From assembly GCF_002532075.1 (NCBI RefSeq), contig NZ_LYXE01000153.1, forward strand, positions 1-32,095: 32,095 nucleotides of DNA, in the 5' to 3' direction. The notes under the pieces were generated by a model that saw only the letters and a program-made list of their open reading frames with translations, had not been told where the DNA came from and ran no database searches. Below are positions 1 through 32,095 of this stretch, piece after piece. Source of the stretch: Candidatus Chloroploca asiatica. Lineage in GTDB: Bacteria; Chloroflexota; Chloroflexia; Chloroflexales; Chloroflexaceae. Position numbers and translations under genes: made by a program. Positions within the stretch are counted from its first letter, which is position 1, and each line of letters starts with the position of its first letter.

Positions 1-72
1 GCCGTGCGCGCGACCGCCGCTTCCGTGGGGGCCGCACTTGCCCTGATCGGTGTCCCTACCACTTTGACGTAG
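1..72 (+). CDS. C-terminal end of an unidentified protein (partial)
   Basis: Frame 1 is open from the window edge to a TAG at 70-72 and encodes 23 residues rich in Ala, Gly, Leu and Val, ending LIGVPTTLT. The composition would suit the end of a hydrophobic or membrane segment, but the piece is too short to name a family. A strong hairpin starts 12 bases after the stop, and the next gene points the opposite way, so a + strand gene ending here is reasonable. An accidental open frame of this length cannot be excluded. Confidence 0.4.
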   Translation, partial: AVRATAASVGAALALIGVPTTLT

Positions 73-83
73 CCCTAACTTGT

Positions 84-118
84 CCTGGGAGCGAGGGCGA
101 GACGCCCTCGCTCCCAGG
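84..118 (+). terminator. Perfect 16-bp hairpin with 3-nt loop, likely 3' end of the upstream + gene
   Basis: Arms 84-99 and 103-118 are exact reverse complements around the loop AGA. There is no good U-run, so this is either a factor-assisted terminator or an mRNA 3'-end stabiliser. It is directly followed by the 13-mer CAGGCTTTGCCTG (115-127), which recurs at the centre of the hairpin at 24962-25000. Confidence 0.6.
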
Positions 119-147
119 CTTTGCCTGTTACCCCAAAGGTGAACCCT

Positions 148-186
148 TAGGTTCGAGCGGCAAGCAAAGCTTGCCGCTCGAACCTA
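148..186 (-). terminator. Perfect 18-bp hairpin with AAA loop, likely 3' end of the TPR-CHAT gene
   Basis: Arms 148-165 and 169-186 are exact reverse complements around AAA. The hairpin begins 5 bases past the stop codon of the minus-strand TPR-CHAT gene. Together with the hairpin at 84-118 it gives each gene of this convergent pair its own 3' structure. No clear U-tract follows on either strand. Confidence 0.6.
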
Positions 187-191
187 AACCC

Positions 192-3059
192 CTACCCCCC
201 GCCCATGGCGGTCAGGCTCCCCCAAACAAGCGGTGAAACGAGGATGGCATCAGGATCGTCGCTGGCAATGGTACGGGCACGTTGAATCAGGGTACGCTGA
301 CTCGCCGCCAGGGCTGTCGGTGCATCGGTACCCTGGCTGAGGCGGTCGTAGAGCGGCGGTAACATCTCAGGCAAAGCGCGATCATAGAGCTGCCAGAGAC
401 TCGCGATGACGTCGCGTGCGCCGCTCGCCAGAAAGGCGCGTCCCAGGTTCAAGACTTCTTCGCCAGGCAAGACTTCGCTCACCATGGTTTCACACGCCGA
501 AAGCACCACCAGCGCTCCATCCAGTTGCAGCCGCATCGCCTCGTCAGCCTGCAAATCGGAGTCCCATAACTTGAGATGCGCCAGCAAGCCTTTGCTAGCA
601 TAGACCTGTCCATGCATGGCAAAGTGGATCAGGCCAAACTGTCGCAGCGTACCCTCGGACGCCGCACGCAACAGGTGTTCGCGAGTGGCCTCCTCGTTCT
701 CCCAGCGCTCCGTCGGGCCTTGCCAGCGCTCAGCCACCAGATCGAGCGTCAGCGCCACGCCTGGCAAGGCTTTGGCACGCTCGCCAAACTCACTGACGCC
801 TAGCAGCAAGCCGGCACGCTGCGTGGCCTGCCGTCGATAGAGCGTTGACCAGGTGCCAAGCGCCGGCAGGATCTGGATTGTCGCACATTCGACCAACCAG
901 CGGCCCTCCATGCGCAAAGTGGCCCAGGGGATCGCGTGGAGCATCCCAGCAGGGACGATCAGCAGGCGTTGCGCTGGTTCCAGCGCACTCCAGACCTCAC
1001 GAGGAATCAACCGCTCACCCAACGTCTCCAGGGTAGCCCAGCACGTCGCTGGATCGCCAAGACCGCCATACGTCATCATGCGACGCGCTGGTTGCGTCGC
1101 CCGTTGGAGCGCCTGCCGCAGGGTCTGGTCATCGGCAATCGGGTAGAGTACGAGCCGATCAATTGTCACAACCACGGCAAGCATGCCACTTGCAACCTCA
1201 AGGTAAAAGAGCGCCATCCATCCTTCGGGATAGGCCACCGACCACGCCGCACGTAATTCCTCAAGATCCGGCGTCACTTCGGGTGGTTGGGGCAGGGGCA
1301 CCTGGTGACGTGCCCGCAACAAGAGGTCAACATAACCATCCAATGCGGCATCAAGCGCGGCTCCGGTCATCTTCTGATTCAGTGCCTCGCTGAGCGTAGC
1401 ACTATTGCTCACCAGTTCACCCTGAAACTCCTGGGGCACCCATACCTGCGAACTGTTCATCTGGCGACGCAAGGCCAGCGCCCGCTGCGAGTCGGCCAGT
1501 TCAACCACGGCCTGCGGATCATCGAGCTCCTGGGCAAGGCGCAATGAAGCGTTGAAGAGATCCATTGCCATCTGAAAGATCCCGCTCGAGGCGTGCTCGC
1601 TCGCCAGACGCCGCCGCAGGTCGGCAATAAGGCGAACGGCGGCGCGATAGTGGCCCAGGGCCGCTGTGCGATCGCCCATGACCTCGACGCAACGCCCAAA
1701 CCCATACAGCGCCCGCCAGCGATGGTTCAGCCGACCCTCAAGGTGAGGCAAGGCTGCCTCAAAGCGTTCACGAGCAGCAGCGGCATCACCGGCGCGCAAC
1801 TGGATCCAACCCTGTTCGATCATACTCTCGGCCGCCGAGGGCAGATTGCCTTCGCGGCGTACGATCGTTTCGGCTTGTCGAAACCGTTCCAGCGCTGCTT
1901 CACCGGCCCCCAGATCATCAAGGGCATAGGCTTGCGCTTGCAACACCTCGCCATACTCAAGCCGGTTGCCCAGTTGCTGTAATTCCTCGGCCACTGGCTC
2001 AAGCAACGCCAGGCTCTCGTGGGAACGTTGCAGCAGCCGCAGGGCCAGGGCCTGATTGCGTCGACTCAGGATCGCCTGTGGCCGCAAGCCAAGGCGCTCG
2101 AAGCTTGCTTCGGCACGCCGATACGAGGCGAGGGCAAGCTCGAAGAGACCACTGTAATAGGCACTATTGCCAAGATTCAGGTCGCATTCCGCAACATGTG
2201 ACGCCCGCCCAAGGGCCTGAAAACGGGCACGCGCCTGACTAAACGCGGCAATGCCCTCATCATAACGGCCCAGACCATTGGCCGCGATGCCAATCCGCTT
2301 TTCGCAATACCCGATGTTCTGCTCACTGCCGTAGCGGGCAAAGATCCTGGTCAATGCATACAACTCATCAATGCATCCGGCCATATCTTCACGACGCAAC
2401 GCAATCATCGTCGCCTCAGCACGCGTAATCGCCACATCAAACCCGTACCCGAACGCCTCAAACCAAGCCCGAGCCCGCGCAAAGGCATCAAGAGCATCAT
2501 CGAGCCGACTGATATTTGAGAGCGCGATCCCGCACGAGCGCGCAAGGCGGGCATGATCAGCCAGCGTGCCCAGATCCTCGAGGGTCGGCTGGAGCTCCTC
2601 GGCGAGAGCCAAGGCCTCGCGCTGGTGCCCGCGCAGATTCAGCAGCGCAACCTCCTCCATGCGCGTGCGGAGCACTTCATCATGCAGACCAGCCGCTGCA
2701 AACGCCTGAGCCAGTTCACGCACAGCGGCCAGCGGATCGGCGATCTGCTCAAGCATCCGCAGCGCCTGAATCCGTGCACGCTGGACATAGAGTCCGGCGA
2801 TAGATAACCCCAGCGTCGCACAGCCTTCGCGGGCAACCTCAAGCATCGCCAACGCCGCGTGGATCTGATCGCAGCGCAACAGCGCAATCCCAAGCGTCAT
2901 CGCCGCATGGGCCTTCTCTTCGGGTGTACGATCAACCGCAGCGTGCCAAGCCCTTTGCGCCAGCGCAAGCCCACGTTGCGGCGCACGCGCGCTGATCGTC
3001 AAGATGCGGGCGCATGCCAGGGGCGTATGGGGGTGATCAAGGGTTAGCTGTAGCATCAT
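192..3059 (-). CDS. TPR-repeat protein with C-terminal CHAT (caspase-like) peptidase domain
   Basis: This 955-residue protein begins with roughly 500 residues of helical TPR-like repeats rich in Ala, Leu and Arg, with recurrent A-L-A and Y-x-x-A patterns (for example DEGIAAFSQARARFQALG). The C-terminal third is a CHAT domain. It has the His motif HFAMHG (His about 816) and the Cys motif VVLSACET (Cys about 856), followed by the family pattern GEEVLNLGRAFLASGA and ASLW. Both members of the catalytic dyad are present, so it could be an active cysteine peptidase; TPR arrays in this family usually serve as the sensing or partner-binding part. No signal peptide or membrane segment is seen, so it is probably cytoplasmic. 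The start is a double ATG (MM) immediately after the stop of the cation exchanger gene, with no spacer and no clear ribosome binding site, which implies translational coupling. The substrate is unknown. Confidence 0.9.
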   Translation of the reverse strand: MMLQLTLDHPHTPLACARILTISARAPQRGLALAQRAWHAAVDRTPEEKAHAAMTLGIALLRCDQIHAALAMLEVAREGCATLGLSIAGLYVQRARIQALRMLEQIADPLAAVRELAQAFAAAGLHDEVLRTRMEEVALLNLRGHQREALALAEELQPTLEDLGTLADHARLARSCGIALSNISRLDDALDAFARARAWFEAFGYGFDVAITRAEATMIALRREDMAGCIDELYALTRIFARYGSEQNIGYCEKRIGIAANGLGRYDEGIAAFSQARARFQALGRASHVAECDLNLGNSAYYSGLFELALASYRRAEASFERLGLRPQAILSRRNQALALRLLQRSHESLALLEPVAEELQQLGNRLEYGEVLQAQAYALDDLGAGEAALERFRQAETIVRREGNLPSAAESMIEQGWIQLRAGDAAAARERFEAALPHLEGRLNHRWRALYGFGRCVEVMGDRTAALGHYRAAVRLIADLRRRLASEHASSGIFQMAMDLFNASLRLAQELDDPQAVVELADSQRALALRRQMNSSQVWVPQEFQGELVSNSATLSEALNQKMTGAALDAALDGYVDLLLRARHQVPLPQPPEVTPDLEELRAAWSVAYPEGWMALFYLEVASGMLAVVVTIDRLVLYPIADDQTLRQALQRATQPARRMMTYGGLGDPATCWATLETLGERLIPREVWSALEPAQRLLIVPAGMLHAIPWATLRMEGRWLVECATIQILPALGTWSTLYRRQATQRAGLLLGVSEFGERAKALPGVALTLDLVAERWQGPTERWENEEATREHLLRAASEGTLRQFGLIHFAMHGQVYASKGLLAHLKLWDSDLQADEAMRLQLDGALVVLSACETMVSEVLPGEEVLNLGRAFLASGARDVIASLWQLYDRALPEMLPPLYDRLSQGTDAPTALAASQRTLIQRARTIASDDPDAILVSPLVWGSLTAMGGG

Positions 3060-4160
3060 TTACCGCTGCATCATCCACGGAGAACCCTGGCGTCGTAGCG
3101 CCCGAACAAAGAACACCAACATGCCAACGAACGTGATGGGCACAAGCACAAAACCAAACACCGAGCTAAAGAGAGCCAGAATGTTGTGCTGCATCGCATT
3201 CAAAATCAAAAAGCCTGTATAGGCCAGATAATAGCCAAACAAGAGCATCCCTTCGCCACGCGAAACAGTATAACCGGTAAAGAGGATGGGCAGACACGCG
3301 AACGAGACAAGGATCATCACCGGAAGATCAAACCGCAAGGCCTCAACAGGAATATTCACCCCATTGGGAATCAGCAAACCGGTCAAACCCAGGATGGCGA
3401 GAATATTGAAGATATTGCTGCCAATCACATTGCCTACCGCGATATCGCGTTGACCACGCACAGCCGCCACAAGCGAGGCCGCAACCTCGGGCAGCGAGGT
3501 ACCAACCGCAATGATCGTCAACCCAATAATCAACTCGCTCAACCCGAAAAAGCGCGCAATTTCCACGGCCCCATCGACCAACCACTGCGCCCCAAGCGTA
3601 AGCAACCCCAGACCGGCAACGGCAAAGAAGATATGCAGCACCAGTTGTCGCGGCTTCTCAGGCAGGACGTGGTGTTCAAGTGCCTTACGTTTTTCCTCTG
3701 CTTCATGATCGCAGCGACTCTGATAAATCGAAAAGCTGAGATAGGCAACCAGCGCCGTCACCATAATCAACCCATCAAGGCGCCCAATGTGCCGATCAAA
3801 CGCCATCACAAACATCAGCAGCGAGATCCCAATCATCAGCGGGACATCAAGCCGGATCAACTGACGATCAACTGCCAGCGGCACAATGATCGCCGAAAGG
3901 CCGAGAATGAAGAGCACATTGAAGATATTGCTGCCAACCACATTGCCCAGCGCAATGGCCGACTGCCCATCCATTGATGACCGAAAGCTCACCGCCAATT
4001 CCGGCGCACTCGTGCCAAACGAGACCACCGTCAACCCGATCACGAGGGGCGAAATGCCCAGCACTGACGCGATGTGCGAGGCGCCGCGCACAAGCAGTTC
4101 GGCCCCGCCAAGCAGCAGCACAAAGCCAATGGCAAATAAGATAAGCGTCACTATACTCAT
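3060..4160 (-). CDS. Calcium/sodium antiporter, CaCA superfamily (YrbG-like)
   Basis: A 366-residue integral membrane protein with about ten hydrophobic segments. It carries the two inverted alpha-repeats that define the family: GLTVVSFGTSAPELAVS with GNVVGSNIFN in the first half, and GLTIIAVGTSLPEVAAS with GNVIGSNIFN in the second. The acidic residues in the PE motifs are the known ion-binding positions. A charged cytoplasmic loop (about residues 150-170) separates the halves, as usual. It probably exports Ca2+ in exchange for Na+ or H+ across the inner membrane. It is the first gene of a two-gene unit: its TAA at 3060-3062 touches the start codon of the TPR-CHAT gene. No strong ribosome binding site is visible upstream of the ATG. 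Confidence 0.93.
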   Translation of the reverse strand: MSIVTLILFAIGFVLLLGGAELLVRGASHIASVLGISPLVIGLTVVSFGTSAPELAVSFRSSMDGQSAIALGNVVGSNIFNVLFILGLSAIIVPLAVDRQLIRLDVPLMIGISLLMFVMAFDRHIGRLDGLIMVTALVAYLSFSIYQSRCDHEAEEKRKALEHHVLPEKPRQLVLHIFFAVAGLGLLTLGAQWLVDGAVEIARFFGLSELIIGLTIIAVGTSLPEVAASLVAAVRGQRDIAVGNVIGSNIFNILAILGLTGLLIPNGVNIPVEALRFDLPVMILVSFACLPILFTGYTVSRGEGMLLFGYYLAYTGFLILNAMQHNILALFSSVFGFVLVPITFVGMLVFFVRALRRQGSPWMMQR

Positions 4161-4198
4161 AGATCGGTCTGGCTACCCCTTTCGATATACTCCTAGAC

Positions 4199-4227
4199 AG
4201 CCTAACCGATTCACTGTCCATCGTCAA
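4199..4227 (-). promoter_or_regulatory. Possible sigma70-type promoter of the exchanger/CHAT pair
   Basis: On the minus strand TTGACG (4222-4227) and TAGGCT (4199-4204) are separated by 17 bases. The -35 box is good and the -10 box weak. It would start transcription about 30 bases before the exchanger ATG and lies between that gene and the MITE-like element. Confidence 0.35.
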
Positions 4228-4274
4228 GGCTCGCGACCAAAGCGTGCCAACCGCTCAACGCCGCTGCGTTAAAC

Positions 4275-4382
4275 CCAATACGTTGCAAATAAGCTCACGC
4301 GAAGGCGCGAAGGGTTCGCTCACCTACACGAAAACCTTTGCGCCTTTGCGTCAAAAGAACCGCCTTATTTGCAACGTATTGG
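4275..4382. mobile_element. 108-bp MITE-like element with 19-bp perfect terminal inverted repeats and 8-bp target duplication
   Basis: The ends 4275-4293 (CCAATACGTTGCAAATAAG) and 4364-4382 are exact reverse complements. Both flanks are CGTTAAAC (4267-4274 and 4383-4390), as expected for an 8-bp target-site duplication; because the ends are CC and GG the duplication could be read as up to 11 bp. Inside, a GCGAAGGCGCGAAG-type stretch pairs imperfectly with CTTTGCGCCTTTGCG, so most of the element can fold into one long hairpin. It encodes no protein. The right copy of the duplication contains the stop codon of the neighbouring 159-residue gene. Known transposases making 8-bp duplications include the IS66, IS256 and ISL3 families; none is present here. 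Confidence 0.85.
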
Positions 4383-4384
4383 CG

Positions 4385-4864
4385 TTAAACCCGCGCTCCC
4401 AAACGCGCTGCCGCCAACTCAACAACCTCTGGTAAAACAAGCCCAGGAATAAAAACATTCCCGCTGCGGATGCGCTGTAGCCGAATCGTAGGATCCTGGG
4501 CCATAGCCCGTGCTTGCTCACTCGTCAACCAGGTCAGTAGGGTCGTGAACTGTTCGGGGCGCATGGATTGTTCGAGCCCGGTGAGGACAGTACGCGCGAG
4601 GCCAAGCAGATTACCTCCAGCCTCCGGGCTCAGCGCTGACGGGGGCAGAGCGATAATCGTTGCCATTGGCCCATCAGGTTGCACGAGCACACGAATGAAA
4701 GCCTCGCCTGGTCGTGGCCCACTTGCATCAAACCCAACCACACTTCCCGTCGTAACCCCGCTGATCGGGATCTCGCGGCTGTCGGTAATCTCGACCCGCG
4801 CCCCGATATCAAAGCCAAGTCCTTCGTACCAGACAATTCCTGCTTCATTGGTATGCTCTGCCAT
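4385..4864 (-). CDS. Hypothetical protein, 159 residues, possible beta-barrel N-terminal half
   Basis: I do not recognise a family. The first 75 residues are rich in Val, Gly and Ile with short beta-strand-like runs (GARVEITDSREIPISGVTTG, SVVGFD, FIRVLVQPDG), which would suit a small SH3- or KOW-like barrel. The rest is helical and Ala/Leu-rich. There is no signal peptide or membrane segment. It lies 16 bases after the methyltransferase stop codon, and its ribosome binding site AAGGAG overlaps that stop (TAAGGAG), so the two are probably one operon. Its TAA stop falls in the target duplication of the MITE-like element, so the insertion ended exactly at the gene without changing the last residues (GARV). 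Confidence 0.75.
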   Translation of the reverse strand: MAEHTNEAGIVWYEGLGFDIGARVEITDSREIPISGVTTGSVVGFDASGPRPGEAFIRVLVQPDGPMATIIALPPSALSPEAGGNLLGLARTVLTGLEQSMRPEQFTTLLTWLTSEQARAMAQDPTIRLQRIRSGNVFIPGLVLPEVVELAAARLGARV

Positions 4865-4880
4865 ACGCTCCTCTCTCTCC

Positions 4881-5585
4881 TTACCCGACGCACTTGCGCC
4901 CCGAGACGATCAGCAAGACGGCGGCTATTTCCGGTTCACCAATGTTGACCGGCAAGCCAGGTGCGCCGATTGCCGCTGACGCGGTCTTCAAGTGAACAGT
5001 GGCCGCATCCACCAGCGGCATCCAGGCAAGCTCTACGGGCTGATCGGCTGCCTCAAGCAGGTAGGCCGCGATCCGCACATCAGCCAAACCACTCGCTTCA
5101 ACAGTACGCCGCAGCGTGCCTCCCAGATCGTCAGCCGGTTCTGGTGGTTGCATCGCGCTCGGCACCGATCCGGCAGGCCAGGTACGCCGCCGAACCCAGT
5201 AGTCGCCAGCCACTGCAAGAACGACCGTTCCTCCAGGTCGCAGCGTCCGCTGTATCTCCTCCAACACACCCGCTTGATCAGCAAAGAGGTGGAGTGCCGC
5301 GACACACCAGATCAGATCGACTTGCGCCGTGCCAAGCGGCAGATGGTGAGTGTCGGCAACGAGATAGGCCACACCTGCACTCTTGCGATCGGCAAGCTGC
5401 GTGCGATCAAGATCAAGCGCTAGCACGCAACCACCGGGCTGACTCATAGCCGCAAGCCACGCCGTTTTATGCCCATCACCAGCAGCAAGATCAAGGGCAA
5501 CAACGGCCCCCTCAGGGCTGGCCTGGCTCAAAGCCACCCGTATAAGCTCGGCATATGGCTCGTGCAACACGGCATAGTCATTCAT
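4881..5585 (-). CDS. Class I SAM-dependent methyltransferase
   Basis: A 234-residue protein with a Rossmann-type methyltransferase core of the Methyltransf_11 type. Motif I is VVALDLAAGDGHKT (about residues 27-40), the acidic end of strand beta2 is in VLALDLD, motif II/III lies around ADTHHLPLGTAQVDLIWC, and LRPGGTVVLA is the usual post-core strand. The first residues (MNDYAVLHEPYAELI) match the short N-terminal helix common in these enzymes. The substrate cannot be read from sequence: the C-terminal 80 residues that would decide it have no recognised signature. It is probably the first gene of an operon with the 159-residue protein and is divergent from the cyanophycin-synthetase-like gene, 47 bases away. 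Confidence 0.85.
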   Translation of the reverse strand: MNDYAVLHEPYAELIRVALSQASPEGAVVALDLAAGDGHKTAWLAAMSQPGGCVLALDLDRTQLADRKSAGVAYLVADTHHLPLGTAQVDLIWCVAALHLFADQAGVLEEIQRTLRPGGTVVLAVAGDYWVRRRTWPAGSVPSAMQPPEPADDLGGTLRRTVEASGLADVRIAAYLLEAADQPVELAWMPLVDAATVHLKTASAAIGAPGLPVNIGEPEIAAVLLIVSGRKCVG

Positions 5586-5597
5586 GCTGGCTCCGAT

Positions 5598-5626
5598 TTT
5601 CCAGGAATGCGAAAAAATGATACCAT
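5598..5626 (+). promoter_or_regulatory. Possible promoter giving a leaderless transcript of the CphA-like gene
   Basis: TTTCCA (5598-5603) and TACCAT (5621-5626) have a 17-base spacer; each matches four of six consensus bases. The expected start point coincides with the ATG at 5633, and no Shine-Dalgarno sequence precedes that ATG. Both facts fit leaderless translation. Confidence 0.35.
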
Positions 5627-5632
5627 ACTGCT

Positions 5633-6574
5633 ATGACTTCACCAATTGAAATCATTCAACTCGTGGCCTACGATGGCCCCAACATTCTTTCGCCCTCACC
5701 GGGGGTGATGCTGCTGGTGCGCTCGGATCAGCACCGCAGCGACCGCATGCGATCCGCTATCAAAGATGCGGCGCAATTTATTGGCCTGGTGCTCGCCAAT
5801 CTCGACGTCACTGCCGACGCCGACGCCGAGGGGGTGCTGATGACGGCAACCTTCGATACCGCCATGCCCGGCATCGGTGCCGCGCTCTGCGCATATGTCG
5901 TCACCGGCATGAACCACGAGGCCCTGGGTGATGAGCAATGGGATCGTAACGCCCCCCTGTACACCTTGCAGGCCCGACGACGGCGCGAAGCACTCCCTGT
6001 GGCGATCCTCCAGTTAATGGCCGAAGCGTACCAACGCGGCTTGCCAACCTTTATGCGCGAGGATGGGTTGCTGCAGATCGGCTATGGCGCAAAAGGTTGG
6101 AGCATTGATCCCGAACAGGTCGCCGGGTCTGGGGAAAAGCCGCCCCCGGTACCCTGGGATGACCTTGGTGTCGTGACGGTGATCGCAGTCACCGGCGAAG
6201 AGCAACGCGCCGCAACAGTAAGCCATTTGGTCACCACATATCAGTCCACAGCGCGCCATGTGGTAAGCCATCCTGCAGCCACCTTTGACAAGGCGCGTCG
6301 TTTGCTGGCCGATCCATCGGCTGAGGTTGTGATCCTTGGGCTAGCAACCGGCGACCTAGTGCGTCGTGGGTTACCGTTTGACCGCTGCGAGCTCGCCTTC
6401 ATCACTGATCGGGCAGGCCCACGCCCGTCTGAAGCCGCAAACGACGAAGCATGGGTGCGCGCCCTCGGCTTGCCCATGCTGCTCTCACCACAACCTGTAC
6501 GACTCAACCTGAGGGATCCTGGCTTGCAGTCGCTGGTGCCCTATGCGCCCAATGGTGTGCTTGCGCTGAGTTAG
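5633..6574 (+). CDS. Cyanophycin synthetase-related protein lacking ATP-grasp domain; degenerate Mur-ligase-like domain
   Basis: A 313-residue protein that I read as a reduced relative of cyanophycin synthetase (CphA). Residues 1-160 resemble the CphA N-terminal domain: YDGPNILSPSPG near the start, and RGLPTFMREDGLLQIGYGAK (about residues 136-155), which parallels the CphA segment RGIP-x-x-R-L-N-x-x-S-L-V-Q-LGYG. The ATP-grasp domain expected next is absent. Residues 180-260 instead resemble the CphA Mur-ligase domain: VIAVTGEEQRAAT stands where VTGTNGKTTT should be, and LATGDLVRRGLPFDRCEL parallels ETARGGILRxGLGFDRCD. The P-loop lysine and threonines are lost, so ATP-dependent ligation is very unlikely. 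A binding, scaffold or regulatory role is possible, but this is inference. It stands alone between divergent and convergent neighbours, with its stop 3 bases from that of the exonuclease gene. No cphA or cphB is in the window. Confidence 0.75.
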   Translation: MTSPIEIIQLVAYDGPNILSPSPGVMLLVRSDQHRSDRMRSAIKDAAQFIGLVLANLDVTADADAEGVLMTATFDTAMPGIGAALCAYVVTGMNHEALGDEQWDRNAPLYTLQARRRREALPVAILQLMAEAYQRGLPTFMREDGLLQIGYGAKGWSIDPEQVAGSGEKPPPVPWDDLGVVTVIAVTGEEQRAATVSHLVTTYQSTARHVVSHPAATFDKARRLLADPSAEVVILGLATGDLVRRGLPFDRCELAFITDRAGPRPSEAANDEAWVRALGLPMLLSPQPVRLNLRDPGLQSLVPYAPNGVLALS

Positions 6575-6577
6575 TGT

Positions 6578-7291
6578 CTACACCCCACCACTGCGCAACA
6601 GACTCTTAATCGAAAGATTGCCCTTGGGATCAAGGCGTGCCGCCTGGGCAAGAAAGAGTTGCGCCGTCGTCAGGGCATCATTCAACGCATCGTGCTCACC
6701 GAACACCGGCAAACCCATACTGGTGGCAAGCGCACGCAACTGAATCGCCGGGGCAGGTTGCTCGTGGGCAATTTCGCCGAGAATCTGCGCCCGATCATGG
6801 AGCCGCATGGCCAGACGCGCCGTATCAATGATCGGCCCGGCCAGCCGTCCTCCATAGTTCGTGCGCAAAGCTCGATTCAAAAAGCCAACATCAACCTGAG
6901 ACACATGCACCACCAAGATGCGTCGGGCCAGGTGATCAATCAGAGAGGGCAACACTGCATCAAATGTCGGTGCCTCGGCCACTTCCGCACGCGTCAGGTT
7001 ATGAATCCGAATCGAACTGGCATCAACGAGAAAGCCTTCAGGCGGGCGAACTAACGTACGCCAACACGTATCCAAGCGAATACGGCCCCCTTCAATGCCG
7101 ACCAGACCAATCGCCAACAACACATCACGGCGCGGATCGAGACCACTCGTCTCAACATCAAGCACCACATAACTCGCATCGCGCCAGTGCGAACGAGGAT
7201 CAGGCCATGGCCCTGCTTCATACGCTTGTAAAACAGCTGGTCGTTCGCGTTTGCGGAAGAGATCCCAGTTCCGTAAAAACACCATGTTCAC
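6578..7291 (-). CDS. 3'-5' exonuclease, DnaQ-like DEDDh family
   Basis: A 237-residue protein with the DEDDh exonuclease motifs in order. Exo I is VVLDVETSGLD (about residues 42-52), Exo II is VVHVSQVDVGFLNRAL with its central Asp, and Exo III is GEHDALNDALTTAQLF with the catalytic His and Asp. This fold removes nucleotides from 3' ends of DNA or RNA using two metal ions. The 40-residue N-terminal extension is typical of stand-alone members. The first codon is GTG at 7291; an ATG two codons later (7285) is preceded by a G-rich Shine-Dalgarno-like stretch and is also possible. It sits downstream of the cNMP/CBS/DUF294 gene, an association also seen in other bacteria. Confidence 0.9.
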   Translation of the reverse strand: MNMVFLRNWDLFRKRERPAVLQAYEAGPWPDPRSHWRDASYVVLDVETSGLDPRRDVLLAIGLVGIEGGRIRLDTCWRTLVRPPEGFLVDASSIRIHNLTRAEVAEAPTFDAVLPSLIDHLARRILVVHVSQVDVGFLNRALRTNYGGRLAGPIIDTARLAMRLHDRAQILGEIAHEQPAPAIQLRALATSMGLPVFGEHDALNDALTTAQLFLAQAARLDPKGNLSIKSLLRSGGV

Positions 7292-7340
7292 CCCCCGATT
7301 TGATGGCCTCTATGCCCCGCAGTCGTTGCGTACGCATGGC

Positions 7341-7377
7341 TCAACAGGTATCTACGCGCACCCTTGATACCTGTTGA
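7341..7377 (-). promoter_or_regulatory. 12-bp perfect inverted repeat between the DUF294 and exonuclease genes
   Basis: TCAACAGGTATC (7341-7352) and its exact complement (7366-7377) flank a 13-base spacer. It lies downstream of the DUF294 gene and about 50 bases upstream of the exonuclease start, so it could be a terminator hairpin or an operator. There is no U-run to decide. The rest of the 206-base gap shows nothing I can name. Confidence 0.4.
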
Positions 7378-7497
7378 ACCCTGCTCAGAGGAGGTGTGGA
7401 GGGCAATGCCCGTCCAAAGAAACAAAACTACGTCTGCGGTAATTTCTCAACGCTCTACCAACCACAAACACCCTGTCACTTCTTGCGCTGCCCAACC

Positions 7498-9354
7498 CTA
7501 GCCCAAGCGTCCCGTCTGATAGGTCATTGCCACAGAACGCTGAATCCGGGCAATAATCTGTAGCGACTCTTTCAATTCACGGCGTTCCAGTGGACTCAAC
7601 TGAGGAAAAACGACCAGATTAGTCGGTTCCTCACCACGAGCAATTTGTTGCTGCTGATGCCGCAGCCGCAAGAGACTCAGCAATTCAAACGCATCAGCAA
7701 GGCCTTCAGCGGCAGCCTGACTGACACTCGCCGTCGGCCACGAGGCCTGGAGACGCGAAAGCGTACCGGTTTCTGTGCGACCTGCTTCGAGGGCAAAGAG
7801 GCGGGCCAGATCGACGACCATGGCCGTACCGCGTGTCTTGAGATCAATGCGTTCGTCGTCAAGGGCCACCGAACGGAAGAAGGTCAACGGTGGTGTCGCA
7901 CGCAGGGCTGCCCGAGCCAGGCGAGCGAGGAAGATCGTATTGCCCTGAGACCGTGCGATCACCGGGCGCAACCCCGCCTCGGCATCGAGATCGCCATACA
8001 ATTGACGATAATCAAAAAAGATCGAACTACGCAGCAGCGCCTCTTCTTCGGGGACATCGATCCAGCGCCGGAACATCGCCTGCCAGGAAGCAAGCGGTTG
8101 ACACCACTGCGGATTGGTCGCCATCACATCGCCGGGACAGCGCGGAAAGCCACACGCCACCAACTGCTCGACCATCATATGGGCAAGCTTACGAAAATAG
8201 GCTGCTGCCTCAGGGGGGGCATCATCAGCATAGATCAGGGCATTATCCTGATCGGTGCGCAGCGTCTGTTCGAGGCGCCCCTCACTACCCAACACGACCC
8301 ATGCATAGGGCACCGGCGGCGGCCCGATCTCCATTTCGATATCACGCAAGAGACGGCGATGCAAGGCATCATGGGCCACAGCGACTACCCGCCCGATATC
8401 GGCAATCCGTGCCCCCGCATCAAGCAACCCACTGACGGTCATTGCCACCTGATCAGTATAGTTACGCAGTTCATCAAGCCCGGTCGCCCGATCAACCTGG
8501 CGGGGCAAAAAGACGGGACTGCGGCTCTGGCGGCGCAGGATATCGGTGTTAGTCACCATCCCAACCACAACCCCCTGTTCGCTTATGGGCAGGTGATGGA
8601 TACCCCGTTCGAGCATCAACAACAGGCCCTCGAAGGCCAGACTTTCAGTTGATAACGAGAGCGCCGGAGCCGTCATCACTTCACGTACGAGCGTATCAGC
8701 CGGAAGGCCGGCGGCAAGCACGCGATTCCGCAAATCACGATCGGTAATAATCCCCGTATTATGATCAAGTATGCCAATAGGCGGAAGATCAACCAAGAGA
8801 CAGGAAATACCCTCTTTGCTCATCAATTGGGCTGCTTCACGCACCGTCGCATCGGGTGAAATCACCATCAGCGAACGTCGCACGAGATCGCCGAGGCGCG
8901 TCTGAAAGAGCGCCGGATCGGCTCTATCCTGGCGCACCTTCAGTGCGAAGCCGAGCCGATCAAAAGCGACGGCAGCAAAAAAGCGATGAAAGGCCGGATT
9001 TTCCTCACGAAGGCGATGAAACAGTTCCGAGGGGAGCATATAGGCCAGGGTCTCGGTATGGGCTCGTACCGTCACCGCCGGAGCTTGATCGCGGATCAAC
9101 GACGGATACCCAAAAGCCTCACCAGGACCGAGGGTATCAAAAATCTCAATCTCGCTCCCAGTTTCGCGCAACAGATCAACGCCACCTTTGCGCACAATAT
9201 ATAAAAATTTTGCCGGAGCACCGCCAAACTCAAGAATTGTCTGACCAGCGGTAAAATACTCAATCTGCATCCCCCGGGCGGCCCGTGTGACAGCTTGAGG
9301 AGGCAACTGATCAAAAGGCGGATAACCGGTCAAAAAAGACGTAATCTCTTCCAT
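7498..9354 (-). CDS. cNMP-binding / CBS / DUF294 putative nucleotidyltransferase
   Basis: About 618 residues, with domains in the order usual for this family. First comes a cyclic-nucleotide-binding fold (about 1-120, with FTAGQTILEFGGAPAKFLYI and GPGEAFGYPSL). Next are two CBS domains (about 160-285, with the second ending MVTNTDILRR). Then comes a nucleotidyltransferase-like DUF294 domain with GSEGRLEQTLRTDQDNALIY (about residues 350-370), and a helical C-terminal domain. The GS and DxD-type residues of the transferase are present. The family is often thought to link nucleotide sensing to acetate or transport genes, but its substrate is not established. A longer frame begins at a TTG at 9366; I prefer the ATG at 9354, because the GGAGG upstream would touch the TTG directly. 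Its downstream neighbour is the DEDDh exonuclease. Confidence 0.9.
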   Translation of the reverse strand: MEEITSFLTGYPPFDQLPPQAVTRAARGMQIEYFTAGQTILEFGGAPAKFLYIVRKGGVDLLRETGSEIEIFDTLGPGEAFGYPSLIRDQAPAVTVRAHTETLAYMLPSELFHRLREENPAFHRFFAAVAFDRLGFALKVRQDRADPALFQTRLGDLVRRSLMVISPDATVREAAQLMSKEGISCLLVDLPPIGILDHNTGIITDRDLRNRVLAAGLPADTLVREVMTAPALSLSTESLAFEGLLLMLERGIHHLPISEQGVVVGMVTNTDILRRQSRSPVFLPRQVDRATGLDELRNYTDQVAMTVSGLLDAGARIADIGRVVAVAHDALHRRLLRDIEMEIGPPPVPYAWVVLGSEGRLEQTLRTDQDNALIYADDAPPEAAAYFRKLAHMMVEQLVACGFPRCPGDVMATNPQWCQPLASWQAMFRRWIDVPEEEALLRSSIFFDYRQLYGDLDAEAGLRPVIARSQGNTIFLARLARAALRATPPLTFFRSVALDDERIDLKTRGTAMVVDLARLFALEAGRTETGTLSRLQASWPTASVSQAAAEGLADAFELLSLLRLRHQQQQIARGEEPTNLVVFPQLSPLERRELKESLQIIARIQRSVAMTYQTGRLG

Positions 9355-9514
9355 AAAAGACCACAACCTCCACCCGACTCAACGCAGAGTGTGTATGCAG
9401 TGCGACGCTGACCGTAACACAACACACGCCGGTGGCCCAGGTACAGGTCTCATGGTTCTGTCCCGAGTCACCGGCGCATGCAAAGCCCGCTCCTATCTCT
9501 GGCCGCACAGAAGG

Positions 9515-9922
9515 CTAACGACGCTCAATCAGCAAACGGATAGCGGTACGTTCTTCATCGTCAATCGCCACGTCAATAAACGAAGGGATACAGATGATAT
9601 CAATACCCTCTTCATTCAAATAGCTGCGTGCAATTGCCACGGCCTTGATCGCTTGATTCGTAGCCCCGGCCCCAATCGACTGAACTTCAGCCATGCCGCT
9701 CTCGCGGATCACGCCAGCAATTGCGCCAGCGACGGCACTTGGTCGTGAACGAGTAGACACCTTTAAGACTTCGGCGGAGCGCTGGACCTCACCCGCAGCG
9801 GGTGAACTGGCCCCAACAGCGCGCGCAATGGGTAATGACTGAGCATTAGTCATTCTGTCCTCCTGAGGGTCGGTTGTTAATGATTCGATCGGCAGGTCAT
9901 CAGACGGCATCCCAAGGCTCAT
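9515..9922 (-). CDS. spoVS: Stage V sporulation protein S homologue (SpoVS)
   Basis: The last 86 residues match SpoVS closely: EVLKVSTRSRPSAVAGAIAG, then SIGAGATNQAIKAVAIARSY and DEERTAIRLLIE. This is a small nucleic-acid-binding Alba-like fold that in Bacillus affects sporulation and septation and is widespread in non-sporulating Deinococcota and Chloroflexota. Two starts are credible. The ATG at 9922 (135 residues) is preceded by AAGGAGG with a 10-base spacer, and the ATG at 9853 (112 residues) by AGGAGG with a 5-base spacer. Both give an N-terminal tail longer than the Bacillus protein. The gene follows RNase Y by 64 bases; in Bacillus subtilis rny, ymdB and spoVS are adjacent, and here ymdB is missing. 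Confidence 0.92.
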   Translation of the reverse strand: MSLGMPSDDLPIESLTTDPQEDRMTNAQSLPIARAVGASSPAAGEVQRSAEVLKVSTRSRPSAVAGAIAGVIRESGMAEVQSIGAGATNQAIKAVAIARSYLNEEGIDIICIPSFIDVAIDDEERTAIRLLIERR

Positions 9923-9986
9923 AGTGCCCAGTCCTCCTTCCGGTTACGATGCTGTCTACAACTTGCGGTACTGGAATTGTACCATG

Positions 9987-11519
9987 CTACCGTGCATAAT
10001 CAACTGCTCGAGTCTCGCGAATGATCGTCACCTTGATCTGGCCCGGATACTGCAGACTCTCTTCGATCTTTTTGGCGACATCCCGGGCCAGGTGGATGCT
10101 GGCAAGATCATCAATCTGGTCAGGCTGAACAAGAACGCGAACTTCACGCCCAGCCTGCACGGCAAAGGCCCGTTGTACCCCTGGAAACGATGTTGCCACG
10201 GTTTCCAAGGCTTCTAGGCGCTTGATATAGAGATCAAGCGTTTCACGGCGTGCCCCGGGTCGCCCGCCCGAGATCGCATCAGCGGCAATGACCAGAAAGG
10301 CCTCGATAGTCGTTGGCTCTTCATCGTAATGATGAGCCGCGATGGCGTGGATAATGCTGGGTGAACGACCCAGCCGACGTGCAATATCTGCGCCGATGAG
10401 CGCATGCGGTCCCTGGACTTCGTGGTCGACCGCTTTGCCAATATCATGCAACAGGGCCGCAGTCTTGGCGACCGTAATATTTGCCCCCAACTCAGCAGCC
10501 ATATGCGCTGCCAACAGTGAGCACTCAAGCGAATGTTGGAGGACATTTTGCCCATAGCTTGTCCGATATTTCAGTCGCCCGAGCAACTTGATTAGATCGG
10601 GATGCAAGCCCTGTACATTCGCTTCATATGCAACGCGTTCACCCTCCTCACGCATAACATGTTCAATCTCAACCTGAGTCTTCTGGACGACCTCTTCGAT
10701 GCGTGACGGATGGATGCGTCCATCTTTCAACAAGCGAGTCAAGGCAACCCGCGCAACTTCACGCCGTACCGGATCATGGCACGACAGCGTCACAGCCTCG
10801 GGGGTGTCATCTACAATAATATCTACACCAGTGAACTGCTCAAAGGCACGAATATTGCGGCCTTCACGACCAATAATGCGCCCTTTCAACTCTTCGCCCG
10901 GCAAGTTCACCGTAGAAACCGTTATTTCTGCCACATAGTCACTGGCACAGCGCTGCACAGCCAGTCCGATGACTTTCCGTGCCGTCTTTTCGGCTTCATC
11001 TTTTGCCTGTTGCTCTATTTCACGAATGAGCCGCGCTGAATCATCACGGGTAACTTGCTCAACCTGCGCCAGAATGATCTCGCGCGCCCCGTCACGCGTC
11101 AGTTGCGAGATCCGCTCAAGCTCTTGCACTTGTTCGTGCTTGAGCCGCTCTGCCTCCTGGTGCAATTGCTCGGTCTGCCGTTCACGTACCTGAAGTTGCC
11201 GCTCACGACGTTCAAAGCTTTCCAGTTTTCGGTCGAGGTTTTCCTCCTTGCGCTGAATGCGCTCTTCCTGTTTTTGCAGGCTTTGCCGAGACTCGCGCAG
11301 TTCTGCTTCCGCGTCATTGCGCACCCGCAGCGCTTCGTCTTTGGCCTGAAGTAAAAGTTCTTTCTGCTGGGAACGCGCCTCTTCGAGGAGGAGGCGAGAC
11401 TCAGCCGCTTTGCGCTGAACCAGGGCGTTGGCTCCATAATTCGTCCACGCAATCCCTATGCCCAGACCAGCGGCTATACCCCCTACCAGGGCCAGCGCAG
11501 CCCAGTATAGCTCGATCAC
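9987..11519 (-). CDS. rny: Ribonuclease Y
   Basis: A 510-residue membrane-anchored endoribonuclease that starts decay of many mRNAs. The layout is canonical: an N-terminal membrane helix (about residues 5-25), a long charged coiled coil (about 30-190), a KH RNA-binding domain with [15 protein letters not shown] (about 213-227), and a metal-binding HD domain with [13 protein letters not shown] (His358-Asp359) and the later [11 protein letters not shown]. Length is close to the usual 510-520. The start codon is GTG with AGGAGG five bases upstream. A strong promoter lies about 100 bases upstream, and spoVS follows in the same direction, presumably co-transcribed. Confidence 0.97.
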
Positions 11520-11627
11520 AATAGCCTCCTATGCGGTTGTTAATGTGCACGATACGAGGCAACCCACGATGAAGCCACGCTGTGCGAAAATTGAAGGTTA
11601 TGGATTTACGCTGCCATAAGTATGCTC

Positions 11628-11656
11628 ATAATACTGACCTAGACTCCTGATGTCAA
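11628..11656 (-). promoter_or_regulatory. Sigma70-type promoter of rny-spoVS
   Basis: On the minus strand a perfect -35 box TTGACA (11651-11656) and a -10 box TATTAT (11628-11633) are exactly 17 bases apart. The predicted start point leaves a leader of about 100 bases before the GTG of rny. Confidence 0.75.
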
Positions 11657-11702
11657 GAATTTCCTTGCGATCTGAAGGGAAATTCCCCTAATTGGCCCCT
11701 GG

Positions 11703-11731
11703 TTGCCCCGCTGCGCGGCTTCTGCTATAAT
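11703..11731 (+). promoter_or_regulatory. Sigma70-type promoter with extended -10, upstream of the duplicated-domain secreted protein
   Basis: TTGCCC (11703-11708) and a perfect TATAAT (11726-11731) have a 17-base spacer, with TGC just before the -10 (extended -10). It would give a leader of about 123 bases. It is divergent from the rny promoter, and the two account for most of the 342-base intergenic region 11520-11861. The same -35/-10 layout recurs before the histidine kinase at 26595. Confidence 0.75.
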
Positions 11732-11861
11732 CCAGGTGAGGCTGAAGCGCTGCTGCCAGCAGCTGTTTTGGCATTGTTTACATCGCACTATGCTGTGCCA
11801 TATGACACCCATGCGCCCGATTTGTCGGGAATCTACCTGACAAGCTGAGGAGGCTGTTTCG

Positions 11862-12689
11862 ATGCTTTTGCGACCATGGCGAGCCCTGTCGCTCGTTTCT
11901 CTTTGTTTGGTGCTCTTGCTGATGCTGGCAACGTGTACCTCTACGAGTCCCCTTGCCGGTTCGGCACTCTATGTCCAGCAGATCACCAGTAGTCCCCAAG
12001 AGTTCAGTGGGCAGGACATTACCGTTGATGGGGCCTACCTCTGGCGCCCCGGCGATCCGACTATTTCGGTGCTGGCCCTCGGAGTCAGTACCCTTGACAA
12101 TGGCCTCGATGCCGAACCACTCGGTGAGGCGATCTGGGTTGAGGGCTTCCCTGCCGAGGTAACCGAACACCTCCATCGCCCCGGTGATTCGGTCTATGGC
12201 TTTGTCCGCGTGCGCGGTCGCTTTGACTCGGGCGGTAGCTTTGGCCCCAATGGGCAGTTTCAACATCAACTGACCATCACGTCGGCGGAACCAATTGAGC
12301 GCATTCGTCGCGTCGAAAATCGCATTGAGGATCAGCCCCTCGGTGAGGGTAAAGTCAGTTTCTTTGAGCTTCAGCGCAATCCGGAACAGTACCACGAGCA
12401 GACGATTACGACCCGTGGGTATTATTTCTGGAATTCCGTCATCTATGTGCTCGCTGAGGGTGTGAGTACCGAGGAAGATGGGGCTGGGCCGCAACCGCTG
12501 GGTGCTCCTATCTGGATGGAGGGCTTTCCGCCTGATCAATCGGCCAATCTGAATGTTGGACCCAATAATAGCTTTGTCTGGGGCCTCGTTGAGGTGACCG
12601 GTCGCTTCCAGACCGGTGGCGGCTTTGGGCGTGATGGTGCCTACCAGAGTGTCTTTTTTGTTGAGTCAGCCGTGGCTTTGCCACAATAG
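11862..12689 (+). CDS. Exported protein with two tandem copies of an unnamed ~105-residue domain
   Basis: A 275-residue protein with an N-terminal signal segment (LVSLCLVLLLMLATC). The Cys at about 25 may be lipidated, but the lipobox L-A-T-C has Thr where Gly, Ala or Ser is usual. The mature part is an internal duplication. Copy one runs from about 42 to 145 and copy two from about 168 to 272. Shared landmarks are an IT-x-x-G-x-Y-x-W start, VLALGVST or VLAEGVST, PLGEAIWVEGFP or PLGAPIWMEGFP, and V-x-GRF-x-x-GG-x-FG. The strand-rich pattern would suit an OB-like fold; I cannot name a family. It has its own strong promoter and a good ribosome binding site (GAGGAGG, 8-base spacer), and rimI follows after 17 bases. 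Confidence 0.85.
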   Translation: MLLRPWRALSLVSLCLVLLLMLATCTSTSPLAGSALYVQQITSSPQEFSGQDITVDGAYLWRPGDPTISVLALGVSTLDNGLDAEPLGEAIWVEGFPAEVTEHLHRPGDSVYGFVRVRGRFDSGGSFGPNGQFQHQLTITSAEPIERIRRVENRIEDQPLGEGKVSFFELQRNPEQYHEQTITTRGYYFWNSVIYVLAEGVSTEEDGAGPQPLGAPIWMEGFPPDQSANLNVGPNNSFVWGLVEVTGRFQTGGGFGRDGAYQSVFFVESAVALPQ

Positions 12690-12706
12690 GAATCTGTGCC
12701 GGCCAG

Positions 12707-13357
12707 ATGTACTATTTTATTGAGCCAATGGTCGAGGATGACGTGCCCTACGTTCAGGCCATTGAACAGCAAAGTTTTACGACATCCTGGTCGGCCAATA
12801 CGTATCGCCGCGAAGTCCGCAATACCCAGAGTTGTCGCTATGTCGTTGCCAAGGCGAGCGGCTCTCCCCCTACGTCGCTCAGCAAGAATGGCGGGGTACC
12901 GAATGCGCAGCGAACCGGTATCTTCAGTCAGCTTGTCAGCACGCTTTTGCTGGGTATGCCCTCTCAGTTGCCCCCTCAGGCAACCAATCCTATCGTTGGC
13001 TACGGGGGGCTTTGGGTGACTCTCGACGAGGCCCATGTAACAACCATCGCGGTCGATCCGATCCATCGTGGTCGCGGCATCGGTGAACTGATGCTCACGA
13101 CCCTGATTGATCACGCCTATGAGTTGTCGGCACAGATGCTTACCCTTGAAGTACGGGTAAGTAATCATACTGCCCAACAACTCTACCTCAAGTATGGCTT
13201 TCAGGTCGTTGGAAATCGTCGACGCTACTACACCGATAATGGCGAAGATGCACTGATCATGTCCACCGCTTCAATTCATACAACCGACTACAAAAATCGA
13301 TTACGCGACCATCGCCGCCACCTCTTCGCCCGCCTCCAGGCCCAGAGCAAACCGTAG
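12707..13357 (+). CDS. rimI: Ribosomal protein S18-alanine N-acetyltransferase (RimI-type GNAT)
   Basis: A GNAT acetyltransferase with the RimI-like N-terminus (MVEDDVPYVQAIEQQSF), the acetyl-CoA motif A VDPIHRGRGIGELML (about residues 117-131), and LEVRVSNHTAQQLYLKYGFQ followed by RRRYYTDNGEDALIM, which is the RimI C-terminal signature. RimI acetylates the N-terminal Ala of ribosomal protein S18 in model bacteria; some homologues act on other proteins. At 216 residues it is longer than the usual ~150, because of an insertion of about 45 residues (about 50-95, Ser/Pro/Gln-rich) and a basic C-terminal tail of about 30 residues. It lies 17 bases after the preceding gene with no clear Shine-Dalgarno, so it is probably co-transcribed. 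Confidence 0.88.
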   Translation: MYYFIEPMVEDDVPYVQAIEQQSFTTSWSANTYRREVRNTQSCRYVVAKASGSPPTSLSKNGGVPNAQRTGIFSQLVSTLLLGMPSQLPPQATNPIVGYGGLWVTLDEAHVTTIAVDPIHRGRGIGELMLTTLIDHAYELSAQMLTLEVRVSNHTAQQLYLKYGFQVVGNRRRYYTDNGEDALIMSTASIHTTDYKNRLRDHRRHLFARLQAQSKP

Positions 13358-13395
13358 CCCCACTTCCACCGTCATCACAGCGCTGCCAACGCACC

Positions 13396-13490
13396 CTGTC
13401 ATTCCCGGGAACCCAAGCCAGGAACGTGTTACGGCGCACATGGCGTGCCCGCTTCTGCGGGCATAACAAGCAGTGGCTCCCTCGATCCTG
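13396..13490. repeat. Dispersed-repeat-like sequence with small hairpins
   Basis: The stretch contains TGTCATTCCCGGGAACCCA (13397-13415) and a 6-bp hairpin GCCCGC-TTCT-GCGGGC (13447-13462). The first part resembles the minus-strand reading of 24003-24032 (TGTCGTTCCCG...GGGAACCCA), which suggests a repeated family in this genome. No coding frame of note lies in it. It may also end the rimI transcript. Confidence 0.4.
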
Positions 13491-13491
13491 A

Positions 13492-13611
13492 GAGGCTGTC
13501 TGAAAAGGGTGTCCGCATCGTTCGCCACCACGTGGTGTCCGCTTGGAGTGCCGGCTTTAGCCGGCTAAAGCCGGCACTCCGAAGCAAACCGTCGACTTTT
13601 CAGACAGCCTC
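13492..13611. mobile_element. Second MITE-like element with 17-bp inverted ends around a 36-bp perfect palindrome
   Basis: AGAGGCTGTCTGAAAAG (13491-13507) and its exact complement (13596-13612) bound the element. Near its centre 13545-13580 is a perfect 36-base palindrome (18-bp arms, no loop) built on GCCGGCTTTAGCC. If the element proper runs 13492-13611 it is flanked by TGA on both sides (13489-13491 and 13612-13614), which would suit a 3-bp TNA target duplication as made by some IS5-family groups; three bases are weak evidence. It is non-coding. Confidence 0.65.
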
Positions 13612-13655
13612 TGAAAGGCCGCATGCCCCCGTACTCACAGGCGGGTGCTTCCCCC

Positions 13656-14711
13656 CTACTTGGCGGCGATGAGTTTACGCACCTCGTTCGCAAGGGGGCT
13701 GCGCCGCAGCTCATCTATAACCATCTGTTTGGTGTAGACCTGGTCGGCGAGTTGCCGGTGGAGTTCGGCCATCTGGTCACGTCCAGCCACCCGATCACGA
13801 AAAGCCGCATGTTTCAAGATCAAGGCAGCTTCATTGTGCGGAGCTAGTTTGCCCGCAAAGATATGCTGCGGTACCCGCGTCTCAAGCCCGAGCCCGTTGC
13901 AGCGATCCATAACGACAGTGTCACGATCATGACGGTAGCGTGAATTGACAATAGCCTGATCGCCGTAGATGTCGCGGTAGTAACTCACCGGGTATGAACC
14001 GAGCCGGGCCAGGATCTCGTTGATGCGTACCCGGTGGCGTTCATTGGCAAGGTGCAGATAGTCCCAGATCACAAAGTCAACCCCGGCATCAGCCGCTGCC
14101 CGTAAAACGCTGCGGATGTTGCTGTTGGTATCGTTGACATAAGGCATGATCGGCACAAACGCCACACCCACCGGGATGCCGGCACGCTTGAGTTCGGCCA
14201 GCATGTCGAGACGCACCGCCGGCGCGGGGGCTTTGCCTTCGAGCCGTGACGCCATGTGCTGATCGACGGTCAGCAGAGTCGTCACAACGAGCGCAAGGCT
14301 CTGTTCGTTGATCCGCTGCAGCAGTGCGATATCTTCGAGGATCAACGGACTCTTGGTCATCACCAGGGTCGGGCGTTGCTGATCAGCCAGGATCTGCAAC
14401 GTCTGACGAGTCAAACGATAGGTCTGCTCGGCAGGTTGATATGGGTCACTCAAGGCGGTGATCGCAATCAGGTCGCCCTGGTCAACGCCAGCCAATTCGG
14501 CGGTCAGGTGTTCGGCAAGATCAACCGGCACCCGGATAGTTTCATTCAAGGGTCGTTCACTGTAGACCCAGCTATCACAATACGGACAGCCGAATTCGCA
14601 CCCGTTATAAATACTGAGCGTATAGCTCGAAAGAAAAAATTCGTTGATGGTTGGACGCCGAACACTCAGGGCTGGCATGCCTTTGAGCGGTTCCCGAACA
14701 TAGTAGGCCAT
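13656..14711 (-). CDS. Radical SAM protein, SPL-like family
   Basis: A 351-residue protein with the radical SAM cluster motif C-x3-C-x2-C at Cys38, Cys42 and Cys45 (NGCEFGCPYCDSW), which binds the 4Fe-4S cluster used to cleave S-adenosylmethionine. Later segments (LSDPYQPAEQTYRLTRQ, VMTKSPLILED, VAFVPIMPYVNDT) match the group of radical SAM proteins annotated as spore photoproduct lyase-like or Rv2578c-like. The true reaction of that group is generally unknown. No clear second cluster motif is seen, although a Cys occurs in VVMDRCNGLGLET. It lies 23 bases downstream of the inositol monophosphatase gene, with GAGG before the ATG, and is probably in one operon with it. Confidence 0.88.
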   Translation of the reverse strand: MAYYVREPLKGMPALSVRRPTINEFFLSSYTLSIYNGCEFGCPYCDSWVYSERPLNETIRVPVDLAEHLTAELAGVDQGDLIAITALSDPYQPAEQTYRLTRQTLQILADQQRPTLVMTKSPLILEDIALLQRINEQSLALVVTTLLTVDQHMASRLEGKAPAPAVRLDMLAELKRAGIPVGVAFVPIMPYVNDTNSNIRSVLRAAADAGVDFVIWDYLHLANERHRVRINEILARLGSYPVSYYRDIYGDQAIVNSRYRHDRDTVVMDRCNGLGLETRVPQHIFAGKLAPHNEAALILKHAAFRDRVAGRDQMAELHRQLADQVYTKQMVIDELRRSPLANEVRKLIAAK

Positions 14712-14734
14712 ACAAACCTCAGCTAGAAGAGGAC

Positions 14735-15511
14735 TCAGCCTGCGGCACGTGCGGTAGCCAATTCCCGGATCAGTTCGGCGTGGATTTTGCCATTCGAGGC
14801 CACCATCCGTTCCTCATCGGGGTGCCACGGTTGCCCCTGCCAGTCTGTGATCAGACCACCGGCTTCTTCAATCAGCAAAGCCCCTGCGGCAACATCCCAC
14901 GGACTCAAGCCCAGTTCCCAGTGAGCATCGGTGCGCCCTGCGGCAACATAACAGAGATCCAGAGCCGCTGAACCTGGGCGGCGAATCTCTTGCGCTTTGA
15001 GCAACATATGGTTGTGTTCGCGCAGATTATTGTCGGGTTGGGTGAACCGGTCATAGGGAAAGCCGGTGGTCAAGAGGGCATCATAGAGCGCATCGACCTG
15101 CGAGACGCGCAAAAGCCGCCCGTTGCAATAGGCCCCCTTGCCGCGTTCGGCCGCAAAGAGCTCATCGCGGCATGGGTCATAGACAACCCCAATCTGCAAA
15201 CGCCCCTGGTAAAGAACGGCCAGTGAGACACTGAAGGTTGGATTGCCATGCAAATAGTTCATGGTGCCGTCGAGCGGATCGATCAGCCAGACATAGTCGC
15301 TCTGCCCTTCGTGTCCACTGCCCTCTTCGGCAATCACGGTATGATCAGGAAAACGTTGCTTGAGCGCCCCAACAATCAAGGCTTCGCTGGCCTGGTCAAT
15401 ATCAGTGACTAGGTTGGCCCGTCCTTTGGCTTCAATACGACGTTCCGAGCTCAATCCGGCGCGCAAGAGTGCCCCGGCACGCAGGGCGAGATCAATGACA
15501 AAATGCAACAT
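14735..15511 (-). CDS. Inositol monophosphatase family protein
   Basis: A 258-residue Mg2+-dependent phosphatase of the IMPase/SuhB family. The metal-binding motifs are intact: the EE pair in VIAEEGSG (about 62-63), WLIDPLDGT (Asp78, Asp81), and WDVAAGALLIEEAGG near residue 205. Likely substrates are inositol-1-phosphate or related sugar phosphates; the family also includes PAP and fructose-bisphosphate phosphatases, so specificity is not certain. Ribosome binding is by GGAGG seven bases before the ATG. It is the first gene of a pair with the radical SAM gene and is divergent from the GT2 gene. Confidence 0.93.
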   Translation of the reverse strand: MLHFVIDLALRAGALLRAGLSSERRIEAKGRANLVTDIDQASEALIVGALKQRFPDHTVIAEEGSGHEGQSDYVWLIDPLDGTMNYLHGNPTFSVSLAVLYQGRLQIGVVYDPCRDELFAAERGKGAYCNGRLLRVSQVDALYDALLTTGFPYDRFTQPDNNLREHNHMLLKAQEIRRPGSAALDLCYVAAGRTDAHWELGLSPWDVAAGALLIEEAGGLITDWQGQPWHPDEERMVASNGKIHAELIRELATARAAG

Positions 15512-15531
15512 AGGTATTCCTCCAGGAGGCC

Positions 15532-15537
15532 ATTATA
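15532..15537 (-). promoter_or_regulatory. Candidate -10 box of the IMPase/radical SAM operon
   Basis: A perfect TATAAT reads on the minus strand, about 20 bases upstream of the IMPase ATG. No matching -35 box is seen at the usual spacing, so the assignment rests on the -10 alone. It is back to back with the GT2 promoter in a 73-base gap. Confidence 0.4.
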
Positions 15538-15545
15538 CCCTCAAT

Positions 15546-15574
15546 TTGCACCCGCAGAGATTCCGCGCTACAAT
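15546..15574 (+). promoter_or_regulatory. Promoter predicted to give a leaderless GT2 transcript
   Basis: TTGCAC (15546-15551) and TACAAT (15569-15574) are exactly 17 bases apart. The start point would fall at about 15581-15585, where the ATG begins (15585), and there is no Shine-Dalgarno sequence. A leaderless or nearly leaderless mRNA follows from this. Confidence 0.55.
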
Positions 15575-15584
15575 CGCGCCTGCT

Positions 15585-16508
15585 ATGCAGGTCTGTTCCG
15601 TCATCATTATCAGTTTCAATACGGTCACGTTGTTACGCACGTGCCTGGCCTCGTTGCGTGCATGCCAACTGGCGCTCGAAGTGATTGTCGTTGACAATGA
15701 CTCGCACGATGGCAGCCCGGCCATGGTACGCGCCGAATTTCCCGAGGTGCGGTTGCTGGCCCTCGACCACAACCTGGGCTTTGCCGGCGCAACTAATCGG
15801 GGCCTTGCCGCCGTGACTGGTACGCCACCCTTCTATCTCTTGCTCAACCCCGATACGGTTGTGCATCCCGGGGCCATCGAGACACTCGTGGCGTTCCTAG
15901 AGGCCCATCCTCGCGTTGGCATGGTTGGGCCACGCCTCTTGAATCCCGATGGCACCCTCCAACAGGCAGCGTTTCGTTTCCCCACACTGCTGATGACCTT
16001 GCTCGATCTCTTCCCGCCCGGCGAGGTCTTGCCAGGCCGACTCTATGGGTCATGGTGGCATGGTCGCTATCCTCACGCAACGGGGACGACACCCTTCGCG
16101 ATTGATCATCCGCTCGGGGCGTGCATGCTGGTGCGCCGCGAAGTAGTTGCCACGGTGGGGGCACTTGATCAACGTTATTTTATGTACAGCGAAGAGATCG
16201 AATGGTGTTGGCGGATCAAAGCAACGGGTTGGGCCATCTGGCAGGTTCCCGCTGCAACCGTTACCCATGTCGGGGGTGCGGCGACCAGCCAGGTTCGCCC
16301 ACGCATGTTTGTTGCGCTCTGGCAGAGTCGCCTCCAATTCACCGCACAGCACCGTTCGCCGCAATCTTTGCATGCCCAGCGAAGCCTCGTACGCCTCGGC
16401 ATGCTGCGCCTGACCCTGCTTGCCTGGTTGGCCTATGCTGGTGGTAGGCTCTCGTACGAGAACCTGCGAAGCAATTTATGGGCCTATGGCACCGTTTTTC
16501 GCCTCTAA
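15585..16508 (+). CDS. Glycosyltransferase family 2
   Basis: A 307-residue inverting GT2 enzyme of the rhamnosyltransferase-like group. The GT-A fold signatures are VIIISFNTVTLLRTCLASL at the start, VIVVDNDSHDGSPAMV, the LLLNPDTVV nucleotide/metal site (DxD equivalent), and GACMLVRREVVATVGALDQR with YSEEIEWCWR. A C-terminal hydrophobic stretch (LGMLRLTLLAWLAYAGG) may touch the membrane. An in-frame extension upstream to 15360 overlaps the divergent IMPase gene and lacks family similarity; the VCSVIIIS strand right after the ATG at 15585 marks the true start. It probably adds sugars to a surface polysaccharide or glycolipid; the acceptor is unknown. Confidence 0.92.
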   Translation: MQVCSVIIISFNTVTLLRTCLASLRACQLALEVIVVDNDSHDGSPAMVRAEFPEVRLLALDHNLGFAGATNRGLAAVTGTPPFYLLLNPDTVVHPGAIETLVAFLEAHPRVGMVGPRLLNPDGTLQQAAFRFPTLLMTLLDLFPPGEVLPGRLYGSWWHGRYPHATGTTPFAIDHPLGACMLVRREVVATVGALDQRYFMYSEEIEWCWRIKATGWAIWQVPAATVTHVGGAATSQVRPRMFVALWQSRLQFTAQHRSPQSLHAQRSLVRLGMLRLTLLAWLAYAGGRLSYENLRSNLWAYGTVFRL

Positions 16509-16524
16509 AAGCCCGAATCACATC

Positions 16525-16553
16525 TTGCAGAGAAGGTATTCCAATGCTATAGT
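16525..16553 (+). promoter_or_regulatory. Sigma70-type promoter with extended -10, far upstream of the NYN gene
   Basis: TTGCAG (16525-16530) and TATAGT (16548-16553) are separated by 17 bases, and TGC precedes the -10 box. It starts only 17 bases after the GT2 stop codon. The predicted start near 16560 would leave a leader of about 343 bases before the NYN-LOTUS ATG. Confidence 0.6.
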
Positions 16554-16559
16554 AACAAG

Positions 16560-16902
16560 CGCAGAGAGTAGTCTTGGTCTTGACCAGGCAATGGCAATCA
16601 GCTACTCGTGCATGGATGCAGTTGCAGAATAGTATGATGAGGTAGCTCACGAGAATTTTCCCGGTGCTGTGCCCCTGGCCTGGTTTGGTTGTGTAGTGAT
16701 ATGCTTGTGCGAAGACTGGCAGGCGAAGACTGCCCCTGACTACGATAGTCGTCGCCTGGCACACGCCCTCAATCATATGCACATCATGGTGGTAGCTAAC
16801 TCCCGCTCTACCAGATAACCAGAAACGTTGCCTCGTGCTGGCCCCGAAGTATCTCTCTCCGCACCTCACCTCACCCACACAACAGGAGTAAGTTAGTAAC
16901 CA
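16560..16902 (+). other. Long non-coding leader of the NYN-LOTUS gene
   Basis: No convincing gene lies in these 343 bases. A 13-codon frame begins at the ATG at 16591 (MAISYSCMDAVAE) but has only a weak ribosome binding site. Around 16714-16780, GCAGGCG and CGCCTGGC plus GACTACGATAGTC could fold into a hairpin. It could be a structured 5' UTR or contain a small RNA; neither is shown by sequence alone. The NYN gene itself has AGGAG about 15 bases before the ATG. Confidence 0.4.
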
Positions 16903-18975
16903 ATGTATGAGCAGAGGCGACCTGATGTCGCGGTCTTTATCGACTTCGAAAACGTCTATGTCAGTGTCCGTGATAAGTTGAATGCCAATCCTAATTTCGA
17001 AGCGATAATGGATCGTTGTAGCGACCTCGGACGTGTGGTTATTTCACGGGCATACGCCGATTGGTATCGCTATCCACGGGTCACTAGTGCGCTCTATGCC
17101 AATGCGATAGAGCCTATCTATGTGGCTACCTACTATTACGACAAGGATATGGGCCGCACAGGGCGGGCAATTAAAAATAGCGTTGATATGAATCTTTGTA
17201 TCGATGCTATGAAGACCCTGTTTGTTAACACGAATATCAGTAAGTTTGTTCTTGTAACAGGGGATCGTGATTTTATCCCGCTGGTCAATAGTATTCGCCA
17301 GCAAGGCAAAGAGGTCTATATCATTGGCATTGGCGGTGCAGCCAGCACGCACCTCGCGCAGAGTGCCGATGAGTTTGTCTTTTATGAGCAACTGGTAGGC
17401 CGTCAGACCGGTGGTTCAGTGATGGCAACCGCGATTGCCAATCGGGCAACCGAGCTCAACCGCGGTCTTGATGCCGCCACCTTCGAGCCTGCGCCCCGTG
17501 AGCGGAGCCGTGAACCGGCGGTTCCCGAACCAGTAGCCGCCCCAGTACCGCCACCTCCAGCCCCAGCACCAGTGGTAGCTGAAGTTGATATCTATACCGT
17601 ACTGGTTGAAGCAATCCATCTCGTCCGCAAGCGTGGTTATGTCTCGACCCTGGGCTCGATCAAACTGGTGATGAAAGAGTTGATGGGCGGTGACTTCAAA
17701 GAGAGCCGCTATCGGGATGTGAATAATCGCCCCTTTGCCAAGTTCAAGGACTTTGTCGTTGATGCCGAAAAGCGTGGCAAGGTGCAAATCTTTACGAGTG
17801 GGACGGTCAATGAGGTCTTTCTCCCCGGCGAAGACCCCTACAAACTCTCGCAGTTTGCCGCTGCGCTGACCGATGAATTACCGCTTGAGCCGGTCATTGA
17901 TCCTTCACTAAGCTTGAATGGACGCAGCGAACCGCTCCTGATCGAGGCTCCTGCGCCCGAACCGCCTGTGTCAAGTAGCCGACGTCGCCGCCGCCGTTCC
18001 CGCCGTCCGCAGAGTGCGGCACATCCATCAGCCGAGGATGCCAATCAGTTGCAGTCCGCTGAGAGTGCGCTTAATTTTGATGATCCTGACGATGCAACAA
18101 CCCCTGTCGGTGATGATGAACTGGTCGCGCTTGATCACCTGGAGGAGCCGGCTGAAGTCGTTGCTTTCTTTGAAGAGCACGCCCCTGATGAACTCATGGG
18201 TGCTGATTTGCGCGAACTTTCCTCCGCCGAACCACCCCTGGCCGATGAAGCACCAGACCTTGTGGCACTCGACAGCGATGGTTCTGATGATGCAGCCTGG
18301 GAAGCAGCAGCCAGTGCGCTTGCCGCCCAGTTGCTTGCCCCAGCTGAGGTTGACTGGGAAGCGATGGCGTCTGAACCGCAGGTTCCTCACGAAGAGGCCT
18401 GGGAAGCCGTGGCCCACGCGGTTGCCGCCGAGGATCAGGCCCGCCAGGCAAGTGATCTTGAGGAGACTCACCCGAGCGAGGCCACGCCGGTGGCTGAACT
18501 GGCCGAGGTGAACACTGAGGATGCGCCTGATGCGGTGGCGGTTGCCGAGGCTCATCCTGAGGAAGTTGCCGAGGCCCACCCCGAGGAGGGGGAGGGCACC
18601 GACGTCCACCCCGAAGTCAGCGCCGAAGCACCGCCCGAGGGTGGAGAGCCTGCCTCCACGGAGGTTGTTCAGACCGTTGACGAGACGGAAGAAGTCCCTG
18701 CGAGTGAGCAAGAAGCGTTTGAGCCAATCTTGTTTACCGATGAAGAGTGGGACGTATTCCGGCACATGATGGCGAGTTTTGCCAAGCCGACCTCATTCCA
18801 ACAGATCTTCGATACACTACGTGGCTGGCGCAAAGAACACAACCTTGTACGCACGAATGAGCAACTCCGAACTATGGTCAAGCAAGCCATCAACAATGGC
18901 ATCCTTGAACGGAGTGGCCGTGGCAAACGTATCTACTACGTGCTCAAAGAGGAAGCCCCTCTCGCCGCAGAGTAG
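16903..18975 (+). CDS. NYN-domain (LabA/PIN-like) ribonuclease with LOTUS/OST-HTH domain
   Basis: A 690-residue protein in four parts. Residues 7-165 form a NYN domain of the LabA/DUF88 type with its acidic residues in place: Asp14 in VFIDFENVY, Asp95 in NSVDMNL, and Asp121/Asp123 in VTGDRDFIPLV; these would hold Mg2+ in an RNase active site. A Pro-rich linker follows. Residues about 226-305 match an OST-HTH/LOTUS RNA-binding domain (LVRKRGYVSTLGSIKLVMKE). A basic patch (SRRRRRRSRRPQ) then leads into a long acidic Ala/Glu/Pro low-complexity region (about 370-605) with imperfect EAHPEE repeats. The last 80 residues form a further winged-helix-like module (FRHMMASFAKPTSFQQIFDT). It probably binds and cuts RNA. 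A terminator follows the stop. Confidence 0.9.
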   Translation: MYEQRRPDVAVFIDFENVYVSVRDKLNANPNFEAIMDRCSDLGRVVISRAYADWYRYPRVTSALYANAIEPIYVATYYYDKDMGRTGRAIKNSVDMNLCIDAMKTLFVNTNISKFVLVTGDRDFIPLVNSIRQQGKEVYIIGIGGAASTHLAQSADEFVFYEQLVGRQTGGSVMATAIANRATELNRGLDAATFEPAPRERSREPAVPEPVAAPVPPPPAPAPVVAEVDIYTVLVEAIHLVRKRGYVSTLGSIKLVMKELMGGDFKESRYRDVNNRPFAKFKDFVVDAEKRGKVQIFTSGTVNEVFLPGEDPYKLSQFAAALTDELPLEPVIDPSLSLNGRSEPLLIEAPAPEPPVSSSRRRRRRSRRPQSAAHPSAEDANQLQSAESALNFDDPDDATTPVGDDELVALDHLEEPAEVVAFFEEHAPDELMGADLRELSSAEPPLADEAPDLVALDSDGSDDAAWEAAASALAAQLLAPAEVDWEAMASEPQVPHEEAWEAVAHAVAAEDQARQASDLEETHPSEATPVAELAEVNTEDAPDAVAVAEAHPEEVAEAHPEEGEGTDVHPEVSAEAPPEGGEPASTEVVQTVDETEEVPASEQEAFEPILFTDEEWDVFRHMMASFAKPTSFQQIFDTLRGWRKEHNLVRTNEQLRTMVKQAINNGILERSGRGKRIYYVLKEEAPLAAE

Positions 18976-19000
18976 AAATGACACGTACGATGGTGCGGGC

Positions 19001-19041
19001 AAGTGCCCCCAAAGCTCGTCAGTGCTCTGGGGGCACTTTGT
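19001..19041 (+). terminator. Rho-independent-like terminator after the NYN gene
   Basis: AAGTGCCCCCA (19001-19011) pairs perfectly with 19028-19038 across a 16-base loop and is followed by a short T-run (TTTG). It separates the NYN gene from trpF, so trpF probably has its own promoter or depends on read-through. Confidence 0.65.
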
Positions 19042-19083
19042 CAGAAGGTGGGAGACTTGCGGGAGGGTACCCCGACGTTGTCT

Positions 19084-19722
19084 ATGCTGATCAAAATTTG
19101 TGGCTTACGTACGCAGGAGCATATGCGTGTAGCCGCGCTGGCAGGTGCTGATATGCTCGGGCTTGTGTTTGCACCGAGTCGTCGCCAGGTAAGCATTGGC
19201 GAGGCCGCACAACTTGTGGCTGCATTTCGCGCAGGCCCGCCCCCTTACCCTCACCTGGTCGGCCTCTTTGTCAATCGTGAACCTGCCTTCATTCAAGAGG
19301 TTGCCGATCACCTGGATCTGGATCTGGTGCAACTCAGTGGTACCGAGCCAGCTAGCGATGCCACAACCATCAAGCGCCCGATCCTCAAAACGGTGCGCCT
19401 TGACGGTTCAACTGACGAAGCAGCCTGGCTGGAACTGGCCGACCGTGAAGCAGAAAGAGGCAGCGTAACCCTGCTGATTGACGCCCATGTTCCCGGTCAT
19501 TATGGTGGTACTGGCACCCTGGCCAATTGGAGTCAGGCGCGTGAACTGGCCGCACGGGTACCGACGTTTCTGGCGGGCGGGCTAACACCAGCGAATGTTG
19601 CGGCGGCGATTGCCGCAGTGCAACCACATGGGGTCGACGTCAGCAGTGGCGTTGAGACCGATGGTGGAAAAGATAGTGCAAAGATTGAGGCTTTCATTGC
19701 AGCAGCACGTGCCTCCCAGTAG
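19084..19722 (+). CDS. trpF: Phosphoribosylanthranilate isomerase
   Basis: A (beta/alpha)8-barrel enzyme of 212 residues that converts N-(5'-phosphoribosyl)anthranilate to CdRP in tryptophan synthesis. Diagnostic features are the N-terminal MLIKICGLRT with the catalytic Cys6, LGLVFAPSRRQV, LVGLFVNR, LLIDAHVPGHYGGTG with the catalytic Asp, and the phosphate-binding FLAGGLTPANV with VDVSSGVE. A frame open to 19003 adds 27 residues without family similarity, and MLIKICG is the usual start. GGGAGGG lies 16 bases upstream, rather far; a TTG two codons earlier (19078) would have better spacing. It is separated from trpB by two unrelated genes. Confidence 0.96.
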   Translation: MLIKICGLRTQEHMRVAALAGADMLGLVFAPSRRQVSIGEAAQLVAAFRAGPPPYPHLVGLFVNREPAFIQEVADHLDLDLVQLSGTEPASDATTIKRPILKTVRLDGSTDEAAWLELADREAERGSVTLLIDAHVPGHYGGTGTLANWSQARELAARVPTFLAGGLTPANVAAAIAAVQPHGVDVSSGVETDGGKDSAKIEAFIAAARASQ

Positions 19723-21160
19723 CTTCTCATTGCTTCGTCTTCTCCTCCGGCTCAAAGCGCTTGTGCTGGGGGTTACAGTTGTCATTCTGCTCTTCCGCCG
19801 TCTGGTGATGCACTTCCGGCGCATTATTCTCCGTCCCACAGGATATACCACCGGCCAATTTGATCCAGCCCTGATCCAGGCACATCAACGCCGGATTGTG
19901 TTGAGCGATCTCCATATGGGAGGAGGAGATCTGCTGGATGATTTTCAAACTGATGCGATCTTTGTCCGTTTTGTTGATCAGTATGTCAAAAGTGATGAAC
20001 CAACGGATCTCATTCTGGCCGGAGATACCTTCGAGTTTCTGCAGATACGCCTGCCCGATCTGCGGGATGACGAGTATAGCGATAGTGCCGCCCGCCAGCG
20101 CATGGAGGCTATTCTTGAGGCGCATCGCCCGGTAATTGAAGCCCTGGCACGCTTCATTGCACAGCCGCGCCATTGCCTCACCATTCTTGTAGGGAACCAC
20201 GACTTCGAGTTGCACTTTCCGAGTGCGCGGCAGTGCCTCCGCGAGGCGCTCGGGGTCAAGGTTGATGATCTACGGTTGCGTTTCGGGCTCCACTATCATG
20301 GCGGGGGCGTCTATATTGTGCATGGCAATCAGTTTGATCCCTGGAACCGCTTTGTTCACTTTGATGGCGTCAGTGAACCATTTGAAATGATCCGTGGTAG
20401 TCAACTCGTCAAAGAAGTCATCAACGATCTGGAAGATGATCCTCTTCCATTTGCCCATTTGATTGACAATATCAAGCCTTCATCTGCACTCTTCTGGTAT
20501 CTACTGGCCCTACCGCGGCTGCGGAACCAGGCGTCCCGACGTTTTTTAGCGCGTGGAGTGACCGGGTTTCTCCAGGTTGTCGCGTGGCCGGCCTCACATC
20601 AGTTGTCGCCAATTGGTGTTGAAAGCCTGCCAGAAGCGATGCCAGACCTACCGATCCTGCATCGGCTCTGGGCGGCAGTGGTACGGTTCCGCCGTGGGCG
20701 GGTAGCGCGTCGGCGCGAAGTGGCGCGCCAGGTCAGCAACGTAGCGGGGGCGGTCAACCCATCTGACGAAGTACTATTGCAACTGCAGAGTGAAGCGACG
20801 CGCCAGATCGCCCGCGAACAACGCACCTTCAGCGATCAGTCAACCCGCGCCATGCTTGAAATTGCCCGTCGCCCCGCACATCAGCATGACACGCTCTTTG
20901 TCTGTGGTCATACACATCTCGCCCGCATCGTACCCCTTGGCCTTGGACAATTTTATGTAAATACTGGCAGTTGGACCGAGATTATTCTCGATATTGCGAC
21001 GATGCGACGTCAAGAGCAGCGCTTTCCCTTCCTCGAAGTAACCTACCCCCAGGGATCACGTCCGGTGGGTCGCCTGCTTGTGTGGGATGATACCGATCGC
21101 ATCGCCCATCCGTGGCATGAGGAGGTCACACCGGTACGCGGACGGGCGGTACGTCCATAA
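19661..21160 (+). CDS. Membrane-anchored calcineurin-like metallophosphoesterase
   Basis: About 499 residues. After an N-terminal hydrophobic helix (LKALVLGVTVVILLF) comes a complete set of metallophosphoesterase metal motifs: VLSDLHMGG (D-x-H), LILAGDTFEF (GD), LVGNHDFEL (GNHD), YIVHGNQFDPWNR, and FVCGHTHLARI (GHTH) near the C-terminus. The DLH and GNHD spacing recalls UDP-2,3-diacylglucosamine hydrolases, but about 150 residues of unassigned helical sequence lie between the fourth and fifth motifs, so the substrate is open. The start is uncertain: the ATG at 19661 overlaps trpF by 62 bases, while a GTG at 19709 overlaps it by 14; neither has a strong ribosome binding site. Overlap with trpF suggests co-transcription. 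Confidence 0.88.
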   Translation: MVEKIVQRLRLSLQQHVPPSSFSLLRLLLRLKALVLGVTVVILLFRRLVMHFRRIILRPTGYTTGQFDPALIQAHQRRIVLSDLHMGGGDLLDDFQTDAIFVRFVDQYVKSDEPTDLILAGDTFEFLQIRLPDLRDDEYSDSAARQRMEAILEAHRPVIEALARFIAQPRHCLTILVGNHDFELHFPSARQCLREALGVKVDDLRLRFGLHYHGGGVYIVHGNQFDPWNRFVHFDGVSEPFEMIRGSQLVKEVINDLEDDPLPFAHLIDNIKPSSALFWYLLALPRLRNQASRRFLARGVTGFLQVVAWPASHQLSPIGVESLPEAMPDLPILHRLWAAVVRFRRGRVARRREVARQVSNVAGAVNPSDEVLLQLQSEATRQIAREQRTFSDQSTRAMLEIARRPAHQHDTLFVCGHTHLARIVPLGLGQFYVNTGSWTEIILDIATMRRQEQRFPFLEVTYPQGSRPVGRLLVWDDTDRIAHPWHEEVTPVRGRAVRP

Positions 21161-21231
21161 AGTAGTCCACCCCGTAGGGATTGCCCCTGCAAACTGAGTA
21201 CCATGCGATACAACGCTAGGGAAAAGTGTAC

Positions 21232-21237
21232 TATAAT
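21232..21237 (+). promoter_or_regulatory. Candidate -10 box before the Trm112-like gene
   Basis: A perfect TATAAT lies about 80 bases upstream of the ATG at 21316. The hexamer 17 bases before it (TACAAC, 21209-21214) is a poor -35. It would start a transcript with the Trm112-like gene, trpB and the lipid kinase. Confidence 0.4.
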
Positions 21238-21315
21238 TGAGGGGAGTATGTTCGTGCTACGGTCGTAGTTCGTACTTCAGTACAGGTTTTTGCCGTCTAC
21301 ATAGAGGAGGAATCA

Positions 21316-21657
21316 ATGAAAGGTTGGCTACGTCTCCTTGGTCTTGTCGCATTTGTGGGGCTTGGCATCGTGATCTTCCGAGCCATTCGCCAGTATCGCG
21401 AAGATAGCGCGTTTGATGTTCCACAGGCAACTTCTCTGCCTGGTGAAGGGAGTCGGCGGGTCATTAGTCCTGAATTGCTCAGCATTCTTGCCGATCCAGG
21501 CGACAAAGGTCCGGTTGAACTGATCACCGATAGCAGTGGCAAAGAATGGCTCGTGAACCGGCGCAACGGCTTCCGCTACCCGGTTGAAGATGGCATTCCC
21601 ATTATGCTGCTTGAAGAGGGTGAGAAAAATAAGGACGAGAGCCTGATCCAGAAGTAA
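21316..21657 (+). CDS. Membrane-anchored Trm112-like protein without zinc cysteines
   Basis: A 113-residue protein. Residues 4-22 form an N-terminal membrane helix ([18 protein letters not shown]). Residues 50-102 align closely with the Trm112/UPF0434 zinc-ribbon fold: [16 protein letters not shown] where the family has LL-x-IL-x-C-P-x-C-KGPLEL, and [20 protein letters not shown] where it has LVC-x-x-C-G-x-x-YPI-x-DGIPVML. All four zinc ligands are replaced, two by Asp (60, 63) and two by Asn (81, 84). Trm112 proteins activate methyltransferases in eukaryotes and archaea; bacterial members are less understood. The membrane anchor and ligand loss suggest a changed role. GAGGAGG five bases before the ATG supports the start. 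Confidence 0.8.
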
Positions 21658-21690
21658 GCCTTGTCCTCGCTTTGTTGAAACGTAGAGGTA

Positions 21691-21723
21691 CAAGAGGTGG
21701 TTGCCAGAGGCAACCACCTCTTG
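21691..21723 (+). terminator. Perfect 15-bp hairpin with AGA loop between the Trm112-like gene and trpB
   Basis: Arms 21691-21705 and 21709-21723 are exact complements around AGA. It stands 33 bases after one stop codon and 41 before the trpB ATG. No U-run follows. It could end the upstream transcript, or act as a processing or attenuation structure in the trpB leader. Confidence 0.55.
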
Positions 21724-21764
21724 CGCCAACCCCTAACTTTACCTTGAGAGAGAGTTTGACTGCT

Positions 21765-22964
21765 ATGATCCCAGGCTCAGCCGAAAGCATTGGCACAGGG
21801 CGTTTTGGCCCTTATGGTGGACGCTATGTGCCCGAGACGTTGATGCCCGCAGTGACAAGCCTTGAGGCAGCCTATCAGGATGCCGCTGCCGACCCAACGT
21901 TCTGGGAAGAGCTTGATCACCTGCAACGCACCTATACGGGACGACCAACGCCGTTGACCTTTGCGGCGCGCCTGACCGAGCAGTGTGGTGGTGCCCGCAT
22001 CTATGTCAAACGTGAAGATCTGGCGCATACGGGTGCCCACAAGATCAATAACGCCCTCGGGCAGGGCCTGCTGGCCCGTCGGATGGGCAAGCGGCGCATT
22101 ATTGCCGAAACAGGCGCGGGACAGCACGGGGTCGCTACGGCAACGGTCTGTGCGCTGCTCGGCCTTGAATGCGTGGTCTATATGGGTACCGAGGATATGG
22201 CCCGCCAGAGTCCGAATGTCTTTCGGATGCGCTTGCTGGGGGCCGAGGTACGAGGGGTCGCGAGTGGTTCACGTACGCTGAAAGATGCGATTAACGAGGC
22301 GATGCGTGATTGGGTGACCAATCCCGACAGCTACTATCTGCTCGGGTCGGCGCTGGGGCCACATCCTTACCCAACGATGGTGCGCGATTTCCAAAGTGTC
22401 ATTGGGCGTGAGGCACGGGCGCAGATGCTCGCAACCGTCGGGCGGTTGCCCGATGTGATCATTGCGTGTGTTGGTGGTGGCTCAAATGCGATTGGCATTT
22501 TTGATGCCTTCCGTGATGATTCTGAGGTGGCATTGCGCGGCGTCGAGGCCGGTGGCCGGGGAACGGTGCTTGGCGATCACGCGGCACGCTTCCTCGCCGC
22601 TAGCCCCGGCGTATTGCAAGGAACCTACTCGTATGTGTTGCAAGACGAGGCCGGCCAGATCGCGCTGACCCATTCCGTCTCGGCGGGCCTTGATTATGCA
22701 AGCGTGGGGCCTGAACATGCCTGGTTGCACGATACTGGTCGCGCAACCTATACCTCGGCTGACGATGAAGAGGCCCTTGATGCGTTTGAGACCTGTTCCC
22801 GCCTCGAGGGCATTATCCCGGCGCTCGAAAGTGCGCACGCAGTCGCCGAGGCGCTGAAGCTTGCGCCAACAATGCACCGCGATCAGATTATCTTGATCAA
22901 TATGTCGGGACGGGGTGACAAAGATATCTTTACCGTTGCCGATGCGCTAGGAGTCAAGATCTGA
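21765..22964 (+). CDS. trpB: Tryptophan synthase beta chain
   Basis: A 399-residue PLP enzyme that joins indole and serine to make tryptophan. Landmarks are [18 protein letters not shown] at the start, [19 protein letters not shown] with the PLP lysine at 93, [20 protein letters not shown], the phosphate loop [14 protein letters not shown], and GRGDKD near the end. It is the standard TrpB1 type that normally pairs with TrpA, but trpA is not in the window. An in-frame extension to 21672 runs through the hairpin and is not conserved; the ATG at 21765 fits the family. Its stop overlaps the start of the lipid kinase gene (TGATG). Confidence 0.97.
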
Positions 22965-23884
22965 TGAAGATCTGCGTCATCCTCAATCCAGCCGCCGGAC
23001 GCGGGGTTGCCGGTCAACGACGAGCCGAGCTTGAGGCTGCCTTGCGCCGGGCCGATCTCGCGTATACCCTGGTCGCGACCCATAGCCGTGGTGGGGCGAC
23101 TGAGCTTGCCTTCCAGGCGATCGACCGAGGCTTTGATTGCCTTGTGGCGGTGGGTGGCGATGGCACGATCAACGAAGTCGTCAATGGCATCATTGGCAGT
23201 CGCCAGCGTGACCTTGGCGATGCGAAGCTTGGCATTATTCCCCTCGGTACCGGCAGCGATTTTGTCAGGGCTCTGGCTGGGTTTAGCGATGGCGACCTCA
23301 ATAGCTCGGTGCAGCGCATCACAGCGGGGGTGACGCGACCGGTTGATCTTGGTCAGATTGTGGTGGAAGCAGGCAACCAAGAGTTGCATCGGATCTTTAT
23401 CAATGGCCTCGGGGCTGGCATTGATGCCCAGGTTGCCGTTGAAGTACCCAAGATTACCTGGCTGAGCGGCATTGGGGCCTATATCGTCGCGTCAATGCGC
23501 GCCCTTGCGACCTATCGCCCTGGCGTGATGTCGGTTCGCTACGATGGCAAAGAATTCCGCCGCAAACTCTATTTCGCGACAATTGGCAATGGGCGGTTTC
23601 AAGGCGGCGGTTTTTTGATGACCCCTTCAGGCGTCATTGACGATGGTCTGCTTGACCTCTGCGCCGTGCAGAGCCTGCGGTTTGACCAGGTGATCCGCTA
23701 TTACCCCAAGCTGATCGAGGGAACCCATGTCAGCCTGCGAGTGGTGACCACGGCCCAGGCGCGTTCACTGAGCATTGCCTCGGCACGGCCTTTCCCCGTT
23801 GCAACCGATGGCGAGGTCGTTGCGACTGATGCCTCGGCTGTGCATATCGAGGTCATGCCGGGCGCGATCCAGTTGCTCGCCTAA
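22964..23884 (+). CDS. Diacylglycerol kinase-family lipid kinase
   Basis: A 306-residue member of the DagK/YegS/sphingosine kinase family. The signatures are VILNPAAGRG at the start, AVGGDGTINEVVNG (nucleotide-binding loop, about 62-75), PLGTGSDFVRAL, and the C-terminal ATDGEV. It likely phosphorylates diacylglycerol or a related lipid alcohol at the membrane using ATP; the exact lipid is not predictable. The ATG overlaps the trpB stop by one base, with TAGGAG 10 bases upstream, so translation is probably coupled. There is no evident functional tie to tryptophan synthesis. Confidence 0.93.
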   Translation: MKICVILNPAAGRGVAGQRRAELEAALRRADLAYTLVATHSRGGATELAFQAIDRGFDCLVAVGGDGTINEVVNGIIGSRQRDLGDAKLGIIPLGTGSDFVRALAGFSDGDLNSSVQRITAGVTRPVDLGQIVVEAGNQELHRIFINGLGAGIDAQVAVEVPKITWLSGIGAYIVASMRALATYRPGVMSVRYDGKEFRRKLYFATIGNGRFQGGGFLMTPSGVIDDGLLDLCAVQSLRFDQVIRYYPKLIEGTHVSLRVVTTAQARSLSIASARPFPVATDGEVVATDASAVHIEVMPGAIQLLA

Positions 23885-24239
23885 GTAGATAGAGGGCTGA
23901 GGTCTTAGAGGGTTTCACCTAACCTGCGCATGGCTGCCTGAGGGAGGCCCCGCCGCAGCGGTGCGTGCCACGCCGTGGTTGGCACAGGATGAGACCCAGA
24001 CCTGGGTTCCCGCCGGCGCGGGAACGACATGGTGGGCTGTCCCGATGTCGCCGTGGGGTCGCGTGGGGCGACCCCGTCCGGCGGGGTCATGCACTCCCTT
24101 CAACCGCACTGCCATCCGCATCGCTGCTGCGCCCTTCCGGGAGCATAGTGCGGTTCCTCCTATCCTTTGGGATGATGCCGGCGCTGGTTTATCTGTGGTA
24201 CCATATGATAGGAACGATATATTTAGACGGAGGAAGTAG
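23885..24239. repeat. Repeat- and hairpin-rich intergenic region
   Basis: No gene is seen in these 355 bases. They hold several small palindromes: TTCCCGC-CGGC-GCGGGAA (24007-24024), ACCCAG-AC-CTGGGT just before it, and GACCCCG-TCCGG-CGGGGTC (24070-24088). The stretch 24003-24032, read on the minus strand, resembles 13397-13415. The region probably ends the trpB/kinase transcript and supplies a promoter for the DUF1269 gene; TATGAT at 24204-24209 is a possible -10 without a clear -35. Confidence 0.45.
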
Positions 24240-24944
24240 ATGACCGATACACCAATTGAATTCATTGTTGCAGCTTTTCAGGATGAGCGTGCAGCTGGCG
24301 ATACCTTAAAGATGCTGAAGCAGGCGCGACGCGAGAAACTGATTGGCATTCAGCGAGCGGCGGTCTTGCGGCGCGACAGCAAAGGCAAGCTCCATATTAA
24401 AGAGGCCACCGACATCAGCGGCAAGCGTGGCATGCTTGGTGGCGGCGTCGTAGGGGCAGTGGTTGGGGTGATGGCTGGGCCAATTCTCTTGCCCACGGCT
24501 GTCGGTGCATTGCTCGGTGGCCTGGCGACCAAACTGCGTGACACGGGCTTTTCGGATCGGCGGCTGCGCGAGATGGGCGAGGCCCTTCAGCCTGGCACGT
24601 CGGCGATCATTGCGGTGATCGAGCATCGCTGGGTAGCCGAGATCGAGCAAATGCTGGCCGAGGCTGGGGCGCAGTTGATCACCGAGGCGATCACCGCCGA
24701 TATTGCGGCGCAGCTTGAGACAGGAAATGAGGTCGCCTACACCGTGCTCGAGACGACCGAAGGCTTATTGGCCTCACGGATGGCCGGGGGCGAAGACGAG
24801 ATCGAGATCGCCGGTATCGTCGTCACTGAAGAGGGCGTCGTCGCGGCGAAGGCCCAGATCAGCATCGAGACGGCTGGTGAAGAAATCATCGAAGGCGAAG
24901 CGACCGAAGTTGAGCCAAACAAAGCGGACGAGCCCAAGCAGTAG
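24240..24944 (+). CDS. DUF1269 domain-containing protein
   Basis: A 234-residue protein. Residues 6-160 match the DUF1269 pattern: an opening beta-alpha unit (EFIVAAFQDERAAGDTLKML), LIGIQRAAVLRRDSKGKLHI, then a Gly-rich hydrophobic segment (MLGGGVVGAVVGVMAGPILL, about 65-95) that probably lies in the membrane, then GFSDRRLREMGEALQPGTSA. The C-terminal 75 residues are acidic and repetitive (Glu, Ala, Ile) and extend beyond the usual domain. Function is unknown; relatives are often stress-related. GGAGG six bases before the ATG supports the start. It converges on the GT4 gene across a shared hairpin. Confidence 0.85.
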   Translation: MTDTPIEFIVAAFQDERAAGDTLKMLKQARREKLIGIQRAAVLRRDSKGKLHIKEATDISGKRGMLGGGVVGAVVGVMAGPILLPTAVGALLGGLATKLRDTGFSDRRLREMGEALQPGTSAIIAVIEHRWVAEIEQMLAEAGAQLITEAITADIAAQLETGNEVAYTVLETTEGLLASRMAGGEDEIEIAGIVVTEEGVVAAKAQISIETAGEEIIEGEATEVEPNKADEPKQ

Positions 24945-24961
24945 CGAGGGTGCCTCGTTGA

Positions 24962-25000
24962 AGCGCTGGAACCTCAGGCTTTGCCTGAGATTCCAGCGCT
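24962..25000. terminator. Bidirectional hairpin between convergent genes, overlapping the GT4 coding end
   Basis: Arms 24962-24979 and 24983-25000 pair over 18 bp with one mismatch, around the loop TTT. On the + side it is followed by AATCTTTTCT, which is a plausible U-tract for the DUF1269 transcript. The hairpin contains the last nine codons of the minus-strand GT4 gene and its stop (24974-24976). Its centre is the 13-mer CAGGCTTTGCCTG also found at 115-127. Confidence 0.7.
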
Positions 25001-26146
25001 AATCTTTTCTAACGCCGCGCAATGGTGCTGCCACGAATAGTGTTCAACCACACGGGCTCGTGCGCGCTGACCCATCGCATGGGCGGCCATTGGATCAGCG
25101 AGGACATGCCTGATCGCAGTGGCAAACCCGGCGACATCCCCCTCGGCAAAGAGCGCCCCTTCCTCACCCTCACGGATCACGGTTGTAAGTGGAGCGATCG
25201 CCGTGGTGACAACGGGCAACCCGGCGGCCATATACTCATAGATTTTGAGGGGCGACCAGAAGAACCCGGCGGCGCGGAGGGCGGGGTGAGGTGCGGTGGT
25301 AAAAGGAGCGACCCCCAGGTCGGCCCTGGCGAGCAACGCCGGGATCTGGGCATACGGCACGGCCCCGGTGAAATAAAAATGGCTTGCTCGCGGTGCAGCG
25401 AGCGCCTCGGCGGCTGCGCGTTCAGGCCCATCGCCAAGCAACATGACCTCAAGATCATACCCCTCGGCGAGCAGCAACAAACTAGCGCGGATCACATCGG
25501 TGACGCCGTGCCAGGCACGGAACGATCCCATAAAGACAATCCGCGGGCGGCCTGAGTGGCGAGGTGCGCGTTGTGCGGCCACAGCAGCAAACCGTTCTAC
25601 ATCAGCTCCCCAGGGCAATTCGATCACCTTTGCGCGGGGGATACTTGCCGGAACGGTTGTATGCAATGGGGTAATAATTGCGGCGGCGTGGTGACACTGC
25701 CACTCGGCCCAGCGGCGCAACGGGCCACCAAAGGCATCATCGAGGCGACGCTTGGCAACCTCGGGTGGATCAACAATCAGCGCATTGACCTCAAGCAGAG
25801 CGGGAAGGCCCAGTGTATGGGCGGCAACAACCCCTGCGCCTGCAAAATTATAGTAGCGCTCGATAATCAGATCGGGTTGCACCGCACGTGCCAAGCGCAG
25901 AACCGTTGGCACCGTCAACAGGCTGAGCGCCTTGGGGACATCCTGTTGATGCAACATGAAGCCATCGGCAGCGAAGGAAACTGGCCGCATAAATGGAGCA
26001 AGGCCGCCCCACCCCTCGTGGGAAGAGGCAAGCAGATGCACCGTATGCCCGCGTTGTGCGAGCCCCCGGGCGACTTCATAGGCATGGGTACTGCCCCCGA
26101 GTGTACCAGGAACAGGAATGCCAGCAGCAATATAGAGGATACGCAA
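24974..26146 (-). CDS. Glycosyltransferase family 4
   Basis: A 390-residue GT-B fold enzyme. The acceptor-side Gly-rich start is ILYIAAGIPVPGTLGGSTHA, and the donor half begins RIVFMGSFRAWHGVTDVIRA. The family's nucleotide-sugar site is PLKIYEYMAAGLPVVTT with the following EGEEGALFAEGD. These retaining enzymes move sugars from nucleotide or lipid donors to polysaccharides or glycolipids; the substrate is not predictable. The last nine residues (ISAGISGKA) are encoded by the arms of the shared terminator hairpin, so the natural C-terminus may once have been shorter. It lies 12 bases downstream of the c-di-AMP receptor-like gene and is presumably in its operon. Confidence 0.92.
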   Translation of the reverse strand: MRILYIAAGIPVPGTLGGSTHAYEVARGLAQRGHTVHLLASSHEGWGGLAPFMRPVSFAADGFMLHQQDVPKALSLLTVPTVLRLARAVQPDLIIERYYNFAGAGVVAAHTLGLPALLEVNALIVDPPEVAKRRLDDAFGGPLRRWAEWQCHHAAAIITPLHTTVPASIPRAKVIELPWGADVERFAAVAAQRAPRHSGRPRIVFMGSFRAWHGVTDVIRASLLLLAEGYDLEVMLLGDGPERAAAEALAAPRASHFYFTGAVPYAQIPALLARADLGVAPFTTAPHPALRAAGFFWSPLKIYEYMAAGLPVVTTAIAPLTTVIREGEEGALFAEGDVAGFATAIRHVLADPMAAHAMGQRARARVVEHYSWQHHCAALEKISAGISGKA

Positions 26147-26158
26147 AGTATGTGTATA

Positions 26159-26401
26159 TCAAAGCCGCTCGTAACGGTCGAGATCCATCGTAATCGCAAG
26201 GGTGCCCGGGGCAACTTGCTTGAGCAACGCGTGCGCCTGCTCGACCTGTGAATCTTCAACGCCTACGAGCAGCGTCGTATTGCCACGTCTAAGGAAACCA
26301 CCAGTTGTTGCCAGGCGGGTCACTCGAAAGCCCTGTTCTACCAAGGCATCAACGCTTGCGTCAGCATCGCCATCATTTGTGACAAAGACGATAAGTTTCA
26401 T
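26159..26401 (-). CDS. Short DarA/PstA-like cyclic-di-AMP receptor (DUF970)
   Basis: An 80-residue PII-like protein. The start MKLIVFVTNDGDADASVDAL and the central VTRLATTGGFLRRGNTTLLV (about residues 28-47) match the DarA/PstA family, in which the TTGGFL and GNTT residues bind c-di-AMP. Known members have about 105-110 residues, with a Pro/Gly-rich segment before the last strand. Here that segment is missing, and the protein passes straight from HALLKQ to AITMDLDRYERL. It may keep ligand binding but lack an effector loop. It is the first gene of a pair with the GT4 gene; an extended -10 promoter is about 60 bases upstream. Confidence 0.83.
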   Translation of the reverse strand: MKLIVFVTNDGDADASVDALVEQGFRVTRLATTGGFLRRGNTTLLVGVEDSQVEQAHALLKQVAPGTLAITMDLDRYERL

Positions 26402-26460
26402 GATTTTTCTCGGTGCGAGCGCGCCCTGTTCTTCGGCAAATCTGTGTTGCGAACGGTAAC

Positions 26461-26469
26461 ATTATAGCA
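26461..26469 (-). promoter_or_regulatory. Extended -10 promoter of the c-di-AMP receptor/GT4 pair
   Basis: The minus strand reads TGCTATAAT, an extended -10 with a perfect TATAAT (26461-26466), about 60 bases before the receptor ATG. No good -35 is seen, as is usual for extended -10 promoters. Confidence 0.5.
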
Positions 26470-26594
26470 TGATCTGTTGCGTATGAGGCTGCGCCCTCAA
26501 CCGTTCCATGCTTTGTGGAAACAACGGCCGCGTGGCGGGCATTGTTCCCGCAAAGAATGTAACAAAACTGTTATCTAAAACCCCCATCCAGGTC

Positions 26595-26623
26595 TTGCCC
26601 TTCCCTCTTTGACCTTTTATACT
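26595..26623 (+). promoter_or_regulatory. Sigma70-type promoter of the histidine kinase
   Basis: TTGCCC (26595-26600) and TATACT (26618-26623) have a 17-base spacer. The leader would be about 80 bases and contains the palindrome at 26669-26686. Confidence 0.6.
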
Positions 26624-26668
26624 TAGGATTGGGGGTTCAGGTTCTGCGCAATTCCGTGATATTGTGCT

Positions 26669-26686
26669 GTTTGTCAATTGACAAAC
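26669..26686. promoter_or_regulatory. 18-bp perfect palindrome, likely operator, in the histidine kinase leader
   Basis: GTTTGTCAATTGACAAAC is an exact palindrome without a loop and ends 24 bases before the kinase ATG. Its form (two half-sites meeting at AATT) is that of a dimeric regulator site. Position after the predicted start point fits repression by roadblock or autoregulation. Confidence 0.55.
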
Positions 26687-26710
26687 GAACATAGGCCAAA
26701 GGTGGCTTTT

Positions 26711-28987
26711 ATGAATAAGATCTGGAGAAAGCTGAACTCCCGGCTTAGTTACCAGATCACTCTACCATTTTTGTTTTTGACCATCTGTGTAGTGTTAGTC
26801 GGGGCGTTATATACATTTTTCTTTTACACTCGTCTATTGAACAGTCGCCTGGAAGATCAGGTCATTATTGTTACCAATCTGGTACGCAATTCATTTACCT
26901 TGCAAGAGGAGATGAATCTCGACTTTCTGCGTGATGTGACCTTTGCGGCACCAGATGACACCTTAGAGATACCCGGGGTTCCTGACGCGCTCAATGCTCA
27001 AGACCCTGACGAACTGGCATCAGTGCTTGATCTCTTCTTTCGTCTGGGAACGAATCGGAGTGGAGTACGTCTAGATCGACTGATTGCGTTTGATCGTGAT
27101 GGGCAAACCCTGGTTGATTTTGAGCGACCGCTTGATCCTACGCAGCCAACATATCGTCGGCATTCTCGGCGTGATATTCGGGATGTCTGGTTTGTTGACG
27201 CGATCTTGAGGCTTGGGGTTGACGACTCGATCGACAAATTCCCTGCTCTGATCGAATTTACCGATACCAACACCTTTTATTTTGCGACGGTCGCCCCGGT
27301 GCGTTATGAAGACGCGGTGGTGGGGGGCGTCATTGTCGCGATGCGTGCCGATAACCTCGTCAATACGTTGCTGATGCGCTCGCAATCCGATGGCGTGCTG
27401 CTCTATGCTCCTGATGGCACATTCATCGAAGCTGCCTTTAATCCGAGATTGCTGTCTCAGCCGGTTGCCGTACCACCGATGAGTCCGGAGGCGCTGAAGC
27501 GATTTCTGAACAATGCTGATTCGTTCAGTCGCTTTACTGAACCATTGCTTGTGCAACAAGAGATCGCCGACGAAGATTTCAAGTTTGCGTACGTGCCCCT
27601 AATCGTGCATGGCACTCATCTCGGCTATGTTGCGACCGGGCTTTCGATGCGTGAGATTATCCAGACGACGAGTAACGTCTTCTGGCCGATTCTGGGGGTT
27701 ATTTTTGCCCTTGCGCTTTCGATCTTTGGGGCTGGCATCTGGATTGCGCGGTATTTTGCCTCCCCGCTGGAAGAGTTGGTACAGACAGCCAATGACATCA
27801 GCAGTGGCAACCTGGAGCGACGAGCCAATGTGCATGTGGTCAATGAGATTGGCGATCTTGCCCTCAGTTTCAATACGATGACCGAGTTTCTGACCGAGCT
27901 TTTGGCCCAGGTCGATGCCGATGCGACCCAACGGGCTGCGATTGTTGATAGCATCACCGATGGCATTGTGGTGATTGATGATCAAGGGATCGTGACCTTG
28001 ATCAACCGGGCCACACGGAAGTTGCTTGGCATTGACGAGCGCGACCCTGGGCCGCAGCGCCTCAGCGATATTCCGATGAAACGCCTGGTGGAGGGAGTGC
28101 CTGAGTTTGCTTCCCAGCGAGATCAGGAACTCTATATGCTTGGTAACTATATTGTTCGGGTGTCACTGGCAGAAGTGGTGAGAGCGGATCAAACCCGTTC
28201 GGGTTTTGTCTGTCTGTTGCAGGATATGACCGCTGAGGTTGCCGTTGACCGGGCAAAAACCAACTTTATCGGGACAATTTCGCACGAATTGCGCACCCCA
28301 CTTACAGTGATCAGTGGCAATGCCGATCTGTTGCTCCGTGGTCTGGTTGGGAAACTCGACGATGACCAGGTAGTCTTTGTGGATGCGATCCGTCAACACT
28401 CTCATAATATGGCCGGTTTGCTCCAGAATGTGATTACGGTGGCGAACCTTGACGCCGGGGTGGTGACGACTGAGCTTGGCCCGGTAGATCTACGTTTGCC
28501 GATTGATGAGAGTCATTGGCGCGTGCAGAGCCAGATCAAAGCTAAGGGTCTGACGCTCCAGATTCAGATCCCTGAGCATTTGCGGATGGTGATGGCTGAT
28601 TTTGATCACGTGCGCCAAGTTGTGTATCAGTTGCTTGATAATGCCCGTCGGTATACGGTACAAGGCACGATTACCCTGCGTGCCATTGATTGCCACGATC
28701 ATGTTCGGGTCGAAGTCGAGGATACAGGTCATGGTGTGCCCGTTGATATGCACGATCAGATCTTTCAGCGTTTTATTCGTGGTGATGGTACCAGTGAGGG
28801 CATTAATTCTGCGGAACGCGGGATCGGGTTGGGCCTTGCGATTTCTAAACAGTTGGTAGAACGTCAAGGGGGCACCATTGGGGTGCAGAGTGTCCCCGGC
28901 CAAGGCAGTACGTTCTTCTTTACGTTGCGCTACGCTGATGATATTCCAAGCCCTGAAAAGACGACCCAAATGGCTACGGCTGCCTGA
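26711..28987 (+). CDS. Membrane sensor histidine kinase (HAMP-PAS-HisKA-HATPase)
   Basis: A 758-residue kinase. A membrane helix (about 13-40) is followed by about 280 extracytoplasmic residues resembling a Cache-type sensor, then a second helix (about 324-349), HAMP (about 350-400), a PAS-like domain (about 412-510, ITDGIVVIDDQGIVTLINRA), HisKA with ISHELRTPLT (His525), and an HATPase domain with LLDNARRY, DTGHGVP and GIGLGLAISKQL. All catalytic boxes look intact. The ATG at 26711 with AAAGGTGG five bases upstream is preferred to the TTG at 26678. No response regulator is in the window. Its last 50 bases overlap the start of the surface protein gene in another frame. Confidence 0.95.
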   Translation: MNKIWRKLNSRLSYQITLPFLFLTICVVLVGALYTFFFYTRLLNSRLEDQVIIVTNLVRNSFTLQEEMNLDFLRDVTFAAPDDTLEIPGVPDALNAQDPDELASVLDLFFRLGTNRSGVRLDRLIAFDRDGQTLVDFERPLDPTQPTYRRHSRRDIRDVWFVDAILRLGVDDSIDKFPALIEFTDTNTFYFATVAPVRYEDAVVGGVIVAMRADNLVNTLLMRSQSDGVLLYAPDGTFIEAAFNPRLLSQPVAVPPMSPEALKRFLNNADSFSRFTEPLLVQQEIADEDFKFAYVPLIVHGTHLGYVATGLSMREIIQTTSNVFWPILGVIFALALSIFGAGIWIARYFASPLEELVQTANDISSGNLERRANVHVVNEIGDLALSFNTMTEFLTELLAQVDADATQRAAIVDSITDGIVVIDDQGIVTLINRATRKLLGIDERDPGPQRLSDIPMKRLVEGVPEFASQRDQELYMLGNYIVRVSLAEVVRADQTRSGFVCLLQDMTAEVAVDRAKTNFIGTISHELRTPLTVISGNADLLLRGLVGKLDDDQVVFVDAIRQHSHNMAGLLQNVITVANLDAGVVTTELGPVDLRLPIDESHWRVQSQIKAKGLTLQIQIPEHLRMVMADFDHVRQVVYQLLDNARRYTVQGTITLRAIDCHDHVRVEVEDTGHGVPVDMHDQIFQRFIRGDGTSEGINSAERGIGLGLAISKQLVERQGGTIGVQSVPGQGSTFFFTLRYADDIPSPEKTTQMATAA

Positions 28988-31900
28988 TCGCACGATCTTT
29001 AAACAGCCGCTGCCATGGTTAATAATCTTAGCCCTTATGCTCCTTGGGGTGGGCTTATTCGGTGTTGCGCGTATTGCGTTAGAGTTCGCGATGCCGGGGA
29101 TTTCACGTTACAGTGGCGAATTTGGTTTGCTGGACGAGCGTCCAAATTATTCGTTCTGGCCCCTGCCTTTCCGTAGGAGTCAGCCGCCTAGTCCGCCGTT
29201 GATCGAGGCGGCTGAAACCGATCGCAATGCACCTGCCCCTAATTTGCCAGGGGATGTTTTGCCAACGGCCCCGCCGGTGAGCCAGTTTGGTTTGCCAGAT
29301 CCGCTTGATCCGACGCCAACTCCCTCGCCTACAGCGACCCAGGCTACAGCTAGTCCAACGTCGTCACCAACAGCGTCACCAACGGTCTTGCCTGCTGGCC
29401 TGACAACAGCTACCCCTGTCGCGACAGTGGCTGCTCCATCGAGCCCAACACCGCTCCCTGGTCCTCCTCTGGTCGCCACGCCAACGGCGGCAACGCCTGT
29501 GAATACGTCACCGACGGCAACGCCAATCACGGCCCCCGGTGGTTCGGTGACACCACTGCCAGCAACACCAGTTGCAACCACCGGCACCTCGCCCCCAGCG
29601 ACACCAACGACGCCAGGGCAAGCCACGGCAACGGCAACGGCGACGCCGTTGCCGGCAACGGCGACACCCGTGCCGGCAACGGCGACACCCGTGCCGGCAA
29701 CGGCGACACCAACGAACATGCCGACCCCAACGGTAACGCCTGAACCCGAAATACCGTCAGTAGGTTTTTCAACGACTGCGGTGACGGCAAGTGAAGAGGA
29801 TGGTTTTGCGATTTTTGAGGTTCGCCTGAGCGAGCCTTTTTTCCGTACGGTCTCCTTGGCCTATCAGACCAGTGATGGAACGGCGACGGCTGGGCTTGAC
29901 TATCGCCCAGCCAGTGGAACCCTGGTCTTTCGGCCTGGCGAGGTCTTTCAGACGATTCGGATCGAGATTTTGCCCGATGAGTTGAATGAACCCCCCGAGA
30001 CCGTTTTTCTACGGTTGAGTAATCCGGTCAATGCGACGCTGGTTGGCTCGCCAACTGCGGTGCTGACGATCCTTGATAGCAATGCGCCGCCGACCGTGCG
30101 CTTTCTTGGGAGCGGGCATCGGGTGAGTGAGGATGTCGGCAGCACGTCGGTGACGATTGAGTTGACCCAGCCGAGTGCCTTTGATGTCCAGGTGCCGTTT
30201 GTGGTTGGTGGCACCTTGCCGCGGAGTGAACACACACTTCGAGATGGGACGGTGCTGATTCCCGCCGGTTCAACGAGTGTGCGGCTGCGTTTCGGGATTA
30301 GTGATAATCGCATTGATGAAGACGATCGCAATTTGATCATTACCCTGGGTTCACCAACCAACGCCAACCTTGGCAGTCCAAGCATGTATGTGCTCACGGT
30401 GGAAGACAATGATACCGCCGGGGTAACGCTGAGCCAGACGGCGTTTACGCTGGACGAGGGTCAGTCAGCAACTTATACGGTGGTGTTGAAGAGTCAGCCT
30501 GTACATCCGGTGGTGGTACGCCTGAATCCTGATGTGCAACTGGCAGTTGCTGTGCCTGAATTGCTTTTCACTCCCGACACCTGGAATGTTCCTCAGACCG
30601 TCTCCTTTTCGGCGGTTGATGACCAGATTGATGAGGATGATCTGCATACGGGCCGCCTGAGCCATACCCTAGCGAGTCTTGATCCTCGGTATAACCAGCC
30701 GACAGCCGCCTTTGCGGTGCCTGATGTGGTGGCGAGCATTCGCGATAATGACACGGCAGGTGTCGAGATCGTGACCGGTAATCGGCAGTTGAGTGAACAT
30801 CCTACGGCACCAAATCATCGCACGACCTATTCGTTGCGCCTGAAGACGCAACCGCTTGCTCCGGTCACGCTCAGTGTCGTCTTTGACCGTGCTCAACTCT
30901 CACTTGAACCGGTCGTGTTCCAGTTTAATGCGAGCAATTGGAACGTGCCTCAGGTCGTGAATGTTACCGCGGTCAATGATGCGATTGATGAAGCGGATCT
31001 GCATACGACCTTTGTTGATCATCTCGTTGCAAGTGCTGACCCTAGATACGATCAGAGGACAGCGCCTTTTGTGCCGTTGCCACCAATTGAGTTTACAATT
31101 CTTGATAATGATACCGCAGGCTTGCTGATTGCTCCGTTGAGTCTTGATCTGCATGAAACACCGGGACATCCTAATCATATCCGAACCTATACAGTTCGTT
31201 TGAATAGTCAGCCAATGGCCCCAGTTTCAGTCGTGCTAAGTTTTGATCCAGCCAACCCGCTTGATGCACGCTTGCCGCGTGAAGTGACGGTCAATACCAA
31301 TGAACTGCGCTTTACGGCGGAAAATTGGAATGTGCCTCAGACCATTGTGGTGACAACGATTGATGATCGCGTTGATGAACTTGATCCCCATTTCCAGCGC
31401 ATTCATCACACAACGACAAGCAGTGACTTGAAGTACGAGGGCCTGCGCCAGACGGTCGTTGGGCGTATTACTGATAATGATAGCTCGGGGCTCGTTGTCA
31501 TCACGGGTAATCTGCGGCTGAGTGAAGATCCCAATGCTGCGAATCATCAGACAACCTATCTGGTTAATCTTTCGAGTCAGCCAGTCGCACCGGTTATTGT
31601 CAACCTTGATTATGATGCTTCCCAGGTTATCGCCACACCATCATCGTTGATCTTTACGCCCGAGAATTGGAATGATGCACGTGTGGTAACGGTCAGGGCT
31701 GTTGATGATCGTATTGATGAAGATGATCTGCATACAACTGATATACGCCATACTTTATTAAGTAGTGATCCGAATTATAATCAAGTTGCGGATCTAATCA
31801 TAACGATTGAAATCATTGATAACGACACGGCGGGCGTCGCGATCACGCCGACGACGGTCGACGTGACCGAGGGCGGCACAAGTGCGAGCTACAACGTGCG

Positions 31901-32095
31901 CCTGGAGAGCCAACCGACCGCGCCGGTGACGATCACGCTCGGGCGCGACGCGGCCCAGGTGACGGTCAACCGCACGAGCCTCACCTTCACGCCGGGGAAC
32001 TGGAACACCGCCCAGAGCGTGCAAGTGACCGCGGTGGATGACGCCATCGATGAGGCGGATGTCCACCTGAGCCTGATCACCCACACGACGGCGAG
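28938..32095 (+). CDS. Large membrane-anchored surface protein with Calx-beta-like repeats (partial, runs off the window)
   Basis: An open frame of 1052 codons to the window edge. The most upstream in-frame ATG (28938) overlaps the kinase gene and gives a basic start followed by a membrane helix (WLIILALMLLGVGLFGVA, about 27-44). The only later start before the helix is complete is the ATG at 29037, inside it. Residues about 120-270 are a Thr/Pro/Ala-rich stalk. Next is a Calx-beta domain (about 275-383: SEEDGFAIFEVRLSEPF, DGTATAGLDY, GEVFQTIRIEILPDELNEP). Then come repeats of 113-123 residues with DND-T-AG junctions and WNVPQ-type and D-x-IDE-x-D-H motifs. Calx-beta-like repeats bind Ca2+ in known proteins and occur in adhesins. 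It probably projects from the outer face of the cell. Confidence 0.88.
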   Translation, partial: MIFQALKRRPKWLRLPDRTIFKQPLPWLIILALMLLGVGLFGVARIALEFAMPGISRYSGEFGLLDERPNYSFWPLPFRRSQPPSPPLIEAAETDRNAPAPNLPGDVLPTAPPVSQFGLPDPLDPTPTPSPTATQATASPTSSPTASPTVLPAGLTTATPVATVAAPSSPTPLPGPPLVATPTAATPVNTSPTATPITAPGGSVTPLPATPVATTGTSPPATPTTPGQATATATATPLPATATPVPATATPVPATATPTNMPTPTVTPEPEIPSVGFSTTAVTASEEDGFAIFEVRLSEPFFRTVSLAYQTSDGTATAGLDYRPASGTLVFRPGEVFQTIRIEILPDELNEPPETVFLRLSNPVNATLVGSPTAVLTILDSNAPPTVRFLGSGHRVSEDVGSTSVTIELTQPSAFDVQVPFVVGGTLPRSEHTLRDGTVLIPAGSTSVRLRFGISDNRIDEDDRNLIITLGSPTNANLGSPSMYVLTVEDNDTAGVTLSQTAFTLDEGQSATYTVVLKSQPVHPVVVRLNPDVQLAVAVPELLFTPDTWNVPQTVSFSAVDDQIDEDDLHTGRLSHTLASLDPRYNQPTAAFAVPDVVASIRDNDTAGVEIVTGNRQLSEHPTAPNHRTTYSLRLKTQPLAPVTLSVVFDRAQLSLEPVVFQFNASNWNVPQVVNVTAVNDAIDEADLHTTFVDHLVASADPRYDQRTAPFVPLPPIEFTILDNDTAGLLIAPLSLDLHETPGHPNHIRTYTVRLNSQPMAPVSVVLSFDPANPLDARLPREVTVNTNELRFTAENWNVPQTIVVTTIDDRVDELDPHFQRIHHTTTSSDLKYEGLRQTVVGRITDNDSSGLVVITGNLRLSEDPNAANHQTTYLVNLSSQPVAPVIVNLDYDASQVIATPSSLIFTPENWNDARVVTVRAVDDRIDEDDLHTTDIRHTLLSSDPNYNQVADLIITIEIIDNDTAGVAITPTTVDVTEGGTSASYNVRLESQPTAPVTITLGRDAAQVTVNRTSLTFTPGNWNTAQSVQVTAVDDAIDEADVHLSLITHTTA
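29652..29710 (+). repeat. 21-bp tandem repeat in the Thr/Pro stalk
   Basis: A 21-base unit starting CCGGCAACGGCGACACCC occurs at 29652-29672 and 29673-29693 exactly, with a third partial copy to 29710. It encodes PATATPV in frame. It is the most regular part of a long ACN/CCN-rich stalk and a site where copy number could vary by slippage. Confidence 0.8.
30405..32095 (+). repeat. Array of ~115-residue protein repeats with DND junctions
   Basis: DND or DNDT junctions fall at residues 490, 603, 723, 846 and 961 of the surface protein (spacings 113, 120, 123, 115). Each unit carries an EN/GN-WN motif and a VDDxIDExDxH motif. The unit that begins at about 31806 is very GC-rich at third codon positions, unlike all earlier ones. 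The array continues beyond the window. Confidence 0.8.

Follow-up and report, generated by a model that had tools for sequence, protein, structure and literature searches.

A probable DUF4938 pseudoenzyme of Candidatus Chloroploca asiatica from the cyanophycin-synthetase/Mur-ligase superfamily

The locus and its genes

The window analyzed in this study is the whole stretch of 32,095 nucleotides at positions 1 to 32,095 of Candidatus Chloroploca asiatica contig NZ_LYXE01000153.1. At positions 5633 to 6574 of its forward strand, it carries a gene with an ATG start codon and no internal stop, encoding a protein of 313 amino acids. The product matches the Pfam profile PF16292 (DUF4938) with 281.1 bits against a cut-off of 32, residues 4 to 310 being aligned with positions 1 to 300 of the 302 profile positions, and is thus a full-length member above the curated cut-off. 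The Pfam entry describes a domain of unknown function and names no function. The nearest named records, from Ca. Chloroploca mongolica and Ca. Chloroploca sp. Khr17, contain a homologue with 93% identity. A sequence-only reading of this DNA had proposed a long and intact gene without frameshift for a shrunken relative of cyanophycin synthetase (CphA); the uninterrupted reading frame confirmed the first part of this, and the motifs quoted in support were all present in it.

Families within the order to which the window belongs are labeled f1 to f4, f1 being the window's own family and f4 a sister family. Two-domain ligases consisting of a CphA-type N domain and a Mur-type M domain without ATP-grasp domain are termed N+M ligases, and the inactive DUF4938 proteins short forms. 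The features of the locus are as follows.

4881..5585, reverse strand: class I SAM methyltransferase gene (Methyltransf_11), head to head with the DUF4938 gene
5633..6574, forward strand: DUF4938 gene, 313 amino acids plus stop, inactive remnant of an N+M ligase (pseudoenzyme), from the reading frame, PF16292 and the CphA1 structure match
5633..6142, forward strand: CphA-type N domain, residues 1 to about 170, from the AlphaFold2 model, the CphA1 overlay and the contiguous family-profile match to intact f4 ligases
5879..5893, forward strand: residues 83-87, matched by eye to the HxxEH metallopeptidase helix of CphA1, with loss of the motif (motif from PMC9262961)
6155..6571, forward strand: first half of the Mur-ligase core, residues 175-313, remaining core and lid absent, from the CphA M-domain profile match, Mur ligases in structure searches and alignment with intact ligases
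6194..6214, forward strand: P-loop degenerated to GEEQRAA at residues 188-194, the ligases having GTNGK[TS]T (alignment column counts)
6335..6355, forward strand: LGLATGD at residues 235-241 instead of LETARGG, with Gly at the position of the Mg-binding Glu (column counts; role of the Glu from PMC9427784)
6401..6427, forward strand: ITDRAGPRP, residues 257-265, where ligases carry the DHL stretch, Asp-His gone (column counts; PMC9262961)
6434..6487, forward strand: residues 268-285, most conserved stretch within f1 and candidate new functional surface (window entropies, 19 sequences)

Further genes of the window were recorded as side observations. Beside the methyltransferase gene, an open reading frame of 159 amino acids (4385-4864) gave no Pfam or NCBIfam match, and similar reading frames occur there in a few f1 relatives. 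A TPR-CHAT protein of 955 amino acids (192-3059) has a weak Csx29 match of 35 bits against a cut-off of 300. A protein of 622 amino acids (7498-9366) combines cyclic-nucleotide-binding, CBS, and DUF294 nucleotidyltransferase domains, and at 9515-11519 a SpoVS gene adjoins an RNase Y gene on the same strand.

Domain architecture and lost catalytic residues

An AlphaFold2 model built from 35 family members had a mean pLDDT of 94 and a pTM of 0.89. When overlaid on TeCphA1 (7wae_C), residues 5-313 of the model fell on residues 1-639 of the chain (Z 26.9, rmsd 3.7, 306 residues aligned), and the top Foldseek match was SuCphA1 (7lgj_A, E 2.9e-12). Because TeCphA1 is divided into an N domain (1-161), an ATP-grasp G domain (162-487), and an M domain (488-876) according to PMC9427784, the overlay leaves out the G domain and extends over the N domain plus the beginning of the M core. 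In the model, the fold of the CphA1 N domain is thus found from residue 5 onward. Pfam and NCBIfam searches of the 313 residues gave no ATP-grasp match, and the overlay, the contiguous profile match, and the alignment all place the N domain directly next to the Mur core. The sequence-only reading had already described a CphA-like N domain joined to a Mur-type piece as well as the missing ATP-grasp domain, and had suggested structure prediction against the CphA N and M domains; this was carried out, both halves overlay TeCphA1, and its description of the architecture can be upheld.

At the sequence level, the likeness to CphA is weak and confined to the M part. The NCBIfam CphA models scored 43 bits (residues 208-259) and 29 bits with far higher cut-offs of 877 and 850; for TIGR02068 (CphA1), the score was 29.2 bits against 850. 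With the DUF4938 protein of the window as query, phmmer detected the CphA structure 7lgm in the PDB at E 3e-4, and with the profile of 35 family members the CphA structures 7txv/7lg5 were found through the M part at E 2e-14. The Pfam profile for the CphA N domain (PF18921) matches the genome's own CphA but not the DUF4938 protein, and the phmmer score of the N part against CphA was only 1-6 bits, so that the N domain is assigned from the structure and from its uninterrupted alignment with intact N+M ligases.

In the M domain of TeCphA1, the nucleotide is contacted by the P-loop residue Lys499 and by Mg, which is held by Thr500, Thr522, and Glu558 (PMC9427784), and the M-minus form of SuCphA1 carries the exchanges D585A/H586A (PMC9262961). 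The corresponding columns were inspected in an M-part alignment of 82 proteins, comprising the 35 DUF4938 members from the phylum survey and 47 ligases (7 N+M ligases from f2, 23 other N+M ligases, and 17 CphA). All four catalytic residues, i.e. the P-loop Lys, the Mg-binding Glu, the Asp, and the His, are present in 47 of 47 ligases (17/17 CphA; 30/30 N+M ligases), and each of them is present in none of the 35 DUF4938 members. With GEEQRAA at the P-loop position and the Lys found in 0 of 35 members, the P-loop can be regarded as inactive, as had been supposed from the letters. The first P-loop Gly is retained in 35/35 members, and the position of the Lys is occupied by Arg in 20 of the 35, these being all 20 f1 members; judged from these residues, an anion could still be bound there. 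A motif check of 13 further members from the order census, which are in neither of the trees described below, revealed none of the motifs GxxGK[ST], ET[AS]RGG, and DHL, whereby one of them (G428) is truncated by the end of its contig ahead of the M part and is uninformative and another (G418) is in two pieces and frames.

CphA1 makes primers with a Cx19HxxEH motif, which is present in 83% of nr70 CphA1s and likewise missing in CphA2 (PMC9262961). HxxEH and Cx19HxxEH are absent in 35/35 DUF4938 members, and the genome's own CphA has the motif. An active metallopeptidase N domain was rejected on the basis of this absence. Also the lid and the catalytic residues of the N+M ligase lineage are missing in the short form. 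The product is a DUF4938 member and, as G domain and catalytic residues were both searched for and found missing, neither CphA1 nor CphA2. Its sequence places it in a lineage of N+M ligases whose catalytic features it no longer has.

Intact relatives, distribution, and selection

Full-length ligases of the DUF4938 lineage with intact motifs were found in five of six f4 genomes (G420-G424; loci L160-L164), with one gene each. Their open reading frames of 581-644 amino acids contain GTNGKTT, ETSRGG, and DHL, match the DUF4938 profile contiguously with 278-290 bits, and match CphA through the end of the M domain; the two scanned with Pfam showed DUF4938, Mur_ligase_M, and Mur_ligase_C together. 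A model of one of them (pLDDT 88) overlays 405 residues of TeCphA1 (Z 42.1) and 551 residues of SuCphA1. In G150, the sixth f4 genome, the protein is inactive; it has 394 amino acids, keeps most of the core, and is 38-47% identical to the intact f4 ones.

N+M ligases in general carry the GTNGK[ST]T, ETARGG (ETSRGG in f4), and DH motifs. One f2 genome (G070) has an ATP-grasp-less N+M ligase that matches the 35-member profile contiguously over 5-310 with 105 bits, the remaining six f2 N+M ligases reach 54-62 bits, and CphAs match piecewise with totals up to 67. Outside the order, two-domain ligases adjoin cphA in 21 of 23 examined loci (L113-L135, also L076), which are the non-f2 ones among at least 30 N+M loci listed and in which the N domain is deduced from length and, for some, from weak profile matches, structural confirmation being available for one f4 ligase only. 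The C-terminal part of CphA lies in the same locus and tail to tail in 19 of the 21, and according to the coordinates both genes are on the same strand in G385 and G359. Of the two remaining loci, L134 is cut off by the end of its contig, and no cphA was found within 1.5 kb of L135. As a separate observation, a class-level relative (G246; L077-L080) contains several extra CphA-like open reading frames of about 525-1090 amino acids besides a full cphA.

Two trees were evaluated. In the M-part tree, from which f4 was left out, DUF4938 and the f2 N+M ligases group together, apart from CphA and other N+M ligases, with 99/100 support; a clade of DUF4938 and CphA was not rejected (p 0.146), and long branches were flagged. 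In the N plus M tree, to which the f4 genes were added and from which CphA was left out, the intact f4 genes take a position intermediate between the short forms and the rest of the N+M ligases. The f2 N+M ligases group with this rest (100/100) and not with the short forms. A branch with 93/93 support, not starred, has all short forms on one side, and grouping G150 with the intact f4 genes was not rejected (p 0.274), so that one or two inactivations are possible. From these trees, the intact f4 genes rather than CphA are favored as the nearest intact relatives in the sampled set, and a derivation from N+M ligases is favored over one directly from CphA but not proven, given the long branches and the six f2 N+M ligases that score no higher with the DUF4938 profile than the best CphAs. 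The proposal of a shrunken CphA relative therefore holds for the CphA-like fold; the nearest kin appear to be ATP-grasp-less N+M ligases, with direct descent from CphA not rejected in the M-part tree.

DUF4938 was found in 35 of 400 genomes of the phylum, all 35 belonging to the window's own order, and in none of 14 control genomes, whereas the census of the order found it in 53 of 82 genomes. Orthologues in other Chloroflexota, which had been suggested as a check, thus exist across the order and, within the phylum survey, only there. A match was lacking in 5 of 40 order genomes in the phylum survey and in 29 of 82 in the order census, 15 of the 29 being good-quality genomes; as 26 of the 82 fail 90% completeness or 5% contamination, absences may reflect assembly gaps. 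Renewed searches of the five genomes with the 35-row profile yielded nothing beyond the CphA of G353 and matches at E 0.03 and 0.33. The extent of shortening varies by family, with most f3 members having about 400-425 amino acids (324 in G302), f2 members about 335, and f1 members about 296-360.

The gene is under purifying selection. Pairwise dN/dS was 0.12-0.15 for the three Chloroploca copies, with N and M halves each below 0.24, and 0.10-0.13 for three close Chloroflexus pairs. Six f2 copies gave values of 0.05-0.10 and five f3 copies values of 0.16-0.21; separate halves reached up to 0.26, and other Chloroflexus pairs were left out due to saturated synonymous sites. There was no internal stop inside any DUF4938 match listed in the phylum survey or the order census. 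The assumption that the gene is retained by selection thus agrees with the values for unsaturated pairs, and a frameshifted cphA was rejected because of the uninterrupted reading frame and the purifying selection. Over 19 f1 sequences, the mean entropy was 1.21, with 1.67 for the P-loop and its helix (188-204), where only Gly188 and Arg192 are invariant, 2.05 for residues 205-217, 1.89 for the interdomain linker (159-173), and 0.66 for residues 269-285; the five most conserved windows of 15 residues start at 268-272. Judged by these entropies, the best-kept part of f1 proteins appears to be another surface (268-285) and no longer the old active site. The conserved stretch 253-285 of f1 is not common to f2, f3, and f4 members.

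The start codons of the DUF4938 gene and the methyltransferase gene are separated by 47 bases. In the phylum survey, the methyltransferase adjoins DUF4938 in 18 of 20 f1, 1 of 7 f3, 0 of 7 f2, and 0 of 1 f4 cases. Both genes are present but apart in G375, DUF4938 is missing in G024 and G288 despite the presence of the methyltransferase, and G214 has DUF4938 with no methyltransferase match at E 1e-8. An obligate partnership is unsupported in view of these genomes, and the methyltransferase is a candidate partner with a loose link. Neighbors of the f2 short forms are genes for an alcohol dehydrogenase, a 2Fe-2S protein, and an aldo/keto reductase, in some f3 genomes cadherin-like repeats and an M20 peptidase are encoded nearby, and in the one locus scanned for an intact f4 gene VWA, TPR, and glycosyltransferase genes were found; a common theme among these f2, f3, and intact-f4 neighbors was not detected.

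Possible role and comparison with known systems

We consider it likely that the protein is a repurposed, non-catalytic pseudoenzyme derived from a two-domain ligase, with a role outside cyanophycin metabolism and binding or scaffolding as candidate activity. Its ancestor would have been an ATP-grasp-less ligase in which a CphA-type N domain preceded a complete Mur-type M domain and which, judging from the family, presumably used ATP to link an amino acid to a peptide. Comparison with the intact ligases shows that the lineage lost the lid, a portion of the core, and the residues binding ATP and Mg. Selection retains the fold and the newly conserved residues 268-285, in line with the dN/dS and entropy values. 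The present action is probably non-catalytic and might consist of binding or scaffolding via the cleft between N domain and core or via the new conserved surface, independently of cyanophycin, the head-to-head methyltransferase being one candidate partner.

Alternatively, the N domain and the half-core could cradle cyanophycin and help or restrain CphA, i.e. the protein could be a primer-binding or CphA-regulating subunit, which is the primer-binding or regulatory role of the sequence-only reading taken in a cyanophycin sense. In CphA1, a cyanophycin analogue sits between N domain and M core, which are the parts kept here (PMC9427784). A full cphA, whose presence was to be checked, was found in the own genome at C161:21345-23981, and the intact N+M ligases accompany cyanophycin genes, with cphA and cyanophycinase in 5/5 f4 and 7/7 f2 genomes in addition to the adjacency to cphA outside the order. 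The short form was counted in 48 order genomes, including G428, for which "short" was assumed since the gene is cut by the contig end before the M part. Here, cphA over cut-off was present in 15 of 48 genomes and in 4 of 29 without the gene, a trend in favor of this explanation that was not significant (Fisher p 0.11) and is based on genomes that are not independent. However, no cphA over cut-off was found in 33 of the 48 (with only a fragment in G412), and in 32 of the 33 a cyanophycinase over cut-off is missing as well, some showing weaker matches. Four order genomes have cphA without DUF4938, in the window's own genus cphA is present with no match for cyanophycinase, the cphA of the own genome is on a different contig, and the peptidase motif for primer making is lost in all 35 members. 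According to these counts, the intact ligase goes along with cyanophycin metabolism, on which the short form does not depend. This makes a primer-binding or regulatory role for cyanophycin quite improbable and leaves this earlier suggestion unsupported.

Somewhat less improbable, but still unlikely, is re-use of the fold for a new site, formed from the P-loop Arg or the stretch 253-285, with which the protein would act as an enzyme or bind a nucleotide. This stretch is strongly conserved in f1 and the Arg is found in all f1 members, but the conservation does not extend to the other families, the P-loop and its helix are more variable than the average apart from Gly188 and Arg192, and the Mg-binding Glu is missing. 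A decaying gene that is being lost could be assumed from the shortening, from the order genomes without match, and from G418, a 75% complete draft in which the gene extends over two frames (L168:1980-3060) by a real break or an assembly error. Such decay is very unlikely and was rejected, as it is contradicted by dN/dS of 0.05-0.21 in unsaturated pairs, by the lack of internal stops in the listed matches, and by the compact fold predicted with high confidence.

Beyond the repurposed pseudoenzyme itself, a broader reading is offered tentatively. The DUF4938 lineage may preserve, in living relatives, the way from an amino-acid ligase to a non-catalytic protein, with intact N+M ligases in f4 genomes that have cyanophycin metabolism, the inactive form of G150 with a nearly whole core, and shorter inactive forms elsewhere with a cyanophycin-free role. 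The intact N+M ligases would at the same time represent an undescribed type of the CphA family without ATP-grasp domain that works together with CphA, e.g. in capping, branching, or finishing the polymer.

In the open-licence papers searched, the word DUF4938 was not found, nor was a description of a DUF4938 pseudoenzyme in the literature on cyanophycin in Chloroflexota, CphA2, and Mur-ligase pseudoenzymes, or a description or name of the two-domain ligase adjoining CphA. The protein is best read as a pseudoenzyme of the cyanophycin-synthetase/Mur-ligase superfamily with living intact sisters. A domain of unknown function thereby gains an origin, most of its members being inactive ligases. As intact and inactive forms of one lineage occur in one order, loss of catalysis and gain of a role become testable by exchange, and the two-domain Mur-type ligase accompanying CphA in many Chloroflexota is relevant to cyanophycin research.

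With regard to Pfam DUF4938, the protein is a full-length member, and the family is here seen to hold both intact Mur-type ligases and inactive remnants. Its N domain and the half M core that follows are arranged as in CphA1 (TIGR02068; Z 26.9, 306 residues), but unlike CphA1 the short form has no ATP-grasp domain, lid, P-loop Lys, Mg-binding Glu, Asp-His, or HxxEH. CphA2 keeps and uses its G domain as an active part, whereas the DUF4938 protein has none. Common to both are the missing Cx19HxxEH motif (PMC9262961) and a structural match with Z 20.1 and 17.5. The domain order of the Chloroflexota N+M ligases is the same, with a contiguous profile match for the f4 ligases and that of G070, but those enzymes keep the catalytic residues and the lid, which the short form does not. 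With MurC/D/E/F, finally, the protein shares half of the Mur central-domain fold, with Z up to 15.6 (MurF, 137 residues), and differs from them by its CphA-type N-terminal domain and by the missing lid and catalytic residues.
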